Below, one piece after another: positions 1 to 64,000 of a stretch of DNA of 64,000 nucleotides. Within the stretch, counting starts at the first letter, position 1. Each line of letters starts with the position of its first letter. The stretch comes from Candidatus Gastranaerophilales bacterium. GTDB taxonomy: Bacteria; Cyanobacteriota; Vampirovibrionia; Gastranaerophilales; Gastranaerophilaceae. Both the position numbers and the translations under genes were made by a program. The stretch is taken from NCBI GenBank assembly GCA_944326485.1, contig CALVED010000002.1, positions 248,001 to 312,000 on the forward strand, in the 5' to 3' direction. The notes beneath the pieces are model-generated. The model saw only the letters and a program-made list of their open reading frames with translations. It had not been told where the DNA came from and did not search any database.

Positions 1-1113
1 CGTTTGATTTTTTCTGTCGATTTAAAAACAGCAGTAAGAGAATCAAAGGTATGTTTTATAGCAGTTTCGACGCCGCAAGATAAAGATGGGTCTTGTGATT
101 TAAAAGCGGTTATTGAGGTATCAAAACAAATAGCAGAATGTATAGATGAATATAAAGTTATTGTAAATAAATCTACAGTTCCGGTTGGAACAGCAGAGAA
201 ACTGACAAAAATAATGAAAACAATAACAAATGTTCCGTTTGATGTTGTATCAAATCCCGAATTTTTAAAGCAAGGGGCTGCAGTTGATGATTTTCTTTCT
301 CCGGATAGAGTGATTATAGGTTCAAACTCAGAAAAAGCTTCAAATATTATGAGAGAAATATATTCGCCATATTTCAAAACTGCGAATAGAATGATTTTTA
401 TGGATGTTAAGTCCGCTGAAATGACTAAATATGTTGCAAATGCTTTTCTTGCAACAAAAATCTCTTTTATAAATGAAATGGCGAATATTTGTGAAAAAGT
501 CGGTGCAAATATAGAACAAGTTAGAATTGGTATTACAACAGATAATAGAATAGGTAATAAGTTTTTGTTCCCGGGAATTGGTTATGGTGGCAGTTGTTTT
601 CCTAAAGATGTTAGTGCATTAATTTCTGTAGCAAAAGAAAATGAATGTTCCAGTAACATATTAGAAGCGACAAAAATGGTTAATGATAATCAAAGAAAGC
701 TGTTTGTAGAAAAAATTTTAAAATATTATAAAAATAATATAAATGGTAAAAAAATTGCAATTTGGGGATTATCCTTTAAACCCAAGACTAATGACATGAG
801 AGAAGCTCCATCAATATCAATTATTAATGAATTGATAAGGCATGGTGCAATAATTAAGGCATATGATCCACAAGCAATGGATTATGCCAAAAATATATTT
901 ATAAATTCTATTGAATATGCAGAATCTGCTTATGATGCCATTGATGATGCCGATGCATTGGTGCTTTTGACTGAATGGAATGAATTTAGACATCCGGATT
1001 TTGAAATAATAAAGTCAAAAATTAAAGATAGAGTAATTTTTGATGGTAGAAATCAGTATAATCCTCAGAAATTAAAGAGTTTGGGCTTAGAATATATTTG
1101 TTTTGGATTTTAA
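1..1113 (+). CDS. UDP-glucose 6-dehydrogenase, 5' end cut by window edge
   Basis: Oxidises UDP-glucose to UDP-glucuronate using two NAD+ per turnover; cytosolic, supplying uronic acid for capsule or envelope polysaccharide. The reading frame is open to base 1, so the start and most of the N-terminal Rossmann nucleotide-binding region lie outside the window. What remains begins in the region that normally reads FIAVPTP (here FIAVSTPQDKDG), followed by the central helical domain and the C-terminal UDP-binding domain. The catalytic cysteine is in the hallmark GYGGSCFPKD, with its codon at 595-597. FKPKTNDMREAPS matches the family's C-terminal domain motif. An in-frame TTG at 4 is not a credible start because the fold would be incomplete. 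The substrate (UDP-glucose rather than UDP-ManNAc) is inferred from overall resemblance. Confidence 0.92.
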   Translation, partial: RLIFSVDLKTAVRESKVCFIAVSTPQDKDGSCDLKAVIEVSKQIAECIDEYKVIVNKSTVPVGTAEKLTKIMKTITNVPFDVVSNPEFLKQGAAVDDFLSPDRVIIGSNSEKASNIMREIYSPYFKTANRMIFMDVKSAEMTKYVANAFLATKISFINEMANICEKVGANIEQVRIGITTDNRIGNKFLFPGIGYGGSCFPKDVSALISVAKENECSSNILEATKMVNDNQRKLFVEKILKYYKNNINGKKIAIWGLSFKPKTNDMREAPSISIINELIRHGAIIKAYDPQAMDYAKNIFINSIEYAESAYDAIDDADALVLLTEWNEFRHPDFEIIKSKIKDRVIFDGRNQYNPQKLKSLGLEYICFGF

Positions 1114-1304
1114 ATTTTTTGCAAATATTAAGTTTTTTTAATTTGTTTTTAAGCTAGAGCTGAAAACCTTTTACCCTAAAAAAATTAAAAAAAAATATAA
1201 TATTTTAAAAAATATGATATTTTTTTGTTATGATGAGTACTCTAAATAGCAAATTAATTTTTGTTAGGTTTTAGAACAAATGTAGAGATGAATGGAAGAA
1301 AAAT

Positions 1305-2264
1305 ATGAAAATTAATTCTATTACACCATCGATTATTTATTCTAAGTCCAAGGGAGCAGGGGCTTCAGGACACAGAATGAGAGAGAGTGTGTACGAGCGA
1401 CATAATAAACAAAATAATAATGACCAAATAAACACGACCATCAAGATGAATTCTGATGGTCGTGTTTATTTTAAGGGGGGTATTCCTTTGTTGCACAAAG
1501 CAGCAAATTTTGCCTCCGATAATCCATTAGTTGCAGAGGCCTTATTCGCAATACTTATTACTTGCGGATTAAGACCAATAACAATAATGGCAACAGCAAA
1601 AACAGATGAAGATAAAGAAAAATGTTCTTATCAAGCGGCGAAATCAGTTTCTTCTGGTTTTGTTGGACTTGCTACTACAGCATTAATCGGAACGCCAATA
1701 GCAGCTGCAACAAAACTTGCAAATAAAAAAGGTGCATTTAATATGCCACAAGGAATGAAGGAAAAATCACAAGAAGTTGTTAAACAAGGAGTTGATGCAT
1801 TAGTTGAATTCTCTAAAAAATTAACAACTGAAGGACGTGATTTAAATCTTGCACAACAAATAAATGCTTTAACCGAGGGTGGAAAAATGAATCTTTCTGT
1901 TTTCCAAAAAGCAGGTAAGCATGCACAAAATACTTTTAAAGAGCAGATATCTGAGAAAGCTCCTGATATATCAGAAAAAGTAGTAAACGCATTAAAAGAA
2001 CAGCAGATTATTAATAATTATGCTAAGACTGGTAAAAATGTTATGGATAAATTCTTCCAACCTGTATTTATGCCAATAAGAGCAACAATAACAATTGCAT
2101 TAGTTCCAATATTACTTGGCTTATTAGGGAAGAAAAAACCGGAGAAGAAACAACCTCCAGAACAAAATCCACAAGTAATGTTAAATTATAATGTATTCCA
2201 AGATAGTAATGAAAAAGCACTATTTCAGTCTTTTTCGGGAGTAGCAAATCATGAAAATAAATAG
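1305..2264 (+). CDS. MKINSI/FKG-family membrane-associated protein, function unknown
   Basis: Not a recognised enzyme. The 319-residue product starts MKINSITPS and reaches a VYFKGG motif near residue 55; the same MKINSIT...FKG head occurs in the next gene. The middle has two hydrophobic stretches (about 70-90 and 110-135, small-residue rich), and a third lies near the C-terminus (about 255-275), followed by a lysine/proline-rich tail. The start is supported by GGAAG 7 nt upstream of the ATG. The segment between MKINSIT and FKG is about 30 residues longer than in its neighbour and contains a perfect 18-bp inverted repeat (1426-1471). The stop overlaps the start of the next gene by 14 bp, so the two are surely co-transcribed. 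Function is unknown; the shared head might be a localisation signal, which is speculation. Confidence 0.8.
   Translation: MKINSITPSIIYSKSKGAGASGHRMRESVYERHNKQNNNDQINTTIKMNSDGRVYFKGGIPLLHKAANFASDNPLVAEALFAILITCGLRPITIMATAKTDEDKEKCSYQAAKSVSSGFVGLATTALIGTPIAAATKLANKKGAFNMPQGMKEKSQEVVKQGVDALVEFSKKLTTEGRDLNLAQQINALTEGGKMNLSVFQKAGKHAQNTFKEQISEKAPDISEKVVNALKEQQIINNYAKTGKNVMDKFFQPVFMPIRATITIALVPILLGLLGKKKPEKKQPPEQNPQVMLNYNVFQDSNEKALFQSFSGVANHENK
1426..1471. repeat. Perfect 18-bp inverted repeat inside a coding sequence
   Basis: The left arm 1426-1443 (AAATAAACACGACCATCA) is the exact reverse complement of the right arm 1454-1471, with a 10-nt loop containing GAATTC. It lies in frame within the MKINSI gene at 1305. 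The arm ends TTTATTT followed by further T residues resemble an intrinsic terminator or attenuator, but the hairpin sits 120 bp inside an open reading frame. Alternatives are the scar of a small palindromic element or a fold-back artefact. Confidence 0.85.
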
Positions 2265-3159
2265 TATAACACCGGGATATAATTCTCAAAAACAACAAAA
2301 CTATAAAAGACAAAATCAAAAGGATATGTCGTTCAAGGGTTTTGTTCCACAACCAGTTGTTAATGGATTATCTGATTTTTATGGCAAAGTTGCTTCAAAT
2401 CATGGTTTTCAAAAATTTATAAAAGGTTTTAGTAACTCTAATAAAACATTTACTCATGTAATGGTAGCAGAAAGTGTACTATTATCCGGATTTTATATGA
2501 TTAATACATTGAGAAATAAGAAAATTAAAAAAGAACAAAAACCTCAAATGTTAATTAATGATACTTTAACCTTAGGAGTTTCGGCTGCCGGTGCATATTT
2601 AGTTGAAGATAAAATTTCTGATGTAGTTATGAAAGGAGCTGAAAAATATTTTGGTTCTCATAAAGATTTTTATACTAAATTAGGTGCAAAAACAGCAGCT
2701 GCAAGTAAAGATGAATTGTTGACAAAAGTTGCAGATGTCGCCGGAAAGAAAGGCAGTGAACTTACTGAAGGTTTAGAACAAGTTTCATCTAAAATAGCAA
2801 GCCAGTTAAAAGGTCTGGTAGGGGAAGAAGGTAAATTAAAAGCCTTTCAAATTACACAAGATAAATTGGCTTCTGTTCAAAATGCAGTTAAAGATACAAT
2901 TACTCAAAATGCAGGTAATGCAGATAAGGCTAAAGAAGCTGTAAAAGGACTTGTTGATGATGTTTATAATTCCGCAGCAGCCAGAGGTGAAGCTGACAAA
3001 ATATTACCAGGTATTAATAAACTAAAGGTAATTATAATCTTAGGTATTATATATAGATACTTAGGTCCAGTTGTAATTACTCCAATTGCAAATAAAATAA
3101 GTTCAAAAATGTTTGCAAATAAGAAAGAAAATGTTGATAAATCTCAAGAAAAAAAGTAA
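2251..3159 (+). CDS. MKINSI/FKG-family membrane-associated protein, function unknown
   Basis: The 302-residue product begins MKINSITPGYN and has DMSFKGFVPQ at about residues 25-34, the same head as the preceding gene. Hydrophobic segments lie near residues 75-90 and 108-120 and close to the C-terminus (about 262-282), after a long alanine/lysine-rich helical middle (150-250) of coiled-coil or amphipathic character. GGGAG about 10 nt upstream and the matching head support the ATG at 2251, which gives a 14-bp overlap with the upstream gene. The tail is highly charged (KKENVDKSQEKK). The architecture of head, membrane hairpin, helical repeat region and C-terminal membrane segment parallels its neighbour, so the two may be diverged paralogues or partners. 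No enzymatic motif is visible. Confidence 0.8.
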   Translation: MKINSITPGYNSQKQQNYKRQNQKDMSFKGFVPQPVVNGLSDFYGKVASNHGFQKFIKGFSNSNKTFTHVMVAESVLLSGFYMINTLRNKKIKKEQKPQMLINDTLTLGVSAAGAYLVEDKISDVVMKGAEKYFGSHKDFYTKLGAKTAAASKDELLTKVADVAGKKGSELTEGLEQVSSKIASQLKGLVGEEGKLKAFQITQDKLASVQNAVKDTITQNAGNADKAKEAVKGLVDDVYNSAAARGEADKILPGINKLKVIIILGIIYRYLGPVVITPIANKISSKMFANKKENVDKSQEKK

Positions 3160-3178
3160 AAATATTCTTCTGATAATA

Positions 3179-3208
3179 GGGAAAGATTAAAAAATCTTTC
3201 CCTTTTTT
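3179..3208 (+). terminator. Rho-independent terminator after the MKINSI pair
   Basis: GGGAAAGATT (3179-3188) pairs perfectly with AATCTTTCCC (3193-3202) around an AAAA loop and is followed by six T. It lies 20 bp after the stop codon at 3159 and ends the plus-strand operon. Confidence 0.9.
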
Positions 3209-3216
3209 ATTTTATC

Positions 3217-3328
3217 GGTGAAAAATTCACAATAAGCTGAAAGTGTGATGGAATTTTTGTAAGATGAAACCAAAACATTATTTTGAACGAGCTTGTATCA
3301 GTATAGAAATCAAGTGTAATACTTGATT
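3217..3328 (+). repeat. Dispersed intergenic repeat, copy A (full length)
   Basis: Contains the core AATAAGCTGAAAGTGTGA (3231-3248), flanked by AAAAATTC and GAATTTTT arms that can pair. A downstream part shares blocks such as TTGTATC with the copy at 26104. The copy closes with a small hairpin, AATCAAGT/ACTTGATT (3308-3315 with 3321-3328), whose end runs into the stop codon of the opposing gene. It sits between the ends of convergent genes. Confidence 0.75.
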
Positions 3329-4790
3329 AAATTGAACAAACAATTTGCAGAGGATATTCAAATATTAATTCTTCTCTTGCAACAACCCTTATATTAGGGA
3401 GCATTTGAGATAAAATTAAATAAATTAAATGCCTTATTTTCATTGGTGCAATTAAAACTATTTCTTTTGAGTCTGGAGCATATTTATTTACTTTTTCTTT
3501 TATTAATTTAATTATTTCTTCAATTTTGTTGCTTTCAATTCTGATAATTTCATCATTTGCTTTTTCGCCAATAAAAGATTCAATGCTTTTTTCTGATAGT
3601 TCATAGGCATAAATGGTTTTATCTGCTTCATTAATTAATGATTTACTTATTTGCCTAGCAAGTGAAATTCTTATTCTCTCAAGCAGTTCTTCTTTATTTG
3701 TTTCATCTGCGAAATCATTGATTTTTTCAAATATATAAACAATATCTTTAATAGAAACTTTTTCTTTTATAAGGCTTGCTAAAATATATTTAAGTTCAGC
3801 TACTGACATGTAGTCAGGAATTATATTTTCAACAAGATAAAGGTTTTGATTTCCTACGATTTCAATATATCTGTTAATATCAGAATAATCAAAAATATCA
3901 TCTATATTTTTTGTTACTATATATTCTATTGTCCTGGCTATAAAATCAATAGAGTCAAGTCCTTTTGCCCAGAAATTTTTTGCTTTTTCATCTTTAATCC
4001 ATAGGATTGGAAGTTGTGTAATATTATCTGTATCTTCAAAGGAACCGGATGGGAGTTTTTCAATATTTAATTCGTTTTTAAAAAACATTGTATAATTGTA
4101 ATATGCTTTTGATGTTATTATTGGAATTCCTCTGATTTTTACTGAAAATTCATTTTCTTGAAGCGTTTCGTCAATCTCGATTTTTATTTTAGGAATTATG
4201 TATCCGAGAGTTTCTGTTAAAGTTTGTCTTATTAAAACTATTCTGGATAAAATGTTATATTCATTGTCACTGTCAAGAATATCAATTAATTCTTCAGAAA
4301 TAGAGAGTGTAATTTTTTGTTCTCCTAACTTTTTTTCCATTACATCAGGCGCAATAACTTTCGCAAGTTTATGTTTTAAATCTTCAAGTTCGTTAATATG
4401 TTTTGAAATTTCTTCATTTAAAATTGTTCTGGAATCTTCTGATGTTTCATCAATAAGAGCTTTAACTTGAGTGATTTTCTGTCTTTTTTCTTTAATTTTC
4501 TTTTGTATATCAACACATAATTCATAAGGGTCAAGTTCAGGATTTATAATTCTTTCAATACGTGATTTGAAATTTAAAATATCAGATGTTTCACTTATTG
4601 TAGTGTCTTCATTTTCTGTTTCTTTTATGAATATACAATTATAAAAAATACCCTCATCATTTTCAATTTCTTGAAGTGAATATATATCCCAACCGTCTTT
4701 TGACATTTCATTTAATAAACTTTCAAGTTTTTCATTGTCGTTATATGGAGAAGTTCTTATTGTATAAATGTTTCTTGTTGGTTTATACAT
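3327..4790 (-). CDS. Orphan soluble protein with FlhA/type III export apparatus C-terminal domain
   Basis: The 487-residue cytosolic product has three parts. Residues 1-58 resemble the small DUF4177 fold (NEMSKDGWDIYSLQEI). Residues 65-155 are charged helices, probably coiled coil. Residues about 156-487 follow the cytoplasmic domain of FlhA/HrcV export-gate proteins: ILSRIVLIRQ...LGYIIPKIKI, then IRGIPI, ILASLIKEKVSIKDI, and a closing block LPNIRVVAREEL. In flagellar and type III secretion systems that domain forms a nonameric ring that docks chaperone-substrate complexes. The eight-helix membrane domain normally preceding it is absent, and no other flagellar or secretion gene is in the window. 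AAGGAT upstream of the ATG supports the start. The gene is probably co-transcribed with the one at 4852-5388 (61-bp gap). Its role is unknown; the domain call rests on pattern comparison from memory. Confidence 0.78.
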   Translation of the reverse strand: MYKPTRNIYTIRTSPYNDNEKLESLLNEMSKDGWDIYSLQEIENDEGIFYNCIFIKETENEDTTISETSDILNFKSRIERIINPELDPYELCVDIQKKIKEKRQKITQVKALIDETSEDSRTILNEEISKHINELEDLKHKLAKVIAPDVMEKKLGEQKITLSISEELIDILDSDNEYNILSRIVLIRQTLTETLGYIIPKIKIEIDETLQENEFSVKIRGIPIITSKAYYNYTMFFKNELNIEKLPSGSFEDTDNITQLPILWIKDEKAKNFWAKGLDSIDFIARTIEYIVTKNIDDIFDYSDINRYIEIVGNQNLYLVENIIPDYMSVAELKYILASLIKEKVSIKDIVYIFEKINDFADETNKEELLERIRISLARQISKSLINEADKTIYAYELSEKSIESFIGEKANDEIIRIESNKIEEIIKLIKEKVNKYAPDSKEIVLIAPMKIRHLIYLILSQMLPNIRVVAREELIFEYPLQIVCSI

Positions 4791-4851
4791 GAATAAATCC
4801 TTATTAATCTAATTATAATTATGATAACATTTTTATTTATAAAAAACATTA

Positions 4852-5388
4852 TTATTTTTGAATTATACCTGTTGCAGTTTTACCTCTGTGTTTGTAATTA
4901 AGAATATAATAACCTTTGCCAGAATCTAAGATTTCAGCTTTAGAATTAGCAGCAGTTCTCTCTTTGAACGCTATAAGATCTTCTTCAGCTTCTCTGTATT
5001 TTTTTAGTTTTTTATTGAGTTTTGCTTGCTGCAAGCGGTTTATTATTTCAGATTCTTCATTAAATTCTTCTTGTGTGTACATTTTTTCGACAAGTTTAAC
5101 AACTTTTACTCTTGCTCTAAGTTGATTACTTTGATATAAGTCAAGGTATTTTAAGTTGTCAGATAATACAACCATATAGTAGCCGTCAGGAATTTCATTA
5201 CCATTATCATCATATAATTTACAAGGCAGTGTTAAATTGGGATATTCAGTTGACTCTGGTCCAAATTTGTATTCCCTCTTATCACTTTCATAAACTCCAG
5301 CAGGATAAAAAGGCGTCGGAAAGTGTCTATCTGGCCCGTTAAAATCTGTCATGAAATCATATGCTATTAAATTAAAGTCTATTATCAT
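4852..5388 (-). CDS. Conserved hypothetical protein, 178 aa
   Basis: Not recognised. The N-terminal two thirds look like a compact beta-rich domain (IPDGYYMVVLSDNLKYLDLYQ), followed by a charged helical segment (about 105-150, NRLQQAKLNKKLKKYREAEE) and a short C-terminal beta stretch (GYYILNYKHRGKTATGII). There is no signal peptide or membrane segment, so it is probably cytosolic. AGGCAG 6-7 nt before the ATG supports the start. It lies immediately upstream of the FlhA-like gene in the same orientation, so it may be a partner of that protein; this is context only. Confidence 0.7.
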   Translation of the reverse strand: MIIDFNLIAYDFMTDFNGPDRHFPTPFYPAGVYESDKREYKFGPESTEYPNLTLPCKLYDDNGNEIPDGYYMVVLSDNLKYLDLYQSNQLRARVKVVKLVEKMYTQEEFNEESEIINRLQQAKLNKKLKKYREAEEDLIAFKERTAANSKAEILDSGKGYYILNYKHRGKTATGIIQK

Positions 5389-5422
5389 TATTTACTGCCT
5401 TAGAATGATATTTTATCAGATA

Positions 5423-5453
5423 TTGTATAAAAATCCCAATTATTGTATATAAT
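5423..5453 (+). promoter_or_regulatory. Candidate promoter for clpP
   Basis: TTGTAT (5423-5428) and TATAAT (5448-5453), separated by 19 bp, lie 36 bp upstream of the clpP ATG in the divergent spacer. The spacer is slightly long, so the -35 assignment is uncertain; the -10 is a perfect match. Confidence 0.45.
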
Positions 5454-5489
5454 ATAAATAATAAAAATTAAAAATAAACAGAGGTTTTT

Positions 5490-6080
5490 ATGGATAAAAA
5501 AACAATATTAAGTTATATACCAACGGTTATAGAGTCATCGTCAAGAGGTGAAAAATCATTTGATATTTTCTCAAGATTATTGAGAGAAAGAATAATATTT
5601 TTAGGTGAAGAAATTGATGATGAAATGTCTAATTCAATAGTAGCTCAACTTTTATTGTTAGATTCAGAAAACCCTGAAAAAGATATTATGATGTATATAA
5701 ATAGCCCGGGTGGAGTAATTACTGCAGGATTTGCAATATATGATACAATGAAGCATATAAGAGCAGATGTATCAACAATATGTCTTGGTGAAGCAGCTAG
5801 TATGGGAGCATTTTTGTTATCGGCAGGAACAAAAGGTAAAAGAATGGCACTGCCTAGTGCAAGAATTATGATTCACCAGCCTTTAGGCGGTGCACAGGGG
5901 CAGGCTACAGATATTGAAATTGAAGCTAAAGAAATTCTAAGAATGAAAAAAGAGTTAAATACACTTTTGGCGGAACATACAGGGCAAACTATTGAAAAAA
6001 TATATGCAGATACTGAACGTGATAACTATATGTCTGCTCAAGAAGCTGTTGAATATGGGTTAATAGATAAAGTAATATAA
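5490..6080 (+). CDS. clpP: ATP-dependent Clp protease proteolytic subunit
   Basis: Serine peptidase that forms a 14-subunit barrel and degrades proteins fed by ClpX/ClpA/ClpC; cytosolic protein quality control. At 196 residues it has the usual family length. The catalytic triad is visible: Ser104 in GEAASMGA, His129 in IMIHQP, and Asp178 in TERDNYM. The handle-helix region [17 protein letters not shown] is typical. AGAGG a few nt before the ATG supports the start. It is the first gene of a plus-strand run; ffh follows after 67 bp but appears to have its own promoter. No Clp ATPase is adjacent. Confidence 0.97.
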
Positions 6081-6147
6081 TTAAATTATTTTAATGTTTG
6101 TTACTTCTAAGCCCCAAAGAGTTTTTTTATAGTAAAATTAGATTATT

Positions 6148-7509
6148 ATGTTTGATAGTTTATCTGAAAAATTACAGGAAATAATAAAGAAAACATCCGG
6201 AAATGCCTCTTTAACGGAAGAAAATATTTCAGATACATTAAGAGAAGTTAGAAGAGCATTATTAGATGCTGATGTAAGTTTAAAAGTAGTTAAGTTATTT
6301 ATGTCTTCTTTAAGAGAAAAAGCACTTGGAGAAGAAGTAATAAAAGGAGTAAATCCTTCTCAACAGTTTATAAAAATAGTTCATGATGAACTTGTAAATG
6401 TGCTTGGAAAAGAAAATACTCCTTTAAATTTAGACGGACATCCTGCTTTAATAATGATGTTGGGTTTGCAAGGTTCGGGAAAAACAACATCAGCTGCAAA
6501 ATTAGCGGTAAAACTTAAAAAAGAAGGTAAAAATCCTATATTGGTTGCTGCGGATGTTTATAGACCTGCTGCGATTAATCAGTTAAAAATATTAGGAGAG
6601 CAAATTTCGACTCCTGTTTTCACAATTGAAGGTTCAACTGATGTTCAGAAAATAGTTTCTGATTCAATAAATTATGCAAAAGATAATGGTTATAATGTAG
6701 TAATTATAGATACAGCTGGTCGTCTGCAAATTGATAATGAAATGATGGCAGAGCTATTATTGATAGATAGAGCATTTAAACCGCAAGAAAAACTTTTAGT
6801 AATAGACTCTATGTTAGGACAGCAAGCAGTAAGTGTCGCAGAAAACTTTAATATTCAACTTGATATAACCGGTATTGTTTTGACAAAATTAGATGGTGAC
6901 TCAAGAGGCGGTGCTGCGTTAAGTGTTGTTCATTCATCAGGAAAGCCAATTAAACTTACAGGAACAGGTGAAAAACTGGATGCTTTAAATGATTTTCATC
7001 CGTCAAGAATGGCAGATAGAATTCTTGGTATGGGTGATATTGTATCATTTGTTGAAAAAGCTCAGGAAGTTTTTGATGAAAAACAAGCAAAAGAATTTGA
7101 AAAAAAGATGGAGAAGGCTGAATTTTCATATAATGACTTTTTAAATATGCAAAAGCAGATGAGAATGTTCGGCTCAATAGATAATATATTAGGAATGCTT
7201 CCAATTCCCGGTCTTAATAAAGATAATAGAGAAATGATAGCAACTGAAGGTGAAAAACAGCTTAAAAAAATCGAATCGTTCATATCAAGTATGACTCCGA
7301 AAGAAAGGGCTAATCCTTCAATAATTAATACCTCAAGGAAAAGAAGAATAGCATTAGGATGCGGAATGCCTATACATGAAGTAAATCAAATAATATCTCA
7401 GTTTGATCAAATGCGTCAAATGATGAAAGGTTTTTCTGATATCAAGAAAAAAGTTAAAAAGGGGAAATTAAAGCTTCCAAAAATGCCTGGCGGCAAATTT
7501 CCATTTTAA
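6148..7509 (+). CDS. ffh: Signal recognition particle GTPase
   Basis: Protein subunit of the signal recognition particle: binds signal sequences of nascent membrane proteins and, with SRP RNA and FtsY, targets ribosomes to the translocon. At 453 residues the order is N domain (1-95), G domain with P-loop GLQGSGKTT (106-114), DTAGRLQ (about 188) and TKLDGD, then the methionine-rich M domain (about 300-453), which ends in basic residues with MPGGKFPF. The lysine- and glycine-rich tail is normal for bacteria. No Shine-Dalgarno is visible; a TAAAAT box at 6133-6138 ends 9 nt before the ATG, so transcription may begin almost at the start codon. YidC, which acts with SRP, is encoded at 53 kb. Confidence 0.97.
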   Translation: MFDSLSEKLQEIIKKTSGNASLTEENISDTLREVRRALLDADVSLKVVKLFMSSLREKALGEEVIKGVNPSQQFIKIVHDELVNVLGKENTPLNLDGHPALIMMLGLQGSGKTTSAAKLAVKLKKEGKNPILVAADVYRPAAINQLKILGEQISTPVFTIEGSTDVQKIVSDSINYAKDNGYNVVIIDTAGRLQIDNEMMAELLLIDRAFKPQEKLLVIDSMLGQQAVSVAENFNIQLDITGIVLTKLDGDSRGGAALSVVHSSGKPIKLTGTGEKLDALNDFHPSRMADRILGMGDIVSFVEKAQEVFDEKQAKEFEKKMEKAEFSYNDFLNMQKQMRMFGSIDNILGMLPIPGLNKDNREMIATEGEKQLKKIESFISSMTPKERANPSIINTSRKRRIALGCGMPIHEVNQIISQFDQMRQMMKGFSDIKKKVKKGKLKLPKMPGGKFPF

Positions 7510-7525
7510 ATAATAGGGAGTGAAT

Positions 7526-8542
7526 ATGTTAAAAAAAGCAATGATAATGGCAGCTGGAGTCGGTTCTAGGTTGGAATCATTATCTAGTGCGCTTCCAAAG
7601 CCAATTGTTCCATTGGCAAATGTTCCTGTTATGGACATAATTACTAAACATCTTTCGTCCTTTGGAATAATAGATATAATTGCAAATACTCATTATAAAG
7701 CTGAATATATTAAAAATCATTATAAAGATAAAAAATATGGTGTTAATTATTCTTTTATCGAGGAAAAAGAACTCTCAGGAACAGCGGGCGGATTGAAAAA
7801 ATGTCAATTTTTCTTTGATAAAGATAGTGATTTTATTGTAATGTCTGGGGATGGTCTTTCTGATATTGATATAAATAAAGCATACGAATCACATAAAAAA
7901 TCGGGTTCTATTGCTACATTAGTATTAAAAGAAGTTCCAAAAAATTTGGTTTCTATATATGGTATTGTTGTTCCTGATAAAAATAACTATGTAGAAAGTT
8001 TTCAGGAAAAGCCACCTGCTTCTGAGGCTAAATCTAATCTTGCAAACACAGGTATTTATATTTTTAATTATAAAATATTTGATTATATTCCCGAAAATAC
8101 TTTTTTTGATTTTGCAAAAAATGTATTTCCATTGTTATTAAGTGATAATCAAAAAATTAATACTTTTATACATAAAGGTTATTGGTCTGATATAGGTTCG
8201 ATAAATCAGTATAAACTATCAAATTTTGATTTATTGAATCATAAAATTAAATCGTTTATTCCTGATGTAATTAAAACAGAAAAAGGAGTATATTGTTGTG
8301 GTGAAAATGTTCAAATTGACAATACTTCTGAAATTATTGGTAATTGTGTTATTGGAAACGGATGTAAAATAGGGAAAAATGTTAAAATAATAGATTCAAT
8401 TTTATGGAATAATATTATAATTGAAGAAAATGTAATAGTAGAAAATTCAATAATATTAAATGATATAATTGTTCAAGAAAATTTAAAAAATGAAATTTTG
8501 TCAGAAGACAAAATAAAAGCAAAAGAGAATATAAAAGTATAA
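7526..8542 (+). CDS. NDP-sugar nucleotidyltransferase (mannose-1-phosphate guanylyltransferase-like)
   Basis: Transfers a nucleotidyl group to a sugar 1-phosphate to make an activated sugar for glycan synthesis; cytosolic. The N-terminal Rossmann-like domain has the signature MAAGVGSRLESLS and the following PKPIVPLANVPVM, with the metal-binding aspartate in VMSGDGLSD. The C-terminus (about residues 265-330) is a left-handed beta-helix of hexapeptide repeats (IIGNCVIGNGCKIGKNVKI). A GTG at 7520 is in frame but lies inside the AGGGAG Shine-Dalgarno, so ATG 7526 is preferred. It starts 17 bp after ffh. A phosphohexomutase (46.8 kb) and UDP-glucose dehydrogenase (1 bp) elsewhere in the window fit the same biosynthetic area. 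The exact nucleotide and sugar cannot be told from the sequence. Confidence 0.88.
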   Translation: MLKKAMIMAAGVGSRLESLSSALPKPIVPLANVPVMDIITKHLSSFGIIDIIANTHYKAEYIKNHYKDKKYGVNYSFIEEKELSGTAGGLKKCQFFFDKDSDFIVMSGDGLSDIDINKAYESHKKSGSIATLVLKEVPKNLVSIYGIVVPDKNNYVESFQEKPPASEAKSNLANTGIYIFNYKIFDYIPENTFFDFAKNVFPLLLSDNQKINTFIHKGYWSDIGSINQYKLSNFDLLNHKIKSFIPDVIKTEKGVYCCGENVQIDNTSEIIGNCVIGNGCKIGKNVKIIDSILWNNIIIEENVIVENSIILNDIIVQENLKNEILSEDKIKAKENIKV

Positions 8543-8557
8543 GAAAGAGGGAAAAGA

Positions 8558-9604
8558 ATGATAATAATAATGGAGCCTTCTGCAACAAAAGAACAAATAG
8601 ATACAGTTGTAAAAGCATTAAGAAATAAAGGTTTCAAAATAGTATTAAATCAAGGTGATGTGATGACGGTTATTGCTGCAATAGGAGATAAACGTCTTGT
8701 AGAACCTCATTCTTTTCAATCTTATGAAGGGGTAAGAAGTGTAAAATTAATACAAGAACCCTATAAATTAGCTTCAAGAGAATGCAAACAAGAAGATACA
8801 GTAATAGAATTTTCAAATGGAGTTAGAATTGGCGGACTTGAAAAGCCTGTTTTAATGGTCGGACCTTGCTGCGTAGAACAAGATATAGACGGTCTTTTAA
8901 GAGTAGCAGATGCGGCAAAAGAAATGGGCTGCCATTTTTTAAGAGGCGGAGCATTTAAACCAAGAACTTCACCTTATGATTTTCAAGGATTAGAAGAAAA
9001 AGCTCTTGAATATTTAGCAATAGCAAGAGAAAAAACAGGACTTCTTGTTGTGACAGAATTAATGGATACTTTAGATTTGGATTTAGTATGCCAATATGCT
9101 GATGTTATTCAAATCGGTGCGAGAAATATGCAAAATTTTAAATTATTAAAAGCAGTAGGTAAATGTAATAAACCAGTTATATTAAAACGAGGACCAGCAG
9201 CAACAATAAGAGAGTTTTTACTTGCAGCAGAACATATAATGTATAACGGAAACGATAAAGTAATTCTTTGTGAAAGAGGAATTAAAGGCGTAGATAATTC
9301 AGCTACAAGAAATACCTTAGATATAGCTGCTGTTCCTGTTATCAAAAAATATTCTCATTTGCCGGTAATAGTTGATCCGAGCCATGGAACAGGCAGACGT
9401 TATTTAATAGAGCCAATGGCAAAAGCAGGTTTAATAGTTGGTGCACACGGTATTATGATGGAAGTACATCATGACCCTGAAAATGCTTCATCAGATGGAG
9501 CTCAAAGTTTATCAATTCCTATGTTTAAAGATGTTGCAAAACGTTTAAATAAATTAATAGGAAGAATAGATTACGATAATAAGCAAGTAGTATGTAAGGT
9601 ATAG
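8558..9604 (+). CDS. aroF: 3-deoxy-7-phosphoheptulonate (DAHP) synthase, type I with N-terminal regulatory domain
   Basis: Condenses phosphoenolpyruvate and erythrose 4-phosphate to DAHP, the first step of the shikimate pathway. The 348-residue product has an N-terminal ferredoxin-like regulatory domain (about 1-75), as in the Thermotoga enzyme, then the TIM barrel. Visible motifs are VGPCCVE (family usually GPCSVE, with the metal-ligand cysteine), RGGAFKPRTSPYDFQG, IQIGARNMQNF, LKRGPAATI and VDPSHGTGRR. The start at 8558 follows GAGGG and aligns with family N-termini; a later ATG at 8570 is less likely. Feedback control by an aromatic amino acid is likely from the regulatory domain. Prephenate dehydratase is encoded at 45.9 kb. 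The helicase gene follows after 2 bp. Confidence 0.95.
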   Translation: MIIIMEPSATKEQIDTVVKALRNKGFKIVLNQGDVMTVIAAIGDKRLVEPHSFQSYEGVRSVKLIQEPYKLASRECKQEDTVIEFSNGVRIGGLEKPVLMVGPCCVEQDIDGLLRVADAAKEMGCHFLRGGAFKPRTSPYDFQGLEEKALEYLAIAREKTGLLVVTELMDTLDLDLVCQYADVIQIGARNMQNFKLLKAVGKCNKPVILKRGPAATIREFLLAAEHIMYNGNDKVILCERGIKGVDNSATRNTLDIAAVPVIKKYSHLPVIVDPSHGTGRRYLIEPMAKAGLIVGAHGIMMEVHHDPENASSDGAQSLSIPMFKDVAKRLNKLIGRIDYDNKQVVCKV

Positions 9605-9606
9605 AA

Positions 9607-11904
9607 TTGTATAAATTCGATTTTGAACTGGATGATTTTCAAAAAGAAGCCGTTGATTATATAAATAACGGTAAAAGTGTAGTAGTATGTGCTCCTACAG
9701 GTGCAGGAAAAACCTGTATAGCTGAGAGTGCAATACAAAAAGCACTTGAAGAAAATACAAGACTTTTTTATACAACTCCATTAAAAGCACTTTCTAATCA
9801 AAAATTTTATGATTTTGGAAGAAAGTATGGAGCTGGAAATGTAGGGCTTTTAACCGGAGATACATCTATCAACAGGGATGCACCAATTGTAGTTATGACA
9901 ACTGAAGTATTTAGAAATATGCTTTATAATACAAATTTTGGTTCATTAAAAGATAATTTGAGAGATGTTAAATATGTAGTGCTTGATGAAGTTCATTATA
10001 TGAATGATGAGCAAAGAGGTACAGTTTGGGAAGAAAGTATAATATATTGTCCTAATAATATTCAAATTATCGCTCTTAGTGCTACTGTTGCAAATTCTAA
10101 ACAGCTTTGTGACTGGATTAATACTGTTCATTCCAGAACAGAACTTGTTTATACCGATTTTAGACCGGTTCCTTTAAGATATTTTTATTATGATTCATCC
10201 AAACCTTTTGAAATATTACCCTTGTTAACACCAGAGGGCAGATTAAATAAAAGAATAAAACCGGAAAAGAAACTAAATTTCCATTCAAGACAGGCAAAAA
10301 AGCGTAACTCGGTTAAAGACTTAATAAACGTACTTCATAAAAAAGATATGCTGCCTGCTATTTTCTTTACTTTTTCACGTAAAAAATGTGATGAAAACAT
10401 GGAAAAATGTTCGGATATAAATTTAATTACCCAAAAAGAATGTGAAGAAATAAAAAAAGAAGTAAAAGAATTTTTAAAAGATCATACATATTTAGAAAAT
10501 AATAAAAATTTGGAATATTTATATAATGGAGTGGCTTCTCATCATGCCGGGTTGCTTCCTGCGTGGAAGTTGCTTGTTGAAAGATTATTTCAAAAAGGTT
10601 TAATAAAAGTAGTATTTGCAACAGAAACACTTGCTGCGGGAATTAACATGCCTGCAAGAACAACTGTAATATCTGCAATCAGCAAAAGAACAGACTCAGG
10701 TCATAGAATGTTAAGTGCTAATGAATTTCTGCAAATGTCAGGCAGAGCAGGCAGAAGAGGAATGGATAAAATAGGCTATGTTGTTGTTATGGGCACTCAA
10801 TTTCAATCTCCCGAAGAAGTTGCAGATTTAGTAAGAAGTGATGCAAATCCTTTAGAAAGCCAATTTTCTCCAAGTTATTCTATGGTTTTAAATCTAATGC
10901 AAAATCTTGAACTTGAGCAAGCAAAAGAACTTATTCTTAAAAGTTTTGGATATTTTTCATCTAATGACAGATTAAAACCTATTATTTCCCAGCAAATAAA
11001 ATGTGAACAAACTTTAGCTAAACTGAAATCAGAAAAATGTCCATTTAACCTTACTTCGCAAGATTTAATTGAATTTAATAAATTAAAGGAAAAATATATA
11101 GTATATAGAAAATTAACAAAAACTCTCTTAAAGCAAGCAAAACAAAAAGGGCAGAAAGATTCTCCTGAAGTTATTGAATATACAAATAAAACAAGAGAAA
11201 TCAGAGAAGCAATGATTAAATATAATTGTGAAATTTGCAGAGGTTATAAAAAACATATGAAAAACCTCGAAATAATTGATAGATATGAGAAAAAATATAA
11301 GGAAACCTGTAGAAATATTGAAAAACAAAAAGATATTTATTGGAATAAATTTCTTGCCCATAAGGATATATTAGAAAAGATAGGTTATATAGAAAATGGC
11401 AGTCCGACTGATAAAGGAATTTTATGTTCAATGATAAGAGCTGAAAATGAATTATTTTTATCTGAAATAATTTTGAAAGGTATATTAGATGATCTTGAAC
11501 CTTATGAACTTGCTTCTGTTATATGTGCTATAGTTACAGAAGATTTAAGGAGTGATGTATATCCTAATCAGCCAATAAGTAAGAATACCAGAAAAGCATT
11601 AAATAAAATAAAAGAAATAAGAAAAAAAATTGCTATATTACAAAGGGATTACGACATAAATACAGAAATGTATATAAATTCATATTATTCACCATTAATG
11701 GAACAATGGGTTATGGGTACCCCCTGGGAAGATGTTGCAAAACAAGTTGATTCATCAGAAGGTGATATAGTAAGAATATTTAAAAGAACGGTAGATGTTT
11801 TAAGACAGCTTACAATACTCCCTAATATAAATGAAAAAATAAAACAAAATGCTAAAACGGCAATTACGGCAATACTAAAAGAACCTGTTGACACGGATTA
11901 TTAA
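9607..11904 (+). CDS. Ski2-like DEAD/DEAH RNA helicase with C-terminal DSHCT domain
   Basis: ATP-dependent RNA helicase of the Ski2/Mtr4 superfamily. Motifs in order are Walker A CAPTGAGKT (about 30-38), Ia-type TTPLKALSNQK, DEVH box VLDEVHYMND (about 127), SAT motif LSATVAN, the helicase C domain with ATETLAAGINMPA, and motif VI QMSGRAGRRGMD (about 380). A helical arch region follows, then a C-terminal DSHCT domain (about 600-765). Bacterial members are common in Cyanobacteria and actinobacteria; the role there is presumed RNA turnover or rRNA maturation. It uses a TTG start 2 bp after aroF, supported by AAGG 7 nt upstream; no other start keeps the Walker A region. Its last 4 bp overlap the end of the convergent XRE gene. 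Confidence 0.92.
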   Translation: MYKFDFELDDFQKEAVDYINNGKSVVVCAPTGAGKTCIAESAIQKALEENTRLFYTTPLKALSNQKFYDFGRKYGAGNVGLLTGDTSINRDAPIVVMTTEVFRNMLYNTNFGSLKDNLRDVKYVVLDEVHYMNDEQRGTVWEESIIYCPNNIQIIALSATVANSKQLCDWINTVHSRTELVYTDFRPVPLRYFYYDSSKPFEILPLLTPEGRLNKRIKPEKKLNFHSRQAKKRNSVKDLINVLHKKDMLPAIFFTFSRKKCDENMEKCSDINLITQKECEEIKKEVKEFLKDHTYLENNKNLEYLYNGVASHHAGLLPAWKLLVERLFQKGLIKVVFATETLAAGINMPARTTVISAISKRTDSGHRMLSANEFLQMSGRAGRRGMDKIGYVVVMGTQFQSPEEVADLVRSDANPLESQFSPSYSMVLNLMQNLELEQAKELILKSFGYFSSNDRLKPIISQQIKCEQTLAKLKSEKCPFNLTSQDLIEFNKLKEKYIVYRKLTKTLLKQAKQKGQKDSPEVIEYTNKTREIREAMIKYNCEICRGYKKHMKNLEIIDRYEKKYKETCRNIEKQKDIYWNKFLAHKDILEKIGYIENGSPTDKGILCSMIRAENELFLSEIILKGILDDLEPYELASVICAIVTEDLRSDVYPNQPISKNTRKALNKIKEIRKKIAILQRDYDINTEMYINSYYSPLMEQWVMGTPWEDVAKQVDSSEGDIVRIFKRTVDVLRQLTILPNINEKIKQNAKTAITAILKEPVDTDY

Positions 11905-12323
11905 CTATATATTGCTTTTATGCCTTGCAAATTGTATATTAGGCTATCTAATGCATCTTTATTGCCTTTTTTAATTTCTATGAATTTTAAGACCATTTCT
12001 CTACTGGCATCAGAGTCAAGAATATCAATAAGCCCGCTTATTTCTTCATCTGAAAGATTTAATCTGTCTTTTAATTGAGCAATATAATTAATATCTGCTT
12101 CTGTTCTGTTAGAGATAAACATATTGCCTTTTCCTGTCAGAAGCCAATTAATATTAATGTAATAATTTTCAATCAAAGCATTGAGAAACTTAGGGCTGGG
12201 TTGAGCTTCTTCTCGTTCATAACTACCTATAGTCCTTACTGGAATGTTTAATTTCTCTGCCAGTTCATTTGATGTAAGATGCAAATTTGCTCTTATTTCT
12301 TTGATTCTTTTTCCAATACTCAT
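11901..12323 (-). CDS. XRE-family HTH transcriptional repressor
   Basis: The 140-residue product has an N-terminal Cro/CI-type helix-turn-helix (about 4-60: IKEIRANLHLTSNELAEKLN, then TIGSYEREEAQPSP). The C-terminal half is helical (SDEEISGLIDILDS) and could mediate dimerisation; it contains no peptidase motif of the LexA/CI type. The gene is transcribed away from a 203-bp spacer that holds four copies of a TTACAT-containing operator, which implies autoregulation and control of the divergent gene at 12527. A weak GGAA precedes the ATG. It converges on the helicase with a 4-bp overlap. A lone regulator with one small target could be a relic of a mobile element, but no other phage gene is near. 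Confidence 0.85.
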   Translation of the reverse strand: MSIGKRIKEIRANLHLTSNELAEKLNIPVRTIGSYEREEAQPSPKFLNALIENYYININWLLTGKGNMFISNRTEADINYIAQLKDRLNLSDEEISGLIDILDSDASREMVLKFIEIKKGNKDALDSLIYNLQGIKAIYS

Positions 12324-12345
12324 ATTAGTTCCACTTGAACTTTTG

Positions 12346-12362
12346 TTACATAATGTTGTAAT
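12346..12362. promoter_or_regulatory. XRE operator candidate O1
   Basis: TTACATAATGTTGTAAT, an imperfect inverted repeat with TTACA/TGTAA arms, lies 23 bp upstream of the XRE start codon. It begins 32 bp (about three helical turns) before O2, consistent with cooperative binding on one face of the DNA. Confidence 0.6.
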
Positions 12363-12377
12363 ACGTCTTGTGCTATT

Positions 12378-12394
12378 TTACATGATGATGTAAT
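12378..12394. promoter_or_regulatory. XRE operator candidate O2 (best copy)
   Basis: TTACATGATGATGTAAT contains a perfect TTACAT/ATGTAA inverted repeat around GATG. It is the most symmetrical of the four related sites in the divergent spacer. Confidence 0.65.
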
Positions 12395-12406
12395 ATAGTA
12401 CATATA

Positions 12407-12423
12407 AACATAATATCATGTAA
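12407..12423. promoter_or_regulatory. XRE operator candidate O3 (imperfect)
   Basis: The strong half ATCATGTAA (12415-12423) matches O2 read on the opposite strand; the other half is degenerate. It sits roughly mid-spacer. Confidence 0.45.
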
Positions 12424-12480
12424 CTTCCAACTAAAGATATTATACAACAGTCTACATTTTATTGCACTAAATTTAGTATT

Positions 12481-12497
12481 TTACATGTTGATGAAGT
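12481..12497. promoter_or_regulatory. XRE operator candidate O4
   Basis: TTACATGTTGATGAAGT matches O2 at 14 of 17 positions and lies 29 bp before the ATG at 12527, where bound repressor would block expression of the small divergent gene. Confidence 0.5.
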
Positions 12498-12526
12498 TAC
12501 AAAACTAAATAAGGAGTGGGAAATAT

Positions 12527-12835
12527 ATGAAAAGAGGGCATTTACGTCTTGTTGTGTCTGATAATACTTATTGCAGTAAAAAAGGTTCATTTTTAAAATG
12601 TCTGGAAAAAATTAGAGATAATGTAAAATGTATAACTACATCAAGAAGAGAAAAAATTTACGTTTTAAAAGATTCTTTAATAAGAATTTACAGAGATTAT
12701 GAAATTTCAACAGGTATTTCTGATATTCCATATTACATTAGAGCTGAAATGAAGATTAATAAAATAATAGAAGAAAATAAAGTTGATTATTATTTTAATC
12801 TTTTTGAAAAATTCAGAAAAAACAATTTATACTAA
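12527..12835 (+). CDS. Small basic hypothetical protein, presumed XRE target
   Basis: Not recognised. The 102-residue product is lysine/arginine-rich and predicted mostly helical, with no signal peptide, membrane segment or metal-binding cluster. AAGGAG 10 nt before the ATG is a strong ribosome binding site. It is divergent from the XRE repressor across an operator array, so it is probably a repressed target of that regulator. smpB starts 34 bp downstream but has its own -10 box. It could be a toxin-like or phage-derived factor; nothing in the sequence decides this. Confidence 0.65.
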   Translation: MKRGHLRLVVSDNTYCSKKGSFLKCLEKIRDNVKCITTSRREKIYVLKDSLIRIYRDYEISTGISDIPYYIRAEMKINKIIEENKVDYYFNLFEKFRKNNLY

Positions 12836-12854
12836 TATTAAAAAAAAATAATAA

Positions 12855-12863
12855 TGATATAAT
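12855..12863 (+). promoter_or_regulatory. Extended -10 promoter for leaderless smpB
   Basis: TGATATAAT (extended -10, TG-N-TATAAT) ends 6 nt before the smpB ATG at 12870, placing the expected transcription start at the start codon. No Shine-Dalgarno is present. Confidence 0.65.
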
Positions 12864-12869
12864 TTTCTT

Positions 12870-13325
12870 ATGGGAAGAAAAATTATATCTACAAATAAAA
12901 AAGCATTTCATGAATATCATATATTTGATAAATATAATGCCGGCATGGTTTTAACCGGTACAGAAATTAAATCTGTAAGAAAAGGTGCTGTTAATTTAAA
13001 GGATAGTTTTGTAAGAATAGAAGATTGTGAAGTATTTTTATATAATTGTCATATAAGTTTGTATGAACAGGGAAATAGATATAACCATGAAGAAAAAAGG
13101 GTTAGAAAATTATTATTAAATAAAAAAGAAATAGAAAAAATGCTTGGAAAGATTAAGAAAGACGGTTATGCAATAGTTCCCATTGAATTATATTTGGAAA
13201 ACGGTTGGGCTAAATTAGAGATTGCTTTAGCTAAAGGTAAAAAATTGTACGATAAAAGAGAAGATTTAGCCAAGAAATCTCAGTCTAGAGACATTGATAG
13301 AGCTGTAAAAAGTAAAAATTATTGA
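12870..13325 (+). CDS. smpB: SsrA (tmRNA)-binding protein
   Basis: Binds tmRNA and takes it to stalled ribosomes for trans-translation; the tagged products are degraded by Clp proteases such as ClpP (5.5 kb). At 151 residues it has normal length. The OB-fold core shows NKKAFHEYHIFDKYNAGMVL, TGTEIKSVRKG and NLKDSFVRIED, and the basic C-terminal tail begins LAKGKKLYDKREDLAKK. The ATG has no Shine-Dalgarno and follows an extended -10 box by 6 nt, so the mRNA is probably leaderless. Its last 7 bp overlap the end of dnaX on the other strand. The tmRNA gene itself is not in the window. Confidence 0.96.
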   Translation: MGRKIISTNKKAFHEYHIFDKYNAGMVLTGTEIKSVRKGAVNLKDSFVRIEDCEVFLYNCHISLYEQGNRYNHEEKRVRKLLLNKKEIEKMLGKIKKDGYAIVPIELYLENGWAKLEIALAKGKKLYDKREDLAKKSQSRDIDRAVKSKNY

Positions 13326-15160
13326 TTAATATATTTTCCGTCAAATAATTCTTTAACCATGGCTGCTTGACTTGATGAATCAATGTTTGGAATTTGTATT
13401 TTTTCTTCTTTTTTTGCTTCTATATAGTTATGATATTCTTCTTCTTCATTTTTGGTTATTATATTTTCTTCATCAGAAGAAGAAGGTTTTTGTTTTATTT
13501 CTGAAGGATTAATTTTTTTCGATAAATCAATATTTTCGCTTAAAATAACATTAATATTAGGATTTTGAATATTCATATACTTTGAAACAGCATCAACAAG
13601 TGCATTTTTTTTGTTACCTTCTTTTGCTTGTTTAACGAACATTTCTTTAGTAAATGCAATTATAATTTGATTTTCAGTTATTTCAACAGGTCTTGCAAGG
13701 TTGGAATAAAAAGCTCTGTTTGGAGGACTGTCTATGCTTTGTAAAATAGAAATCCATAATTTGTTCATATCAGATACATACGTTGTTATATTTTTTTGTG
13801 TTTCAACAGATTTTTCTTGTTTTTGTTGTTCAATTGGGGCAGAATTAACAGATTCGATTTTTATTTCTTTTTTAACTTTATCAAAATTGTTATTTTTTAT
13901 TTCTTGTGAAGAATCTTTTATTTTTTGTATTTCAATTTTCGGTAGTTCAACTTGAGATATTGGCGTTTCCTTTTTGTTAAATTCGAACGAACCGTTTTCA
14001 AGTTTATTTTCTAAATTTTGGATTCTTTTTAATAGATTTTCAACAGATGGCAGATTTTTATAGTTGGTTAAATCAATAATGCAAAGTTCTAACCATAAAT
14101 ATTTATTAGTTGTATCTTTTATTTGAGTTGCATAGTATGATAATCTGTCTATAATTTGTATTATTTCAGATACGCTGAATTTTTCCGATTGAGCTTTTAT
14201 TTTATCAAAATTAATTTCGTTTAGCATTGTTAAAGAATAAATTAGTTCTTTATCAGTGCAGTTTTTTGCAATCATCATATCTCTAAAATATTGAATGATG
14301 TTGGATATAATTTGAACAGGTTCGTTTCCTTTTGAATAGATTTTATTTATTAAATCAATAGATTTAGAACAATCAGAAGCAATAAAGCAATCTGTTATCT
14401 CGTGAATAAAATCATAAGATATTTTTCCTAAAATTTCATTAATGTCATTAATATCAATTTGTTTGTTTACACCCAGAACACTAATTTGATCTAAAAGAGC
14501 AAGTGCATCTCGCATACCACCTTGAGAATTTTTTGCTATTAAAAATAAAGCTTCTTTTGATATATTTATATTTTCTTGTTTTGCAATATATTCAAGTCTT
14601 TTAACAATATCATCAGTTGTAATTCTTCTAAAGTCGAATCTTTGACATCTTGAGATAATAGTATCAAGAACTTTATGAGGTTCTGTTGTTGCAAGTATAA
14701 AAATAACATTTTCCGGAGGTTCTTCAAGAGTTTTTAAAAGAGCATTGAAAGCGTGGTTAGATAGCATGTGAACTTCGTCTATAACATAGATTTTGTATCT
14801 TCCGTTAACAGGAACATATTGAATTTTTTCCAGAATAGCTTGAGTATCTTCAACGCTCCTGTTGCTTGCTGCGTCAATTTCTATAACATCAACAGGGACA
14901 GAATTTATAATATCAAGACAAGCAGGACATTTTCCGCAAGGTGTAAGAGTCGGTCCTTCTTTGCAGTTTAATGATTTTGCCAATATCCTTGCAGAAGAAG
15001 TTTTGCCTGTTCCTCTTGGTCCGCATAATAGGTATGCGTGTGCTATACGGTTAAGTTCTATTGCATTACTAAGAGCATGTACAATGTTTTCTTGACCTAT
15101 AAGGTCATGGAATGTTTGTGGTCTATATTTTCTGTATAACGGAATATATTTGGTATCCAA
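13319..15160 (-). CDS. dnaX: DNA polymerase III subunit gamma/tau
   Basis: Clamp-loader ATPase of the replicative polymerase. The 613-residue product has Walker A GPRGTGKTS (about 45-53), the zinc-binding cysteines of CKEGPTLTPCGKCPAC, Walker B VIDEVHMLS, sensor 1 FILATTEPHK and the SRC motif in IISRCQRFD. A lysine/glutamate/serine-rich variable linker (about 385-460 and 540-600) surrounds a C-terminal domain of the tau type. The start is TTG at 15160 with AGGAG about 6 nt upstream. I see no convincing slippery sequence for a programmed gamma product. The clamp-loader partners holB and holA are at the right end of the window. It converges on smpB with a 7-bp overlap. Confidence 0.96.
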   Translation of the reverse strand: MDTKYIPLYRKYRPQTFHDLIGQENIVHALSNAIELNRIAHAYLLCGPRGTGKTSSARILAKSLNCKEGPTLTPCGKCPACLDIINSVPVDVIEIDAASNRSVEDTQAILEKIQYVPVNGRYKIYVIDEVHMLSNHAFNALLKTLEEPPENVIFILATTEPHKVLDTIISRCQRFDFRRITTDDIVKRLEYIAKQENINISKEALFLIAKNSQGGMRDALALLDQISVLGVNKQIDINDINEILGKISYDFIHEITDCFIASDCSKSIDLINKIYSKGNEPVQIISNIIQYFRDMMIAKNCTDKELIYSLTMLNEINFDKIKAQSEKFSVSEIIQIIDRLSYYATQIKDTTNKYLWLELCIIDLTNYKNLPSVENLLKRIQNLENKLENGSFEFNKKETPISQVELPKIEIQKIKDSSQEIKNNNFDKVKKEIKIESVNSAPIEQQKQEKSVETQKNITTYVSDMNKLWISILQSIDSPPNRAFYSNLARPVEITENQIIIAFTKEMFVKQAKEGNKKNALVDAVSKYMNIQNPNINVILSENIDLSKKINPSEIKQKPSSSDEENIITKNEEEEYHNYIEAKKEEKIQIPNIDSSSQAAMVKELFDGKYINQ

Positions 15161-15213
15161 TTGCCTGCTCCTAAAAACTTTGCTAGTATTAATTATATAT
15201 TAATTAATTAAAA

Positions 15214-16137
15214 ATGTGGATTATTATGACAATAATTAAACCCAAAAAATTAAAAAAAAATGATACAATTGGTATTTTAGCTGTTTCAGGAAGAATAAAA
15301 GAAATAGAAAACATTGAAAAAGCAAAGAAATTTTTAGAAAAAGAAGGGTATAATGTAGAAGTTTCTGATACTTGTTATAATTCTCACCGTTATATGGCTG
15401 GTAACAGTGATGATGAGTGTATTAAAGAATTCCATAAATTTTTTCTTGATAAATCAATAGATGCTATTTTGTGTGCCAGAGGTGGTTATGGAACTTTAAG
15501 ACTTATAAATAAGATTGATTGGAATATTGTAAAAGATAATCCTAAAATATTTGCAGGATATTCTGATATTACAATATTATTAGCTATGATGTATAAAAAA
15601 TGCGGATTAATGACATTTCATTCGGCAATGGCTAATGGTGATTTTGCCTGCGATATAGAAGAATATACCAAGAATAGTTTTTTTGATGCATTAGAAGGTA
15701 AAACTGTCAAAATAACGGCTGAAAATGTAAAAACATATAAAGAAGGCGAAGCAGAAGGTATTTTATGGGGAGGGAATCTTTCTTCTTTGGTTTCTTTATG
15801 TGGTATTGATTTTATTCCTGAAGAAAATATTATTTTATTTCTTGAAGATTTAAATGAACCCGTTTATAAAATAGATAAAATGTTAACCCAGTTATTTAAT
15901 ATTGATAAACTTAAACGAAACGTAAAGGGGATAGTTTTAGGAGAATTTAAAAATATAGACGATATTGATTGGTTTGATTCTTTAATAGAAGAATTTTCAT
16001 TAAGATTAAATATTCCGATTTCAAGCGGATATAAAATTACACATAATAAAGTGAAAGATACTGTTCCTTATGGGGTAAAAGTAATATATAATACTCTACA
16101 AGGTAAAATAAATATAAGAGAAGAATATGTGAAATAG
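15214..16137 (+). CDS. LD-carboxypeptidase (murein tetrapeptide carboxypeptidase, S66)
   Basis: Removes the terminal D-alanine from murein tetrapeptides during peptidoglycan recycling or remodelling. The 307-residue product is a complete S66 peptidase: nucleophile Ser117 in FAGYSDIT, Glu211 in LFLEDLNE, and His277 in SGYKITHNKV, with the family's CARGGYGTLRL upstream. There is no signal peptide, so it acts in the cytoplasm. The start is ambiguous: ATG 15214 adds MWII to a second ATG at 15226, neither has a clear Shine-Dalgarno, and the second aligns better with the usual start of the fold. A VanH-like D-lactate dehydrogenase follows after 15 bp and a peptide-transport ATPase after that, suggesting a cell-wall peptide theme. 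Confidence 0.92.
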   Translation: MWIIMTIIKPKKLKKNDTIGILAVSGRIKEIENIEKAKKFLEKEGYNVEVSDTCYNSHRYMAGNSDDECIKEFHKFFLDKSIDAILCARGGYGTLRLINKIDWNIVKDNPKIFAGYSDITILLAMMYKKCGLMTFHSAMANGDFACDIEEYTKNSFFDALEGKTVKITAENVKTYKEGEAEGILWGGNLSSLVSLCGIDFIPEENIILFLEDLNEPVYKIDKMLTQLFNIDKLKRNVKGIVLGEFKNIDDIDWFDSLIEEFSLRLNIPISSGYKITHNKVKDTVPYGVKVIYNTLQGKINIREEYVK

Positions 16138-16152
16138 GAAGGAAAATTAATT

Positions 16153-17139
16153 TTGAGAATAGCATTTTTTGCATTACGTAAATTTGATGAGTTAGAATTG
16201 TGCGAAAAATATAGTAAGTTATATAATATAGATTTTAATTGGATTTCTAATTATCCTAATTTGGAAAATTTATCATTAGCCAAAGGCTGTGATGCTATAA
16301 GTATAGTACCTTGTGAAATAACACATGAATATATAGATAAACTTTATTCTTATGGAGTAAAATATATTTTATGCAGAAGTATTGGTTTTGATCATTTACC
16401 TATTGATTATATAAAAGAAAAAGGAATGAAGATTTCTACAGTAAGTTATCCTCCTGAATGTGTTGCAAATTATGCAATAATGTTAATGCTTATGACAACA
16501 AGGAAAATGAATCAAATACTTATAAGAGCCGCTGCACAGGATTATTCATTAAAAGGAAAAATGGGTAAAGATATAAGTGATTGTACTGTTGGGGTTATAG
16601 GAACCGGAAGTATAGGAAGTTGTGTTATAAGACATTTATCCGGATTTGGCTGTAAAATTCTTGCATATAATAGACATATTAATAAAGAAGTTGAAAAATA
16701 TGCTAAATATACAGATTTAGATACTCTTTTTGCTCAAAGTGATATTATTTCACTTCATGTTGCTTCTAATAAAGATACATATCATCTTGTAAATAATGAA
16801 ACTATAAATAAGATGAAAGATGGAGTAATAATTATAAATACAGCAAGAGGAACCTTAATTGATTCAAAAGCATTGATTAAAAATTTAAAAAATGGCAAAA
16901 TAGCTTCTGCAGGACTTGATGTTATAGAAGATGAAAATGGTTTATATTATCATAATAGAGGCGGAGATGTAATTGATAATGATGAATTAACAATGCTTAG
17001 AAGTTTTCCTAACGTAATTGTTTCTCCCCATACTGCTTTTTATACTGAAACAACAGTGGAGAATATGATAGAGAAAACATTTGCAGCAATGCTTGCATAT
17101 AAAGATGGAGTTTCTAATCCATATGAAATTAAACTATAA
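16153..17139 (+). CDS. D-lactate dehydrogenase / VanH-like D-2-hydroxyacid dehydrogenase
   Basis: NAD-dependent reduction of a 2-keto acid such as pyruvate to the D-hydroxy acid; cytosolic. The 328-residue product has the NAD-binding GTGSIGSCVI (about 149) and the catalytic triad regions NTARGTLID (Arg), GLDVIEDE (Glu) and VSPHTAFYTE (His). Blocks such as CRSIGFDHL and a long insert before the C-terminal histidine (YYHNRGGDVIDNDEL) resemble D-LDH/VanH enzymes more than phosphoglycerate dehydrogenases. The TTG start is supported by AGGAAGG 10 nt upstream. It lies 15 bp after an LD-carboxypeptidase. Fermentative D-lactate production is the conservative role; production of D-lactate for modified cell-wall precursors would need a D-Ala-D-Lac ligase, which is not in the window. 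Confidence 0.88.
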   Translation: MRIAFFALRKFDELELCEKYSKLYNIDFNWISNYPNLENLSLAKGCDAISIVPCEITHEYIDKLYSYGVKYILCRSIGFDHLPIDYIKEKGMKISTVSYPPECVANYAIMLMLMTTRKMNQILIRAAAQDYSLKGKMGKDISDCTVGVIGTGSIGSCVIRHLSGFGCKILAYNRHINKEVEKYAKYTDLDTLFAQSDIISLHVASNKDTYHLVNNETINKMKDGVIIINTARGTLIDSKALIKNLKNGKIASAGLDVIEDENGLYYHNRGGDVIDNDELTMLRSFPNVIVSPHTAFYTETTVENMIEKTFAAMLAYKDGVSNPYEIKL

Positions 17140-17174
17140 TCATCATGACTGATTATAAAAAACTGAAAATAATA

Positions 17175-17180
17175 TATAAT
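17175..17180 (+). promoter_or_regulatory. -10 box for leaderless oppF-like gene
   Basis: A perfect TATAAT ends 7 nt before the ATG at 17188. No Shine-Dalgarno is present; no good -35 is visible. Confidence 0.5.
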
Positions 17181-17187
17181 AATTCTT

Positions 17188-18156
17188 ATGAAAAAATTGT
17201 TTGAAGTTAAAAAACTAAATATGCACTATCCTGTATTAGACGGATTAATGGGAAATATAAAAGGATATGTGTATGCTTTAAATAATGTAGATTTAGATAT
17301 TTATGAAAATGAAATATTGGGACTTGTAGGAGAGTCGGGAAGCGGTAAATCTACATTAGGTAATTGTATTTTAAAATTAATTGTACCTACATCAGGAAAT
17401 GTTTTATATAATGGAACAGATATTTTAGGTAAAGATAAAAAAGAATTAAATAACTTTAGAAAAGAAGCACAATTAATATTCCAAAATCCTTATATGAGTC
17501 TTGATCCAAGGATGAAAATATATGACATATTAAAAGAGCCTTTTTTAATACATAAAATTAAAGATACAAAATTTATAAATGAAAAAATAGAAAAAATAAT
17601 TTCTTATACTGGATTATCAAAAGAAGTTTTAGACAGATATCCTCATGAATTTTCAGGTGGACAAAGACAAAGAATAGCAATAGCAAGAGCTATATTGTTA
17701 AACCCTAAATTTATAGTTGCAGATGAACCTGTGAGTGCTTTAGATGTAAGTATACAAGCTCAGATAGTTAACTTATTGTTAGAATTAAAAGAACATCTGA
17801 ATCTTACTATGTTATTTATTTCTCACGATTTAAGCATAATAAAATATATATCAGATAGAGTTGCAGTGATGTATTTAGGGGAAATTGTTGAGATAGCAGA
17901 GAAAAAAGAATTTTTTGAGAATCATAAACATCCATATTCACAAGCACTTTTAAATGCAGTACCTGTAATATCGGAAGATAAGAAAAATAAAAAAATAATA
18001 TTGCAAGGAGATATTCCCTCACCTCAAAATCCTCCAAAGGGGTGTAAATTTCATACAAGATGTCCTTATGCAATTGAAAAATGTAAAATAGAGCATCCTG
18101 AACTTTTAGATATAAATGAGAATCATAAAGTGAGATGTTTTCTTTGTAATCGGTAG
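17188..18156 (+). CDS. Oligopeptide/dipeptide ABC transporter ATP-binding protein (OppF/DppF type)
   Basis: ATPase subunit that powers peptide uptake. The 322-residue product has Walker A GESGSGKST (about 50), Q-loop LIFQNPYMSLDPR, signature FSGGQRQRIAIARA, Walker B FIVADEPVSALD and switch histidine in LFISHDLS. The C-terminal oligopeptide-type extension (about 270-322) carries cysteines in GCKFHTRCPYA, EKC and VRCFLC, typical of this subfamily. It is orphaned here: no permease, OppD partner or binding protein is in the window. With the neighbouring LD-carboxypeptidase it could serve murein-peptide uptake, but that is context only. A TATAAT box ends 7 nt before the ATG, so the transcript is probably leaderless. 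Confidence 0.92.
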   Translation: MKKLFEVKKLNMHYPVLDGLMGNIKGYVYALNNVDLDIYENEILGLVGESGSGKSTLGNCILKLIVPTSGNVLYNGTDILGKDKKELNNFRKEAQLIFQNPYMSLDPRMKIYDILKEPFLIHKIKDTKFINEKIEKIISYTGLSKEVLDRYPHEFSGGQRQRIAIARAILLNPKFIVADEPVSALDVSIQAQIVNLLLELKEHLNLTMLFISHDLSIIKYISDRVAVMYLGEIVEIAEKKEFFENHKHPYSQALLNAVPVISEDKKNKKIILQGDIPSPQNPPKGCKFHTRCPYAIEKCKIEHPELLDINENHKVRCFLCNR

Positions 18157-18166
18157 ATTGGCTTAT

Positions 18167-18205
18167 AAAAATACACTATAAGTTGAAAGTGTGCTTTTAG
18201 AGAAA
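18167..18205 (+). repeat. Dispersed intergenic repeat, copy G (diverged)
   Basis: Core ACTATAAGTTGAAAGTGTG with AAAA...TTTT flanks, immediately after the stop codon of the oppF-like gene. It is shorter and more diverged than copies A-D. Confidence 0.5.
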
Positions 18206-18253
18206 ATTAAAAAATCGAGAGAATATTTTCTGGTTAAAAAAAATGATTTAGTG

Positions 18254-18259
18254 TAAAAT
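18254..18259 (+). promoter_or_regulatory. -10 box for leaderless mlaE
   Basis: TAAAAT ends 6 nt before the mlaE ATG at 18266, with no Shine-Dalgarno. The -35 is weak. Confidence 0.5.
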
Positions 18260-18265
18260 ACTTTT

Positions 18266-19078
18266 ATGGCAAAAATGCACACATATATACAACAAACAAT
18301 TACTTATAGAGTGGCTCTTATCTTTGTACAACATGTAAGAGAGTTTTTTGAAACTTTTGGAGATATTGCATATAGGTTCTATCAAGTTATAAAATACATA
18401 TTAACATTTCAAATAAACTTTAGACAATTAATAGAACAATCATCAAGATTTGCAGTTGATTCTCTTCCTATAACACTTTCAATTGTAGCCATGACGGCAA
18501 TAATTTTAGCTATGCAAATAGCCCCTGAAATGGTAAAACAGGGTGGGAAAGATTATATCGGTTTACTTGTTGCCCTTACAATGGTCAGAGAAGTTGGTGT
18601 AATAATGTCAGGTTTTGCTATTATATCAATGATTGGTTCTTCTCAGGCAAGTGAACTTGCAACAATGAGAGTAACAGAACAAATTGATGCTATGAAAGTA
18701 TTGAAAGTATCACCATTTAAATATTTATTTTTACCAAGAGTCTTGGCAGGATTTATAATGATGCCTTTTGTAGTAATAATATCCTCTGCATTGGGAATAT
18801 TAGCCGGCGGTATAACTGCAATGGTAGCTGCTAAGGATGTTACTTGGCTTTGTTATATTACTTCAGTATGGCATGGACTATATATAAGAGATATTAATAT
18901 AATGTTGTTAAAATCCGCCTGCTTTGGAGGTTGTATAAGTTTAGTCAGTTCAAGCTGCGGATATGATGCAAAAGGCGGGGCGAAAGGTGTTGGTATTGCT
19001 ACAACAAAGGCTGTTGTTTGGTCATTTGTGGCTATTGTTATAATAGACTGTATATTTGCAGTTGCTTTTTATTTTTAA
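18266..19078 (+). CDS. mlaE: MlaE-type lipid ABC transporter permease
   Basis: Inner-membrane permease of the MCE/Mla phospholipid transport system, working with the ATPase and MCE protein encoded next. The 270-residue product has a short N-terminal amphipathic region followed by about five hydrophobic helices. The conserved core is visible in TMVREVGVIMSGFAIISMIGSSQASELATMRVTEQIDAM and LPRVLAGFIMMPF, the EQIDA motif being diagnostic. The presence of this system implies an outer membrane. The ATG follows a TAAAAT box by 6 nt. It is the first gene of an operon: mlaF begins 14 bp after its stop. Confidence 0.93.
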   Translation: MAKMHTYIQQTITYRVALIFVQHVREFFETFGDIAYRFYQVIKYILTFQINFRQLIEQSSRFAVDSLPITLSIVAMTAIILAMQIAPEMVKQGGKDYIGLLVALTMVREVGVIMSGFAIISMIGSSQASELATMRVTEQIDAMKVLKVSPFKYLFLPRVLAGFIMMPFVVIISSALGILAGGITAMVAAKDVTWLCYITSVWHGLYIRDINIMLLKSACFGGCISLVSSSCGYDAKGGAKGVGIATTKAVVWSFVAIVIIDCIFAVAFYF

Positions 19079-19092
19079 AGAAGGTTTTAAGT

Positions 19093-19821
19093 ATGTCGAT
19101 AACAGTGCGAAATTTAACTAAAGAATTTGATGGGAGAAAGGTGCTTGATAATATTTCTTTCTCGGTTGAACAAGGAGAGATACTTTCTATAGTAGGGTTT
19201 AGCGGCTCTGGGAAAAGTACAATCCTAAAGATATTATGTGGATTATTGACTCCGGATTCGGGTGTTATCGATATTGAAGATGGCGATGTGGCAATGGTTT
19301 TTCAGTATTCTGCATTATTTGATTCTTTAAATGTATTTGATAATATTTCATTTGCTCTACAGGAAAGAAAAGAATTTAAAAATAAATATACAAAAGAGCA
19401 ATTAAAAGAAATAGTGGCAAAGAGCCTTGAGACAGTTGGGCTTGAAGGAATTGAAGATAAATATCCGCATGAGCTTTCAGGTGGTATGCAAAAAAGAGTA
19501 AGTTTAGCCAGAGCAATAGTTACAAAACCACAATACATATTATATGATGAACCTACTGCAGGTTTGGATCCTGTAGCATCAACAGTTATTGAAAACTATA
19601 TTTTAAGACTAAGAGATGAAACAAAAGCAACATCAATAGTTGTAACTCATCAAATGTCAACTATTACAAGATGTTCCGATAAAGTTATAATGCTTTATGA
19701 CGGACATATAGTATTTAGAGGAACACCTAAAGATTTATTGAAGCAGGATAATCCATATACAAAACAATTTGTATCAGCATCAATTGAAGGACCTATGAAA
19801 ATTGCTGCTTCTGGTTTTTAA
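19093..19821 (+). CDS. mlaF: MlaF-type ABC transporter ATP-binding protein
   Basis: ATPase of the MCE lipid transporter. From ATG 19093 (MSITVRNLTKEF) the protein is about 242 residues: Walker A GFSGSGKST, Q-loop FQYSALFDSLNVFDN, signature LSGGMQKRVSLARA, Walker B YILYDEPTAGLD and H-loop VVTHQMST. The FQ-S-ALFDS-tv-N Q-loop is typical of MlaF. An in-frame GTG at 19018 would overlap mlaE by 61 bp and add an implausible cysteine-rich head; the ATG at 19093 has AGAAGG upstream and is preferred. mlaD follows after 37 bp with its own Shine-Dalgarno. Confidence 0.93.
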   Translation: MSITVRNLTKEFDGRKVLDNISFSVEQGEILSIVGFSGSGKSTILKILCGLLTPDSGVIDIEDGDVAMVFQYSALFDSLNVFDNISFALQERKEFKNKYTKEQLKEIVAKSLETVGLEGIEDKYPHELSGGMQKRVSLARAIVTKPQYILYDEPTAGLDPVASTVIENYILRLRDETKATSIVVTHQMSTITRCSDKVIMLYDGHIVFRGTPKDLLKQDNPYTKQFVSASIEGPMKIAASGF

Positions 19822-19858
19822 TTTTTTATTGTAAAATGTATTTAAAAAGAGGAGTAAT

Positions 19859-21217
19859 ATGAAATTCTCATCATCATTTAAAGTCGGAATACTGGCATTA
19901 TCAGCAATAATTATATTATTGTTTACGGTTTTATGGGTAAAAGGTAAAGCTTTATCAAGTGCGGAAAGGTTAACTGTTAATTTTAAAGATGTAAATGGAA
20001 TGAGAGCCGGAAGCGGCGTTCAAATGATGGGTGTTAGAATTGGGCAGGTTGAAGAGATAAAGCCTAAAATTAATCTTGACGATAGTTATGTTGAAGTAAA
20101 ATTTGTTATAACAGAGCCAAATGTTGAAATTCCCAAGGCTTCTGAAATTTCTATACAACAATCAGGCATTATAGGTGAACAATTTCTTGAAATAACTCCG
20201 CCTAAAGAAAGAACTATTTATATTCCTGAAGATGATAAATCAAAAATTCTTCATTCGGATGATAAAGTTCAATTGAAATTAGATGGCAAATATTATGATG
20301 TTGGTTTGATAAAAAAAATAGAAATAGTTGAAACAAATTTACTTCCTATTTTAATAAAAGAAAATATAAGTACAAAAAATGCATATAAAATAAAATACAT
20401 TATAGATTTGCCGGGTTTGATTTTACCTGATCAAATAGAAGGTGTTATAGTAAAGGAAAATAAAGCTGAAAAATTAAGATTAATACCAAAAGAGAAAATA
20501 GAAATACCATATCCTGTTACAAAATATCCGTATACGGTAATAGAACCAATGAGAATTGCTGATTTTCTTGAACTTCAATATAGAAGTGCAGAATCGTTAG
20601 TTGAAACTAACGAAAGGATATCTTTATTATTATCAGATGATGTTATAGGAGATTTAAAACAGACTGCAATTAATGTAAATGAATTAACAGATAAAGCAAA
20701 TGTCACTATGGCTAAAGCACAGGAACTTATAGAATTATCTAAAGTGGAACTTGAAATGCTTTCTGATAATGCAAATAAATTGGCAGACAGATTACTAGTT
20801 CTTACCGATAATATTAATAAAATAGCTGGTAATGAAGAATTTGTAAATAACGTTGCAAATGCCACGAAATCTTTTGAAAGGTTATCTAATAATGTATCTT
20901 CTTTGCTTGAAGATCCTACAACTAAAACTACACTGGCAAATATAGATATAACTGCCAAAAATATAGCTGAGCTTTCAAGTTACATTAATGATATGTCAAA
21001 GGATGCACAATTAAAAAGTTATATAAAGGAATCTGTTGTAAAATTGAATACAGCATTAGACAAGTTAACAGTTACACTTGATACTGTTAATTATGCAACA
21101 GAGGATGAGGAAAAACTTAAACAAACTATGGATGATATAAATGCTACATCAGAAAATCTTAGGAAATTTTCTGAAAAATTAAATAAAAGATTTCTACTTT
21201 TCAGATTAATGTTCTAG
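19859..21217 (+). CDS. mlaD: MCE-domain lipid transport protein (MlaD-like), long form
   Basis: Membrane-anchored periplasmic lipid-binding subunit of the MCE transporter. The 452-residue product has an N-terminal membrane anchor (about 8-27, KVGILALSAIIILLFTVLWV), then the MCE domain (about 38-118) with GMRAGSGVQMMGVRIGQVEEI and the SGIIGEQFLEI strand. It is far longer than the E. coli protein: after the MCE fold come an additional beta-rich segment and a long helical C-terminus (about 235-440) rich in N, L, T and A, of a tubular coiled-coil type seen in long MCE proteins. GAGG precedes the ATG. lpxK follows 7 bp after the stop, joining lipid transport and lipid A synthesis in one operon. 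Confidence 0.92.
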   Translation: MKFSSSFKVGILALSAIIILLFTVLWVKGKALSSAERLTVNFKDVNGMRAGSGVQMMGVRIGQVEEIKPKINLDDSYVEVKFVITEPNVEIPKASEISIQQSGIIGEQFLEITPPKERTIYIPEDDKSKILHSDDKVQLKLDGKYYDVGLIKKIEIVETNLLPILIKENISTKNAYKIKYIIDLPGLILPDQIEGVIVKENKAEKLRLIPKEKIEIPYPVTKYPYTVIEPMRIADFLELQYRSAESLVETNERISLLLSDDVIGDLKQTAINVNELTDKANVTMAKAQELIELSKVELEMLSDNANKLADRLLVLTDNINKIAGNEEFVNNVANATKSFERLSNNVSSLLEDPTTKTTLANIDITAKNIAELSSYINDMSKDAQLKSYIKESVVKLNTALDKLTVTLDTVNYATEDEEKLKQTMDDINATSENLRKFSEKLNKRFLLFRLMF

Positions 21218-21224
21218 GACAATT

Positions 21225-22289
21225 ATGAAACTTCTAATATCAAAGATACATTATAAAAAGAAATTAAGTATTTATGAAAAATTAATTTTTTATGTACTAA
21301 AGTTTCTAAGTATATTTTATGCTTTCGTAGTAGAGATAAGAAATAAATTATACGATAAAAAGATATTTCGTTCATACAGTTCAAAAGCATTTGTAATATC
21401 AATAGGAAATATTACAACCGGTGGTGTTGGTAAAACGCCGTTTACTGTTGAAGTTGCAAAATATTTCTTGGCATTAAATAAAAAAGTAGGAATAATATCA
21501 AGAGGATATGGAGCTAAATTATCAAATAAAGAACCAAATCTTATTTCAGATGGTTCAGGTGCATTGTTAAAAGCTGATTTGGCTGGGGATGAACCTGTAT
21601 GGATTAGTGATAATTGTAGAGGAGCTTATGTTGTAACTTGCAGAAGCAGAATAAAAGCTGAAAGATTTCTTATGAAAAAATTTCATCCAGATGTAATTAT
21701 ACTTGATGATGCTTTTCAGCATAGAAAGATTAAGCGAGATCTAGATATTGTACTAGTAGATGCTAAAAATAAATTTGGTAATGCTAATGTACTTCCGGCC
21801 GGTCCTTTAAGAGAATCTTTGAATTCAATATCAAGAGCGGATAAAATGGTTGTTGTAAACAAAGGTTTTGAGATAGAAAAGGCATTAAAGTTTTGTGATT
21901 ACTTGAAAAATAGATATAAGAAAGAGATATATTTATGTAAAATAGTACCAGACAGTATTTATAATATACTAGATGGTTCAAAATTACCTGAAGGCAATAA
22001 TATAATGGCTTTTTCTGCAATAGGACAACCTTCTGGTTTTTATGAATTTTTAAAACAAGATTATAAGCTTATTGCTGTTCTTGAATTTGAAGATCATCAT
22101 AATTATGATAAATCAGATATTTCAAAAATTATTGAATTTGCACAAGAAGAAAATATTGAAAATATAGTAACAACAGAAAAAGATGCTGTTAAAATTATAG
22201 ATATTATAAAAGATGTAGATATGCCTGTAAAATTTTATGCATTAAGATTAAATGCATTAGTTGATATAAAGGAAATAATAGGTGAGTAA
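21225..22289 (+). CDS. lpxK: Tetraacyldisaccharide 4'-kinase
   Basis: Phosphorylates the 4' position of the tetraacyldisaccharide lipid A precursor at the inner membrane, using ATP. The 354-residue product has an N-terminal hydrophobic helix (about 20-40) that anchors it, and the LpxK P-loop ISIGNITTGGVGKTPFTVEV (about 63-82). Further family blocks are IISRGYGAK, GDEPVWI, and the acidic LDDAFQHRKIKRDLDIVLVD; the C-terminal region has FEDHHNYDKSDI and TTEKDAVKI. Its presence shows that this organism makes lipid A and therefore has an outer membrane. It is 7 bp after mlaD and overlaps the glycosyltransferase by 8 bp. Confidence 0.94.
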   Translation: MKLLISKIHYKKKLSIYEKLIFYVLKFLSIFYAFVVEIRNKLYDKKIFRSYSSKAFVISIGNITTGGVGKTPFTVEVAKYFLALNKKVGIISRGYGAKLSNKEPNLISDGSGALLKADLAGDEPVWISDNCRGAYVVTCRSRIKAERFLMKKFHPDVIILDDAFQHRKIKRDLDIVLVDAKNKFGNANVLPAGPLRESLNSISRADKMVVVNKGFEIEKALKFCDYLKNRYKKEIYLCKIVPDSIYNILDGSKLPEGNNIMAFSAIGQPSGFYEFLKQDYKLIAVLEFEDHHNYDKSDISKIIEFAQEENIENIVTTEKDAVKIIDIIKDVDMPVKFYALRLNALVDIKEIIGE

Positions 22290-23331
22290 GAAAATATTAG
22301 TTGTGAGATATAGATTTATAGGTGATATGATTCTTACAGTACCTTTTTTGCGTAATTTAAGGTACATATATCCTGATGCACAAATAGATATGCTTGTTTC
22401 GCCAAATTCCGGAGAGGTAATAGAAGATTGTCCTTACGTAAATAATTTTATATATTTTGATACAACAAGAAAACATAAATATGAAAAAGGTAAAGGAAAG
22501 AAAAAGTCATTTTGGAGCTATGTTTTAGAGCTAAGGAAAAACAAATATGATAAAGCATATGTTTTGAAACGTTCATTATCAAGTGCTTTGTTATGCTATT
22601 TCGCAGGAATAAAAGAGAGAATAGGCTTTGATACTGAAAAAAGGGGTTTTCTTCTTACAAAAAAAGTTAATTATGATGAAACCAAGCATGAATCTTTATG
22701 TTTTTTAGATGTTTTAAAAGCAGAAGGTTTTAATATAAAAGATACTTATCTTGAAAATTGGATAAAAGAGGAAAATAAACAAAGAGTAAAACTGCTTTTT
22801 AAAGAAAATAATATAAATGATAATAATATAAAAGCTGTAGTAAATGTTACAGCAACAAATCAGGCAAAAGTATGGGATATTGTTAACTTTACAGAAGTGA
22901 TCGAATATATGTCTAATAAAAAAAATATACAGGTAATATATATTGGAGCACCATCGGATAAAAAAATATATGAAGAAATGCAATTTAAAAAAGAATTAAA
23001 AATAAAACCTGTAAATTTATGCGGACAGGTAACAATAAAAGACAGCTTAGCACTCTTAAAAGAAGTTGATTTTATATTAGGTAATGACTCAGGCACCCTA
23101 CATATGGCTTCATCCGTAGGAACTAAAGTAATAGGTTTATACGGTCCAATGCCTTTTGAAAAATGGAAAGCAATTGGAGATGGTAATATATTGCTAAAAG
23201 CAAATCTTCCATGTATTCCTTGTGCACTAAAAGGTAAATGTAAAAATAATTATGCTTGTATGAAATTAATAACAGTTGAACAGGTAAAAAAAGCAGTTGA
23301 TGAAATGATTGTTTTGTTAACTAAATCATAG
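22282..23331 (+). CDS. Glycosyltransferase family 9 (heptosyltransferase-like)
   Basis: Probably adds a heptose or related sugar to the lipopolysaccharide core on the cytosolic face of the inner membrane. The 349-residue GT-B protein begins with the family pattern KKILVVRYRFIGDMILTVPF and ends with the donor-binding block FILGNDSGTLHMASSVGTKVIGLYGP. A late cysteine cluster (CIPCALKGKCKNNYACMKLI) is commonly seen in this family. It starts at GTG 22282, overlapping lpxK by 8 bp, with GGAAA upstream. Its 3' end overlaps the convergent pilC-like gene by 11 bp. Heptose specificity is assumed from family tendency. Confidence 0.9.
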   Translation: MSKKILVVRYRFIGDMILTVPFLRNLRYIYPDAQIDMLVSPNSGEVIEDCPYVNNFIYFDTTRKHKYEKGKGKKKSFWSYVLELRKNKYDKAYVLKRSLSSALLCYFAGIKERIGFDTEKRGFLLTKKVNYDETKHESLCFLDVLKAEGFNIKDTYLENWIKEENKQRVKLLFKENNINDNNIKAVVNVTATNQAKVWDIVNFTEVIEYMSNKKNIQVIYIGAPSDKKIYEEMQFKKELKIKPVNLCGQVTIKDSLALLKEVDFILGNDSGTLHMASSVGTKVIGLYGPMPFEKWKAIGDGNILLKANLPCIPCALKGKCKNNYACMKLITVEQVKKAVDEMIVLLTKS

Positions 23332-24514
23332 AAAACAAACTATCATAATATCTTGTGTATCCGCTATATGCAATATAAGCAACAAATATTCCAATAATTA
23401 TTAATAACAAGGGTTCTATAATTTTAATAAATACCTTAATTTCTAAATCAAGTTTATTTTCGTAATCATCAGCTACTAATTTGAACATTTTATCAAGTTC
23501 CCCTGAATTTTCACCAGCTGAGATTTGCGATATTGCAAAGTCTGAAAAAACATTCGCAATATTAAATGCGGTTGAAATTGTACAGCCCTCAGAAATCATT
23601 TTAGCGGCTTTTTCAATTTTTTTGTTAACTTGCTTCATTTTAATAACAGAATTTGCAAGATATATTGCTTCAACAGGAGGAATTCCTGCATTATATGCTA
23701 ATGAAAGAATTAAAAAGAAACTTTGAAAATAATATTGTTTTAATAGTTTTGATATAATTTTTCCGGATTGAATAAAATTAATAATAATTTTTTTTGTTTT
23801 GTCATTTTTTAATAAAATATAAATTATTATTCCAAAAATAGCGAAGAATATAATAATTTTAATAATTGTAAATATAAAAAGAGACATAATAGTAGATTGA
23901 CAAATATCAGTACCTATCATATCAAAAATTTTAAAAATAAAAGAATGAAAGAAATATAATACAGCAATGGCTAAACAAAGAATAGAAAAAGGATAAGATA
24001 ATGAAGAAATTAAATTCCTTTTTATTTCATCTTCTTTTTTTATATTTTTTATTATTTCATATAATATTCTATCAAGTTTTCCTGTTTCTTCACCTGTAAA
24101 AATTAATGTTGTATAAGCTGGTCCTAATACATTTTTATAATGTTTCAAAGTTTCTTTTAGAGAATGATTTTTTTCTAATCCTTTTATTATTTGAAAGCAA
24201 AAACCTTTAATATTTAGATTTGAAGAAGACTTCATAATGGAATAAAAGATTTCACTTATTGAAATTCCTGCTTTATATTGTGAATAAAGAGCATTAAAGA
24301 ATTCAAGTTTTTCTTTTATGGAGAAAACTTTATCTTTTGATATATAATTATATTTTGGAATATTTTTGTTAATAGTAATAATTTCTGAAATTTCAATAAT
24401 AATTAAGTTTTTTTGTTTTAACTTATTTGCTGCATCTTCAATATTTAATGCATTAATGTTACCTGTTTTGAAAGTTCCTTTATTAGTTTTAACTTTATAA
24501 TAAAAATTTTTCAT
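23321..24514 (-). CDS. Type IV pilus / type II secretion inner-membrane platform protein (PilC/GspF)
   Basis: Polytopic platform protein that couples the assembly ATPase to pseudopilin or pilin polymerisation. The 397-residue product has the family's N-terminal cytoplasmic segment (FYYKVKTNKGTFKTGNI), then two repeated GspF domains. The first (about 65-190) includes FTGEETGKLDRIL and a hydrophobic pair; the second (about 255-385) includes SAGENSGELDKMF and the terminal helix PLLLIIIGIFVAYIAYSGY. No PilB, PilT, pilin or prepilin peptidase gene lies in the window, so it is an isolated copy. A TATAAT ends 7 nt before the ATG without a Shine-Dalgarno. It converges with the glycosyltransferase by an 11-bp overlap. 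Confidence 0.92.
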   Translation of the reverse strand: MKNFYYKVKTNKGTFKTGNINALNIEDAANKLKQKNLIIIEISEIITINKNIPKYNYISKDKVFSIKEKLEFFNALYSQYKAGISISEIFYSIMKSSSNLNIKGFCFQIIKGLEKNHSLKETLKHYKNVLGPAYTTLIFTGEETGKLDRILYEIIKNIKKEDEIKRNLISSLSYPFSILCLAIAVLYFFHSFIFKIFDMIGTDICQSTIMSLFIFTIIKIIIFFAIFGIIIYILLKNDKTKKIIINFIQSGKIISKLLKQYYFQSFFLILSLAYNAGIPPVEAIYLANSVIKMKQVNKKIEKAAKMISEGCTISTAFNIANVFSDFAISQISAGENSGELDKMFKLVADDYENKLDLEIKVFIKIIEPLLLIIIGIFVAYIAYSGYTRYYDSLFSMI

Positions 24515-24521
24515 ATTTTAT

Positions 24522-24527
24522 ATTATA
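24522..24527 (-). promoter_or_regulatory. -10 box for leaderless pilC/gspF
   Basis: Read on the minus strand, TATAAT ends 7 nt before the ATG at 24514. There is no Shine-Dalgarno. Confidence 0.55.
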
Positions 24528-24580
24528 TAGTATTATTTATAATTAAAAAAGGAATAATAGACAAAAAGAAAGAGATAATA

Positions 24581-25180
24581 ATGAAAAGTGCTTCGCATTT
24601 ATATTATATAGAAAGACAATGGTATGCCTTTGAAAAGAGATGTGAGACATTAGATTTAAACAGTTCGAAAAATATATTTTTAGGTGACTCAATAATAGAT
24701 ATGCTTAGTGTAGAAGACAATTTTGACGGAATAAATTTTGGTATATCCGGAGAAAAAATAAGCAATGCAAAGAAAAAAGTAAAATGTTTAACTAATCTTG
24801 ATAATAAAACAATAATATTAGCATATGGTGTAAATGATATACCAAGACATACAGATGAATTTATATCTGATTATGTAGAGTTAATAAATAATCTTAACTT
24901 TAATGGTGAAATATTAGTTCAATCAATATTGCCAATAGAAGAAGCTATTCATGAAATATATTGGGGATGTATAAAAACAAATTTTCAAATTAATGAATAT
25001 AATAATGCATTAAAAAAGATGTGTGAGACAAAAGACAAATGTACTTATATAGATGTAAGAAATTCTTTAACGGATGAGTTTGGTCAATTAAGAAGCGAGT
25101 TTCAGATAGGTGATGGAGTTCATCTGAATAAAAATGGATATTCTGTCTTGATAAAGAATTATTCAAAGTTTTTATTATGA
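24581..25180 (+). CDS. SGNH/GDSL-family hydrolase
   Basis: Probable esterase, acylhydrolase or carbohydrate deacetylase. The 199-residue product has the four SGNH blocks: IFLGDSIIDM (Ser, about residue 36), NFGISGEKI (Gly), LAYGVNDIP (Asn) and GDGVHLNKNGY (Asp/His, about 178-181). There is no signal peptide, so it is expected in the cytoplasm. GAGAT precedes the ATG. It is divergent from pilC and followed by its own terminator. The substrate cannot be read from the sequence; acetylated sugars or lysophospholipids are both common in this family. Confidence 0.88.
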   Translation: MKSASHLYYIERQWYAFEKRCETLDLNSSKNIFLGDSIIDMLSVEDNFDGINFGISGEKISNAKKKVKCLTNLDNKTIILAYGVNDIPRHTDEFISDYVELINNLNFNGEILVQSILPIEEAIHEIYWGCIKTNFQINEYNNALKKMCETKDKCTYIDVRNSLTDEFGQLRSEFQIGDGVHLNKNGYSVLIKNYSKFLL

Positions 25181-25200
25181 AAAAAACTTTATAAAAATTA

Positions 25201-25225
25201 TTCGAGAAAAACTTACAATAAACTG
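25201..25225 (+). repeat. Dispersed intergenic repeat, copy F (truncated)
   Basis: TTCGAGAAAAACTTACAATAAACTGAAA corresponds to the 5' half and core of the dispersed repeat; the 3' half is replaced by the adjoining terminator hairpin. It follows the stop codon of the SGNH hydrolase gene. Confidence 0.5.
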
Positions 25226-25253
25226 AAAAAAAGTTATTTTGTATAACTTTTTT
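25226..25253 (+). terminator. Rho-independent terminator after the SGNH hydrolase gene
   Basis: AAAAAAGTTAT (25227-25237) pairs with ATAACTTTTTT (25243-25253) around TTTGT; the right arm itself supplies the T-run. Confidence 0.75.
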
Positions 25254-25297
25254 CTAAAAAGAGAGTAATTAGAAAATGATACTATATTAAATTTTTG

Positions 25298-25306
25298 TGA
25301 TAGTAT
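25298..25306 (+). promoter_or_regulatory. Extended -10 promoter for leaderless ZIP transporter gene
   Basis: TGATAGTAT (TG-N-TAGTAT) ends 6 nt before the ATG at 25313. There is no Shine-Dalgarno. Confidence 0.45.
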
Positions 25307-25312
25307 ATTCGT

Positions 25313-26098
25313 ATGAATATATATATATTACCTTTAATTTTAACGTTATTTGCCGGTATGTCGACCTTATTTGGCGGATTCGTAACATTTTTTATTAAGA
25401 GAAACAATCTAAAGGCATTATCAATAGGATTGGGATTTTCAGCCGGTGTAATGGTATATGTAAGTTTAAGTGAACTTATGCGAGAAGCACCTGAAATGTT
25501 GAGTGGATATTATAGTGTTATACCCTCAAAAGCACTTGCGTTCGGAGGATTTTTCCTCGGAATAATAATTGCAATTGCAATTGATTATTTTATTCCTGAT
25601 CATATAGAATCTGATTTTTTTAATAAATCAGCAAAGAGTCAACAACGCCATAGAATAAGAAGAGCAGGTCTTATAACAGCGATAGCTGTAACATTACATA
25701 ATTTCCCTGAGGGAATGGCGACATTTTTAGTATCAAGCCAAGACTTAAGACTTGGTGTACCTGTAGCAATAGCAATAGCAATACATAATATCCCCGAAGG
25801 AATTGCAATAGCTTTACCTATATTTCATGCAACAGGGAAAAAAAGACTCGCTATTTTATATACATTCTTATCAGGTATATCCGAACCAGTTGGAGGTTTA
25901 ATAGGGGTACTTTTATTGAAGACAATAATGTCGGCGCAGTCAATAGGTATAATGACCGCAGCAGTTGCAGGAATTATGGTATATATTTCTTTTGATACAC
26001 TACTTCCTTTAGCGAGAGAATATGGTGAAAATCATCATGTTATAATTGGTATAGTTTCCGGTATGCTTATTATGGGATTTGGATTGATCTTCTTATAA
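25313..26098 (+). CDS. zupT: ZIP-family divalent metal transporter (ZupT-like)
   Basis: Inner-membrane importer for zinc and probably other divalent metals. The 261-residue product has eight predicted membrane helices. The metal-coordinating helices carry LHNFPEGMATF (about 139-149) and IHNIPEGIAIALP (about 173-185), the hallmark of ZupT/GufA-type ZIP proteins. A cytoplasmic loop rich in basic residues (KSAKSQQRHRIRRAG) precedes helix 4. The transcript looks leaderless. Copy B of the dispersed repeat follows the stop codon. No metal-responsive operator is obvious upstream. Confidence 0.92.
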   Translation: MNIYILPLILTLFAGMSTLFGGFVTFFIKRNNLKALSIGLGFSAGVMVYVSLSELMREAPEMLSGYYSVIPSKALAFGGFFLGIIIAIAIDYFIPDHIESDFFNKSAKSQQRHRIRRAGLITAIAVTLHNFPEGMATFLVSSQDLRLGVPVAIAIAIHNIPEGIAIALPIFHATGKKRLAILYTFLSGISEPVGGLIGVLLLKTIMSAQSIGIMTAAVAGIMVYISFDTLLPLAREYGENHHVIIGIVSGMLIMGFGLIFL

Positions 26099-26103
26099 TT
26101 TGT

Positions 26104-26264
26104 CTCGAGGAAAATTAACGATAAGCAAAAAGTGTGAGTGAATTTTTTACAAAACTAACCAAAAAATATATTTTTGAGTGAGTTTGTATCCATAGTGAAA
26201 CTAAGGTGAATCAAGTTTTTAATATGCGAGCACTTTGTTAGCAAGGATGAGACTATAATAAAGT
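26104..26264 (+). repeat. Dispersed intergenic repeat, copy B (longest copy)
   Basis: Contains ACGATAAGCAAAAAGTGTGA (26118-26137) with AAAATTA/TGAATTTTT arms, a middle block shared with copy A (AACCAAAA, TTTGTATC), and a tail block shared with copy C (CACTTTGTTAGCAAGGATGA). The tail can fold as ACTTTGTTA (26232-26240) with TAATAAAGT (26256-26264), including one G-T wobble. It fills the space between convergent genes. Confidence 0.75.
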
Positions 26265-26270
26265 TAGATA

Positions 26271-26765
26271 TTATATTAGTTTGTATTCCATAATATAATC
26301 ATCCATAACAAAATCTTCGCCTATATCCGTTACAACTGAGTTTATTGTTTTAAATCCCCATTTTTCATAGGCCTTTATTGTATTTGAATTGTATTTGTTT
26401 ACTGTCAGTTGAATAGAATTTTTATTATGTTGTTTTGCTATTTCAATAATTTTAATAAATGCCTTTTTCCCGTAGCCCATTGCTCTGTAATTTTTCTTTA
26501 TATATAGTTTTGAAAGAAATAAGTAGTTATCTTTAGGACAAACTCCAAAGTAACCTATTGAATTGTTATTATCTTCAATAATATTATATATGTATTTTTC
26601 ATCTTGAATTTGTTCTTTTAATGCATTAAACGATTGAAATTTAGCAATCATATAATCTATTTGAGCAGAAGATAAAATACAAGGCCAATAATCGTGCCAA
26701 ATTTCAGAAGCTAAATCTGATAATTTTTTTATTTCGTGTTCAGTTTTTATGTTTAAATAATTCAT
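26271..26765 (-). CDS. GNAT-family N-acetyltransferase
   Basis: Acetyl-CoA-dependent N-acetyltransferase of unknown substrate. From ATG 26765 (MNYLNIKTEHE) it is about 164 residues. The acetyl-CoA pyrophosphate-binding loop is visible in KNYRAMGYGKKAFIKII (Q/R-x-x-G-x-G type), followed by NSIQLTVNKYNSNTIKAYEKWGFKT, the usual motif B. A longer reading frame reaching 26822 exists but overlaps the upstream gene; GAAAGG directly before ATG 26765 marks the real start. It begins 10 bp downstream of the histidine phosphatase gene in the same operon. Confidence 0.88.
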   Translation of the reverse strand: MNYLNIKTEHEIKKLSDLASEIWHDYWPCILSSAQIDYMIAKFQSFNALKEQIQDEKYIYNIIEDNNNSIGYFGVCPKDNYLFLSKLYIKKNYRAMGYGKKAFIKIIEIAKQHNKNSIQLTVNKYNSNTIKAYEKWGFKTINSVVTDIGEDFVMDDYIMEYKLI

Positions 26766-26775
26766 TTTAACCTTT

Positions 26776-27399
26776 CTATAATGGAATATATGCAGAATAA
26801 ATAAGGCTGGACCAGTTTTCAAAATAACTTATTTGAGTGGCACTGCCAGATGGAATATATGTTTTGAATTGGTTATTTAAAGGAATTCCTATAGCATTAG
26901 CAATTGCTGCTTGAATAACTTCTCCATGTGTTACAATAATAAGTCTTTTATGAAGATTATTTTCTATGATACTTTTAATAACATCATCAACTCTTTTATT
27001 AAAATCAGCTAAAGCCTCAGCACCTTCTGGCGTAAATTTTTCGGGATTTTTATAGTAATTTTCGAGTTCTTGCGGAAATTTGTTTTCTATTTCCTCTAAT
27101 GTTAGTCCGCTCCAGCTGCCACTTTTTCGATTAGTAAGAGAATCTATAATTTCAAAATCTTGTCTGAAATTATCAGATAGAATCCTTGCGCTTTGTACGC
27201 ATCTTAAAGCAGAACTGGTATATATTTTATCTACTTTTAGTCCTTTATTCTTGACCCATTCTGATATTTTTTCTATTTCTATTCTTCCGGTTTCATTAAC
27301 AGCAGGAAAATTTTCATCATCAAAAAAACGATTTTCTTCCGTATTAATGGTGGCTCCGTGTTTAATAAATGTAATTTTGCATTTTCTCTTAAAAAACAT
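26776..27399 (-). CDS. Histidine phosphatase (phosphoglycerate mutase-like) family protein
   Basis: Phosphatase or mutase with a phospho-histidine intermediate. From ATG 27399 (MFFKRKCKITFIKHGAT) it has 207 residues. The catalytic signature reads KHGAT where the family has RHGxT, so the catalytic histidine is kept but the neighbouring arginine is replaced by lysine. The other elements are present: SSALRCVQSARIL, the acidic NRKSGSWSGLTLEEI and the second histidine in IVTHGEVI. A TTG at 27435 in the same frame is excluded because it overlaps the -35 box of a near-perfect promoter whose transcript would begin at ATG 27399. The substrate is unknown; alpha-ribazole phosphatase or sugar phosphatase activities are typical alternatives. 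Confidence 0.85.
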   Translation of the reverse strand: MFFKRKCKITFIKHGATINTEENRFFDDENFPAVNETGRIEIEKISEWVKNKGLKVDKIYTSSALRCVQSARILSDNFRQDFEIIDSLTNRKSGSWSGLTLEEIENKFPQELENYYKNPEKFTPEGAEALADFNKRVDDVIKSIIENNLHKRLIIVTHGEVIQAAIANAIGIPLNNQFKTYIPSGSATQISYFENWSSLIYSAYIPL

Positions 27400-27406
27400 A
27401 GTATTT

Positions 27407-27435
27407 ATTATAGCACTTTTTATAAATTGTTTCAA
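27407..27435 (-). promoter_or_regulatory. Near-consensus promoter for a leaderless mRNA
   Basis: On the minus strand, TTGAAA (27435-27430), 17 bp, TATAAT (27412-27407), then 7 nt to ATG 27399. The predicted transcription start coincides with the start codon, and no Shine-Dalgarno exists. Confidence 0.75.
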
Positions 27436-27460
27436 AAAGAGTTAAACAAATAGTAAAAAA

Positions 27461-27490
27461 TTGGCACTGCGCTTATATTTGTAGTACAAT
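27461..27490 (+). promoter_or_regulatory. Promoter for gyrB
   Basis: TTGGCA (27461-27466) and TACAAT (27485-27490), spaced 18 bp, 31 bp upstream of the gyrB ATG. It is divergent from the histidine phosphatase promoter. Confidence 0.65.
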
Positions 27491-27518
27491 ATTGGAGAGA
27501 AGTAGAGTTGGGGTTTAG

Positions 27519-29966
<2,448 letters not shown>

Positions 29967-29987
29967 ACAATAAGTTTGAGGTAGGTT

Positions 29988-31046
29988 GTGGGTTTTATAA
30001 TAAAACTACTAAAACTAAAAATCACAAAAATAATACTATCTGTAATGATGATAGCATTTATAGCTTCTTTATATTTTTATAAAGATTGGTATATAAAACA
30101 ATATCATAAGTGTATAGGTTTTTATTTTGTACACAAGGGTGACGTTGCCTATAAAAAGACAAAATACCAAAAAGCAGTAGATTATTATAGAATTGCGTTA
30201 AAACATTATCCTGAGCATTCAAGGGCAAGTTGTAATTTGGGAAATATTTATGTAAGTTTCGAAAATTATTACGAAGCTGTAAATGCTTATGAAAATGCTC
30301 TAAAATATAGTCCTAATTTTATGGTATGCAGAATGGATTTAGGAATAATTTTATCTGAAAAAATGGCAGATTATGATAAAGCTATACAAGAGTATGGAAG
30401 AATTATTAATACAAATCCTTTTCAAATTAATATTCCGTTAATTTTTAATAATAAAAAAGCTACAAAGGCTAATAAAGGAATTGCTTATTATAATATGGGG
30501 CTTGCTTATAGAGGAAAAGCTGTTTATATGGGGGATAGATCATCTACATCCATAAAATATTTAAAAAAAGCTAAAGAATCATATACAGAAGCATTAAAAT
30601 ATTTAAAAGATGATTTTGATACATATTATAATCTTGCTCTTACCAATCATTTATTAGGTGATTATAATGAAGCTGGTAAACAATATTGTAAAGCAATAAA
30701 TATAAATCCTGAAAATTTTGAAGCTCATTATAATTTTGCTTTATTATTAAGAAGTATGCATATGAATAAGGAAGCTCTTGAGGAATTTGAGAGAACTACT
30801 ATGTTAATAGACCCTTCTCTAAAAGAAGATAAATATAAATATATATTTGGTGTAATTGGTGAAATAAAACGTCGAATTATTAATGAAGGTGAATATGATT
30901 ATCTTGTTAAAAGAACAGATTTAACTTCTTTATCTGATGATGATATTTTATATTCAAATGGTAAGGTAATTCTTTCTAAACAAAAAGATTTTAATGTGAA
31001 AGAACTATTGAAATGTACGTACGAAAAAGAATTTGAAAAATTATAG
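29988..31046 (+). CDS. Membrane-anchored TPR-repeat protein
   Basis: The 352-residue product has an N-terminal hydrophobic helix (about 12-30, ITKIILSVMMIAFIASLYFY) followed by tetratricopeptide repeats: AYKKTKYQKAVDYYRIALKH (about 53-72), then ASCNLGNIYVSFENYYEAVN, AYYNMGLAYRG, TYYNLALTNHLLGDYNEAGK and AHYNFALLLRSMHMNKEALE. TPRs are protein-interaction scaffolds, so no reaction is expected. The anchor places the repeats in the periplasm or on the membrane face. It has a GTG start with GAGG upstream, 21 bp after gyrB. The cyclase gene follows after 2 bp, so the two are co-transcribed and may be functionally linked. The exact partner is unknown. Confidence 0.85.
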   Translation: MGFIIKLLKLKITKIILSVMMIAFIASLYFYKDWYIKQYHKCIGFYFVHKGDVAYKKTKYQKAVDYYRIALKHYPEHSRASCNLGNIYVSFENYYEAVNAYENALKYSPNFMVCRMDLGIILSEKMADYDKAIQEYGRIINTNPFQINIPLIFNNKKATKANKGIAYYNMGLAYRGKAVYMGDRSSTSIKYLKKAKESYTEALKYLKDDFDTYYNLALTNHLLGDYNEAGKQYCKAININPENFEAHYNFALLLRSMHMNKEALEEFERTTMLIDPSLKEDKYKYIFGVIGEIKRRIINEGEYDYLVKRTDLTSLSDDDILYSNGKVILSKQKDFNVKELLKCTYEKEFEKL

Positions 31047-31048
31047 AT

Positions 31049-32491
31049 ATGTTTGATAATAAAAATAATATAGAATTTATAAGTAAACTTGCAAATATAC
31101 TTTCAAAGAAAATATCGCCTTCGAATACGATAAATTCAGTTAACAAACTTTTTAAGACTTATTTGAAAATAGATTCTATAGATTTTATTATTTGGGATAA
31201 TAATAATTTGCTTTTAAAGGATTTTGTATGTGATTGGAAAATATTTGATGATGAAAATAGAGCAAAAGAAATAAATTATATATATAGTAATCTTTCTTTA
31301 TCATCAGGCAACTTATTTTATTTTAATGAGGAAGAGTTTAATTGTGAATTGAATGAAGAACAATTAGTTCAAATTATAACATTAGCAGAAAATGAAAATA
31401 TTATTATTTATCCGTTAATATCAAATTCAGATGTATTTGGATTAATGAGATTCGTTGTCAAAGATAAAGATATGCTAACTAAAGTTTTCTTTGAAATTCT
31501 AAATGTTTCATCAAAATTGTTATCCGGAGCAATAATAAATTATTTGTTAAATGAACAAATGGAGGTAAGCCTTAACTTTTACAAGGCAATGAAAGATATA
31601 GCCAAAATAATAGAAAGCCAGTATGAATTATCATATATAATTCCATTAATAGGCGAGATGATAGATAGGTTTATTTCAAGTCATTTAATATATATATTTA
31701 TAAATAAAGATAACAAGTATAATTTAGTATGGCCAAATGCTTGTAAAGATTCACATGTATATCAGTTATTAGAAAAGATAACTAATAAGACCGAGTATTT
31801 AATTTCAGAAAATTCAAAGGTCGGGGTTTTCCCAATAATTCATGAAGATAACATATTAGGTGCAATAGCAGCATATAGCAATATAGAAAAACTTTTACAA
31901 AAGGATATCGATTATCTTGTACAATTAACAAGACAATCAGGAATGACAATACAAAGAGCAAATGTTTATGCTGAAGTATTAAAATATGCAACTATGGATG
32001 CTCTAACGGGTTTAAATAACAGAAGGCAGTTTGAGCTTCGTTTAAATCAAGAGGTTTCGAATTCAAAACGTAATAATAATCCTTTGTGTGGAATGATGTT
32101 GGATGTTGATTATTTTAAAAAGGTGAATGATACATATGGACATGCTGCAGGTGATTGTGTATTAAAGCAGGTTTCAGAGTTAATAAAAAATGAAATAAGA
32201 GAATATGATATAGCTTGCAGATATGGTGGTGAAGAATTTTTTATAATATTGCCTCAAACCAATATAAAAGAAGCAAGCTCTGTTGCTCAAAGACTTCGTA
32301 AAGTTATAGAAGAAACAAAAATGGATATAAAAGAAGCAGGAGTGGATGGTATTTCATATATAAAAGTTACAGTTAGTATTGGAGTATGTTCTTTTGAATC
32401 TTCTATGAGTGCAAATGATTTTTCGCAGTGTGCAGATAAAGCTTTATATGAGGCTAAAACGACAGGTAGAAATAGAGTTATTGTTAGTTAG
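31049..32491 (+). CDS. GAF-GGDEF diguanylate cyclase
   Basis: Synthesises cyclic di-GMP from two GTP. The 480-residue product has an N-terminal sensory part, probably two GAF-like units (about 15-165 and 175-305, no membrane segments), a short signalling helix, and a GGDEF domain (about 315-478). The active site GGEEF is intact at 393-397, with the substrate-binding block ATMDALTGLNNRRQFE and MLDVDYFKKVNDTYGH upstream. An RxxD product-inhibition site (Arg384 to Asp387) lies exactly five residues before GGEEF, so feedback inhibition is expected. It lies 2 bp after the TPR gene. The window also holds a HD-GYP-like protein at 57.6 kb. Confidence 0.95.
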   Translation: MFDNKNNIEFISKLANILSKKISPSNTINSVNKLFKTYLKIDSIDFIIWDNNNLLLKDFVCDWKIFDDENRAKEINYIYSNLSLSSGNLFYFNEEEFNCELNEEQLVQIITLAENENIIIYPLISNSDVFGLMRFVVKDKDMLTKVFFEILNVSSKLLSGAIINYLLNEQMEVSLNFYKAMKDIAKIIESQYELSYIIPLIGEMIDRFISSHLIYIFINKDNKYNLVWPNACKDSHVYQLLEKITNKTEYLISENSKVGVFPIIHEDNILGAIAAYSNIEKLLQKDIDYLVQLTRQSGMTIQRANVYAEVLKYATMDALTGLNNRRQFELRLNQEVSNSKRNNNPLCGMMLDVDYFKKVNDTYGHAAGDCVLKQVSELIKNEIREYDIACRYGGEEFFIILPQTNIKEASSVAQRLRKVIEETKMDIKEAGVDGISYIKVTVSIGVCSFESSMSANDFSQCADKALYEAKTTGRNRVIVS

Positions 32492-32548
32492 GAATTGTTT
32501 AAATTTTGTGCTATTGTATTTATATAGTGGATGTTATGAAGAGTTAAA

Positions 32549-34537
32549 ATGAAATATTTAAAATATCTGGTTATAGCCTTAATAATTATTATTCCTTGTG
32601 TTATTACAATATTAATATATAATGACAAAATCACACAAAATTCTCCAATATATTATAAACAGGGTGTTGATTTCTATAATAAAGGAGATTATCAAAATGC
32701 ATATTATAATTTTTCTAAAATTAAATGGATAAGTCCATTATATCCTATTGCTTTATACAAACAAGCTAAAAGTGCACAAAAAGTTGGAGATTATTTGACG
32801 GCATCTTTAAAATACAGTTTATTTCTAGAAAAATCTCCAAATTCTGTTTTTGCTAATTCTGCAAGATATAATCTTGCTAAAAGTTACTTCTATTTAAAAA
32901 GATATCAAGAGGCAAAAGAACAATTTTTATTGTTAAAAAAGAATAAATTGAGTTCACCTTCAAATGAAGATTATTATTTGGGATTGATATATAAACAAGA
33001 AGATAAAGAAAAAGCGGCAGTTTATTTTAGAAATTATATAAAAGAGTCTTTAAAAAACGAATCTAGTGATAAGTTATATTTACTTCCTTGCAGTGAAGAG
33101 CTTGCTTCTTTAAATATAAATTTAACAGATGATGATAAGAAAATACTTGGTGAAGCATACTATATAAATAAAAAATATTCAAAAGCTTTGGAATATTTTT
33201 CTAAACTTCCTATTTCATCATATTGGGACTATATGGTTATAGTAAATCATTATGCTGGAAATAAAGCTATTGCAAAAAAATTAATAGAAAGCGGGCTTGA
33301 TATATATTCTTCAAACGCAGATGAAGAAAGACTTCATCTGATTTATGACATTTATACTTCTTATATGAGTGGTACAAAATTAAAAAATTGGACTCAGATG
33401 TATAAAATTGTTCAATTAAAATCGCTTAGGGGTGAAGATTATGTTATGTATAAACTAGCAGGAATACTTCCTATAGAAAAAGCAACCGAATTATATAAAA
33501 AAATAGAACAAATATACCCTGATTCTAATTATGCTCCTGAGTCTTTGTGGAATGTATTTTGGTATGAGTATTCTGTGAATAGAAATTATGAAACAGCCCA
33601 AGAACTTGCTTATACACATCTTAAAAGATATAAAAATGTTAATTCAACCACAAAAATGATTTTTTGGCTTGCAAAGGTGCAAATGAAACTTAATAAAAAT
33701 TCAGAAGCACATAGTATATTGTCAAAATTAGCTTCTAAATATCCGGATGATTACTATGGTTTAAGAGCTGAATATATTATTAATAAAAAAAATGATTTTT
33801 GGAAAACAAATCACTTAAATCAAATAATATATAAAGATAAGAATGAGTTTCCAATGAGTCTTTCAAACTTGGATATAAAAGATTTAAAGTTAATTAATAC
33901 ATTATTTGAACTTGGAGATTATGAAATTTGGCTAGATGCAAATTTTAATAATAAGATAGTTGAAAGTTGGTTTGATGCAAAGAAAGGTAAGAAATCTCGT
34001 TCTATATTGCTCGCAAGAGATATGATTGAAGAAATGGTTGTTAAACCTCCTTTTTTAAGTGGTGCTTATAAATTAGCATATCCTCTATATTGGCTTGATG
34101 AAATAAATCTTGCTGGTAAAAAATTTGCTTTGGATCCATATTTATTAATGGCTTTAATAAGAGAAGAAAGTTATTTTAATGAAGAAGCAAGAAGTTCTTC
34201 AAATGCTATAGGTTTAATGCAATTAATGCCAGGTACGGCAAATTATATAATTACTAAATTTGCATTAAAAGTACCTCAAAAATATGATATGACAGATCCA
34301 AGAATAAATATTTTTCTGGGATGTACTTATTTAAAATACTTAGAAGAAAGATTTAATGATAATGATTTATATGTAATTGCAGCTTATAATGGCGGAGAAG
34401 GCAGTGTTAATAAATGGATCAAAAAGAGCCATTCTGATAATGATGAATTTATAGAAAATATTCCATACGATGAAACGCATAATTATGTAAAAAAGATATT
34501 TAGAAGTTATCATTTGTATAAAAAAATATATGGATAA
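32549..34537 (+). CDS. Soluble-type lytic murein transglycosylase (Slt family)
   Basis: Cleaves the MurNAc-GlcNAc bond of peptidoglycan, forming 1,6-anhydro ends, in the periplasm. The 662-residue product starts with a membrane anchor or uncleaved signal (about 5-24), has a long superhelical TPR-like alpha domain (about 35-440), and ends with the SLT catalytic domain (about 505-660). The catalytic glutamate is in ALIREESYFNEEA, followed by AIGLMQLMPGTA, the INIFLGCTYLKYLEERF helix and AAYNGGEGSVNKW. AAGAG precedes the ATG. It is 57 bp after the cyclase gene in the same orientation and may share its transcript. Confidence 0.94.
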   Translation: MKYLKYLVIALIIIIPCVITILIYNDKITQNSPIYYKQGVDFYNKGDYQNAYYNFSKIKWISPLYPIALYKQAKSAQKVGDYLTASLKYSLFLEKSPNSVFANSARYNLAKSYFYLKRYQEAKEQFLLLKKNKLSSPSNEDYYLGLIYKQEDKEKAAVYFRNYIKESLKNESSDKLYLLPCSEELASLNINLTDDDKKILGEAYYINKKYSKALEYFSKLPISSYWDYMVIVNHYAGNKAIAKKLIESGLDIYSSNADEERLHLIYDIYTSYMSGTKLKNWTQMYKIVQLKSLRGEDYVMYKLAGILPIEKATELYKKIEQIYPDSNYAPESLWNVFWYEYSVNRNYETAQELAYTHLKRYKNVNSTTKMIFWLAKVQMKLNKNSEAHSILSKLASKYPDDYYGLRAEYIINKKNDFWKTNHLNQIIYKDKNEFPMSLSNLDIKDLKLINTLFELGDYEIWLDANFNNKIVESWFDAKKGKKSRSILLARDMIEEMVVKPPFLSGAYKLAYPLYWLDEINLAGKKFALDPYLLMALIREESYFNEEARSSSNAIGLMQLMPGTANYIITKFALKVPQKYDMTDPRINIFLGCTYLKYLEERFNDNDLYVIAAYNGGEGSVNKWIKKSHSDNDEFIENIPYDETHNYVKKIFRSYHLYKKIYG

Positions 34538-34676
34538 TATTTATTAATTATTTGACAAATTATAATATAAAATAATGTAAAATCATGTGTAATTTTAAAA
34601 TGATAATTAATATTAATTTTCCCTATTTTACTTGGCATTCTTATATAAAAAAATAAAAATATATACCTACGATATA

Positions 34677-34705
34677 TTTACAAACTATAAAAAAAAGACT
34701 ATTAT
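34677..34705 (+). promoter_or_regulatory. Candidate promoter for nrdDG
   Basis: TTTACA (34677-34682) and TATTAT (34700-34705) with a 17-bp spacer, each one mismatch from consensus, 72 bp upstream of the nrdD ATG. The rest of the 240-bp spacer (34538-34777) is very AT-rich; I see no certain NrdR box or FNR-type site in it. Confidence 0.5.
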
Positions 34706-34777
34706 AAAGTAACTTTCAAGTTTTTAATCATGGGGATTTTAAAGCCGAAAAAGGGAAATGTAAAAAGGGGGAGTAAA

Positions 34778-36904
34778 ATGAATAAGATAGTAAAAAGAGA
34801 CGGAGCTATTGTAGATTTTGATGCCAGTAAAATAGAAAATGCTATTTTAAAGGCGGCAAAAGTTACAAAAGAATTTGGAGAAGAAGAGGCTGCAAAAATC
34901 ACCAGAAAAGTAGTTTTAATGGCGAATGAAATTGCTAATAAAAAAGAGTCTAATTTAAAAGCACCAACAGTAGAAGAAGTTCAAGATGCTGTTGAAATAT
35001 CATTATTTTCTTTTGGTTACCCTACAACTGCAAAGGCATATATTCTATATCGTGAACAAAGAACAAGAATAAGAGATTTTGCATCAGGTCTTAATATAGA
35101 TATGGTAGATGATTATTTGAAACAATTGGATTGGCAGGTTAATGAAAATTCAAATATGTCATATTCTATACAAGGCTTGAATAATTATATAGCTTCAAAT
35201 ATAAGTAAGAATTATTGGTTAAATAAAATATATCCAGAAGAAATAAAAAAAGCTCATCTAAATGGAGATATTCATATACATGATTTGAATATCATTTCGG
35301 TATATTGCGTTGGTTGGGATTTAAAAGATTTATTAATGGAAGGGTTTAAAGGAGTAAAGGGAAAAGTATCAAGTGCGCCTGCAAGACATTTCAGAACTGC
35401 ATTGGGACAAATGGTAAATTTCTTATATACAATGCAAGGTGAAAGTGCCGGAGCACAAGCTTTTTCGAATTTTGATACATTATTAGCGCCTTTTGTTAGA
35501 TATGATGGTTTAAATTATGAACAAGTAAAACAAGCTATTCAAGAATTTGTATTTAATATGAACGTTCCGACAAGAGTTGGGTTTCAGACTCCATTTTCTA
35601 ATATCACAATGGATATGACAGTACCTTCTTATTATGCTGATCAACCTGTTATTATTGGAGGAGAATATAAGGAAGAAACATATTCACAATTCCAAAGAGA
35701 AATGGATATGATAAATAAGGCTTTCTTTGAAGTAATGATGGCTGGAGATAGTTCAGGCAGAGTATTTACCTTCCCTATTCCGACATACAATATTACAAAA
35801 GATTTTGATTGGGATAATCCTAATATTGAAGGTTTATGGGAAATGACAGCAAAATATGGAATTCCTTATTTTTCAAACTTTATCAATTCTGATATGAATC
35901 CTGAAGATGCAAGATCAATGTGTTGCAGATTGCGAATAGATAATAGACAACTTGAATATAGGGGCGGGGGTTTATTTGGGTCAAATCCATTAACAGGTTC
36001 TATTGGTGTTGTTACTATGAATCTTCCGAGAATTGCATTTTTAGCAAAAGATAAGAATGAATTTCTATCATTGCTTGCAGACCGTATGGAAATTGCTAAA
36101 AATTCTCTTGAAATAAAAAGAAAGTTGTTAGAGAAGCTCACTGATAATGGATTATATCCATATACTAAATTTTATTTAAGGGATATAAAAGCAAGGTTTA
36201 ATGTATATTGGAAAAATCATTTTTCTACAATTGGCTTAATTGGTATGAATGAAGCTTGTATCAATTTACTCGGTAAAGGTCTTGAAACAGAAGAAGGACA
36301 TGATTTTGCAGTTGGTGTTATGGATTTCATGAGAGAAAAAATTCGTGCATTTCAAATTGAAACAGGAAATAATTATAATTTAGAAGCAACTCCAGCTGAA
36401 GGTACAAGTTATAGACTTGCAAAACTGGATAAGAAAAATATGCCAAGAATAATCTGTGCAAATGAAGAAGAATATCAGAGAGGTGCAGATCCATATTATT
36501 CAAATTCAACACATTTGCCTGTAAATTATACAGATGATATATTTGAACTTTTAGATCATCAAGATGAACTTCAAACAATGTATACAGGTGGAACAGTTGT
36601 ACACATTTTTGCAGGTGAAAGACTTTCTAATCTTAATGCAATGAAAAATCTAGTAAGAAAAGTTTGTACTACATACAGATTGCCATATTTTACTTTTTCT
36701 CCTACTTTTAGTATTTGTCCAAACCACGGATATTTAAAAGGTGAACAAAATGTTTGTCCTGATTGTGGAGAAGAATGTGAAGTTTATTCCAGAATTGTCG
36801 GGTATATTAGACCTGTTCAACAGTGGAATAAAGGGAAACAAGCAGAATTTAAAACAAGAAAAACTTTCGTTATTGATGAAGAAAGGTGCGAATGCAATTT
36901 GTAA
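34778..36904 (+). CDS. nrdD: Anaerobic ribonucleoside-triphosphate reductase
   Basis: Oxygen-sensitive class III ribonucleotide reductase: makes deoxynucleotides using a glycyl radical installed by NrdG. From ATG 34778 it has 708 residues. An N-terminal ATP-cone (about 1-95, IVKRDGAIVDFDASKIENAI) provides allosteric control. The catalytic barrel includes HIHDL near residue 170 and FSNFDTLLAPF. A zinc site of four cysteines is seen in CPNHGYLKGEQNVCPDCGEEC, and the C-terminal glycyl-radical segment is SRIVGYIRPVQQWNKGK. The frame extends upstream to 34730, but GGGGGAG directly before ATG 34778 fixes the start. nrdG overlaps its end by 13 bp. It marks an anaerobic lifestyle. Confidence 0.95.
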   Translation: MNKIVKRDGAIVDFDASKIENAILKAAKVTKEFGEEEAAKITRKVVLMANEIANKKESNLKAPTVEEVQDAVEISLFSFGYPTTAKAYILYREQRTRIRDFASGLNIDMVDDYLKQLDWQVNENSNMSYSIQGLNNYIASNISKNYWLNKIYPEEIKKAHLNGDIHIHDLNIISVYCVGWDLKDLLMEGFKGVKGKVSSAPARHFRTALGQMVNFLYTMQGESAGAQAFSNFDTLLAPFVRYDGLNYEQVKQAIQEFVFNMNVPTRVGFQTPFSNITMDMTVPSYYADQPVIIGGEYKEETYSQFQREMDMINKAFFEVMMAGDSSGRVFTFPIPTYNITKDFDWDNPNIEGLWEMTAKYGIPYFSNFINSDMNPEDARSMCCRLRIDNRQLEYRGGGLFGSNPLTGSIGVVTMNLPRIAFLAKDKNEFLSLLADRMEIAKNSLEIKRKLLEKLTDNGLYPYTKFYLRDIKARFNVYWKNHFSTIGLIGMNEACINLLGKGLETEEGHDFAVGVMDFMREKIRAFQIETGNNYNLEATPAEGTSYRLAKLDKKNMPRIICANEEEYQRGADPYYSNSTHLPVNYTDDIFELLDHQDELQTMYTGGTVVHIFAGERLSNLNAMKNLVRKVCTTYRLPYFTFSPTFSICPNHGYLKGEQNVCPDCGEECEVYSRIVGYIRPVQQWNKGKQAEFKTRKTFVIDEERCECNL

Positions 36905-37590
36905 TAGGTGGTTTAAAAAAAACATCTTTAATTGATTATCCAGATAAAATAAGTACTATTGTTTTTACGACAGGTTGTAATTTTAGATGCGGATATTGCC
37001 ACAATGCAGGATTGGTAAGTGGAAAATCAAAGAATGAAGTCTGTTCTACAGATTCATTCTTTGATTTTTTAAAAAAAAGAGTTGGTAAATTAGATGCAGT
37101 TGTTATATCAGGTGGTGAAGCTACTTTGCAGCCTGATTTGATTGAATTTGTAAAACGTATAAAAGACTTTGGTTATCTGGTTAAATTAGATACGAATGGA
37201 TATAAGCCTGAGATTATTTACAGGTTATTAGAAAATTCTTTGGTTGATTATATTGCTATGGATATAAAAGCTCCATTAGATAAGTATGCGTTCATAACAA
37301 ATGTAGATATTGATGTTGTAAAAATTAAAGAAAGTATTAATTTGATAATGTCTTCTTATATTGACTATGAATTTAGAACCACTGTATTAAAAAAACAGCT
37401 TGATTATATTGATTTTAATAAAATTGCAAAATTGATAAAAGGAGCTAAGAAATATTTTCTTCAAAAATTTGTTGTTCAATCTGAGATATTGGATGAGTCT
37501 TTGAACAAAGAAGAAACATATACAGATGAAGAATTTAAAAAAATAAAAGAAATGTTGCAACAATTTATTAATGTTGTTGAAGTAAGATAA
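36892..37590 (+). CDS. nrdG: Anaerobic ribonucleotide reductase activating protein (radical SAM)
   Basis: Uses a [4Fe-4S] cluster and S-adenosylmethionine to generate the glycyl radical on NrdD. The 232-residue product has the cluster motif C-x3-C-x2-C in TGCNFRCGYCHNAG (about 27-40) and the SAM-binding VISGGEATLQPDL. GAAAGG 5 nt upstream supports ATG 36892; an in-frame GTG at 36886 lies within that Shine-Dalgarno. It overlaps nrdD by 13 bp, a typical translational coupling. It ends 6 bp from the convergent ATPase gene with no recognisable terminator between them. This is the longer form of NrdG (232 vs about 155 residues in E. coli), resembling pflA-like activases. Confidence 0.93.
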   Translation: MQFVIGGLKKTSLIDYPDKISTIVFTTGCNFRCGYCHNAGLVSGKSKNEVCSTDSFFDFLKKRVGKLDAVVISGGEATLQPDLIEFVKRIKDFGYLVKLDTNGYKPEIIYRLLENSLVDYIAMDIKAPLDKYAFITNVDIDVVKIKESINLIMSSYIDYEFRTTVLKKQLDYIDFNKIAKLIKGAKKYFLQKFVVQSEILDESLNKEETYTDEEFKKIKEMLQQFINVVEVR

Positions 37591-37596
37591 AATTTC

Positions 37597-40500
37597 TTAT
37601 CTTTCTATAGAGTTGAGTTGACAAAATGTTTTAAAAGAAGATCGTTCTTTAGATGCTTTTTCAATTAGTGGACTTATTTTTAAATCTTTAGCAATAAAAA
37701 TAGCTTTATTGTACATGTCATTAGTAAGCTTTATGTAATCTTCATTAAATGTTTGTTTTGTATTCATATATTCTTCCATATATTTGCCATAATCAATATA
37801 TAAATCGACAAGTTGATATTTTAGATTGTATTGTTTCGCAAGCATAATAGCTTTTTCAAGGTACATTTTAACTGCAATTAAATCACCTTTTAATAAATAT
37901 ATTTCGGCTATAAATTGTTGGAAGTATATAATAAAGAAGAAATTATTTATTTTAGGGCTCTGGGCTATTTCTAGTGCTTTAGTTGCCGTATTAAGAGCTT
38001 TATCTATATCACCCATATCTATACTTATTTTAACGATTAATGCCCAAGAAAGAAGTGCTCCAATTGCAACTTTCTCTTTTGCAAAATATGTTATTTCTTC
38101 ATTGAAAATTGTTAGAGCTTTCGCTGTATTTCCTTCTTCTTTTAAAATATAACCTAATATTAACTTTATAATATTTTTCATAAAGTGTTCATTGATATTA
38201 TTTGTAAATGCAGCAAGCTCAAATAAATCTGCCTTTATATCATCATTTTGTTTTGTCAAAATTCTGTTAATTATGTTAATTAGGTTCCATTCCGATAATA
38301 AAGATGGAGACATTGATGATGTTTTATACCTTTGCATGATACTTGTTAATATTTCATTAGAGGTATTAATATTACCATAAGAGGTATTTGCAAATGCTTC
38401 TATTAAATCGGTTTGAGTTATATAATAAGCAGTTTTGTAATTATATTGTGATAAAAAGTCTTTGATTGCAGTTGTAATAGAAAATACTTCATTATTACCT
38501 TGAAGTACAAAAGCTTTTGCAAGTACAGTATTAGATAATATCCAAGCATCAATTAAAATATTTTTATAACTTGTATCAACTTGTTTTGATGAAAGCTCCT
38601 TATTAATTTCAGGAAGTATTTCTTCTTGAATGATATTAATAATTTGTTCACTATTTCCAATATTTAACAAGGCTTTAAGTTTTCTTGTTTTTATCAATGC
38701 TAAATCACAATCTGATACTTTATTCCCTTCAGGAGGAATACTTGCAATAATAGCATCTACAGCTTCAGCTGCACCAAAGTAATTACCTGTTAAATAACAA
38801 CTGTTAATAAAGTATCCTGATACGTCAATTATTTTATTTATGTTATTTGCTTTTATTTCTGAGTCTAGTACATTTGCAAGATAAGTTATTGCTTCTGTTG
38901 GAGATTTTATGCTTAAAAGTTTTCCTATTTGTTCATATATAATAGAACGAATGATTTCCGCATCTTTTATTGATTGTTCTTCTAATATTTTTAAACATTG
39001 TTTTTGTGCTATAACATATAAATTTGTATCACCAAGCTTGGCTGTTATTTCAGAAGTGTCTTTCCAGATATTAAATTCTTCTTGCTTATTTAATGCTGCT
39101 GCACAAGATATTAGTTTTTGTATGTTGCTTGAAAGAATTAGAGGTTTTAAAGTTGCATATAATCGTTCAGAATTTTCCTTAAAAAGGAGATCATTTTTTG
39201 CTTCTTGGTATATTAATTTCCATATAGTTAAACTTTTGAATTCACAAGTAAAATTATCTACAGGAGATATAAAAAGTTCTTGTTTAAGAAAATCTATTAT
39301 TTTTTCAGCCTTTTTTACAGGCATGTCTACAGATAAACATAAAATATTTGTTGCGAACCTATATCCCATAATAGCAGCCATAAAAAGAATATTTTTTGTA
39401 CTTGGTGCTAATGCATTTATTCTTAATTTTATTAATTCTTCTAATGATTTTGGTTCATTTTCATATCTGTTATTTTCATCTATATATATTTCATTATCTT
39501 TTATACTAATATAATTTATGTCAAATAAAAATGCTATTTCTTGTTCCATTCTTATTGCATTACCTTCTGTTCTTTTTATGATTTCATCTAAATAGTTAGA
39601 AGGCATAATTTCTTCTATGTTCAAGGAAATAGATCTATTTACTGCATCTATTAATTCATTCCTATTAAATTTTTTAAGACAAATTGTTTCGAATATATTC
39701 TCATCAACCACTGTAATGTCAAAATAACTTTGTATAGATTTATTCTCTTGATAGGCAACAAATAATTTTAATCTGTTATTAAAAAACTTACTTTCCATTA
39801 AATGCATAATAAAATCATATGAAGCACCATCTAATAATTCAAAATTATCAATCGTAATTATTAAATTAGAATTTAATAGGAATGATTTGATAACTTTTTC
39901 TAGTACAGAAAACAATTGTTGTTTATTTTCCAGAATATTTTCAAATGAATCTTTTTCTACAGGATAAAAAATATTCAAAAACAGCAAGAGTTCATGCTCT
40001 TTCAAAAAATTAAAAACATTTGCAAAAGAACTTTTTTTAAAGTCTTTTATAAAAGTATCTTTACTGTTTATAAATGGTGGAAAGCCCATCATTCGAAGAA
40101 ATGCATCTTGGAAAAATCCAAAACTTGTTATTTGAGATAAAGGTGTACAATTTCCATATAAAGAAATATATTTTTCATTTTCTAATAGTGTAGAAACTTG
40201 TTTTAATACAGCTGTTTTTCCACAACCTTCGGGGCCGTTTATAGCAATAACATGTTTATTTATTGAATTTTTTATTGTAAAAACAGCTTTTTTTACAGCA
40301 TCTTGTTGTACTGTTATATCTTGATAATTAAATCCTTTTTCAGAATCAAAATCCTGTTCGTTATTTTGATCATACTGTTCTTCATTTTCATTATTAAGGC
40401 TTTCTTGAACATCAATATCAACAAATTCCTCTATTGGTTGTATATCAATTTCGTCTTCAAGAAAATCATTATTTTTTTGTTTATTATTGTTTATTATTGA

Positions 40501-41247
40501 ATAGTCTTGATTATTATCGTTATTGCTTGTTTCATCTGATAAATTTATTTCTTTATTTTGAACAGCAGTTTTTTCTTTTGTATCATCTTCCGTGGACAAG
40601 ACTTTTTCGTTATTGTTATTATCCGGAATTGTATTGATATTATCTTCTAATATTTCTTCTTGTATTTGTGAAGAATTATTTTCTGATGTTTTATTTTCTA
40701 TTTTTTCTTGAGATTCTTGTGTGAATTCTTTTCCTTCTTTATCTTGGTTGTCGTTGCATTCTTGTTGATTATTTTTTTCATTTAATTCTTTTGTTTCTTC
40801 ATGTTCGTCTATATCAAGGGTAGAATCTGTTTCTTCTATACTATTAAGGAAATGGTTGTTTTGTTCGCTATAATCCTGTGGATTTATTTCTTTTTCACAA
40901 GAAGGTATATCTTCTTTTTGATGTAGTGGGTTTACAATATTGCAATCTTGAGAAGAATCATTGTTTATTTCAGTACAGCTTATAGGTCTTACAATTTCTA
41001 ATTCAGTATTTGTAACTTGATTATTTAGAGGAGTCTTACATTTTCTGCATTCTTTAGCAGAATATATATTGGAGCATTTACAGTTCGGACAAGTTTTAAT
41101 TAGTTCATAACCGCAATTTTTACAATATTTTGTCCCAAAAACATTAAGTGTTTTACACTCCGGACAAATCATGTTTACTTTTATTCCACAATTACTACAT
41201 CTGATTGCATTATCAGGTAAAGAAGCTCCGCATTTACGACAAATCAT
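37597..41247 (-). CDS. Triple zinc-ribbon / P-loop ATPase / TPR protein, third gene of sigma-factor operon
   Basis: A large (1,216-residue) regulatory-type protein. Residues 1-75 hold three zinc ribbons in tandem (C3-x2-C6 with C17-x2-C20, C28/C31 with C42/C45, C53/C56 with C67/C70). Residues about 80-315 form an acidic, Asn/Gln/Glu-rich linker expected to be disordered. An AAA/STAND-like ATPase follows: Walker A INGPEGCGKTAVLKQ (about 336-344), Walker B LIITIDNFELL (about 463), and a winged-helix-like region to about 650. The rest is a helical array of TPR-like repeats to the C-terminus. The layout resembles signal-transduction ATPases of the MalT or cyclase-associated type but lacks an output enzyme domain. 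It is cytosolic. It begins 10 bp after the sigma-factor gene, so they are one operon. The function is not known. Confidence 0.82.
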   Translation of the reverse strand: MICRKCGASLPDNAIRCSNCGIKVNMICPECKTLNVFGTKYCKNCGYELIKTCPNCKCSNIYSAKECRKCKTPLNNQVTNTELEIVRPISCTEINNDSSQDCNIVNPLHQKEDIPSCEKEINPQDYSEQNNHFLNSIEETDSTLDIDEHEETKELNEKNNQQECNDNQDKEGKEFTQESQEKIENKTSENNSSQIQEEILEDNINTIPDNNNNEKVLSTEDDTKEKTAVQNKEINLSDETSNNDNNQDYSIINNNKQKNNDFLEDEIDIQPIEEFVDIDVQESLNNENEEQYDQNNEQDFDSEKGFNYQDITVQQDAVKKAVFTIKNSINKHVIAINGPEGCGKTAVLKQVSTLLENEKYISLYGNCTPLSQITSFGFFQDAFLRMMGFPPFINSKDTFIKDFKKSSFANVFNFLKEHELLLFLNIFYPVEKDSFENILENKQQLFSVLEKVIKSFLLNSNLIITIDNFELLDGASYDFIMHLMESKFFNNRLKLFVAYQENKSIQSYFDITVVDENIFETICLKKFNRNELIDAVNRSISLNIEEIMPSNYLDEIIKRTEGNAIRMEQEIAFLFDINYISIKDNEIYIDENNRYENEPKSLEELIKLRINALAPSTKNILFMAAIMGYRFATNILCLSVDMPVKKAEKIIDFLKQELFISPVDNFTCEFKSLTIWKLIYQEAKNDLLFKENSERLYATLKPLILSSNIQKLISCAAALNKQEEFNIWKDTSEITAKLGDTNLYVIAQKQCLKILEEQSIKDAEIIRSIIYEQIGKLLSIKSPTEAITYLANVLDSEIKANNINKIIDVSGYFINSCYLTGNYFGAAEAVDAIIASIPPEGNKVSDCDLALIKTRKLKALLNIGNSEQIINIIQEEILPEINKELSSKQVDTSYKNILIDAWILSNTVLAKAFVLQGNNEVFSITTAIKDFLSQYNYKTAYYITQTDLIEAFANTSYGNINTSNEILTSIMQRYKTSSMSPSLLSEWNLINIINRILTKQNDDIKADLFELAAFTNNINEHFMKNIIKLILGYILKEEGNTAKALTIFNEEITYFAKEKVAIGALLSWALIVKISIDMGDIDKALNTATKALEIAQSPKINNFFFIIYFQQFIAEIYLLKGDLIAVKMYLEKAIMLAKQYNLKYQLVDLYIDYGKYMEEYMNTKQTFNEDYIKLTNDMYNKAIFIAKDLKISPLIEKASKERSSFKTFCQLNSIER

Positions 41248-41256
41248 GATTCAAAC

Positions 41257-41841
41257 CTAACTTTTGCTGTTATCGAGAAAATTACTTATTAATTTAGATA
41301 ATTGCATAAGCCTTTTACTGATTTCAGATTGTGATAAATTTAAAGATTTGGAAATTTCACTTTGTTTAAGCCCTTTTACATATCTTAAATAAAAAATGTC
41401 TAAAAAAGCCTGAGATGGCAATTCTTTATGTATAATACAAACGGCATCTGCAATTCTTTGAAGGCAATCTTTTGTAATAAGTATTTCTTCTGCACTATCT
41501 TTGGGATCAGGAAAGTCTAAAATAAAATTAGGATCAACTGCTTGTGCTTTTTCTGTTCCAACTGCAAGATTGGATACTGTAACTTCTTTTGTTGGTATGT
41601 ATCCTTCAGATGTTCTTCTTATTCTCCCTGAATTTTTTAGAACGCATAATATTGAGGTATGGACTACTTTTGTAACATAATTTTCGATTTTTTGAATATT
41701 AGAAGAAGAATTGAACATCATATATGATTTTTGAAATGCTTCACTACAAAAATCTTCAAATAAGTCTTCATTTCCTTTGAAGTTCTTGTTAGATTTTACT
41801 ATTTTTTCTATTAAAGATCTTTGTTCTTCAACTAAAAGCAC
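41257..41841 (-). CDS. Sigma-70-like (ECF-type) RNA polymerase sigma factor
   Basis: The 194-residue product has two helical domains joined by a linker. The N-terminal part (about 8-65, EDLFEDFCSEAFQKSYMMF) fits a diverged region 2, and the C-terminal part has a clear region 4 helix-turn-helix (about 140-185: FYLRYVKGLKQSEISKSLNLSQSEISKRL). The middle linker (about 80-125) is long for an ECF factor. The start is GTG 41841; the Shine-Dalgarno is weak, and translation may couple to the upstream gene, whose stop is 48 bp away. It lies between a ZAS-type transmembrane anti-sigma candidate and a zinc-ribbon ATPase. In Cyanobacteria, DUF1822 genes are often next to sigma factors of this sort (recalled, not checked). 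A non-sigma HTH regulator is the alternative. Confidence 0.75.
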   Translation of the reverse strand: MLLVEEQRSLIEKIVKSNKNFKGNEDLFEDFCSEAFQKSYMMFNSSSNIQKIENYVTKVVHTSILCVLKNSGRIRRTSEGYIPTKEVTVSNLAVGTEKAQAVDPNFILDFPDPKDSAEEILITKDCLQRIADAVCIIHKELPSQAFLDIFYLRYVKGLKQSEISKSLNLSQSEISKRLMQLSKLISNFLDNSKS

Positions 41842-41889
41842 AAGTATAATTCTCTAATCTCGCATACCCATACAATATAATAACACAAA

Positions 41890-44469
41890 TTACAATTTTA
41901 TTACTACTTGTAAGAAATATTTATCCGCTTTTTGCTCGCTATCATTGAGAATAGTGGTTTTTTGAGATTCAACTGTTTCTTTAATACTTTGTAACACAAT
42001 GTTATCAATTTCGTTTGAACCGCTTGAAGTTGATACTAATGTTTTCAATAAATTACCATTATTATCTATTGCTATTTTAACCGCAACTGAATTATTTGTA
42101 GGAATATCTGTAGTATCAAGTATATTTTTCCTTAAATTCAGTTTTAAAATGTTATCTAAATTTTGCAGGTAATTTTTAAATATTTTATCAGTAAATAAGC
42201 TTGGTGCACACATCCAATTTACTCCTCTGATAGAAACATTATTTATTCCATTAGAAAAAGCATTCGACATAACTTTATTAATGTCACCAGTTGGTTTATT
42301 ATTGGTTAATAAATCTTTTTCCGTTAGAGGTTTTGCTTCATTAATATTATTGTTTGTTACTGCAGGAATATTAATATTTTCTGTTTCCGGAGTATCAATA
42401 ATTCCTGGTGGAGGTATTAAATCATTATTTGTTGGAATGTTATTATTAACATTATTTTCTGCTGCAATTAAATCATTAGTAGTTGGCTCGTTTGTTTCAG
42501 GTTGCTCGAACATGTCATTTGTTGTGTTTGCGTCTGGTATTTCAGTTTGGCTTGCAGAATTTGTATTGCTAGTATGTGTGGCAGCATTAATATATTTCAT
42601 GGCAAATAATGCTCCACCAGATGCAATAATGAATATTAATATAAATAATCCTGCTATTAATCCTTTTTTTGATGTTTTTTTGTTTTGTTCAATACCGTCA
42701 TTTTCTGATTCATCCTCTTCATATTCATCATCTTCAGGATCCAATAGTTCATCATCATCTTCTTTAAATGTATCTTCATCAGAGAATAGAGGATCATCTT
42801 CGAGTTTTTCATCAAAATCTTGTATTTCCTCTTCATCTTCCGCATCATTTTCAAAATTATTGTTCTGATTTAATTGAGTTATGTTGTTTGGACTGTCTAC
42901 AATAGATTTACTGATTGTAGAATTAGTATTTGTAACCTCATCTATTTCATTTTCTTTTTCATCTTTTATATCTTCAATTTCTTCGATGTTTGATATATCT
43001 TTTGTATTCTCTATATTCTCTGAAATATCATCAGGTTCAGAAATATTTTGTTCCGTATCAATTATAGTCTTATCTTTTGCTTCGTTTTCTGTTTTTGATT
43101 CTATATTTGAATCTGATACATTTGTTATATATGAATATATTGGTTCTCCAAATTCATCATAATCTACAATTACTTTTTCTACTTTATCTTCTTCTTTTTT
43201 ATCTTCAATAATTGTAGGTTCTTCTGTAATAATTTCTGGTATAGAATCTTTTATTGGTTCTATTTCGGTAGTTTTGTCTTCTTCTATGAAAACTAAGTCG
43301 GGTTTTTTATTTATATCTAAGAAATTTTCTTCAATTAAATTTAATTCTTCTTCTGAAAAGCTTTCAGTTTTTGGATTATCTTCAATAATCATTTCAAGAT
43401 CTTCTGTATTATTGCCTAAATCTAAAAGATTAGAACTTGAATCTTCATCTAAAATATCTAAATCTTCCTGTTCTATAATATCTTTAGGAGAAATAGAATC
43501 TATAATTGATTTTTCTTTTGTGTTTTCTTCTATTGGTTTCGTTTCTTCATCTATATTAAATAATTCATCCAATATATCAGAAACAGTTTCTTCTTGTTCT
43601 TTTGAGCTTTCATCAATTATTTCTTCTTCTTTGTTTTCTTCAATTCCTGTATTTGGAGAATCATTTATTTCATCTTTATTTTCGAAATAAATTGTTTCTT
43701 CTTTATCTTTATATTTTGAAGAATCAATCGCCTGAGCTCCTACTATGTTAAGTGTTTGATCTTCAAGAAGTTCCGGATATTTGCTCAAATTGCAGCTAAC
43801 CATTTCAAAACCTGTAAAACAGCAGAATTCTGTACGGCATTCACAGCATTCAAATAAGTGTTTTAAGATTTTGTTTTTGGTACTTCTATCAATTTCATTA
43901 TCCATTAAGCTTAAATAAGATTCTTTAAATAGATTATGATCTTCTTCTTTAAAGTTTATTATTTTTTTTGATTTGACTTTATTTAAAAATTCTTCATAGC
44001 TTATTAAATTGCTGTTTGAAACGCTATAATAGTGGTAATCGAATCCTTCTTTTGGCATTGTTTCAGTATCAGCAAATCCTATTAATTCTGCACTGGTTAA
44101 TTTTTTATCTACTTTTATTACTGCATAAAAATCAGGTACTATATCGGTATCGAAGTGGATTTTTGGAACGAGAAATGCGTTTCCGTCTGTAATTATACGA
44201 ACATCAATATGCCAATTATTTACATATAAGTCTGAAATTTCATACTGTTCATTTAGTAGTGGATTCCTAAATATTGTCATTGATTTTTGTATGTCATAAT
44301 CAGTTTTTTCAAGGAGATTAATTAATGCATATAATGCAGCAATAGATGCATATGCTCTTTTCCTTTGAAAATTGTCAGATAAAAGTGATGAGTATATTTT
44401 TGCATAACTATGTGCTTTTTCATCTATTTGTAATTTAATTATGTCTGTAGGTGTCATATTTTTCTCCAA
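41890..44469 (-). CDS. DUF1822-like transmembrane anti-sigma candidate with TonB-like C-terminal domain
   Basis: The 859-residue product has, in order: a DUF1822-like N-terminal domain (about 30-140, with AALYALINLLEK, a D-V-R strand and ELIGFADTE); a zinc-binding anti-sigma motif H204-x3-C208-x2-C211 in KHLFECCECRTEF; a very acidic disordered linker (about 245-600); one membrane helix (about 605-627, GLIAGLFILIFIIASGGALF); an Asn/Thr/Pro-rich periplasmic stretch; and a TonB C-terminal-like domain (about 755-859, VAVKIAIDNNGNLLKTLVSTSSGSNEID). The predicted topology is N-in, C-out. The small sigma factor is encoded immediately downstream, so holding and releasing that factor in response to an envelope signal is the simplest reading. 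GGAG precedes the ATG. Function is inference; the motifs are directly visible. Confidence 0.8.
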   Translation of the reverse strand: MEKNMTPTDIIKLQIDEKAHSYAKIYSSLLSDNFQRKRAYASIAALYALINLLEKTDYDIQKSMTIFRNPLLNEQYEISDLYVNNWHIDVRIITDGNAFLVPKIHFDTDIVPDFYAVIKVDKKLTSAELIGFADTETMPKEGFDYHYYSVSNSNLISYEEFLNKVKSKKIINFKEEDHNLFKESYLSLMDNEIDRSTKNKILKHLFECCECRTEFCCFTGFEMVSCNLSKYPELLEDQTLNIVGAQAIDSSKYKDKEETIYFENKDEINDSPNTGIEENKEEEIIDESSKEQEETVSDILDELFNIDEETKPIEENTKEKSIIDSISPKDIIEQEDLDILDEDSSSNLLDLGNNTEDLEMIIEDNPKTESFSEEELNLIEENFLDINKKPDLVFIEEDKTTEIEPIKDSIPEIITEEPTIIEDKKEEDKVEKVIVDYDEFGEPIYSYITNVSDSNIESKTENEAKDKTIIDTEQNISEPDDISENIENTKDISNIEEIEDIKDEKENEIDEVTNTNSTISKSIVDSPNNITQLNQNNNFENDAEDEEEIQDFDEKLEDDPLFSDEDTFKEDDDELLDPEDDEYEEDESENDGIEQNKKTSKKGLIAGLFILIFIIASGGALFAMKYINAATHTSNTNSASQTEIPDANTTNDMFEQPETNEPTTNDLIAAENNVNNNIPTNNDLIPPPGIIDTPETENINIPAVTNNNINEAKPLTEKDLLTNNKPTGDINKVMSNAFSNGINNVSIRGVNWMCAPSLFTDKIFKNYLQNLDNILKLNLRKNILDTTDIPTNNSVAVKIAIDNNGNLLKTLVSTSSGSNEIDNIVLQSIKETVESQKTTILNDSEQKADKYFLQVVIKL

Positions 44470-44587
44470 ACTTATACCTAGTATCCACTTAAATAAAACT
44501 TTCTATTTATATAGATAGCAGATTAAAAAAAAATATTCCAATTTAAATAAAAATACTATAAATAGATGAGTAAAGTATTTATTTATC

Positions 44588-44621
44588 CGAGAAAAATTTG
44601 TAATAAGCATTAATAATGAAT
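44588..44621 (+). repeat. Weak relative of the dispersed intergenic repeat (copy H)
   Basis: CGAGAAAAATTTGTAATAAGC matches the 5' part of the family, but the GAAAGTGTGA half is lost. It is the only candidate not downstream of a plus-strand gene, so membership is doubtful. Confidence 0.3.
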
Positions 44622-44670
44622 TATTTGGGGACATATTAAATAAAGTGAACTTTTTTTCTTTAACTTAATA

Positions 44671-44679
44671 TGTTATAAT
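44671..44679 (+). promoter_or_regulatory. Extended -10 promoter
   Basis: TGTTATAAT (TG-N-TATAAT) precedes the gene at 44798. It gives a leader of about 110 nt with a strong Shine-Dalgarno. Confidence 0.55.
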
Positions 44680-44797
44680 AAAGAAGTCTCGATGTGTTTT
44701 TTTATGAAATGTAACAAAATATTAAGCAAAAAGGATTAAAAGAACAATTTTTTATAATCATAGGTTTTATGAATTTACCAAAGTGAAGGAGGTAATT

Positions 44798-45166
44798 ATG
44801 ATTAGTTCGGTAAGTTTTGCAAGTGCTCAAACAGGTGCAACAAGTTTTGAGGATAAAATAAAGCAACCACAAGCATACGTAACAAAAGAAGCACCACAAG
44901 CTGCAACAAAGATTAACGGTAAAGAAAAAAAGGGTAGTGCAGGCAAAACAGCTGCGAAACTGGCAATTGCCGCAGTCGCTATAGCTGCTGTATTAGCAGG
45001 TGTTTCTAAAAAAGGTATATTAAAAGTAAATCCTGATGGAAATAAAACTTTAAATGCTATTAAAACAGGAATAAATACTGCCGGAAATTGGATTTTTGAA
45101 AAAGCAGTATCTCTAAAAGACAAGGTATTACCAAAAGCCCAAGAACATATTGATGATTTGGCCTAA
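44798..45166 (+). CDS. Small membrane protein, paralogue of the next gene
   Basis: Not recognised. The 122-residue product has a Ser/Thr/Gln-rich head (MISSVSFASAQTGATSFEDK), a lysine-rich stretch, and one alanine-rich hydrophobic helix (about 52-71, AAKLAIAAVAIAAVLAGV). It continues with SKKGILKVNPDG and an amphipathic C-terminal half. AAGGAGGT 5 nt before ATG 44798 fixes the start; an in-frame GTG at 44783 lies just ahead of that Shine-Dalgarno. The block from the hydrophobic helix through KKG.L...G is shared with the gene at 45375. It has its own promoter and terminator. The overall plan (polar head, one hydrophobic segment, helical tail) resembles the MKIN/FKG proteins, though the head differs. 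Confidence 0.75.
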   Translation: MISSVSFASAQTGATSFEDKIKQPQAYVTKEAPQAATKINGKEKKGSAGKTAAKLAIAAVAIAAVLAGVSKKGILKVNPDGNKTLNAIKTGINTAGNWIFEKAVSLKDKVLPKAQEHIDDLA

Positions 45167-45189
45167 TTAAATTAATGAATAATTACCTC

Positions 45190-45221
45190 AAAAGACAGGA
45201 ACATTTTAGTTCCTGTCTTTT
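45190..45221 (+). terminator. Strong rho-independent terminator
   Basis: AAAAGACAGGAAC (45190-45202) pairs perfectly with GTTCCTGTCTTTT (45209-45221) around ATTTTA; it ends the transcript of the gene at 44798. Confidence 0.9.
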
Positions 45222-45374
45222 AAATTTGTTACATATCTCTATAAAATATACATTTAATTTGTTATTTGTACTAAAATAATTGTAAAGTTTATGTAACATG
45301 ATTAATTGAAAATAACAATTTTTATTTTTATGAGTGTTATATAAACAGAAAGTAATTTTAGGAGTAAATATAAA

Positions 45375-45791
45375 ATGATACAACCAGTTCAAGCACAAAG
45401 CAAAACAAGTCCTGTAAAAACCGCAGTAAAAACAGCAGCTGCTGCAGCCGTTGCAACAGGTACAGTTCTTTATCTTGCAAAAAAGGGTAAGTTAAATCCA
45501 GCTGAAGGAGATAATATAGTTATAAAAAATGTTAAAGCAGGACTTAAAAAACCTGCAGATTATGTTCTTAACAAAGGTGGTAATTTAATCAATAGATTAA
45601 ATTCTGTAATAGCTAATAATGAAAAATTATCTCTCGCAAAAAAGAAAATAGACTCAATCGGTTCGAATGTTTCTAAACTAAAAAATGATTTCCTTGCTTC
45701 TGATTTTAAGGCAGGAATTGATAAAAAAGTAGATACTTTAAAAGATTTTGTTGAAAGTAAATTTAATAAAGTAAAATTTTCAGGAAAATAG
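45375..45791 (+). CDS. Small membrane protein, paralogue of the preceding gene
   Basis: Not recognised. The 138-residue product starts MIQPVQAQSKTS, then a basic alanine-rich hydrophobic segment (about 14-38, AVKTAAAAAVATGTVLYLA) followed by KKGKLNPAEGDN, which parallels KKGILKVNPDGN in the neighbouring gene. The remaining 95 residues are lysine-rich amphipathic helix ending in KVKFSGK, reminiscent of the FKG motif placed at the opposite end in the MKIN proteins. AGGAG precedes the ATG. A terminator and copy E of the dispersed repeat follow. The upstream spacer holds a TTACAT (45229-45234) and an ATGTAA (45291-45296) like the XRE operator half-sites, possibly by chance. Confidence 0.75.
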   Translation: MIQPVQAQSKTSPVKTAVKTAAAAAVATGTVLYLAKKGKLNPAEGDNIVIKNVKAGLKKPADYVLNKGGNLINRLNSVIANNEKLSLAKKKIDSIGSNVSKLKNDFLASDFKAGIDKKVDTLKDFVESKFNKVKFSGK

Positions 45792-45810
45792 GTTGTAAAA
45801 TAAGTTTAAA

Positions 45811-45840
45811 AAGAGATGCAAAGATATTGCATCTCTTTTT
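45811..45840 (+). terminator. Rho-independent terminator
   Basis: AAGAGATGCAA (45811-45821) pairs with TTGCATCTCTT (45827-45837) around AGATA, followed by T residues. It ends the gene at 45375. Confidence 0.88.
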
Positions 45841-45850
45841 AATTTTGTTA

Positions 45851-45890
45851 GAGAGCAAATGTACGATAAACTGAAAGTGTAATACTAGAT
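45851..45890 (+). repeat. Dispersed intergenic repeat, copy E
   Basis: GTACGATAAACTGAAAGTGT (45861-45880) matches the core, followed by AATACTAGATTAAGTAT, which resembles the tail of copy A as if the middle had been deleted. It lies between convergent genes. Confidence 0.6.
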
Positions 45891-46744
45891 TAAGTATAAA
45901 TAGAAAAAGAGCCTAATACTTTCATAAAATCAACATAAGTTTTAATCTCATTTAGTGCAATATTAATTTTTTCATCAATATCAAACCCATCCATTTCAAT
46001 GAAGAAAAGATATTCTCCAAGTTTTTTCTTCGATGGTCTTGAGTCAATATAAGTAAGATTGATATTATGTTTAGAAAAAATTTTTAGGACTTCACATAAA
46101 GCTCCGGATTCATTTTTTGTCGAAAAAATTATACTTGTTTTCCCTTTGCTGGTTTTATTAAGTTCTTGTCTTCCTAGAATATAGAATCTTGTTTGATTAT
46201 CTTTTTCATCATTGATATCAGAAGAAAGAATATTAAGATTAAATATTTTTGCACTTGTTTCATTAGCAATTGCCGCAAGTGTTATATCATTTTCGATTGA
46301 TACTTTTTGTGCTGCATAGCTTGTTGATGATACATCTTTTATTTCTGCATTTTTGAAATTTTCATATAGATAATTACTACATTGAGCTATTGCTTGCGGA
46401 TGAGAAATGATTTTATTTATTGTATTTATATCATTTGATTTAGAAAGTAATAAATGTTTTATTGGTATAGAAAGTTCGCCTTGTATTTTTATTCTATTAT
46501 CTTTAATTTTTAGAAGGTTATCTATTGTCTCCCTTACGATTCCTTCTATAGAATTTTCTATTGGCAGAATACAAACAGAATCATTATCATTAATAAGGCT
46601 ATCAAGAGATGATTTTATTGTTTTTTGAGGGATTTTATTTTTTACTTTTATGTTACATATTTCTAGAAATTTAAACATTGCGTTTTGTGCATTGGAACCG
46701 TCTGGGCCTAAATAATATATATTTTCGTAAAAAATATCTGTCAT
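45890..46744 (-). CDS. pheA: Prephenate dehydratase
   Basis: Converts prephenate to phenylpyruvate in phenylalanine synthesis; cytosolic. The 284-residue monofunctional form has the catalytic PDT domain (about 1-190) beginning YYLGPDGSNAQNAMFKF, with the catalytic block DNQTRFYILGR (about 181-191). The ACT regulatory domain (about 203-280) carries KHNINLTYIDSRPSKKKLGE, equivalent to the ESRP motif that binds phenylalanine. Feedback inhibition by phenylalanine is therefore expected. No chorismate mutase domain is fused. AAGG lies 8 nt before the ATG. DAHP synthase for the same pathway is at 8.6 kb. It is divergent from the phosphohexomutase. Confidence 0.94.
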   Translation of the reverse strand: MTDIFYENIYYLGPDGSNAQNAMFKFLEICNIKVKNKIPQKTIKSSLDSLINDNDSVCILPIENSIEGIVRETIDNLLKIKDNRIKIQGELSIPIKHLLLSKSNDINTINKIISHPQAIAQCSNYLYENFKNAEIKDVSSTSYAAQKVSIENDITLAAIANETSAKIFNLNILSSDINDEKDNQTRFYILGRQELNKTSKGKTSIIFSTKNESGALCEVLKIFSKHNINLTYIDSRPSKKKLGEYLFFIEMDGFDIDEKINIALNEIKTYVDFMKVLGSFSIYT

Positions 46745-46806
46745 TTGCTAAACCTTGATTTATTATATAAAATTATTGTACAAAAAAAAATAAAAAAGGG
46801 TAAATT

Positions 46807-48186
46807 ATGTCAAAAATAAAGTTCGGTACAGATGGTTGGAGAGCAATCTTAAATAAAGAATTTAATTATGAAAATGTTGATAAAGTTGTAAATGCAATAT
46901 CAAATTATGTATATGAAAAAGATAGGTTCAATGCAAGTATAGTAATTTCATATGATCCAAGAAATAAAGCAGATGAATTCGCTTTTTATATTGCAAAAAA
47001 AATGGCAGAGAACGGATTTTCTGTAGAAATTGCAGATAAGGTTACGGCTACTCCGGTATTGGCATATTATGCATTAAAACATAATATGTATGCAATTATG
47101 CTTACAGCCTCACATAATCCTCCTGAATATTTGGGAATTAAATTCATTCCTCAGTATGGAGGTCCTGCTGATGATGAAATCGTTAAAGAGATTGTAAAAT
47201 ATTTGGATTCTGATTTTATAAAGAAAGGGGAGATTAAGCAATATAAAAAAGTTTCTTTAGATGAAGATTATATCTCTCATATAGCTACTATTATCAATTT
47301 TGATAAGATTAAAAGTTCAAAAATACAAATTAATTATGATGGACATCATGGTGCAGCAGCAAAATTATTTAAAAAGATATTAGATAAATATAATATAGTA
47401 AATAATTGTTTTAATATGGAAAGAGATATTAATTTTGGGGGTCAAATGCCTGATCCAAAGGAAAAATATCTTCCATTACTTAAAGAAAAATGTAAAGAAT
47501 CAGGATTAATCGGTTTAAGTAACGATGGAGACGGTGACAGGTTTGGTGTATTTAATGAAAAAGGTGATTTTGTAAGTGCAAATGAAATTATAGCTATTTT
47601 GTTAAAACATTTAATTGAAAATAAAAAACAAATAGGGAAACTGGCAAAGACTGTTGGGGCAAGTTCTATGTTGGATTTAATTGCCAAAAAAGAAGGTGTT
47701 GATGTTGTTGAGACACCGGTTGGTTTTAAATGGCTTGGTAAAGTTATGAGGACTGATGACATATTAATAGCCGGTGAAGAATCCGGAGGTCTAAGTATTA
47801 AAGGTCATATTCCTGAAAAAGATGGTATTATAGCTAATTTTCTAATAATGGAAGTTATTTCTTATACTGGTAAAAAATTGTATGAACTCCAAAACGATAT
47901 GAAATCACAAATACAACAGAAATTTATAAATGACAGAATAGATATAAAACTTGATTCAAAGGAAGAACAGGATTGTATAATAGATAAATTTAGAGAATAT
48001 AAAACAATAGGAAAATTTAATATAGATAAAATAAACACTATAGATGGTTTAAAATTATATCTTGAAGATGGAAGTTGGATATTGATAAGAAAAAGCGGGA
48101 CAGAACCTCTATTAAGAATTTATTTTGAAACTGATAGTAATGATAAACTTCTTGAACTTAAAGAATCTGTTAGAAAATTGTGTTGA
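46807..48186 (+). CDS. Phosphohexomutase (phosphoglucomutase/phosphomannomutase)
   Basis: Interconverts hexose 1- and 6-phosphates through a phosphoserine enzyme, feeding glycan precursors. The 459-residue product has the catalytic serine in MLTASHNPPEYLGIK (about 97-111), the metal-binding loop SNDGDGDRFG (about 237), sugar-binding GEESGGLS and the phosphate-binding RKSGTEPLLRIYFE near the end. AAGGG before the ATG supports the start. Glucose versus mannose preference cannot be decided by eye. The 3' end overlaps a small convergent secreted-protein gene by 17 bp. Confidence 0.94.
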   Translation: MSKIKFGTDGWRAILNKEFNYENVDKVVNAISNYVYEKDRFNASIVISYDPRNKADEFAFYIAKKMAENGFSVEIADKVTATPVLAYYALKHNMYAIMLTASHNPPEYLGIKFIPQYGGPADDEIVKEIVKYLDSDFIKKGEIKQYKKVSLDEDYISHIATIINFDKIKSSKIQINYDGHHGAAAKLFKKILDKYNIVNNCFNMERDINFGGQMPDPKEKYLPLLKEKCKESGLIGLSNDGDGDRFGVFNEKGDFVSANEIIAILLKHLIENKKQIGKLAKTVGASSMLDLIAKKEGVDVVETPVGFKWLGKVMRTDDILIAGEESGGLSIKGHIPEKDGIIANFLIMEVISYTGKKLYELQNDMKSQIQQKFINDRIDIKLDSKEEQDCIIDKFREYKTIGKFNIDKINTIDGLKLYLEDGSWILIRKSGTEPLLRIYFETDSNDKLLELKESVRKLC

Positions 48187-48424
48187 AAATAAAAATATCA
48201 TTATAATCTTTTGGTATAGTTTTATAATTTATAATGTGATTATAATTATTTTGTTTTTGCATAAAATTTTTCATGATTTTTAAGTCATTGAGGAATTGTT
48301 CTTGTTCTTTTTTTTCTAAATCTGCAATTGAACATGCAAATCCTGTTGAACAATCTGCATATATAATAGGAGAATAAGAAAAAAACATAAAAATGAAAGT
48401 GAAAAATTGAATATATTTTTTCAT
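48170..48424 (-). CDS. Small secreted protein, unknown function
   Basis: The 84-residue product has a convincing signal peptide (MKKYIQFFTFIFMFFSYSP, then IIYA-D with cleavage after about residue 23). The mature 60-residue peptide has two cysteines (CSTGFAC), which could form a disulphide, a charged helix (IADLEKKEQEQFLNDLKIMKNFM) and an Asn/Ile/Phe-rich tail. AAGGAGTT before the ATG supports a real gene. It converges with the phosphohexomutase, overlapping its last 17 bp. No family recognised. Confidence 0.7.
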   Translation of the reverse strand: MKKYIQFFTFIFMFFSYSPIIYADCSTGFACSIADLEKKEQEQFLNDLKIMKNFMQKQNNYNHIINYKTIPKDYNDIFIFNTIF

Positions 48425-48617
48425 AATTTTAACTCCTTAAAAAATTAAAATAGCTTTACTATCTATATTTTGACGGATAATGTTAAGATTTACATTGCAG
48501 TTTATAATTAAATATTTAATTGCCTGAAAGTTTAATGTAAAATAAAATTGCCGAATAAATAAAAAGTCGCGAAGTTAAAAAATGGCAAAATTTATTTTTA
48601 CGGATTTTTGATAAGAT

Positions 48618-49481
48618 ATGAATTTCCTGTTAGATAAAGAAGATAAAAAAAATGAAAAAATAAAAAAACCGGATTTTTCAACAAAAGCCGGTCGAGAGCT
48701 CCTTGCTCTCTATTTACATTCGAAATTTAATCAAATTTTGAATTATGATAAGAATAGTGAAACTCCAATATTTAAGTCTATACATCCGAATTTTATCCCT
48801 AAGTTTACAAAAAGAATAATTAACAATCCTGAAAAACATTTTTTAATAGGAATAAGCGGAGAGTCTGCAAGTGGAAAAACAACTATATGTAATACAATTA
48901 AACTTGCAATTGAAAGATTAAATATGCCAGTTGAAATATTGAGTGCTGATAACTATTTTAAAGATATATCAGCGCTTATTTCTCAATATGGGTCTTTTGA
49001 TAAGTTATTAGAATCAGGTTATGATGTTGACTCTCCTGATAATTTTGAGATGGACTTATTATTTGATGATTTAGAACAATTATCGAGAGGAATAGATGTT
49101 AAAATCCCGGAATATCTTGTTAACGGTACAGGAATTGTTGTTCCAAAAGCAATAGAAAAGAAAGCTCAAAAAATAATAGTAGTTGAAGGAATGGCTACAA
49201 TGTATGGAAGAGTCTCAGAATTATTTGATGTTAAATTATATGTTGATATAGATCCTGAAATTCAAGAAAGATGGTTTTTATATAGAGCTCAAACTTCAAG
49301 AAATCAAAATGAAGAAAATGCAAGAAAACAATTGGCTTATGTAAGAGAAGCTTCTAAAAAATATATTATTCCAAAAAAGGGAAATTCAGATATTATAATA
49401 AATGGTGCTTCTTCTTTAGAATATTTTACACAAATTATTGACTATATTTTTGAAATTACTAATAATTTTTCAAATTCATAA
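48618..49481 (+). CDS. Uridine kinase / phosphoribulokinase-family P-loop kinase
   Basis: P-loop kinase most like uridine kinase. The 287-residue product has an unusual 75-residue N-terminal extension (lysine-rich, then AGRELLALYLHSKFNQIL), followed by the kinase fold: Walker A GISGESASGKTT (about 78-89), LSADNYFKD for base/ribose recognition, and IVVEGMATMYG, equivalent to the Walker B strand. The region ERWFLYRAQTSRN matches the lid. The extension is absent from ordinary uridine kinases, so the substrate may differ. No Shine-Dalgarno or clean promoter is visible near the ATG. Copy D of the repeat follows the stop. Confidence 0.8.
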   Translation: MNFLLDKEDKKNEKIKKPDFSTKAGRELLALYLHSKFNQILNYDKNSETPIFKSIHPNFIPKFTKRIINNPEKHFLIGISGESASGKTTICNTIKLAIERLNMPVEILSADNYFKDISALISQYGSFDKLLESGYDVDSPDNFEMDLLFDDLEQLSRGIDVKIPEYLVNGTGIVVPKAIEKKAQKIIVVEGMATMYGRVSELFDVKLYVDIDPEIQERWFLYRAQTSRNQNEENARKQLAYVREASKKYIIPKKGNSDIIINGASSLEYFTQIIDYIFEITNNFSNS

Positions 49482-49500
49482 TATAAATTTCTAGAAATTG

Positions 49501-49553
49501 TCCGAGAAAAAATTAAAAATATGCTGAAAGTGTGAGTAAGTTTTCTTACAAAA
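49501..49553 (+). repeat. Dispersed intergenic repeat, copy D
   Basis: TCCGAGAAAAAATTAAAAATATGCTGAAAGTGTGAGTAAG preserves the core CTGAAAGTGTGAGT (49524-49537) and the following TTTTCTTACAAAA, which resembles copy B. It lies 20 bp after the kinase stop codon, between convergent genes. Confidence 0.65.
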
Positions 49554-49574
49554 TAATATTATATAACATGGAAG

Positions 49575-49606
49575 AAAGACCTTACTTGCTGTAAGGTCTT
49601 TTATAT
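49575..49606. terminator. Bidirectional-type terminator hairpin
   Basis: AAGACCTTAC (49576-49585) pairs with GTAAGGTCTT (49591-49600) around TTGCT, followed by TT. Lying between convergent genes, it may serve both strands. Confidence 0.75.
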
Positions 49607-49634
49607 TATATGAAAAGAAGAGTTAGTTCTATTA

Positions 49635-49931
49635 TTAGTTAACTGCTTTAGGTGGATTCTGAGGCTTAACTTTTTGAGCAATTGCTGTAACAATTGTATT
49701 TGTAGCAGCACCTATTGCAGATAGCATAACCAATCCTATAGCAAATGTTTTTATGTAATTTTTAAAACCGCCATATTCATTCACAATTTGTCCCATTCTG
49801 CCTGGTCTGGTTGCCCAAGAAATTCCGGCAGAAGCTGCTAAAATTCCTGATGTTAATAATGCACCGTTTCTTGCTGCTTTTATTCTTTGTGATTTTTGTG
49901 TTCCTATATTATTTACAGGATTGATTTTCAT
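49635..49931 (-). CDS. Small MKIN-family membrane protein
   Basis: The 98-residue product begins MKINPVNNIG, like the two MKINSI proteins at 1.3-3.2 kb, but lacks an obvious FKG motif (a GGFKN follows near residue 55). Two hydrophobic helices (about 24-40, NGALLTSGILAASAGISWA, and about 61-88) make it an integral membrane protein with a lysine/proline tail (KVKPQNPPKAVN). AGGAA before the ATG supports the start. It lies downstream of miaA in the same orientation, after 68 bp. Function unknown. Confidence 0.72.
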   Translation of the reverse strand: MKINPVNNIGTQKSQRIKAARNGALLTSGILAASAGISWATRPGRMGQIVNEYGGFKNYIKTFAIGLVMLSAIGAATNTIVTAIAQKVKPQNPPKAVN

Positions 49932-49999
49932 TTTACATTCCTTTTGTTTGAGACATTGTTCTTAAAAATCGAATATTTTTTATTTTGTTATCACTAAAT

Positions 50000-50917
50000 T
50001 TATTCTTTACAATTATTCATATTTGAGATGATTTTTGCAAATACTTGTTCTTTAGAATTTTTCTCAATGTCAATCCAATGGATTTCTTTGTTTGCCTTAA
50101 ACCAACTTATTTGTCTCTTTATATATCTTCGTGTATTTTGTTTTAAATTAGAAATGGCTTCATCTAAAGAGATACTGCCATGTAAATACGGATATATTTC
50201 CTGATAACCTATAGTGTTTAATAATATATTGTTATTGTCGTATTTATTAAAGAGTAGTTTTGCCTCATTTATAAGTCCTTCATCTAGCATTATATCTACT
50301 CTCTTATTCGCTCTATTATATAGAAAATCTCTATTGTCAGAGGTTAGCCCATACCATAAAGTTTCATATTCCTTTTCTTTTTTCCTTTGAGCCTGACTCA
50401 TTGGTATTCCTAAAGTGATACAAACTTCAAGTGCCCTTATAATTTTAACTTTATTATTAAAATGAATTTTTTGAGCAATGTCTTTATCAAGTTTTAAAAG
50501 TAAATCATATAATTCTTCTGTTGATTGATTATTTAATTTGTCACGTAGTTCTTTATTTGGAGCAACTCTTGGCAAATCAAAATCTTGAAGTAAAACTCGG
50601 AAATATAGTCCTGTACCTCCTGTCAATATAGGGACTTTGCCCTTCTCTATAATTTCTTTTATTTTTACTTTTGCATCATCACAAAAATCCGCGACAGTAT
50701 ATTCTTGTGTAACATTAACTATATCGATTAGATGATGTCTTATTTTATTTCTTTCAATTAGCGTTGGTTTTGCTGTCGCAATATCCAGTTCTTTATATAT
50801 TTGTCTTGAATCAACAGAAATTATTTCTCCATTAATTTCTGTTGCAAGCTTAATTGCAAGTTGTGTTTTCCCTGTCGCTGTCGGACCTGTTATTGCTATT
50901 ATCCTGTTTTTTATCAT
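50000..50917 (-). CDS. miaA: tRNA dimethylallyltransferase
   Basis: Adds an isopentenyl group to A37 of tRNAs reading UNN codons, using dimethylallyl diphosphate. The 305-residue product has the P-loop GPTATGKTQLAIKLA (about 10-24), SVDSRQIYKELDIATAKP with the catalytic aspartate, GGTGLYFRVLL, the RALEVCITLGIP helix and QNTRRYIKRQISWFK near the C-terminus. The start lies 68 bp inside the preceding membrane-protein gene; it cannot start much later because the P-loop begins at residue 10. There is no clear Shine-Dalgarno, so translational coupling is likely. Confidence 0.95.
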   Translation of the reverse strand: MIKNRIIAITGPTATGKTQLAIKLATEINGEIISVDSRQIYKELDIATAKPTLIERNKIRHHLIDIVNVTQEYTVADFCDDAKVKIKEIIEKGKVPILTGGTGLYFRVLLQDFDLPRVAPNKELRDKLNNQSTEELYDLLLKLDKDIAQKIHFNNKVKIIRALEVCITLGIPMSQAQRKKEKEYETLWYGLTSDNRDFLYNRANKRVDIMLDEGLINEAKLLFNKYDNNNILLNTIGYQEIYPYLHGSISLDEAISNLKQNTRRYIKRQISWFKANKEIHWIDIEKNSKEQVFAKIISNMNNCKE

Positions 50918-51722
50918 TATAAAAACAGAATACCAGAATAATATAATAATTTAAATATAATGTTGCTAGTATTATAAAAATTGCAAATGCTAATGAATTT
51001 GCACCCAAAATCATTGTTGTAAAGTTAAATATAATATATAAGAAAAACATGAATAGCATTATTAAACAAATGCCAATAATGTTTTTTATAAAAAATATTG
51101 TTGTCTTATATATAGATTTTAATACATTAAATTTTTCTGAAAATAAAATTACAAAATATAAATATCCCAAAAAGTTAAATAAGGTACCTGCAACAGTAAA
51201 TATAATAATCCATAGCTTTAGTATTAACATGTCGTGGGAAGGAAAAGATTTTAATAAATTGTTAAGTTCTTCAACTGTTTTTATTGAAGTAAAATCGTTG
51301 ATTCTATGTGCAATAGAAGGTTCGCCTAAAAAATAAAGACAAGATTTTGTTGTTAAGTAAAAGAAAAGTATGTAAATAGTTATAAAGCAAAAATAACCGA
51401 ATAAAGTTTTAAAAAAATATTCTCCAACTCCTGTAAAAAAAGTTTTTAAATTTACTAATGTTTTCCTTGCAATTTCTTCATTATTATCATCAGGATTATA
51501 ATCATCTACGGCTTTTTTATTAATGTATAACCAGCCTGAAGTGGTTGCAACTGTTAGTAAAAATGCAGATATAACTAATAATACTTTAGGATATAATGCC
51601 GTATTTTTACCTAAAATGGGTGGTAAAATAACCATAATTATTAACAAATAAAACAATAACGGCTGTATAAAAATTAAATTATTTTTTAAAATACTAAAGG
51701 CTTTTAAATATAAATTCTTCAT
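50850..51722 (-). CDS. Polytopic membrane protein, unknown function
   Basis: Not recognised. The 290-residue product has about six membrane helices (near residues 18-38, 44-66, 97-120, 150-175, 200-222 and 228-262) with short charged loops, one carrying DDNNEEIARK. The C-terminal tail (KKQDNSNNRSDSDREN) is hydrophilic and is encoded by DNA that also encodes the P-loop region of miaA in another frame. An extended -10 box ends 6 nt before the ATG with no Shine-Dalgarno, so it is probably leaderless. It could be a DUF-type envelope protein or transporter; no motif decides this. Confidence 0.75.
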   Translation of the reverse strand: MKNLYLKAFSILKNNLIFIQPLLFYLLIIMVILPPILGKNTALYPKVLLVISAFLLTVATTSGWLYINKKAVDDYNPDDNNEEIARKTLVNLKTFFTGVGEYFFKTLFGYFCFITIYILFFYLTTKSCLYFLGEPSIAHRINDFTSIKTVEELNNLLKSFPSHDMLILKLWIIIFTVAGTLFNFLGYLYFVILFSEKFNVLKSIYKTTIFFIKNIIGICLIMLFMFFLYIIFNFTTMILGANSLAFAIFIILATLYLNYYIILVFCFYNDKKQDNSNNRSDSDRENTTCN

Positions 51723-51728
51723 TTAAAA

Positions 51729-51737
51729 ATTATATCA
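51729..51737 (-). promoter_or_regulatory. Extended -10 promoter for a leaderless mRNA
   Basis: On the minus strand, TGATATAAT (51737-51729) ends 6 nt before the ATG at 51722, the same layout as smpB. There is no Shine-Dalgarno. Confidence 0.65.
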
Positions 51738-51834
51738 TATTTTATAAAAATGATGATATGACTTAACGCTTAGTAATGAAAAGTAATATAATGTCAAAAA
51801 AAATATATGTTTTTGGTAAAATGTTGAAAGTAGA

Positions 51835-53208
51835 GTGAGTAAACGGGATAACGTAATGAAAGAAAGACTAGTCCTATTATCAATAGTTTCAGTTTTAATG
51901 ATTCTCTTATACTTTTTTCAAAATTGTATGAATACGCCTTGTGCTTTTATAACTATTCTGGTGTTTATGACGCTTTATACAACATATATGCAGATTGCGT
52001 ATAAACATAGAGTAAGAAAACAAAGAAAACATCCGATAGAAAAAAATTATAATTATAAGCCGTTTGTAAGTATTTTAATACCTGCTCATAACGAAGCTGT
52101 TGTTATAGATAAGACAATAGACAATATTATGCAGATGGATTATCCAAATTATGAGGTAATTGTCATAGATGATAGAAGTAGTGACGATACGGCAGCTGTT
52201 TTGGATAATATATGCTCAAAGTATACAAATTTAAAGTATTTTTCAAGAACGAAGGATGCATTTCCTGGTAAATCTGCAGTATTAAATGATGCATTAAAAA
52301 TAGCAAAAGGAGATGCAATTCTTGTTTTTGATGCAGATGCTAGAGTTAAACCTGACTTTTTAAAAGAATTAATACCAGCGCTTGAGCCGGAACAAGTCGG
52401 AGCAGTTCAAGCAAGGAAAGTTATAATTAACAGAAATCAAAATTTCTTAACAAGATGTCAAGATAATGAAATGGCGGTTGATACCCACTTTCAAGTGGGT
52501 AGAGATGCTGTAAAAGGTGCAGTTGAATTGCGTGGAAATGGTGAATTGATAAAAAGAAAAGCATTAGAAGATGTTGGCGGATGGAATATTTATACAATAA
52601 CGGATGACTTGGATTTATCTACAAAGTTACAAATTAAAGGCTGGGACGTTAGATTTTGTCCAGATGTCTGTGTATATGAAGAAGGTGTTGTTTCTTATAT
52701 TCCTCTTTTGAAACAAAGAAGAAGATGGATAGAAGGTAGTATAAGAAGGTATTTGGAGTATTTTTTAGATGTATTAACATCTAAAAACATGTCTCTAAGG
52801 GTAAGTTTAGATATGACAGCTTATATTACGGAATTTATTCTTCCGGTATGGATGCTTTCAGAACTTGCTTTCCAAAGTTTTAGATATATTAAAGATGATA
52901 GTAATTGGATATCATCTTCAATAGTTCTATCGGGTTTAATGTGCTGTTTCTTTATAGTTGCATTATTTTACAGTTTAAGAAAATATGTTAAATTAAAACC
53001 TTTAGATAATATTTTGCAATCAATAGCCACGGCAATGTACATTGTAGTTTTGTGGTTTCCATTAGCAATATTCATTATATTCAAAATTATATTTATGAAA
53101 AATAATATGGACTGGGGAAAAACCCAACATGGAACAGCAAAAATAGTTAAAAATATTGTTGAATATAAAAACCAAGATATAAAAGCCGAAGAAATAACAA
53201 AAGTTTAA
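51835..53208 (+). CDS. Membrane glycosyltransferase family 2 (processive, cellulose/hyaluronan synthase-like)
   Basis: Probable polysaccharide synthase at the inner membrane. The 457-residue product has two N-terminal membrane helices (about 10-50), a GT-A domain with VSILIPAHNEAVVI, IVIDDRSSDDT, DADARVKP (D-x-D), the acceptor-site TDDLDLST and QRRRW (about 299-303), then three C-terminal helices (about 325-430). This layout is that of processive GT2 enzymes. The start is GTG 51835 or ATG 51856; an extended -10 box TGGTAAAAT (51814-51822) leaves only a very short leader before the GTG. yidC follows after 18 bp. No bcsB-like or PilZ domain is seen, so cyclic-di-GMP control is not evident. Confidence 0.9.
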   Translation: MSKRDNVMKERLVLLSIVSVLMILLYFFQNCMNTPCAFITILVFMTLYTTYMQIAYKHRVRKQRKHPIEKNYNYKPFVSILIPAHNEAVVIDKTIDNIMQMDYPNYEVIVIDDRSSDDTAAVLDNICSKYTNLKYFSRTKDAFPGKSAVLNDALKIAKGDAILVFDADARVKPDFLKELIPALEPEQVGAVQARKVIINRNQNFLTRCQDNEMAVDTHFQVGRDAVKGAVELRGNGELIKRKALEDVGGWNIYTITDDLDLSTKLQIKGWDVRFCPDVCVYEEGVVSYIPLLKQRRRWIEGSIRRYLEYFLDVLTSKNMSLRVSLDMTAYITEFILPVWMLSELAFQSFRYIKDDSNWISSSIVLSGLMCCFFIVALFYSLRKYVKLKPLDNILQSIATAMYIVVLWFPLAIFIIFKIIFMKNNMDWGKTQHGTAKIVKNIVEYKNQDIKAEEITKV

Positions 53209-53226
53209 GAAGGGAGAAATTATAAA

Positions 53227-54330
53227 GTGGATTTCACAGCGTTAACAGTTGAATTATTAAAAGGGTTGAATGCTCTTACAGGTAGTTATGGACTTGCAAT
53301 TATTGCATTAACTGTAATTGTAAGACTCTGCTTATGGCCTTTAGGTGTATCGCAACAACGTTCTATGAGAGCTATGCAAATATTACAGCCCAAAATTAAA
53401 ATAATTCAAGAAAGATATAAAAATGATCCTCAAACCGCACAGAGAAAACTTATGGAGTTTTATAAAGAACATAAGTTTAATCCAATGGCAGGTTGTCTTC
53501 CTTTATTAATTCAGATGCCTATATTTATTTTACTTTATACTGCATTAATAAGTCCTCAGTTTATTCAAGAGGCCGGAAATTCTCATTTCTTATTTATTAA
53601 TAGGCTTGATACTACATTAAGAGGTAATGCAGGAACTTCCTATGATGGAACTTTCAGTGTTTCTTCTAATGATAAATTTGTTGTTTATAAAAAAGTAAAA
53701 GTATTCTTGGGTGATAAAGAACTTGATAATGTTAAAATAACTTCTAAAAATGCTATAAAAGTTCAAGGCTCTATAGATGCTGGACAACCAATGGATTTGA
53801 AGGTTAATCTTGATGATATCGATTTGAAATACAGTCAGTTGGAAAAGGTTACTGGTGCTGAAATCGATATTCAGAATATGAAAACGAGAGAAGTTGAAAC
53901 TGTTAAATTTGAAAAAAGAGATAATATCCTTGCTGCAACTATTCCTACAAATGCACCTCAAAGCCAGTTCCATTTGGATGTATTAATATTAATATTATTG
54001 TTTGCAGCTACAATGTTTGCTACACAGAAAGTTATGATGGCTACAAACAAAAATGTACAACAAGATCCAATGCAGGCTCAAATGCAAAAAATGATGGGTA
54101 CTATGATGCCTGTTATGATTATTTTTATGTTTATTATTGCACCAATTCCTGCCGGTGTACTTTTGTATCTTGTTATAAGTAACGTTATTCAAATTATTCA
54201 AACAGTTGTTATTAATAAACAATTAGAAACGGAAGATAATATGAAGTCTAATCCTTTAAATAAGGATCTTTCTTCAGTAAAAACAATTAATCCGATTGAA
54301 ACAAAGACGATTGAAACAGATAAAAAATAA
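53227..54330 (+). CDS. yidC: Membrane protein insertase YidC/Oxa1
   Basis: Inserts and folds inner-membrane proteins, alone or with SecYEG, often after SRP targeting. The 367-residue product has five hydrophobic segments. The conserved insertase core includes YGLAIIALTVIVRLCLWPL (about 17-35) with the hydrophilic-groove arginine, CLPLLIQMPIFILLYTAL (about 98-115) and, at the C-terminal end, MPVMIIFMFIIAPIPAGVLLY. Between them is a periplasmic insertion of roughly 125 residues of beta-type sequence, placed after the second helix as in cyanobacterial homologues. The GTG start has GAAGGGAG 9 nt upstream. Its stop overlaps the queA start (TAATG). Confidence 0.94.
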   Translation: MDFTALTVELLKGLNALTGSYGLAIIALTVIVRLCLWPLGVSQQRSMRAMQILQPKIKIIQERYKNDPQTAQRKLMEFYKEHKFNPMAGCLPLLIQMPIFILLYTALISPQFIQEAGNSHFLFINRLDTTLRGNAGTSYDGTFSVSSNDKFVVYKKVKVFLGDKELDNVKITSKNAIKVQGSIDAGQPMDLKVNLDDIDLKYSQLEKVTGAEIDIQNMKTREVETVKFEKRDNILAATIPTNAPQSQFHLDVLILILLFAATMFATQKVMMATNKNVQQDPMQAQMQKMMGTMMPVMIIFMFIIAPIPAGVLLYLVISNVIQIIQTVVINKQLETEDNMKSNPLNKDLSSVKTINPIETKTIETDKK

Positions 54331-55367
54331 TGAAACTTGAAGATTTTAATTATACTTTGCCGGAAGAGTTAATAGCTCAGTTTCCAACGCAAAAAAGAGA
54401 TATGTCAAAAATGCTTGTGCTTGATAGATTTGATAAGTCTATCATTCATAGGCATTTCTGTGATATTACAGATTTCCTTACTGAAGATGATCTATTAGTT
54501 ATGAATAATACAAAAGTTATTCCTGCAAGATTATATGCTAAAAAAGATACAGGGGCATTGATTGAAATATTTCTTGTTCGTGAAATAGAAAAAGATATAT
54601 GGATTTGTCTAATTAAACCATCAAAACGTGTAAAGGCGGGCATGTTGTTAATGGTTTCCGATGAACTTTCAGTTGAAGTAATTGAAAAAGACGATGATAA
54701 ATGGAAAGTTCGTTTAATATATGATGGAAATATTTTTGAAATATTAGATAAAGTTGGAAATATTCCTCTGCCTCCTTATATTGAAAGGAAAATGACAAGT
54801 GAAGAATATAAGGCATTAGATTTTGAAAGATATCAAACGGTTTATGCTCAAAAAGAAGGTGCTGTTGCCGCTCCTACTGCAGGACTTCATTTTACTAATG
54901 AGATACTAAGTAAACTGGACAAGCAAGGAACTAAGCATTGTTTTGTTACTCTAAATGTTGGGTTGGGGACTTTTAAACCTGTCAAATGTGTGAATATATT
55001 AGAACATAAAATGGATTCTGAAAGTTTTGAAATTTCTCAAGAAACAGCTGATATCATTAATAATGCAAAAAAACAGGGTAAAAAGATTGTTGCTGTTGGA
55101 ACAACTACGGTTAGAACTTTAGAGACGGTTATGAATAAATATGGCGAAATTAAACCTGTTAAAGACTCATCTCAATTGTTTATTTATCCGGGTTATGAAT
55201 TTAAGATAGTTGATAAGTTAATAACAAATTTTCATTTGCCTAAATCTACTCTCCTTATGTTGGTTAGTGCTTTTGCAGGAAAAGATTATATTTTTAAAGC
55301 TTATAATGAAGCTATAAAAAATAAATACAGATTTTATAGCTATGGTGACTGTATGTTTATTAGGTAA
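54330..55367 (+). CDS. queA: tRNA preQ1(34) S-adenosylmethionine ribosyltransferase-isomerase
   Basis: Transfers and isomerises the ribosyl group of SAM onto preQ1 in tRNA to give epoxyqueuosine. The 345-residue product shows family motifs DFNYTLPEELIAQFPT, MNNTKVIPARLY, GAVAAPTAGLHFT, VTLNVGLGTFKPV and NFHLPKSTLLMLVSAF. The start overlaps the yidC stop by 1 nt, giving coupled translation. It implies queuosine-modified tRNA. No other queuosine genes are in the window. It is followed after 4 bp by the large membrane protein gene. Confidence 0.95.
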   Translation: MKLEDFNYTLPEELIAQFPTQKRDMSKMLVLDRFDKSIIHRHFCDITDFLTEDDLLVMNNTKVIPARLYAKKDTGALIEIFLVREIEKDIWICLIKPSKRVKAGMLLMVSDELSVEVIEKDDDKWKVRLIYDGNIFEILDKVGNIPLPPYIERKMTSEEYKALDFERYQTVYAQKEGAVAAPTAGLHFTNEILSKLDKQGTKHCFVTLNVGLGTFKPVKCVNILEHKMDSESFEISQETADIINNAKKQGKKIVAVGTTTVRTLETVMNKYGEIKPVKDSSQLFIYPGYEFKIVDKLITNFHLPKSTLLMLVSAFAGKDYIFKAYNEAIKNKYRFYSYGDCMFIR

Positions 55368-55371
55368 TATA

Positions 55372-57441
55372 ATGTTTATTTTATCGATTTTATTTATTTT
55401 ATTTTCTTCTTTTTTCTTTTTATCTATATTAGATAAAAATTTTAGTTTTAAAAATAATTTAGGTTTTATAATTTTTTTATTATTAGCATTTTGTCAAATA
55501 ATTATATCTTTTGAATTGCTATCTCTTTTTAAATTAATATCACAAAACACATTTTTTATATTAAATGTTATATTTTTTGTTATTTCTTTATTTATATGGA
55601 TTAAAAATAATAGATATATATATATCCCGAAAATAAAAGAAGAATTTATTAAGATAATAAAGGCATTAAAAAGGGATAAACTTTTAATGTTTGTTGGAGT
55701 TTGTTTTATTGTCTTTATAATATCAATGTTGATTGTAGCATTGTTTTTTCCTATAAAGTATGGTGATGCATTGGGTTATTACCTTTCAAGATGTACTAAC
55801 TGGATACAAAATGGCTCATTTTCTCATTATGTAACAACTGATTCGAGAGAATTAATAATGCCAATAAATGCTGAGACTTTATATACTTGGGTTCTTCTAT
55901 TTTTAAAAAATGAAATAGGTATAGGTTTTTTCTCTTTTATTTTTTATGTTAATGCAATATATGTACTTTATAATTTTCTTGGAGAAATGAAATTTTGCCG
56001 TAGAAAAAGACTTTGGAGCGTTTTTGTATTTTCATCTTTAGCTCTTGTATATTTAGAATCTGCTATTCCAATATCAGATCTTTGGGTTGGTTCATTATTA
56101 CTTACTTGTATCTATTTATTTTATGTTGCGGTTAAGTATAATATATTATTTTTAGTTTATTTCTCTTCTCTTTCTGTTGCTTTAGCTTATGGTATTAAGA
56201 CCACTTCTTTAATTGCTTCACCGGTTCTTTTTATAATTTTATTTGTCATTGTGTATTTATATAGAAAAGAAATAATAAAACGATATATTTTTTATTTTGT
56301 AATATTTCTGATTTTGAACTTTATAATTTTTTCTTCTTATAACTATATATTAAATTTTATTGATTATGGAAATCCTATATCAGATAGTTCACAGTTCCTT
56401 CTAAACCGATTTAGAGGCGGAATAAGAGGATATTTATCTAACCTTATAAAATATATATTTGTAATGTTTGATTATTCGGGTGTAATTGATTTTGTAGGGT
56501 TTGGTAAAATAATAGAAGGTTTTCAGGATAAAGTTTTATCTATAATAGGTGCGAGTAGAAATTCATACACATCAGTGTATTTTGACAGGTATTTTTCATA
56601 TAATTCTGCTCTTGTTATTGTAAATTCTTTTCTTGGAGTAGTTGGATTATTAACTTTTTATCCTTCTATTGTTTTTGCTATATATTCTTATATAAAAAAG
56701 AAATCTTCAAAAAGAACAATATTATTAGCTTCGTTAGCTTTATCTTATATTATAAATATATTAATTTTTTCCAGAGTTATGGTTTTTACCAAATTTAACA
56801 TGAGATATCTATTAGCTTTTGTTATAATTGCTTCTCCAATTTTAGTTTATACATATATAAGAAAAAATTTTAATATATATAAAATAGTTGTAGTTTGGTT
56901 TTTATTTATATATCTCGCTTTTAATTCGCACGCACAACCTTTTATATTTATTAAAGAGTATTTAAGATATAAATCCCTTCCTGCTAATCTTCAGGTAAAA
57001 AATAGAAGTTTTATATTAGAAGATTGTGATGAATTTAGAATAAGAGATTATTTCTTAAATAAAGATAGAAAATATGATATAGGAATAATAATATATCAAA
57101 AAAAGAATCCTGTTTATTATATACAGAAATTAAGATTAGACGGATATTATATGGAAATGATTCTGCCTGATATGTTAGAAGAATATGATCTATCTAAATA
57201 TGATTATTTAATAACAATGAAAGATAGTATTGCTTCTACAGATGTAGGAAAATTTAATAGTAACAGAAATAAAAATAGTTATTGTGTTTATAAAGATTGG
57301 CAAGGTAATATAATAAAAGAAGGAGTTCCTGTAATTGTAAGTTGTATCATTCCAAAAGAATATATAATCCAAAAAGGTTTTGAATCGGTTGACGGTATTT
57401 ACTTAAAGGATTATTATTTATTTAAAAATATGAAGAAATAA
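55372..57441 (+). CDS. Large multipass membrane protein, GT-C glycosyltransferase-like
   Basis: The 689-residue product has about twelve membrane helices in the first 520 residues and a soluble C-terminal domain (about 530-689). A periplasmic loop after the third helix group carries KYGDALGYYLSRCTNW, with an acidic residue where GT-C enzymes such as the PMT/ArnT families keep a catalytic Asp. This suggests a lipid-linked sugar transferase acting on the periplasmic side, but no signature is conclusive. ATG 55372 with AGGT upstream is the preferred start; a longer frame begins at 55342 inside queA. It follows queA by 4 bp. A terminator-like hairpin lies just after the stop. Confidence 0.75.
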   Translation: MFILSILFILFSSFFFLSILDKNFSFKNNLGFIIFLLLAFCQIIISFELLSLFKLISQNTFFILNVIFFVISLFIWIKNNRYIYIPKIKEEFIKIIKALKRDKLLMFVGVCFIVFIISMLIVALFFPIKYGDALGYYLSRCTNWIQNGSFSHYVTTDSRELIMPINAETLYTWVLLFLKNEIGIGFFSFIFYVNAIYVLYNFLGEMKFCRRKRLWSVFVFSSLALVYLESAIPISDLWVGSLLLTCIYLFYVAVKYNILFLVYFSSLSVALAYGIKTTSLIASPVLFIILFVIVYLYRKEIIKRYIFYFVIFLILNFIIFSSYNYILNFIDYGNPISDSSQFLLNRFRGGIRGYLSNLIKYIFVMFDYSGVIDFVGFGKIIEGFQDKVLSIIGASRNSYTSVYFDRYFSYNSALVIVNSFLGVVGLLTFYPSIVFAIYSYIKKKSSKRTILLASLALSYIINILIFSRVMVFTKFNMRYLLAFVIIASPILVYTYIRKNFNIYKIVVVWFLFIYLAFNSHAQPFIFIKEYLRYKSLPANLQVKNRSFILEDCDEFRIRDYFLNKDRKYDIGIIIYQKKNPVYYIQKLRLDGYYMEMILPDMLEEYDLSKYDYLITMKDSIASTDVGKFNSNRNKNSYCVYKDWQGNIIKEGVPVIVSCIIPKEYIIQKGFESVDGIYLKDYYLFKNMKK

Positions 57442-57448
57442 TATTTAA

Positions 57449-57478
57449 AAAATTTCTCATACATTAGTATGAAATTTT
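57449..57478 (+). terminator. Hairpin, probable terminator
   Basis: AAAATTT(CT)CATAC (57449-57462) pairs with GTATGAAATTTT (57467-57478) with a two-base bulge, 8 bp after the stop at 57441. The T-run is inside the stem, so the terminator call is tentative. Confidence 0.45.
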
Positions 57479-57501
57479 GTAAAAAACACTAAAGTTTAAG
57501 T

Positions 57502-57546
57502 TATAATATGCCGATAGAGGGTTATATGATTTTGCATAAAATCATA
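57502..57546 (+). promoter_or_regulatory. -10 box and leader hairpin before the HD-GYP-like gene
   Basis: TATAAT (57502-57507) is followed by a perfect inverted repeat TATGATTTT/AAAATCATA (57525-57533 with 57538-57546, loop GCAT) that would lie near +12 of the transcript, about 75 nt before the start codon. It could be an operator or a 5' RNA stem. Confidence 0.4.
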
Positions 57547-57619
57547 ATCTAAAATATAATGTAATGGTAGAATAAAACAACTCGGAAAATTGTCTTTAGA
57601 ATACAGATAAGGATTATAA

Positions 57620-58999
57620 ATGACTGAAGAGAAAAAAGATAATAAAAGTGTTTCGGTTTTTGCAAGAAGCGAAATTTCTTTGGAATCAGATCCATTAGAG
57701 GAAATTTTTGCTTTAAATTTAGGCGATTTTATATCGGAGCATTTGATATCAGATGAACTTATACAGAAAATAAGCAGAACAAAAGTAGATAAGTTATCTA
57801 GCTTAAAAAATCAATTGAGAGAGCTCATATCAATTTATTCAATAGATAATACACTTAAAATATTGGGGTTTAGCAGTAAAGAAGATTATGTTATTTATAA
57901 TGCTATAGCAAAAACAATTAAGCAGATGTTAGAAATTGATGCTTGTCATGTATTTTTATCTAAAGATAATGCTATGGGTTTAAATACTACAAAAAATGAT
58001 TTATTATTGGTCGGATCATCTCTAAACTTTAATGATGATATTTATGAAGCAGAAATAGGTTATAAATATGATGATGAAAGTTCTGTATCATATGCTTTTG
58101 CGAAGAGTGAAATTGTTGAGATAAAAGATTGTTCTAATGATTTAGACTTTAAGTCAATATTAATGTTAAATGAAGATAAGGTTAAATATTATTTAGCTGT
58201 TCCAATGTATAATAATATGGAAAAAGTTGGAGTTATAGTTGTTGAAAATTATTCAAATAAACAACTTACAAAAGAATTTATTGAATTACTAAGTATAACA
58301 GCAAGGTTATTTGCTACATCAATGTCGCTTGAAAAATTAACAGAAGAGACAGATAAGTTAATAAATCAAGAAGATGTAACAATATCGCAGCTTCAGAATA
58401 ATAGAGCAGAATTAACTGCATTAATTGGTGATTTAAGCAGTGAACAGCAGTGTTTTGTTGAAAATTTAGCAAAAGCTGTTGATGCTAAAAGTAATTTTAA
58501 GAATAATTATTCTCATGAAGTTGCTGATTTGGCTCGTGAAATTTCAACTTCGCTTGGATTAAATGAGAAAACTAAAGATTTAATATATTATGCTGCTTTG
58601 TTAAGAAATATTGGTAAAATAACATTGCCAGAAGAACTATTTAATAAAAAAGAGAAATTATCAAATGAAGATTGGGAAAAACTTCAGAATCATCCAAATG
58701 TTGGTGTAAGTATTTTAATGAGCATAAACTTCTTATCTGAAGTAGTACCTTATATAAATTATCATAAAGAACGTTGGGATGGTAAAGGAGAACCGGAAGG
58801 TCTTAAAGGACATAGTATTCCATTAGGTTCAAGAATCATTGCTTTGGCAGATGCCTATATGGCTATGACTTCAGACAGAACATACAGAGATGCGCTATCT
58901 GAAGAAAAAGCTATTGAAGTTATTAAATCAGAATCAGGAATAAAATGGGATCCTGAATTAGTTGAGGTTTTATTGAAATTAAAGAATAAAGAAGATTGA
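57620..58999 (+). CDS. GAF-domain protein with degenerate HD-GYP domain
   Basis: The family hydrolyses cyclic di-GMP, but this copy has lost the signature residues. The 459-residue product has an N-terminal region (1-90), a GAF-like sensory domain (about 95-245), a coiled-coil linker and a full-length HD-GYP domain (about 280-455). The HD motif LHDIGK reads LRNIGK (329-333), so the metal-binding His-Asp pair is Arg-Asn. The HHE region reads YHKERWDG, and GYP is GEP (390-392). The rest (NHPNVG, ADAYMAMTSDRTYR) is well conserved, so the fold is kept. It is probably a non-catalytic effector or scaffold, perhaps binding partners or nucleotides. AAGG precedes the ATG. An intact cyclase is encoded at 31 kb. 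Confidence 0.9.
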   Translation: MTEEKKDNKSVSVFARSEISLESDPLEEIFALNLGDFISEHLISDELIQKISRTKVDKLSSLKNQLRELISIYSIDNTLKILGFSSKEDYVIYNAIAKTIKQMLEIDACHVFLSKDNAMGLNTTKNDLLLVGSSLNFNDDIYEAEIGYKYDDESSVSYAFAKSEIVEIKDCSNDLDFKSILMLNEDKVKYYLAVPMYNNMEKVGVIVVENYSNKQLTKEFIELLSITARLFATSMSLEKLTEETDKLINQEDVTISQLQNNRAELTALIGDLSSEQQCFVENLAKAVDAKSNFKNNYSHEVADLAREISTSLGLNEKTKDLIYYAALLRNIGKITLPEELFNKKEKLSNEDWEKLQNHPNVGVSILMSINFLSEVVPYINYHKERWDGKGEPEGLKGHSIPLGSRIIALADAYMAMTSDRTYRDALSEEKAIEVIKSESGIKWDPELVEVLLKLKNKED

Positions 59000-59010
59000 T
59001 AAATTAATAG

Positions 59011-59112
59011 TGTCAAAAAAATTCACGATAAGCTGAAAGAGGGAGTGAATTTTTGTATAGACGTTTTTAAAACATGAGTACTTGGTTAACGAGGATGACT
59101 CGCTAACCAAGT
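59011..59112 (+). repeat. Dispersed intergenic repeat, copy C (best-structured copy)
   Basis: AAAAATTCAC (59017-59026) pairs perfectly with GTGAATTTTT (59045-59054), enclosing GATAAGCTGAAAGAGGGA. A second hairpin follows: ACTTGGTTAACGAG (59080-59093) with CTCGCTAACCAAGT (59099-59112), one A-C mismatch. It lies between convergent genes and may also act as a terminator. Confidence 0.75.
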
Positions 59113-59132
59113 GTGATAATAGATTGGTTTTT

Positions 59133-59534
59133 TTATTCATTCTTTTCTGAAACCCATAAACCATGAATGTTACATAACTCTCTTGCCTTAAACTTATCAT
59201 AATGGCAACATTCTTTTATTTCCATCTGAGGTTTATCACCAGGGCTTAAGTATTTTCTTTTTAAATATTTTTTATCCGGAGAAATCGCTTCAATAAAGAC
59301 TATGTAATGGTCTTTTTCCATAGGGTGTTCAATGCTTCCTACTCTTATTGTTTTATTTTCTCCTTCAAGAGTAACAATTGGAACATGTTTTTCTTGTGAT
59401 TGGTTGTCATTAGTCTGTTCTTTTAATAATTCCATAGGAAGAGAGCAACAAGTTAAAGTCCCATTTCCAGGATTTATAATTTCAACAATATTGCCACAAA
59501 TGTTACATTTATATAGTTTTAATAATTCTGTCAT
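59133..59534 (-). CDS. dfx: Desulfoferrodoxin (superoxide reductase)
   Basis: Reduces superoxide to hydrogen peroxide without making oxygen, an anaerobe's defence. The 133-residue two-iron form has an N-terminal desulforedoxin domain binding iron through Cys10, Cys13, Cys29 and Cys30, and the catalytic domain with the Fe(His)4Cys centre at His50, His70, His76, Cys121 and His124; all ligands are present. GGAGG precedes the ATG. It is convergent with the HD-GYP-like gene and transcribed separately from dacB (72-bp gap). The electron donor (rubredoxin) is not in the window. Confidence 0.96.
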   Translation of the reverse strand: MTELLKLYKCNICGNIVEIINPGNGTLTCCSLPMELLKEQTNDNQSQEKHVPIVTLEGENKTIRVGSIEHPMEKDHYIVFIEAISPDKKYLKRKYLSPGDKPQMEIKECCHYDKFKARELCNIHGLWVSEKNE

Positions 59535-59606
59535 ATTAACAGGCCTCCTTTTATCTAATAATTTTATAATTTATTCAGATAAACGATATTACCTGTTTAT
59601 TTATAT

Positions 59607-60971
59607 CTATCGATTATAAATTATAGTGATTATTTTATCTTCAAGTTTCTTTATTTCTTTTTGATTTTCTTGGAAGTTTTCTATAAAAATTGCTATAGAA
59701 TATGTATTTCCATCTAAAGAGTTAACATATCCGGCAATAGTACTTATATTTGATAAAGATCCTGTTTTAAGCCAAGCCTCTCCTCTTAAGTCATATAGTC
59801 TTTCATTTAATGTACCATCGCCTGCTTGGGCCAAATATTCTTTAAATTGTTCGAAATTTTTATCTTTATATATTTTATCTAATGTCATTGTAAGCCAATT
59901 AGTACTTACTAAATTTTTTCTTGAAATACCACAACCGTCTTTAATAATTATAGGATCAAAACTAACATTTAATTTCTTATAAAAATCAATCATTGCATAA
60001 ATACCCAGGTCATCTGTGCCTGTAGAATTATATGTTTGTCCGCCTGCAAGTTTAAATAGTGTTTCTGACATTATGTTGTTACTTTTATGTAATATACCAA
60101 TAAGAGTTGGAGTTATAGGATTTGAAATTTCATATATGAGTTCAGCATTTTTTGGTACAAGTTTTGACGCATATAATGTTGATTTTATTGTTATTCTGTT
60201 ATCATCAAGTATTTTATCTAAATTATAAATAAAGTATCTTCGCATACTGCTTATTGGAATAGCTATTTGTCTTGGAATAACAGTTTTTCCGTATATTTCA
60301 ACAAGTTCCGGATTATTCCAATTGTATCTGTTAATTTCAAAATAATCTGATTTAGCATCTTTTTTTATATATCCAAATATAGACATAGGATATTTTGATA
60401 ATGTTGAGACAGTCATTGTATTATCATCAATTTGAGTAACATTGGCTTTAATAATATTCTCATCAAGATTGTATGCACTTATTTTAGGGGTATATGGATT
60501 AACATCATCATCCCACATCCAACCAGGTGCAAATTCTTTTTTATCTATTATACTGTCATCTATATATAAATTATTAAATGTTGATAGATTCTTTTCTTTT
60601 ATTTTTTGAAAAGCTTCTTTTAATTGAGATGTTTTTAAAAGAGGATCTGCTCCTAATTTAATGTATAAATTATTATCTGAATCTTTATAGAACTGAGTTT
60701 TAAAGAAATAGTCATAGCCTAATGTGTTTATGGCAAAATAGGTTGCAGGTATTTTTAGAGTTGATGCCGGATGTAATAGTTTATCTGCATTTTTTTCGTA
60801 TACAATATTATTATTTGCTGTATCTCTTATTGAAATTGATATTGTCGATGTTTTGTCTAATTCTGTATTATTTACTAATTTGTCAATTTTACCAATTGAT
60901 AATGCAAAACAACTATTTGATAAAGTTAAAAATGTTATAATTAATGTAAAAAGTTTAAATGTTTTTTTCAT
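59607..60971 (-). CDS. dacB: D-alanyl-D-alanine carboxypeptidase/endopeptidase (PBP4, S13)
   Basis: Periplasmic penicillin-binding protein that trims D-alanine and cleaves peptide cross-links in peptidoglycan. The 454-residue product has a signal peptide (about 1-24, ending CFALS), the nucleophile motif S70-T-L-K73 in HPASTLKIPA, the SxN motif in KSNNIMSE (about 298) and KTG in WLKTGSLSN (about 417). The large insert between SxxK and SxN is typical of the S13 family. Its start overlaps the stop of the upstream nitrilase-family gene by 1 nt (TAATG), so translation is coupled. Confidence 0.94.
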   Translation of the reverse strand: MKKTFKLFTLIITFLTLSNSCFALSIGKIDKLVNNTELDKTSTISISIRDTANNNIVYEKNADKLLHPASTLKIPATYFAINTLGYDYFFKTQFYKDSDNNLYIKLGADPLLKTSQLKEAFQKIKEKNLSTFNNLYIDDSIIDKKEFAPGWMWDDDVNPYTPKISAYNLDENIIKANVTQIDDNTMTVSTLSKYPMSIFGYIKKDAKSDYFEINRYNWNNPELVEIYGKTVIPRQIAIPISSMRRYFIYNLDKILDDNRITIKSTLYASKLVPKNAELIYEISNPITPTLIGILHKSNNIMSETLFKLAGGQTYNSTGTDDLGIYAMIDFYKKLNVSFDPIIIKDGCGISRKNLVSTNWLTMTLDKIYKDKNFEQFKEYLAQAGDGTLNERLYDLRGEAWLKTGSLSNISTIAGYVNSLDGNTYSIAIFIENFQENQKEIKKLEDKIITIIYNR

Positions 60972-61780
60972 TATTTCTCCAATATTTGATATGTTTTTTT
61001 CGTATCTTTTAATATAGGCATTTGTTCTCGATATTCTTTCATTTCGTTTAAATTGATTAAAGAAGTCATAACTTTTTCTTCAAAATTAAGTTTGTTAATG
61101 ATTTTCCCTTGGTAATTTATTATCATTGAATTACCACTAAAATTAAAATTATCATTAATCTTACCAGTAAGGCAAGAAGTTATAAAAAAAGTTTGATTTT
61201 CAATTGCTCTGGCTTTTGCTAACGTTATATATTCATCAACATAATTTAGAGGCCAAGCTGCCATATTAACTATTATATCGGTATCGTTAAAGGCATATAA
61301 TCTGAATAATTCGGGGAATCTTATATCATAACATATAGAAATTCCGATTTTCCCAATATCTAATTTGGCAATAACAGGTGTTTGTCCTTCCTCTAAATAT
61401 AATCCTTCAGATTCACCTCTTAATGAAAATAAGTGAAATTTATCGTATGTTGCTACCAATGTTCCTTTTCTATTGAAAATAAGGCAGGTATTCCTTTTTT
61501 CTTCGTTATTCTTTTTTAGAACACTACTGCCTCCAATAATATTTGAATTATACTTAATTGCTATATTTTGAAGAAAATTATATACTTTTGAATTCTCGAT
61601 ATTTTCATAGTATTTATTAAAATTTTTACAATCCCATCCTATTGGCCATAACTCTGGCATGATAATTAAATCGGCAGAAGTATTTCCGCTTTCTTCTAAA
61701 AGTTTATTAACTTTTTTTATATTATTTTCTATATCACCAGAAATGGTTTCTAATTGTACAACAAGAACTTTGATATTCAT
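60971..61780 (-). CDS. Carbon-nitrogen hydrolase (nitrilase superfamily, omega-amidase-like)
   Basis: Amidase of the nitrilase fold with a Glu-Lys-Cys triad. From ATG 61780 it has about 269 residues: Glu in IIMPELWPIGW, Lys in YDKFHLFSLRGE, Cys in GISICYDIRFPELF, followed by AAWPLNYVDEYITLAKARAIENQ. These blocks resemble omega-amidase/Nit2-type enzymes that deaminate 2-oxoglutaramate-like substrates; the exact substrate is uncertain. A TTG at 61798 is in frame, but the -10 box ends 6 nt before ATG 61780, so the ATG is the start and the mRNA is leaderless. dacB is co-transcribed downstream. Confidence 0.9.
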   Translation of the reverse strand: MNIKVLVVQLETISGDIENNIKKVNKLLEESGNTSADLIIMPELWPIGWDCKNFNKYYENIENSKVYNFLQNIAIKYNSNIIGGSSVLKKNNEEKRNTCLIFNRKGTLVATYDKFHLFSLRGESEGLYLEEGQTPVIAKLDIGKIGISICYDIRFPELFRLYAFNDTDIIVNMAAWPLNYVDEYITLAKARAIENQTFFITSCLTGKINDNFNFSGNSMIINYQGKIINKLNFEEKVMTSLINLNEMKEYREQMPILKDTKKTYQILEK

Positions 61781-61786
61781 AATCAG

Positions 61787-61815
61787 ATTGTAGTACAAAA
61801 TTATATACTTATCAA
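61787..61815 (-). promoter_or_regulatory. Near-consensus promoter for a leaderless mRNA
   Basis: On the minus strand, TTGATA (61815-61810), 17 bp, TACAAT (61792-61787), then 6 nt to ATG 61780. There is no Shine-Dalgarno. It separates the amidase-dacB unit from the upstream holB region. Confidence 0.7.
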
Positions 61816-61829
61816 ATTAGAAAGAATTA

Positions 61830-62048
61830 TTATTTTATATATCTTGCACTTTGAGCAAGTTTCTCGAGACTTTTTATAAGTTCATTTTGATTGGTTTGTA
61901 TTTCCGGTATTTTTGCGGTTAGCGCTTCAAGATCTGATAAATTTTTGTTTAATATTTCTTTTGCACTTTTTTGAACAGCTTGCAGTTCTGGACTGAGCTG
62001 TGATATTGATTTTTGGGCTATTTCTACTGTTTTTTTTCTTATAAACAT
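61830..62048 (-). CDS. Small coiled-coil protein, unknown function
   Basis: The 72-residue product from ATG 62048 (MFIRKKTVEIAQ) is almost entirely amphipathic helix with heptad-like spacing of Leu/Ile (SPELQAVQKSAKEILNKNL, then DLEALTAKIPEIQTNQNEL). There is no cysteine or membrane segment. GGAG 8 nt upstream supports this start; an earlier in-frame ATG at 62063 adds five residues and contains that Shine-Dalgarno. It lies 50 bp downstream of holB in the same orientation, so it is probably in the holA-holB transcript. Not recognised; perhaps a small structural or accessory factor. Confidence 0.68.
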   Translation of the reverse strand: MFIRKKTVEIAQKSISQLSPELQAVQKSAKEILNKNLSDLEALTAKIPEIQTNQNELIKSLEKLAQSARYIK

Positions 62049-62098
62049 ACAAAATATCTCCATATATATAAAAACAAAAAAGCATATGATATTGCTTG

Positions 62099-63046
62099 TT
62101 ATCTTTTTGAAAAATAAAAAGATAAATATTCATAAATATTTTGTTCTTTAATATATGCTTTTGCCATATTTTTTGTTTTTTGTATTTCATTAATGTCTTG
62201 TTGTATAATCTCTAATAATCTTGAATTTTCAAAATTATTTTCTGCAAGTTTTATTAAATAGTATTGTATACAATCTAATATATATGTTGTCTCTATGTTG
62301 TTATCATATTGAAAATTTATTAAAGAATTTACAAAATCCAGTGCTAAAGCTTTATTAAAATTCGGATAGGAATTGAAGTATTGTTTGAAAAAATCTATAT
62401 TATATTCAATATTTTTTGTATCTGCCATATAAAAGGCTTGAGAACGAGAAATTATTGTTTGCAGAAGATCTTCCTTGTTATTTGTAAGGAAAATAAAATG
62501 AACATTTTCTGATGGTTCTTCAATTGATTTTAACATTGCATTTGCAGCAACTGTTGAAAAACAATTCGTGTTGATACCTGTAGGATACCAAAAATTTTCA
62601 TTATCACTGTTTTGAGGTGGATTAAATCCGGTCAATTTAAATTCTTCATATTCTTTTTCTTCATTATCAGTGAGGTGTTTCATTGTTGCATCACAAAATA
62701 TAAAAACCCTGTGATAATCTGATGAATTAACTAATGTATCAAGAATTGTGTTTATTTGCTCTTCTGAAATTACTGTTTTACTTGAATCAGATTTATTGTC
62801 AATTTTGGATATTGTTAAAACGGAAGGATGTTTATTTTCTCTAATCCATCTGCAATTTTGGCAATTACAGTCTTCTCTTCTATCTTCTAAACAATTTAGT
62901 TGCCTTGCTATCTCCATTGCCATTGCATATTGTATAAGATTATTACTGCCATATAAAATTATTGAATGAAACAGCCTGTTTTGTTCAATTGCTGTTTTAA
63001 AAAAATTACTTAAATAATTATATTTTTTATCTAGTATTTCGTTCAT
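62099..63046 (-). CDS. holB: DNA polymerase III subunit delta'
   Basis: Non-ATPase subunit of the clamp loader. The 315-residue product has the RuvB-like fold without a working Walker A (LYGSNNLIQYA in its place), zinc-type cysteines in NCQNCRWI near residue 55, the conserved ANAMLKSIEEPSENVHFIFLT and the SRC-like IISRSQAF. It ends the coupled holA-holB pair: holA stops 2 bp before its ATG. Its partner gamma/tau is at 13.3-15.2 kb. Confidence 0.88.
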   Translation of the reverse strand: MNEILDKKYNYLSNFFKTAIEQNRLFHSIILYGSNNLIQYAMAMEIARQLNCLEDRREDCNCQNCRWIRENKHPSVLTISKIDNKSDSSKTVISEEQINTILDTLVNSSDYHRVFIFCDATMKHLTDNEEKEYEEFKLTGFNPPQNSDNENFWYPTGINTNCFSTVAANAMLKSIEEPSENVHFIFLTNNKEDLLQTIISRSQAFYMADTKNIEYNIDFFKQYFNSYPNFNKALALDFVNSLINFQYDNNIETTYILDCIQYYLIKLAENNFENSRLLEIIQQDINEIQKTKNMAKAYIKEQNIYEYLSFYFSKR

Positions 63047-63048
63047 AT

Positions 63049-64000
63049 TTAGCTCAACAATGATAATTCAAGTATAATATCACTATTTAATGCTTGTCCT
63101 GTTTTTATTTTAAATTCTGCTTCTATTAAATTTTCTCTTATTTTAATTAAATTATCAAGGGATGTCTTTTTTAATTTTTCTTGGGTTTTCATAACTATAT
63201 ATTCGTGCAGTTTTAACTTTAAAGCCATATCTTTAGTACTCATGTTTTTTTCATAGTTTTTTATAAAGATAAATCGTTGAAAATTACTTTGTAAGATAGA
63301 AAATATTTCAAGTGGATGCCTTTTTTCAGTAAGAAGGTTATATTGTTTTAATATTTCATTTTTATTTCCTTGAATAATTAAATCTGCAAGAATAAAAATA
63401 TCTTCAGAAGAAGTGCAATATTTTTTTATTGATTCTCTAGAGATAGTTTTGTTTGGATGAATAGCAATCTTTAGTTTTTCTAATTCAGAATCTATTAATG
63501 TTAAGTTTGAACCCAATTGCTCTATTAAAAAAGAAATACAATCGGAACTTATATTTAAGTCTTTTTCTTTTGTCATTTTCGCTATCTGTGAATTTAGCTC
63601 TTTTTGGTAAGTTTTATATTGATTAAATTCTTTTATTATCGAATATTTTGATATTGTTTTATATAATTTTTTTCTTGAATCCGGTTTCTTATTTTCATCT
63701 CTTGGTACTTTACAGATAAAAATGACATTCATATTATCTGTTAATGTGGATAAAGAATAATCTAGAGTTTCAATTTGTTTATCATCAAGGCTTAATTTAT
63801 TTCCCATAAGATACTTGTCAATATATATTAAATTTAATGATTTTCCGAACATTAAAGGCTGACTTTGTATACAGTCTATTAAGTTGTTGAAAGAGGGATT
63901 ATCAAATACTTTATATGCCATAGATAAAAAAGAAGGATCAAGAAGCTCATTTTTAAGCTTCTTGATTTCTTTTTCCATTAAATATTCTTCTTGTCCAAAA
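63049..64000 (-). CDS. holA: DNA polymerase III subunit delta, 5' end cut by window edge
   Basis: Clamp-opening subunit of the clamp loader. The frame stays open through base 63999 and reads FGQEEYLMEKEIKKL, matching the family pattern of a short strand, G-x-E-x-Y-L and a helix, so the true start lies beyond the window; the ATG at 63978 is internal. The visible part covers most of the N-terminal AAA-like domain (CKVPRDENKKPDSRKKLYK), the helical lid and the C-terminal collar domain (HPLEIFSILQSNFQRFIF). holB follows after 2 bp. Confidence 0.88.
   Translation of the reverse strand, partial: FGQEEYLMEKEIKKLKNELLDPSFLSMAYKVFDNPSFNNLIDCIQSQPLMFGKSLNLIYIDKYLMGNKLSLDDKQIETLDYSLSTLTDNMNVIFICKVPRDENKKPDSRKKLYKTISKYSIIKEFNQYKTYQKELNSQIAKMTKEKDLNISSDCISFLIEQLGSNLTLIDSELEKLKIAIHPNKTISRESIKKYCTSSEDIFILADLIIQGNKNEILKQYNLLTEKRHPLEIFSILQSNFQRFIFIKNYEKNMSTKDMALKLKLHEYIVMKTQEKLKKTSLDNLIKIRENLIEAEFKIKTGQALNSDIILELSLLS

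Follow-up and report, generated by a model that had tools for sequence, protein, structure and literature searches.

A conserved free-standing FlhA cytoplasmic domain in Gastranaerophilales, an order whose genomes carry a filament-less export apparatus

Introduction

What does the cytoplasmic domain of FlhA do when it is encoded as a separate protein? To our knowledge this domain (FlhA-C) is the sorting platform in every known type III export system and never occurs untethered from the channel. The question is raised by a gene within a stretch of 64,000 nucleotides (the window) from Candidatus Gastranaerophilales bacterium (assembly GCA_944326485.1, contig CALVED010000002.1, positions 248,001 to 312,000; genome G000). 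A preliminary description of the window read the gene at 3327-4790 as a soluble FlhA/HrcV cytoplasmic domain whose membrane channel had been replaced by a DUF4177-like module and a coiled coil. It saw no flagellar or secretion genes nearby, proposed that the protein may be an independent ring scaffold recruited to another process, and suggested a structural comparison with FlhA-C and a genome-wide search for FlhB, FliP/Q/R and FliI. Among open-licence PubMed Central papers, no published description was found of a soluble FlhA-C or of the export apparatus of this class that is reported below.

Results

Identity, fold and conservation of the soluble protein

The plus strand across 3327-4790 is rich in stop codons, and the open frame lies on the minus strand, where it encodes a soluble protein of 487 amino acids (hereafter SOL). 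Residues 136-475 match positions 321-652 of the 657-position Pfam profile PF00771 (FHIPEP; E 4e-50), while profile positions 1-320, the multi-span membrane channel half, are unmatched in SOL. The NCBIfam FlhA model matches residues 135-486 (E 3.4e-44), and the absence of the channel half leaves the score far below the cut-off set for whole proteins; the NCBIfam SctV model also matches the FlhA-C part, well below its own whole-protein cut-off. The closest sequence match in the PDB is B. subtilis FlhA-C (3mix, E 3.6e-24). An AlphaFold2 model, for which 53 SOL sequences and seven FlhA C-domains were aligned (60 rows), had a mean pLDDT of 82.7 and a pTM of 0.66. Compared with FlhA-C and SctV-C structures, the model matched 6ch2_C with a Foldseek E of 4.3e-22 and 6wa6_G with a VIA-align Z of 30.0 (rmsd 3.2 over 327 aligned residues), and the D1-D4 fold is present. 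By sequence and predicted fold the FlhA-C domain is thus full length, occupying residues 156-487 (3330..4325, minus strand).

The remainder of the protein is of a different kind. Residues 1-59 (4614..4790, minus strand) are modelled as a beta-alpha-beta-beta module, with strand-helix-strand-strand predicted over residues 5-59; a low-confidence stretch follows, and then a two-helix hairpin at residues 88-145 (4356..4529, minus strand), which in the model occupies the place of the channel domain and linker. N125, L135, L138 and P148 are conserved around the hairpin in the alignment of homologues. The DUF4177 profile PF13783 matches 34 of 42 SOL homologues at E values up to 5 (best E 0.002), and the SOL of the window scores 13.1 bits against a gathering cut-off of 25, so that a DUF4177-like label for the module is plausible at a sub-threshold level. 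Foldseek gave no match to the module below E 0.001, with dodecins and others, weak matches, at E values of at least 0.03; the VIA-align matches to the N-terminal part concern the hairpin and not the module.

The preliminary reading of a free-standing FlhA/HrcV cytoplasmic domain is therefore borne out by the profile match, and the structural comparison that it suggested gave a strong match. Its account of the N-terminal part holds in that the channel is absent and a module and helical hairpin are there, with the DUF4177 identity remaining below threshold.

The gene is under strong purifying selection. Compared with a 96% identical copy (L003), SOL shows a dS of 0.36 and a dN of 0.019, giving a dN/dS of about 0.05.

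Residues of the docking pocket and hinge

In Salmonella FlhA, residues D456, F459 and T490 are described as the dimple for chaperone docking, and linker residues E351, W354 and D356 as aiding ring formation (PMC8166844). Gly-368 of the GYXLI motif is reported to be required for the open-close motion of the protein, the G368C mutation to lock FlhA-C closed, and F459 to have a part in substrate recognition (PMC9431611). Among 82 unique SOL sequences, the equivalent of D456 is Asp in 81; that of F459 is Thr in 71, with Ser in a further 10; and that of G368 is Ser in all 82, with Glu as the next residue in 80 and Glu again after it in 81. At the T490 equivalent, where the alignment is uncertain, 14 of 20 SOLs have Arg. 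The SOL of the window follows this pattern, retaining the dimple Asp and having Thr for the dimple Phe and Ser for the GYXLI Gly. Two features of the FlhA family, the GYXLI hinge motif and the D456/F459/T490 dimple, are accordingly both altered in SOL, neither being intact; eight filament-less FlhA proteins of the order have Asp, Tyr and Gly at the equivalents of D456, F459 and G368. Because the aromatic dimple residue is lost, classic chaperone docking may be gone from SOL. As far as the alignment can tell, SOL appears to retain the docking region with pocket and hinge recoded in a fixed manner, which would fit one dedicated partner and different dynamics.

A filament-less export apparatus in the same genome

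Two FHIPEP matches are present in G000, namely SOL and a full-length FlhA on contig 1. The latter lies in an operon that by Pfam encodes, from 5' to 3', two FlgF/G-like rod proteins, FlgB-like and FlgC-like proteins, a lytic transglycosylase, FliE, FliF, a FliG-like protein, FliH, FlhA and FliI; the FliG-like assignment is weak (E 0.007, below cut-off). A second operon, on the contig of SOL and about 130 kb away from it, encodes a protein with two FliM/N C-terminal stretches (SctQ-like), FliO, FliP, FliQ, a 124-aa protein and FliR (Pfam), and a third place in the genome encodes FlhB and, after it, a sigma factor whose nearest relatives are FliA/WhiG. The apparatus genes are thus distributed over contigs 1, 2 and 7 (L113, L114, L130, L131), and the export set FlhA, FlhB, FliP, FliQ, FliR, ATPase and FliF is complete. 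The full-length FlhA scores below both equivalog cut-offs (680.8 against 772.1 bits for FlhA; 599.3 against 692.25 bits for SctV). The 124-aa protein between FliQ and FliR (L130:7683-8057, minus strand) has no Pfam match and, by eye, a likely signal peptide.

Searches of G000 for the outer parts of a flagellum were negative. Flagellin (PF00669), present in 67 of 240 genomes of the class, was not found in G000, nor was FlgI of the P-ring. PF06429 matches two genes, both already named in the operon (FlgC-like and FlgG-like), with no further hook/HAP-type protein, and the sole MotA_ExbB match is an ExbB, which lies beside genes that we take from their sequences to be ExbD-like and TonB-like. Since gate and rod genes are present while flagellin, FlgI, hook/HAP and stator proteins were not found, the export apparatus of G000, judged by gene content, is of flagellar type and has rod proteins but no filament. 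Earlier literature, in the part of it consulted, took this gene set as an incomplete flagellum (PMC4040986); in our reading the subset may instead be a conserved machine in its own right.

These results bear on the remainder of the preliminary description. Its statement that flagellar and secretion genes are not nearby is correct for 12 kb of the window and for the 20 kb stretch examined but does not extend to the genome, where the FliP operon shares the contig. The proposal that SOL was recruited away from secretion, there being no export system for it to serve, is not supported: FlhB, FliP/Q/R and FliI were all found, together with full-length FlhA and the rod genes, and the proposed function is weakened by the completeness of the apparatus. 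The description had also named, as a case against itself, a full system elsewhere in the genome that uses SOL with a separate membrane subunit. Half of that case applies: an export system is present, but the cytoplasmic domain of its FlhA is complete, and SOL is therefore a paralogue rather than the missing half of that protein. The same full-length gene rules out a split of the genome's only FlhA into two parts, one of them SOL.

When full-length FlhA proteins of the class and of E. coli were placed in one tree (37 rows), the filament-less and flagellar types formed two fully supported groups, with the FlhA of G000 apart from the flagellar one. Two further families (f6, f7) have FHIPEP proteins of the filament-less group, and none of their genomes is among the flagellin-positive ones. 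On this phylogenetic evidence the filament-less apparatus is old and widespread in the class. Within the family of the window, FliP was found in 116 of 117 genomes and FHIPEP likewise in 116 of 117, the two missing cases being 57% and 63% complete. Most flagellin-positive genomes of the family carry both types of apparatus, with two FliP copies and two full FlhA genes; one (G084) has a flagellin match and a single FliP. In another genome (G056, contig 47:8002-9977) FlhA is read as two adjacent open frames of 210 and 512 aa, by frameshift or natural split.

Distribution and phylogenetic placement of SOL

A contig scan with the window protein gave 220 relatives, of which the best 80 were used. 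By title these belong to Gastranaerophilales, melainabacteria, Cyanobacteria or unplaced bacteria, apart from one Clostridia bacterium and one Heliobacteriaceae bacterium, which are likely misnamed. These best 80 of 220 relatives, in separate records, together with the matches in genomes of the class rule out an assembly or binning artefact. A profile made from 20 SOLs matched 186 of 240 class genomes (143 in the own family, one in a sister family and 42 in other families). Among the matches listed, and with SOL-strength defined as a best E of 1e-150 or better, 142 of the 143 own-family genomes and the single sister-family genome (G248) have a SOL; 34 rows beyond those listed may include family genomes without a match. 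No internal stop occurs in any listed SOL match. In the 42 class genomes outside the order the matches are no stronger than those of FlhA itself (E 1e-43 to 1e-66), and there is no SOL; the class outside the order thus has the apparatus without SOL. The sole exception among the 143, G002 (98% complete), has FlhA and FliP, which indicates that the apparatus can exist without SOL. G045 (99% complete) has SOL and FliP but yielded no full-length FlhA, probably through an assembly gap.

Because FliP and FHIPEP are each found in nearly every genome of the family, SOL co-occurs with the apparatus. Of the family genomes with SOL, 39 have flagellin and the remaining 103, by difference, do not, so that its occurrence follows the filament-less system rather than the flagellum. 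In a first tree of 57 rows SOL stood apart on a stem of 1.6. When E. coli FlhA and one long row were dropped, the resulting 55-row tree placed it, at a support of just 75/24, beside the filament-less FlhA found in the order and in three further families. A single clade of SOL with the flagellar FlhA of the order was rejected (p-AU 7e-6), whereas single clades with the filament-less FlhA of the order (p-AU 0.095) and with all flagellar FlhA (p-AU 0.25) were not. An assignment of SOL to the flagellum is not favoured, given the flagellin-negative carriers and the rejection of the clade with the order's flagellar FlhA.

Genes beside SOL

Directly upstream of SOL, 61 bp away on the same strand, lies a gene for a 178-aa protein (4852..5388, minus strand) without a Pfam or NCBIfam match above cut-off. 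It holds this position in 35 of 80 relatives' loci and is likely cotranscribed with SOL in this lineage only. In 21 of the 80 loci SOL lies behind a gene that we take from its sequence to be PSP1/RicT-like, and in eight behind a string presumably encoding BamA, Skp and a phosphorylase. The neighbours are lineage-dependent, and no apparatus gene recurs beside SOL in the 80 loci.

Two adjacent plus-strand genes of the window (1305-2264 and 2251-3159) encode proteins that both start MKINSITP and have orthologues with an SF-x-G-like motif near the N-terminus. A loose pattern of an M-x-I start and F-x-G was noise (18 of 141 ORFs). Over 802 ORFs around SOL, the density of the strict pattern [STN]F[KSTNGRHQ]G within the first 60 residues was 3.4 times that of the remaining sequence (23 against 33 matches), while three control motifs of like build gave 0.57-0.89 in those ORFs. 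The motif is a possible secretion signal, and a lead only, because many of the matches are orthologues of the neighbours of SOL itself. Two large enzyme-like proteins (L114:11145-15101 and L115:9938-11587, both minus strand) start MNIPKS and MKIQSI and have no evident signal peptide by eye; one of them presumably resembles a 5'-nucleotidase.

Further detached FlhA-C copies

Some relatives have other detached forms of the domain in addition to SOL and FlhA. Forms of 212-296 aa that skip D2 and stop before D4 were found at L042, L073, L164, L165 (twice), L166, L167, L187, L196 and L197, and a 418-aa form with hydrophobic segments and a whole FlhA-C domain at L191, in a genome of the genus of the window. 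Forms of 509 and 593 aa lie at L168 and L169, and L193/L197 are also among the loci with extra copies. The 593-aa form (genome G013) skips D2, and in a single pairwise comparison its N-terminal stretch resembles that of the FliG-like protein of the operon (25% over 114 aa, E 5e-9); the 509-aa form aligns with it over the FlhA-C part only. Because the genomes with extra copies were chosen partly for their many matches, no frequency of such copies follows.

Discussion

The explanation that best fits these observations, to which we assign a probability of roughly one half, is an accessory role for SOL, as a docking domain that has been recoded and serves the filament-less apparatus. SOL would be an order-specific paralogue of the FlhA cytoplasmic domain that lost the membrane channel and gained the N-terminal module and hairpin, and it would act as a cytosolic docking platform for cargo or chaperones. 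It would either assemble into a complete or partial ring by itself or join the FlhA-C ring of the gate, and would offer its recoded pocket to a dedicated partner; binding of substrate or chaperone, action on this apparatus and any oligomer are what we infer. This reading is favoured by the identity of the domain in both sequence and fold, by the order-wide co-occurrence with the apparatus in genomes with and without flagellin, by the rejection of a clade with the order's flagellar FlhA, by the conserved Asp in a uniformly recoded pocket and hinge, and by the low dN/dS. The fusion of a segment resembling the FliG-like protein to FlhA-C in G013 also argues for it, but concerns a paralogue and not SOL itself. 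Against it stand the lack of recurrent apparatus neighbours, the occurrence of the apparatus without SOL in G002 and in the class outside the order, the loss of the dimple aromatic, and the ambiguous place of SOL in the tree, where a clade with all flagellar FlhA is not rejected.

Two other functions deserve consideration. The protein might act as an antagonist or as a timing switch: by entering the gate ring, by capping it or by titrating chaperones, it would hold export shut or shift the substrate class. The invariant Ser at the hinge Gly is suggestive in this regard, a change at that Gly (G368C) being described as locking FlhA-C closed (PMC9431611), as is the near-invariant Thr or Ser at the F459 equivalent, a site of both docking and closure; the lineage-specific paralogues that skip D2, and in some cases D4 too, look moreover like ring parts without docking sites. 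However, D2 and D4 of SOL itself are intact and conserved, the dimple Asp is kept although a mere cap would have no need of it, and the protein is conserved near-universally across the family, so that an antagonist seems a rather unlikely role. The preliminary description suggested a ring or scaffold taken over by some process outside secretion, and the neighbourhood without apparatus genes (the 178-aa protein, the PSP1/RicT-like gene or the BamA-Skp-phosphorylase string, according to lineage), the new N-terminal module and the long stem in the tree are all compatible with such a history. Every genome in which SOL was found nevertheless falls within an order whose members carry the export apparatus, with no SOL outside it, and the retention of the pocket Asp and of all of D1-D4 points to continued docking; we consider this role unlikely. 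A decaying remnant of a duplicated FlhA would explain why the channel domain is missing, but is contradicted by the selection and distribution data (the dN/dS, the absence of stops within the listed matches, the invariant residues over 82 sequences and the presence in 142 of 143 family genomes) and is most improbable.

The accessory docking domain proposed here may be compared with known systems. SOL resembles the FlhA/SctV cytoplasmic domain in sequence (residues 136-475) and in its D1-D4 fold and keeps the equivalents of the dimple Asp and of R391; it differs in having no membrane channel, in the added module and hairpin, and in the exchange of the GYXLI Gly for Ser and of the dimple Phe for Thr or Ser. 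FlhX of Campylobacterota is a free-standing cytosolic paralogue of FlhB-C, separate from the full-length protein, that serves a flagellum. FlhX and SOL are thus both cytosolic paralogues of export-gate domains, although FlhX derives from FlhB and SOL from FlhA, and we know of no new N-terminal module in FlhX such as SOL possesses. FlhX appears among secretion proteins in one account (PMC9321776). Chlamydia is described as keeping the flagellar orthologues FlhA, FliI and FliF without a flagellum and, like the genome of SOL, retains a flagellar-type FlhA in a non-flagellated bacterium beside a paralogue; its FlhA, however, is given as having seven predicted membrane segments (PMC2830194), whereas SOL has none and its genome has a complete apparatus with rod proteins. 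The non-flagellar type III secretion system of Myxococcales, described as lacking motility elements (PMC3459982), is likewise a flagellum-derived export apparatus without a filament, but, compared by description, the apparatus of G000 differs in keeping FlgB, FlgC, two FlgF/G-like proteins and FliE.

A broader proposal can be put forward tentatively, and is on balance doubtful. Gastranaerophilales and the wider class may possess a type III secretion system that is conserved, has rod proteins but no filament, and has so far gone unrecognised; in the order itself, detached gate domains acquired by this system, comprising the near-universal SOL and the lineage-specific anchored, fused and domain-skipping forms, might be interchangeable receptor modules that choose the exported proteins. 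A conserved untethered FlhA-C would part docking from gating, so that each could be tested alone. The finding further draws attention to a gut order of non-photosynthetic Cyanobacteriota, widespread and mostly uncultured, with a complete export machine that lacks a filament.

Follow-up and report, generated by a model that had tools for sequence, protein, structure and literature searches.

Does the three-gene operon studied here encode a membrane-controlled sigma factor switch, and does the large ATPase at its end form a working part of that switch? The operon lies in a window of 64,000 nucleotides (the whole stretch of DNA that was analysed), taken from a genome of 1.9 Mb whose close relatives are Candidatus Gastranaerophilales assemblies, many of animal-gut origin. 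Three open reading frames occupy positions 44469-41890, 41841-41257 and 41247-37597, all on the minus strand, as are all features of the operon described below. An earlier note on this DNA had given the gaps between these three one-strand genes as 48 and 10 bp; the common strand and the first gap were correct, and the second gap is 9 bases. The TTG that opens the first frame (44469) falls within the Shine-Dalgarno sequence (TTGGAGAAAAATATG), whose GGAG at 44464..44467 overlaps it, and relatives use a start that matches the ATG at 44457. This ATG is therefore the likely start of the anti-sigma gene, giving a protein of 855 rather than 859 amino acids. TTTGGAGAAAAAT stands immediately 5' of it, and with this start the zinc motif described below falls at residue 200, its place in most relatives too. 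In two relatives (L106 and L107) the mechanically assigned starts of this gene are about 67 and 30 codons too early; with the matching start the promoter lies upstream of the gene, like in the remaining loci.

The second gene (41257..41841) encodes an ECF-type sigma factor of 194 amino acids. The NCBIfam sigma-70/ECF model TIGR02937 matches residues 6-185 with 46.2 bits (cut-off 42.9), and a profile built from 16 orthologues found no better match in the PDB than SigW of B. subtilis (5wuq_A, E=2.4e-4, residues 20-175). The AF2 model of the protein is of moderate quality (pLDDT 75.9); in fold searches its halves matched sigma region 2 and region 4, and ECF sigma structures ranked at the top. With its small size, its sigma-70 profile match and regions 2 and 4 only, the protein has the make-up of the ECF group (group 4). 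The Pfam region 2 model (PF04542) gives no match to it, thus annotation by Pfam only could overlook this sigma factor. Eight further genes with sigma region 2 are present in the same genome. The literature searched held no published sigma-factor study for Gastranaerophilales.

The first gene (41890..44457) encodes a putative membrane anti-sigma factor, as judged by domains, a motif, a profile and topology. From its N-terminus the protein consists of a DUF1822 domain, a zinc anti-sigma domain, an acidic linker, one transmembrane helix and a TonB-like C-terminus, and its relatives share the same layout. The DUF1822 domain (43969..44433, residues 13-167) was recognized by PF08852 with 44.8 bits at a cut-off of 25, in a match that spans only the first 162 of the 370 model positions. 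Directly after the DUF1822 residues comes YLSLMDNEIDRSTKNKILKHLFECCECRTEF, which contains an Hx3Cx2C motif (HLFECCEC, 43837..43860), by which zinc-binding class I anti-sigma factors are recognized (PMC7406223). This motif was found in 28 of the 29 proteins of the genus and in 7 of 11 from other families (the examined proteins of the families f2, f3 and f4 have it); L104, f5, f7 and one protein of f6 have lost it. It belongs to a class I (ZAS-type) anti-sigma domain at 43705..43947, identified by an RsiW profile match and by structure, and having the three to four helices typical of the class. When the N-terminal 261 residues, as a profile made from 23 orthologues, were compared with the whole PDB, the only matches at E up to 1 were RsiW (5wuq_C), which ranked first, and DdvA, both of them anti-sigma factors. 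In the AF2 model of the N-terminal part (pLDDT 87.6, pTM 0.80), residues 177-255 could be superposed on 69 of 69 residues of RsiW (5wuq_D). Taken singly, both the RsiW profile match (E=0.015) and the structural one (Z 6.7, rmsd 5.5) are weak. RsiW is, moreover, the partner of SigW in the crystal 5wuq, so the separate profiles of the first and second genes reached both partners of one crystal.

The rest of the protein describes a path across the membrane. The linker (42661..43689), predicted to be cytoplasmic, has 343 amino acids, 36% of which are aspartate or glutamate, and in relatives from the genus this fraction ranges from 0.32 to 0.44. It is followed by a single transmembrane helix (42604..42660, hydropathy 2.61) that is preceded by lysines (N-in), and every genus relative has one such helix. 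The C-terminal domain (41971..42171), predicted to be periplasmic, is of TonB_2 type (PF13103, 25.7 bits at a cut-off of 22); PF13103 matched all 10 relatives scanned, 7 of them above the cut-off. The first gene thus probably encodes the membrane anti-sigma partner of the neighbouring sigma factor, a reading of the sequence. The earlier proposal of a transmembrane anti-sigma candidate next to a small sigma factor is backed by the profile, the motif and the structure prediction, and also by conservation across families and an upstream ECF-type promoter. The DUF1822 and TonB_2 domains, the Hx3Cx2C motif and the promoter are features beyond the earlier description.

The zinc site raises the question of what is sensed. 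It could itself do the sensing, as in RsrA or ChrR, with the periplasmic part as a mere anchor; the Hx3Cx2C motif, a weak similarity to RsrA and the neighbouring nrdD/nrdG genes of anaerobic nucleotide reduction are consistent with such a redox switch. However, the motif occurs in about half of the membrane-bound class I anti-sigma factors and can be purely structural (PMC7406223), several relatives with the gene pair have lost it, and the TonB-like domain is conserved. We consider redox sensing by this site very improbable.

DUF1822 is a family of unknown function, hardly mentioned in the literature searched (nothing was found under PF08852). The AF2 model of residues 10-170 resembles PD-(D/E)XK folds in VIA-align (Hjc and NhoI, Z 8.6; DpnI, 7.4), at 3 A over 110 residues, and the top 17 rows are all nucleases of this type. 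Foldseek gave nothing significant with the same model (E above 0.1), so that the nuclease likeness comes from VIA-align only. D80...D89-x-R91 is kept across the order at the place expected for a nuclease motif, and here an arginine replaces the lysine of the catalytic D...(D/E)xK, which leaves the nuclease motif incomplete; the examined cyanobacterial DUF1822 proteins do not keep D80...D89-x-R91. The domain model suggests a possible catalytically dead nuclease fold, with no sign of activity. DUF1822 is present in 188 of 292 sampled genomes of the phylum. A class-wide origin was considered and rejected, as none of 40 genomes of another order in the class has the domain.

If the two proteins are partners, their genes may be expected to stay together. 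In all 27 further loci of the genus with enough contig the order is anti-sigma gene, sigma gene, ATPase gene, and because it is kept in 27 of 27 this order is more than chance. The wider neighbourhood in the genus, with pheA, two small open reading frames and nrdG, is collinear as well. We therefore rejected synteny within the genus as proof of function, since the unrelated pheA and nrdG are equally collinear. The comparison across families is informative, since there the flanking genes change: the pair is conserved across the order, the anti-sigma gene lying directly 5' of the sigma gene both within the genus and, with different flanks, in five further families (f2, f3, f4, f5 and f7). In f6 the sigma and DUF1822 genes are unlinked (L126 and L131), and in L131 the sigma gene stands right before a gene with a metallo-beta-lactamase fold and two WYL-domain genes. 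The three-gene order, which the earlier note proposed to look for in relatives, holds in the genus; the ATPase adjoins the pair also in f5 and f7, and it lies elsewhere in f2, f3, f4 and f6.

In photosynthetic cyanobacteria a DUF1822 gene adjoins a sigma-type gene in 18 of 19 loci, which were picked mostly for a high DUF1822 score. These loci, like the pairing of ECF sigma factors with DUF1822 that Kaur et al. 2021 (PMC8195603) had pointed out, resemble the present pair in the adjoining of the two genes. They differ in having the sigma gene first and mostly about 390 amino acids long, and their DUF1822 is of full length, with no Hx3Cx2C, acidic-linker or TonB part. In cyanobacterial DUF1822-linked sigma factors of about 390 amino acids (L136, L147), regions 2 and 4 are separated by a long insert. 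In L151 a CHAT gene follows DUF1822; in L154 the gene in this place is a CHAT-CHASE2 gene. The statement of the earlier note that no described system was known with this combination holds in part: the sigma/DUF1822 pairing had been published, and neither an anti-sigma role nor the ATPase figures in that report (PMC8195603).

The neighbourhoods of Kaur et al. (PMC8195603), in which ECF sigma and DUF1822 genes occur with caspase-like ones, were proposed for multicellular bacteria and would suggest a conflict or cell-suicide switch here as well; the CHAT (caspase-like) genes that accompany some of the cyanobacterial pairs and the STAND-type ATPase of the operon are in line with this. The operon, however, is without a caspase, CHAT or effector gene, and its genes, present in single copy, are widespread throughout the order rather than variable. 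PADLOC reported no relevant defence protein at the locus. A role in conflict has in our judgement only a slim chance of being correct.

Upstream of the first gene we found a putative ECF-type autoregulatory promoter, TTGGAATA-N13-TGCTATCT (44513..44542), with GGAATA at -35 and a -10 element around TATCT. The exact match to the consensus TTGGAATA-N13-TGYNNTCT lies at 44514-44540, 56 bp upstream of the gene. Within 150 bp upstream of the first gene, GGAATA-N13-TGYNNTC is present in 29 of 29 loci of the genus, and the spacing of 13 is invariant: of all spacings from 6 to 29 it was the only one to occur in any of them. As controls, shuffled sequences yielded 1 site per 58000, and the pattern put off register (N12) matched 3 times in 39 genomes. 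The core GGAATA-N18-TC also precedes the DUF1822 gene in f2 (2 of 2), f4 (2 of 2) and f5 (1 of 1). In f6, despite the unlinked sigma gene, the core sits before the DUF1822 gene, once with the same spacing and once with one base less. It is absent upstream in f3 (0 of 9) and f7 (0 of 3), the families with the most diverged sigma factors (21-33% identity to that of the window, where compared). Five f3 loci (L123, L129, L135, L265 and L266) share another element upstream of the anti-sigma gene, around TAATGATA ... TATATAATTA, and this substitute parallels the diverged region 4 of their sigma factors.

In ECF operons self-activation is usual. ECF sigma factors recognise promoters with a GGAA-type -35 and a GTC/TC-type -10 element, often their own, and the conserved upstream site is of this type. 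Promoters of similar form are known: SigH of C. glutamicum uses GGAATA-N17-GTT at several genes, the near variant GGAAGA preceding an anti-sigma gene (PMC10012870), and the ECF26 form is GGAATA/GT (PMC6180224). Since the form of the upstream element is known from ECF promoters, self-activation of the operon is probable, and the element most likely represents the own promoter of the sigma factor of the second gene. Another sigma factor of the cell could own it instead, which would make the operon the lower tier of a cascade, and the eight other sigma-region-2 genes supply candidates. This is quite unlikely in our view, as the promoter goes with the DUF1822 gene and does not occur where the DUF1822-linked sigma factor is most diverged, and the usual habit of ECF operons also speaks against it.

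We then looked for further targets of the promoter. In the own genome the strict pattern gave 4 sites and the relaxed one 19, and of the relaxed sites only that of the operon is intergenic at a sensible distance from a gene; one relaxed site (C2:172788) ends 7 bases ahead of an open reading frame, and all others lie within open frames. A second convincing copy was thus not found there with either pattern. The strict search across the genus gave matches in every genome, with no obvious recurrent target among the extra ones; one recurrent extra form lies within the gene of a glycine dehydrogenase-like protein. These results could be read as a closed loop, in which the only good promoter in the genome would be that of the operon itself and the ATPase the only non-regulatory output. 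In the same proposal the anti-sigma factor would be two-sided: it would read the envelope through its TonB-like domain and, through a DUF1822 domain with a degenerate nuclease fold, a ligand in the cytoplasm or a nucleic acid. We regard this combination as very doubtful.

The third gene (37597..41247) encodes a STAND/AAA_16-like ATPase of 1216 amino acids with three zinc ribbons and TPR repeats. The ribbons (41023..41247) comprise six CxxC motifs, present in all genus orthologues, and score 30.6 bits with the DZR model (cut-off 27.3). Walker A (GPEGCGKT, 40213..40236) has its G-K invariant in 30 of 30 orthologues; in Walker B (LIITIDNFE, 39838..39864) the aspartate is kept in 28 and the glutamate in 29 of 30. 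The MalT-type TPR region (37798..38193) matched PF17874 with E=1.1e-7, below the Pfam cut-off, and with AAA_16 the f7 orthologue reached 44.1 bits (cut-off 32.6), the window copy falling just under with 29.1. With Walker motifs in a STAND-like NTPase followed by repeats, the protein fits the STAND/AAA_16 type, and the description of a triple-zinc-ribbon ATPase in the earlier note was accurate. A sequence search against the PDB gave no match for it. Like MalT-type STAND ATPases it joins an AAA_16/STAND-like ATPase to a MalT-like TPR region; unlike them it has three N-terminal zinc ribbons, and a LuxR-type DNA-binding domain was not found.

Could this ATPase be an integral part of the system, which gates the pair, for example by binding the released sigma factor or the anti-sigma factor? 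Its gene starts after a gap of 9 bases in the window and is on the same strand in all genus loci; it adjoins the pair also in f5 (L125) and f7 (L132, and as a fragment beside the sigma gene in L134), where the other neighbours differ. Its zinc ribbons and Walker motifs are conserved, and an orthologue was present in 56 of 58 sampled genomes. However, the ATPase adjoins the pair in only 3 of 7 families, lying elsewhere in f2, f3, f4 and f6, and the collinearity within the genus, which includes the unrelated pheA and nrdG, says little. None of 18 unlinked orthologues carries the promoter, and unlinked ATPases were thus ruled out as members of the regulon. The idea of the earlier note that the ATPase relays or gates the signal is left unsupported, and we find a three-part relay unlikely. 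Judged from its gene context, the ATPase may be an output of the switch in this operon and not a constant part of the pair.

We thus propose, with good confidence, that the first two genes encode a membrane anti-sigma factor and its cognate ECF sigma factor, which would respond to an envelope signal by release of the sigma factor and self-activation. In the resting state the sigma factor would be bound to the zinc-site domain, which lies in the cytoplasmic part of the DUF1822 protein. The long acidic linker and the single transmembrane helix would connect this domain to the periplasmic TonB-like domain, which may sense either some state of the envelope or a partner that depends on TonB. A signal would loosen the hold on the sigma factor, via cleavage or a conformational change, and RNA polymerase with the released sigma factor would then start from the GGAATA-N18-TCT promoter that precedes the first gene, so that the operon activates itself until newly made anti-sigma factor ends the response. 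The ATPase would be co-transcribed as a possible output that the pair does not need.

Such a module is of a known kind (ECF sigma/anti-sigma) and well conserved; its architecture, DUF1822-zinc domain-acidic linker-TonB-like domain, is new. It resembles SigW/RsiW of B. subtilis, the operon of which is self-activated, and class I zinc anti-sigma factors at large, in combining an ECF sigma factor with a zinc-motif anti-sigma domain and a single transmembrane helix. Unlike in SigW/RsiW, the anti-sigma gene is the first of the two, the anti-sigma domain has an additional DUF1822 domain before it, and an acidic linker of 340 residues and a TonB-like periplasmic domain are present. FecR/PupR-type cell-surface signalling offers another parallel: there, too, the anti-sigma factor is a membrane protein whose periplasmic part could contact the TonB/outer-membrane machinery. 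The periplasmic part of FecR is a receptor-binding domain of another kind; here it is a TonB C-terminal-like domain, and no receptor gene stands beside the operon, no TonB-dependent transducer gene being found among the immediate flanking genes. The TonB-like domain on an anti-sigma factor thus suggests a reading of the outer envelope distinct from that of FecR. DUF1822 gains a proposed function as an anti-sigma partner, and a testable promoter can be named for gut Gastranaerophilales, the non-photosynthetic relatives of cyanobacteria.

Between the operon and pheA lie two small divergent open reading frames on the plus strand (44783-45166 and 45375-45791) with similar N-terminal parts. All genus loci except L116 have a relative of the first frame in the corresponding position, and a weak match was seen also beside the f7 operon (L132).

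Follow-up and report, generated by a model that had tools for sequence, protein, structure and literature searches.

The window, a stretch of 64,000 nucleotides from Candidatus Gastranaerophilales bacterium, carries an 859-codon open reading frame at 41890-44469 on the minus strand. The TTG with which this frame mechanically opens (44469) shares bases with the Shine-Dalgarno-like GGAG of the ribosome-binding site, and an alignment of 36 upstream regions points to an ATG at 44457 as the conserved start. Because of this overlap and the conservation of the ATG, the fusion protein is probably 855 amino acids long; residues are numbered here in the 859-aa frame. The features of the locus are as follows.

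44513..44541, minus strand: predicted autoregulated ECF promoter, TTGGAATA-N13-TGCTATCT
41890..44457, minus strand: protein with DUF1822, anti-sigma zinc domain, transmembrane helix and TonB-like domain; ATG start (mechanical frame from TTG 44469)
43969..44433, minus strand: N-terminal half of DUF1822, residues 13-167, with a predicted alpha/beta fold arranged like PD-(D/E)XK and unlikely to be catalytic
43792..43956, minus strand: class-I anti-sigma domain, residues 172-226, three predicted helices
43936..43938, minus strand: H178, upstream zinc ligand
43837..43860, minus strand: zinc motif H204-x3-C208-x2-C211
42670..43791, minus strand: acidic cytoplasmic linker, probably disordered, residues 227-600; 34% D+E, 8% K+R
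42604..42660, minus strand: single membrane helix, residues 604-622, with K-rich N-terminal flank and no S-x3-H
42265..42579, minus strand: periplasmic linker, residues 631-735; 21% N, 15% T, 10% P
41893..42225, minus strand: TonB/TolA-like C-terminal domain, residues 749-859
41257..41841, minus strand: cognate ECF-type sigma factor, 194 aa (NCBIfam sigma70-ECF, 46.2 bits, cut-off 42.9; adjacency conserved)
37597..41247, minus strand: third operon gene, 1216 aa, with zinc ribbon, AAA (STAND-like) ATPase and MalT-like TPR

A preliminary description of this DNA had proposed that one membrane protein joins an anti-sigma domain of the zinc type to a TonB-like domain, and the present analysis supports this proposal. 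The DUF1822 domain, the adjoining sigma gene and the promoter were absent from that description.

A profile built from 29 homologues of the adjoining sigma factor matches SigW (5wuq_A) with an E-value of 3e-5, and in structure 5wuq SigW is the partner of the anti-sigma factor RsiW. The order of anti-sigma, sigma and ATPase genes is kept through the genus, in most of family f1, and in families f5 and f7. The sigma neighbour is also kept in f2, f3 and f4, so that a sigma gene is adjacent in f1-f5 and f7. Family f6 and genera g34, g35, g38 and g40 have no adjacent sigma gene, and a sigma relative lies elsewhere in those of their genomes that were tested. On the other side of the operon, two small proteins are encoded divergently on the plus strand at 44783-45166 and 45375-45791; neither matches any family above cut-off, and many operons of the genus have a relative of one of them, or of both, alongside.

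It is common for ECF sigma factors to transcribe their own operon. Upstream of 35 of the 36 genus operons lies a pattern of GGAATA, thirteen mostly A/T bases and TGYNNTCW, the core columns of which are invariant. The window holds no second exact match. In 15 genomes the pattern occurs beyond the operon about as often as a reversed-pattern control, with no wider regulon found, and one relative (G009) gave no match in this search. Because the promoter is conserved at the operon and close to background elsewhere, and because such sigma factors are often self-driving, this pattern points to autoregulation of the operon by its sigma factor from GGAATA-N13-TGYNNTCW. Of 36 more distant members, 12 also have the strict form of the promoter upstream, compared with 2.4% of random control stretches from the same loci, and one f6 gene that lacks an adjoining sigma gene is among these 12. 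The motif was not found upstream of the genes of family f3 or of the sigma-less f1 genera tested, nor at the unlinked sigma genes of f6. Where the f6 sigma gene lies elsewhere, a GGAATA promoter still precedes the anti-sigma gene (exact with a shorter spacer at L076, degenerate at L072). A recurrent inverted repeat, TCTA-N6-TAGA, lies downstream of the -10 element (minus strand, 44500-44520 in the window), and about 32 of 35 promoters retain a TAG at a constant distance.

The H204-x3-C208-x2-C211 motif had been read as the signature of a zinc anti-sigma factor, and this reading is supported. H178, located 26 residues upstream of H204, completes the usual ligand set, and the full set of four occurs in 68 of 88 distinct orthologue N-termini. 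The H-C-C residues are conserved in the genus and in most families, although several lineages carry none of the zinc ligands. Most of the remaining N-termini lose three or four ligands together, and such joint retention or loss is the behaviour predicted for a zinc site. Since whole lineages do without the ligands, zinc is dispensable; groups of anti-sigma factors that mix zinc and non-zinc members are known (PMC7406223). In a profile search for the anti-sigma zinc finger, 30 of 40 orthologous N-termini match Pfam zf-HC2, but no zinc-finger model, zf-HC2 included, fires on the window protein itself. With a profile of the 40 orthologous N-termini, the best solved-structure match at the zinc site is RsiW (E 0.006), and DdvA and 3hug are also matched at residues 186-228. 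An AF2 model of residues 1-245 has a pLDDT of 90 and places three helices in the anti-sigma segment; its residues 177-245 align to RsiW with a Z-score of 6.9 but a high rmsd of 7.1.

The anti-sigma domain is preceded by a match to Pfam DUF1822 (PF08852) at residues 13-167, which scores 44.8 bits against a cut-off of 25, covers only profile positions 1-162 of 370, and recurs in all 40 orthologous N-termini. In the AF2 model this half aligns mostly to PD-(D/E)XK nucleases, the best being Hjc with a Z-score of 8.3, within the caution range of the tool. Foldseek returned no match with E below 0.05 for the DUF1822/zinc model. For the most part D80, D89-x-R91 and K103 are conserved; a clear (D/E)-x-K motif is not seen. 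Because this Z-score falls in the caution range and that motif is not evident, the assignment of a nuclease-like fold to this half is tentative. DUF1822 is found in 188 of 292 genomes across the phylum and in none of 14 control genomes. In photosynthetic cyanobacteria the DUF1822 proteins are typically about 300-500 aa long, and a sigma gene adjoins DUF1822 in 26 of the 30 top-scoring loci; Hx3Cx2C was not found in the loci examined. Neighbourhoods of DUF1822 and ECF sigma genes have been noted before, with DUF1822 called a TPR protein (PMC8195603). Contrary to that label, no TPR is seen in the AF2 model of the N-terminal half.

The long acidic linker contains two segments, TVSDILDELF (minus strand, 43558-43587) and VIVDYDEFGEPIYSYIT (minus strand, 43123-43173), that are strongly conserved in the genus and not found in other families; they are possible binding motifs within a probably disordered region. 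The linker leads to one membrane helix at residues 604-622, in agreement with the single helix placed earlier at about 605-627. Positive charge is greater on the zinc-domain side of this helix, and in most orthologue transmembrane segments examined K and R are more frequent before the helix than after it. This excess suggests that the N-terminus is cytoplasmic.

The prediction that residues 750-859 fold as a TonB-type C-terminal domain is borne out by structure modelling. The AF2 model of residues 730-859 has a pLDDT of 90 and aligns to TolA over 97 residues (Z 9.5, rmsd 2.9), and its top 24 structural matches are all domains of the TonB/TolA type, with Z-scores from 9.5 to 4.6. Pfam TonB_2 matches residues 767-833 of the window protein with 25.7 bits (cut-off 22) as well as 33 of 36 orthologue C-termini. 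The four best solved structures for a profile of these C-termini are TonB, TonB, TolA and TolA, each with a weak E-value, and the profile aligns with the separate TonB of the same genome over 78 columns. A search of solved structures with the whole fusion protein gave no match.

The fusion protein is present in all 35 genus genomes searched and in most of the order, and 52 distinct orthologues were aligned. The fused layout of N-terminal module, acidic linker, one transmembrane helix and TonB-like domain occurs in each of the seven sampled families (f1-f7), and nearly all complete copies retain the TonB-like tail. Outside the order there are weak profile matches, with E about 1e-4, in f8, f9 and f48. 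Genus g28 has two neighbouring frames in place of the fused gene (L181, L182), an N-terminal one and one with the TonB-like domain, and both lie upstream of the sigma gene.

Sequence and prediction thus yield the domains, the operon, the conserved promoter and the order-wide conservation, and these make it probable that in the Gastranaerophilales the protein serves as a class-I anti-sigma factor that is anchored in the membrane, has a periplasmic sensor of the TonB/TolA type and is encoded in an autoregulated sigma operon. On the cytoplasmic side, the zinc anti-sigma domain next to DUF1822 would hold the product of the adjoining ECF sigma gene. The long acidic tether and the membrane helix would link this domain to the short periplasmic linker and the TonB-like domain, which, like TonB and TolA, may dock on a periplasmic partner by beta-strand addition. 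Altered docking, caused by envelope state, a ligand or force, would then release the sigma factor through proteolysis or a conformational change. The freed sigma factor would transcribe its own operon from GGAATA-N13-TGYNNTCW to give more sigma factor, anti-sigma factor and ATPase/TPR protein. Several observations speak against this scheme, namely the loss of zinc ligands in some lineages, the unlinked sigma genes of f6, g34, g35, g38 and g40, and the high rmsd of the RsiW match. The anti-sigma domain is also internal, whereas those of RseA and RsiW are N-terminal.

The known ligands of TonB/TolA domains lie at or near the outer membrane. The tail may bind an outer-membrane protein and make the fusion a one-piece trans-envelope tether like Dma of Bacteroides. 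A periplasmic linker of 105 residues is in line with such a tether, and Dma likewise joins an anti-sigma domain, a transmembrane helix, a disordered tether and a barrel in one protein (PMC13088901). However, the fusion protein has no barrel, and the TolB-Pal system was rejected as a partner, since none of the 24 relatives has TolB and the genome itself has no OmpA-type domain. The earlier suggestion that the protein senses TonB-dependent outer-membrane receptors is not supported: a receptor plug domain is found in only 10 of 24 relatives' genomes, compared with at least 23 of the same 24 for the N-terminal module of the fusion, and receptor sensing therefore cannot be the general role of the tail. 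The companion suggestion, that envelope strain is sensed, is possible. By plug search the genome itself has one receptor (L141:3948-7022, minus strand), beside FecCD and periplasmic-binding-protein genes. An outer-membrane link is a tentative proposal, and it is a refinement of the membrane-anchored sensor more than a competitor to it. Just as tentatively, the system may be viewed as a sigma switch that spans the envelope in one piece throughout the order. In this view a domain of the TonB type, originally an energiser of outer-membrane proteins, would have been co-opted to sense either those proteins or the envelope gap. It would report through a module of degenerate nuclease-like DUF1822 and anti-sigma domain, and this module would trace to sigma regulators of photosynthetic cyanobacteria.

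It is improbable that the zinc site itself is the sensor, responding to cytoplasmic redox state or metal as in RsrA or ChrR, with the tail serving only as an anchor. The variation of the four-ligand site as a unit would fit such a sensor, as would the extra cysteines of the window protein (C209, C216, C217 and C226) and a weak NCBIfam match to RsrA (E 0.07). However, whole lineages have lost the ligands and yet kept the sigma gene, the ATPase gene and the TonB-like tail, and the mixture of zinc and non-zinc members in one group fits a structural zinc (PMC7406223). Less probable still is a TonB energiser that powers a receptor with ExbB/ExbD and controls sigma as a secondary output: the C-terminal fold and the presence of ExbB and ExbD in 24 of 24 relatives, all of which also have TonB_C proteins, would suit it, but plug domains are found in only 10 of 24 genomes, the genome has a separate tonB-exbB-exbD-exbD operon whose TonB carries the S-x3-H motif as SILLH, and S-x3-H is absent from the eight transmembrane segments inspected, while only 2 of 51 segments have a His close to the helix. 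Because the membrane helix of the fusion protein lacks S-x3-H, the tail is best described as a TonB-like sensor or dock, not an energiser.

If the membrane-anchored sensor is the correct reading, TonB-like domains can act as the sensing end of a transcription switch, beyond energy coupling. Sigma control would become a proposed function for part of the uncharacterised cyanobacterial DUF1822 family, for which the PD-(D/E)XK resemblance could supply a fold across the phylum. The system would also be a first candidate for envelope signalling in the Gastranaerophilales, the non-photosynthetic gut relatives of cyanobacteria, and its promoter motif makes the switch testable in E. coli.

The cyanobacterial DUF1822 proteins encoded beside sigma genes share with the fusion protein the N-terminal Pfam family and the adjoining sigma gene; they differ in being about 300-500 aa long and in the Hx3Cx2C motif, which was not found in them. 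The cell-surface-signalling anti-sigma factors FecR and FpvR are also anti-sigma proteins with one transmembrane helix and are conceptually linked to TonB systems. The fusion had been set apart from this arrangement, and rightly so: a Pfam scan of the window protein up to E 1 reports no FecR domain, the TonB-like domain is in the same chain, and receptor plugs are found in only 10 of 24 relatives. The C-terminal domains of TonB and TolA share the fold and the SSG(S)-x2-(I/V)-D motif; unlike those proteins, the fusion has a helix devoid of S-x3-H, a periplasmic linker that is not proline-rich (21% N, 15% T, 10% P) and an attached anti-sigma domain.

The Dma anti-sigma factors likewise combine a cytoplasmic anti-sigma domain, a transmembrane helix, a disordered tether and an envelope-facing C-terminal domain in one protein. 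Dma ends in an outer-membrane beta-barrel, has been reported only in Bacteroidota and pairs with ECF21 (PMC13088901), whereas the fusion protein ends in a TonB/TolA fold and its disordered tether is mainly cytoplasmic. In its cytoplasmic part the fusion protein comes closest to the class-I ECF anti-sigma factors RsiW, RslA and RsrA, with which it shares Hx3Cx2C with an upstream His, three predicted helices, an adjoining ECF sigma gene and a conserved ECF-style promoter upstream. The fusion departs from them in its internal anti-sigma domain after DUF1822, its acidic tether of about 370 aa and its TonB-like periplasmic domain. Searches of open-licence full texts found no report of a fusion of TonB with an anti-sigma factor or with zf-HC2, nor of anti-sigma or sigma factors in Gastranaerophilales/Melainabacteria. 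The protein is thus probably of a known kind, a class-I anti-sigma factor, and what is new, in the open-licence literature searched, is its fusion to a TonB-like tail.
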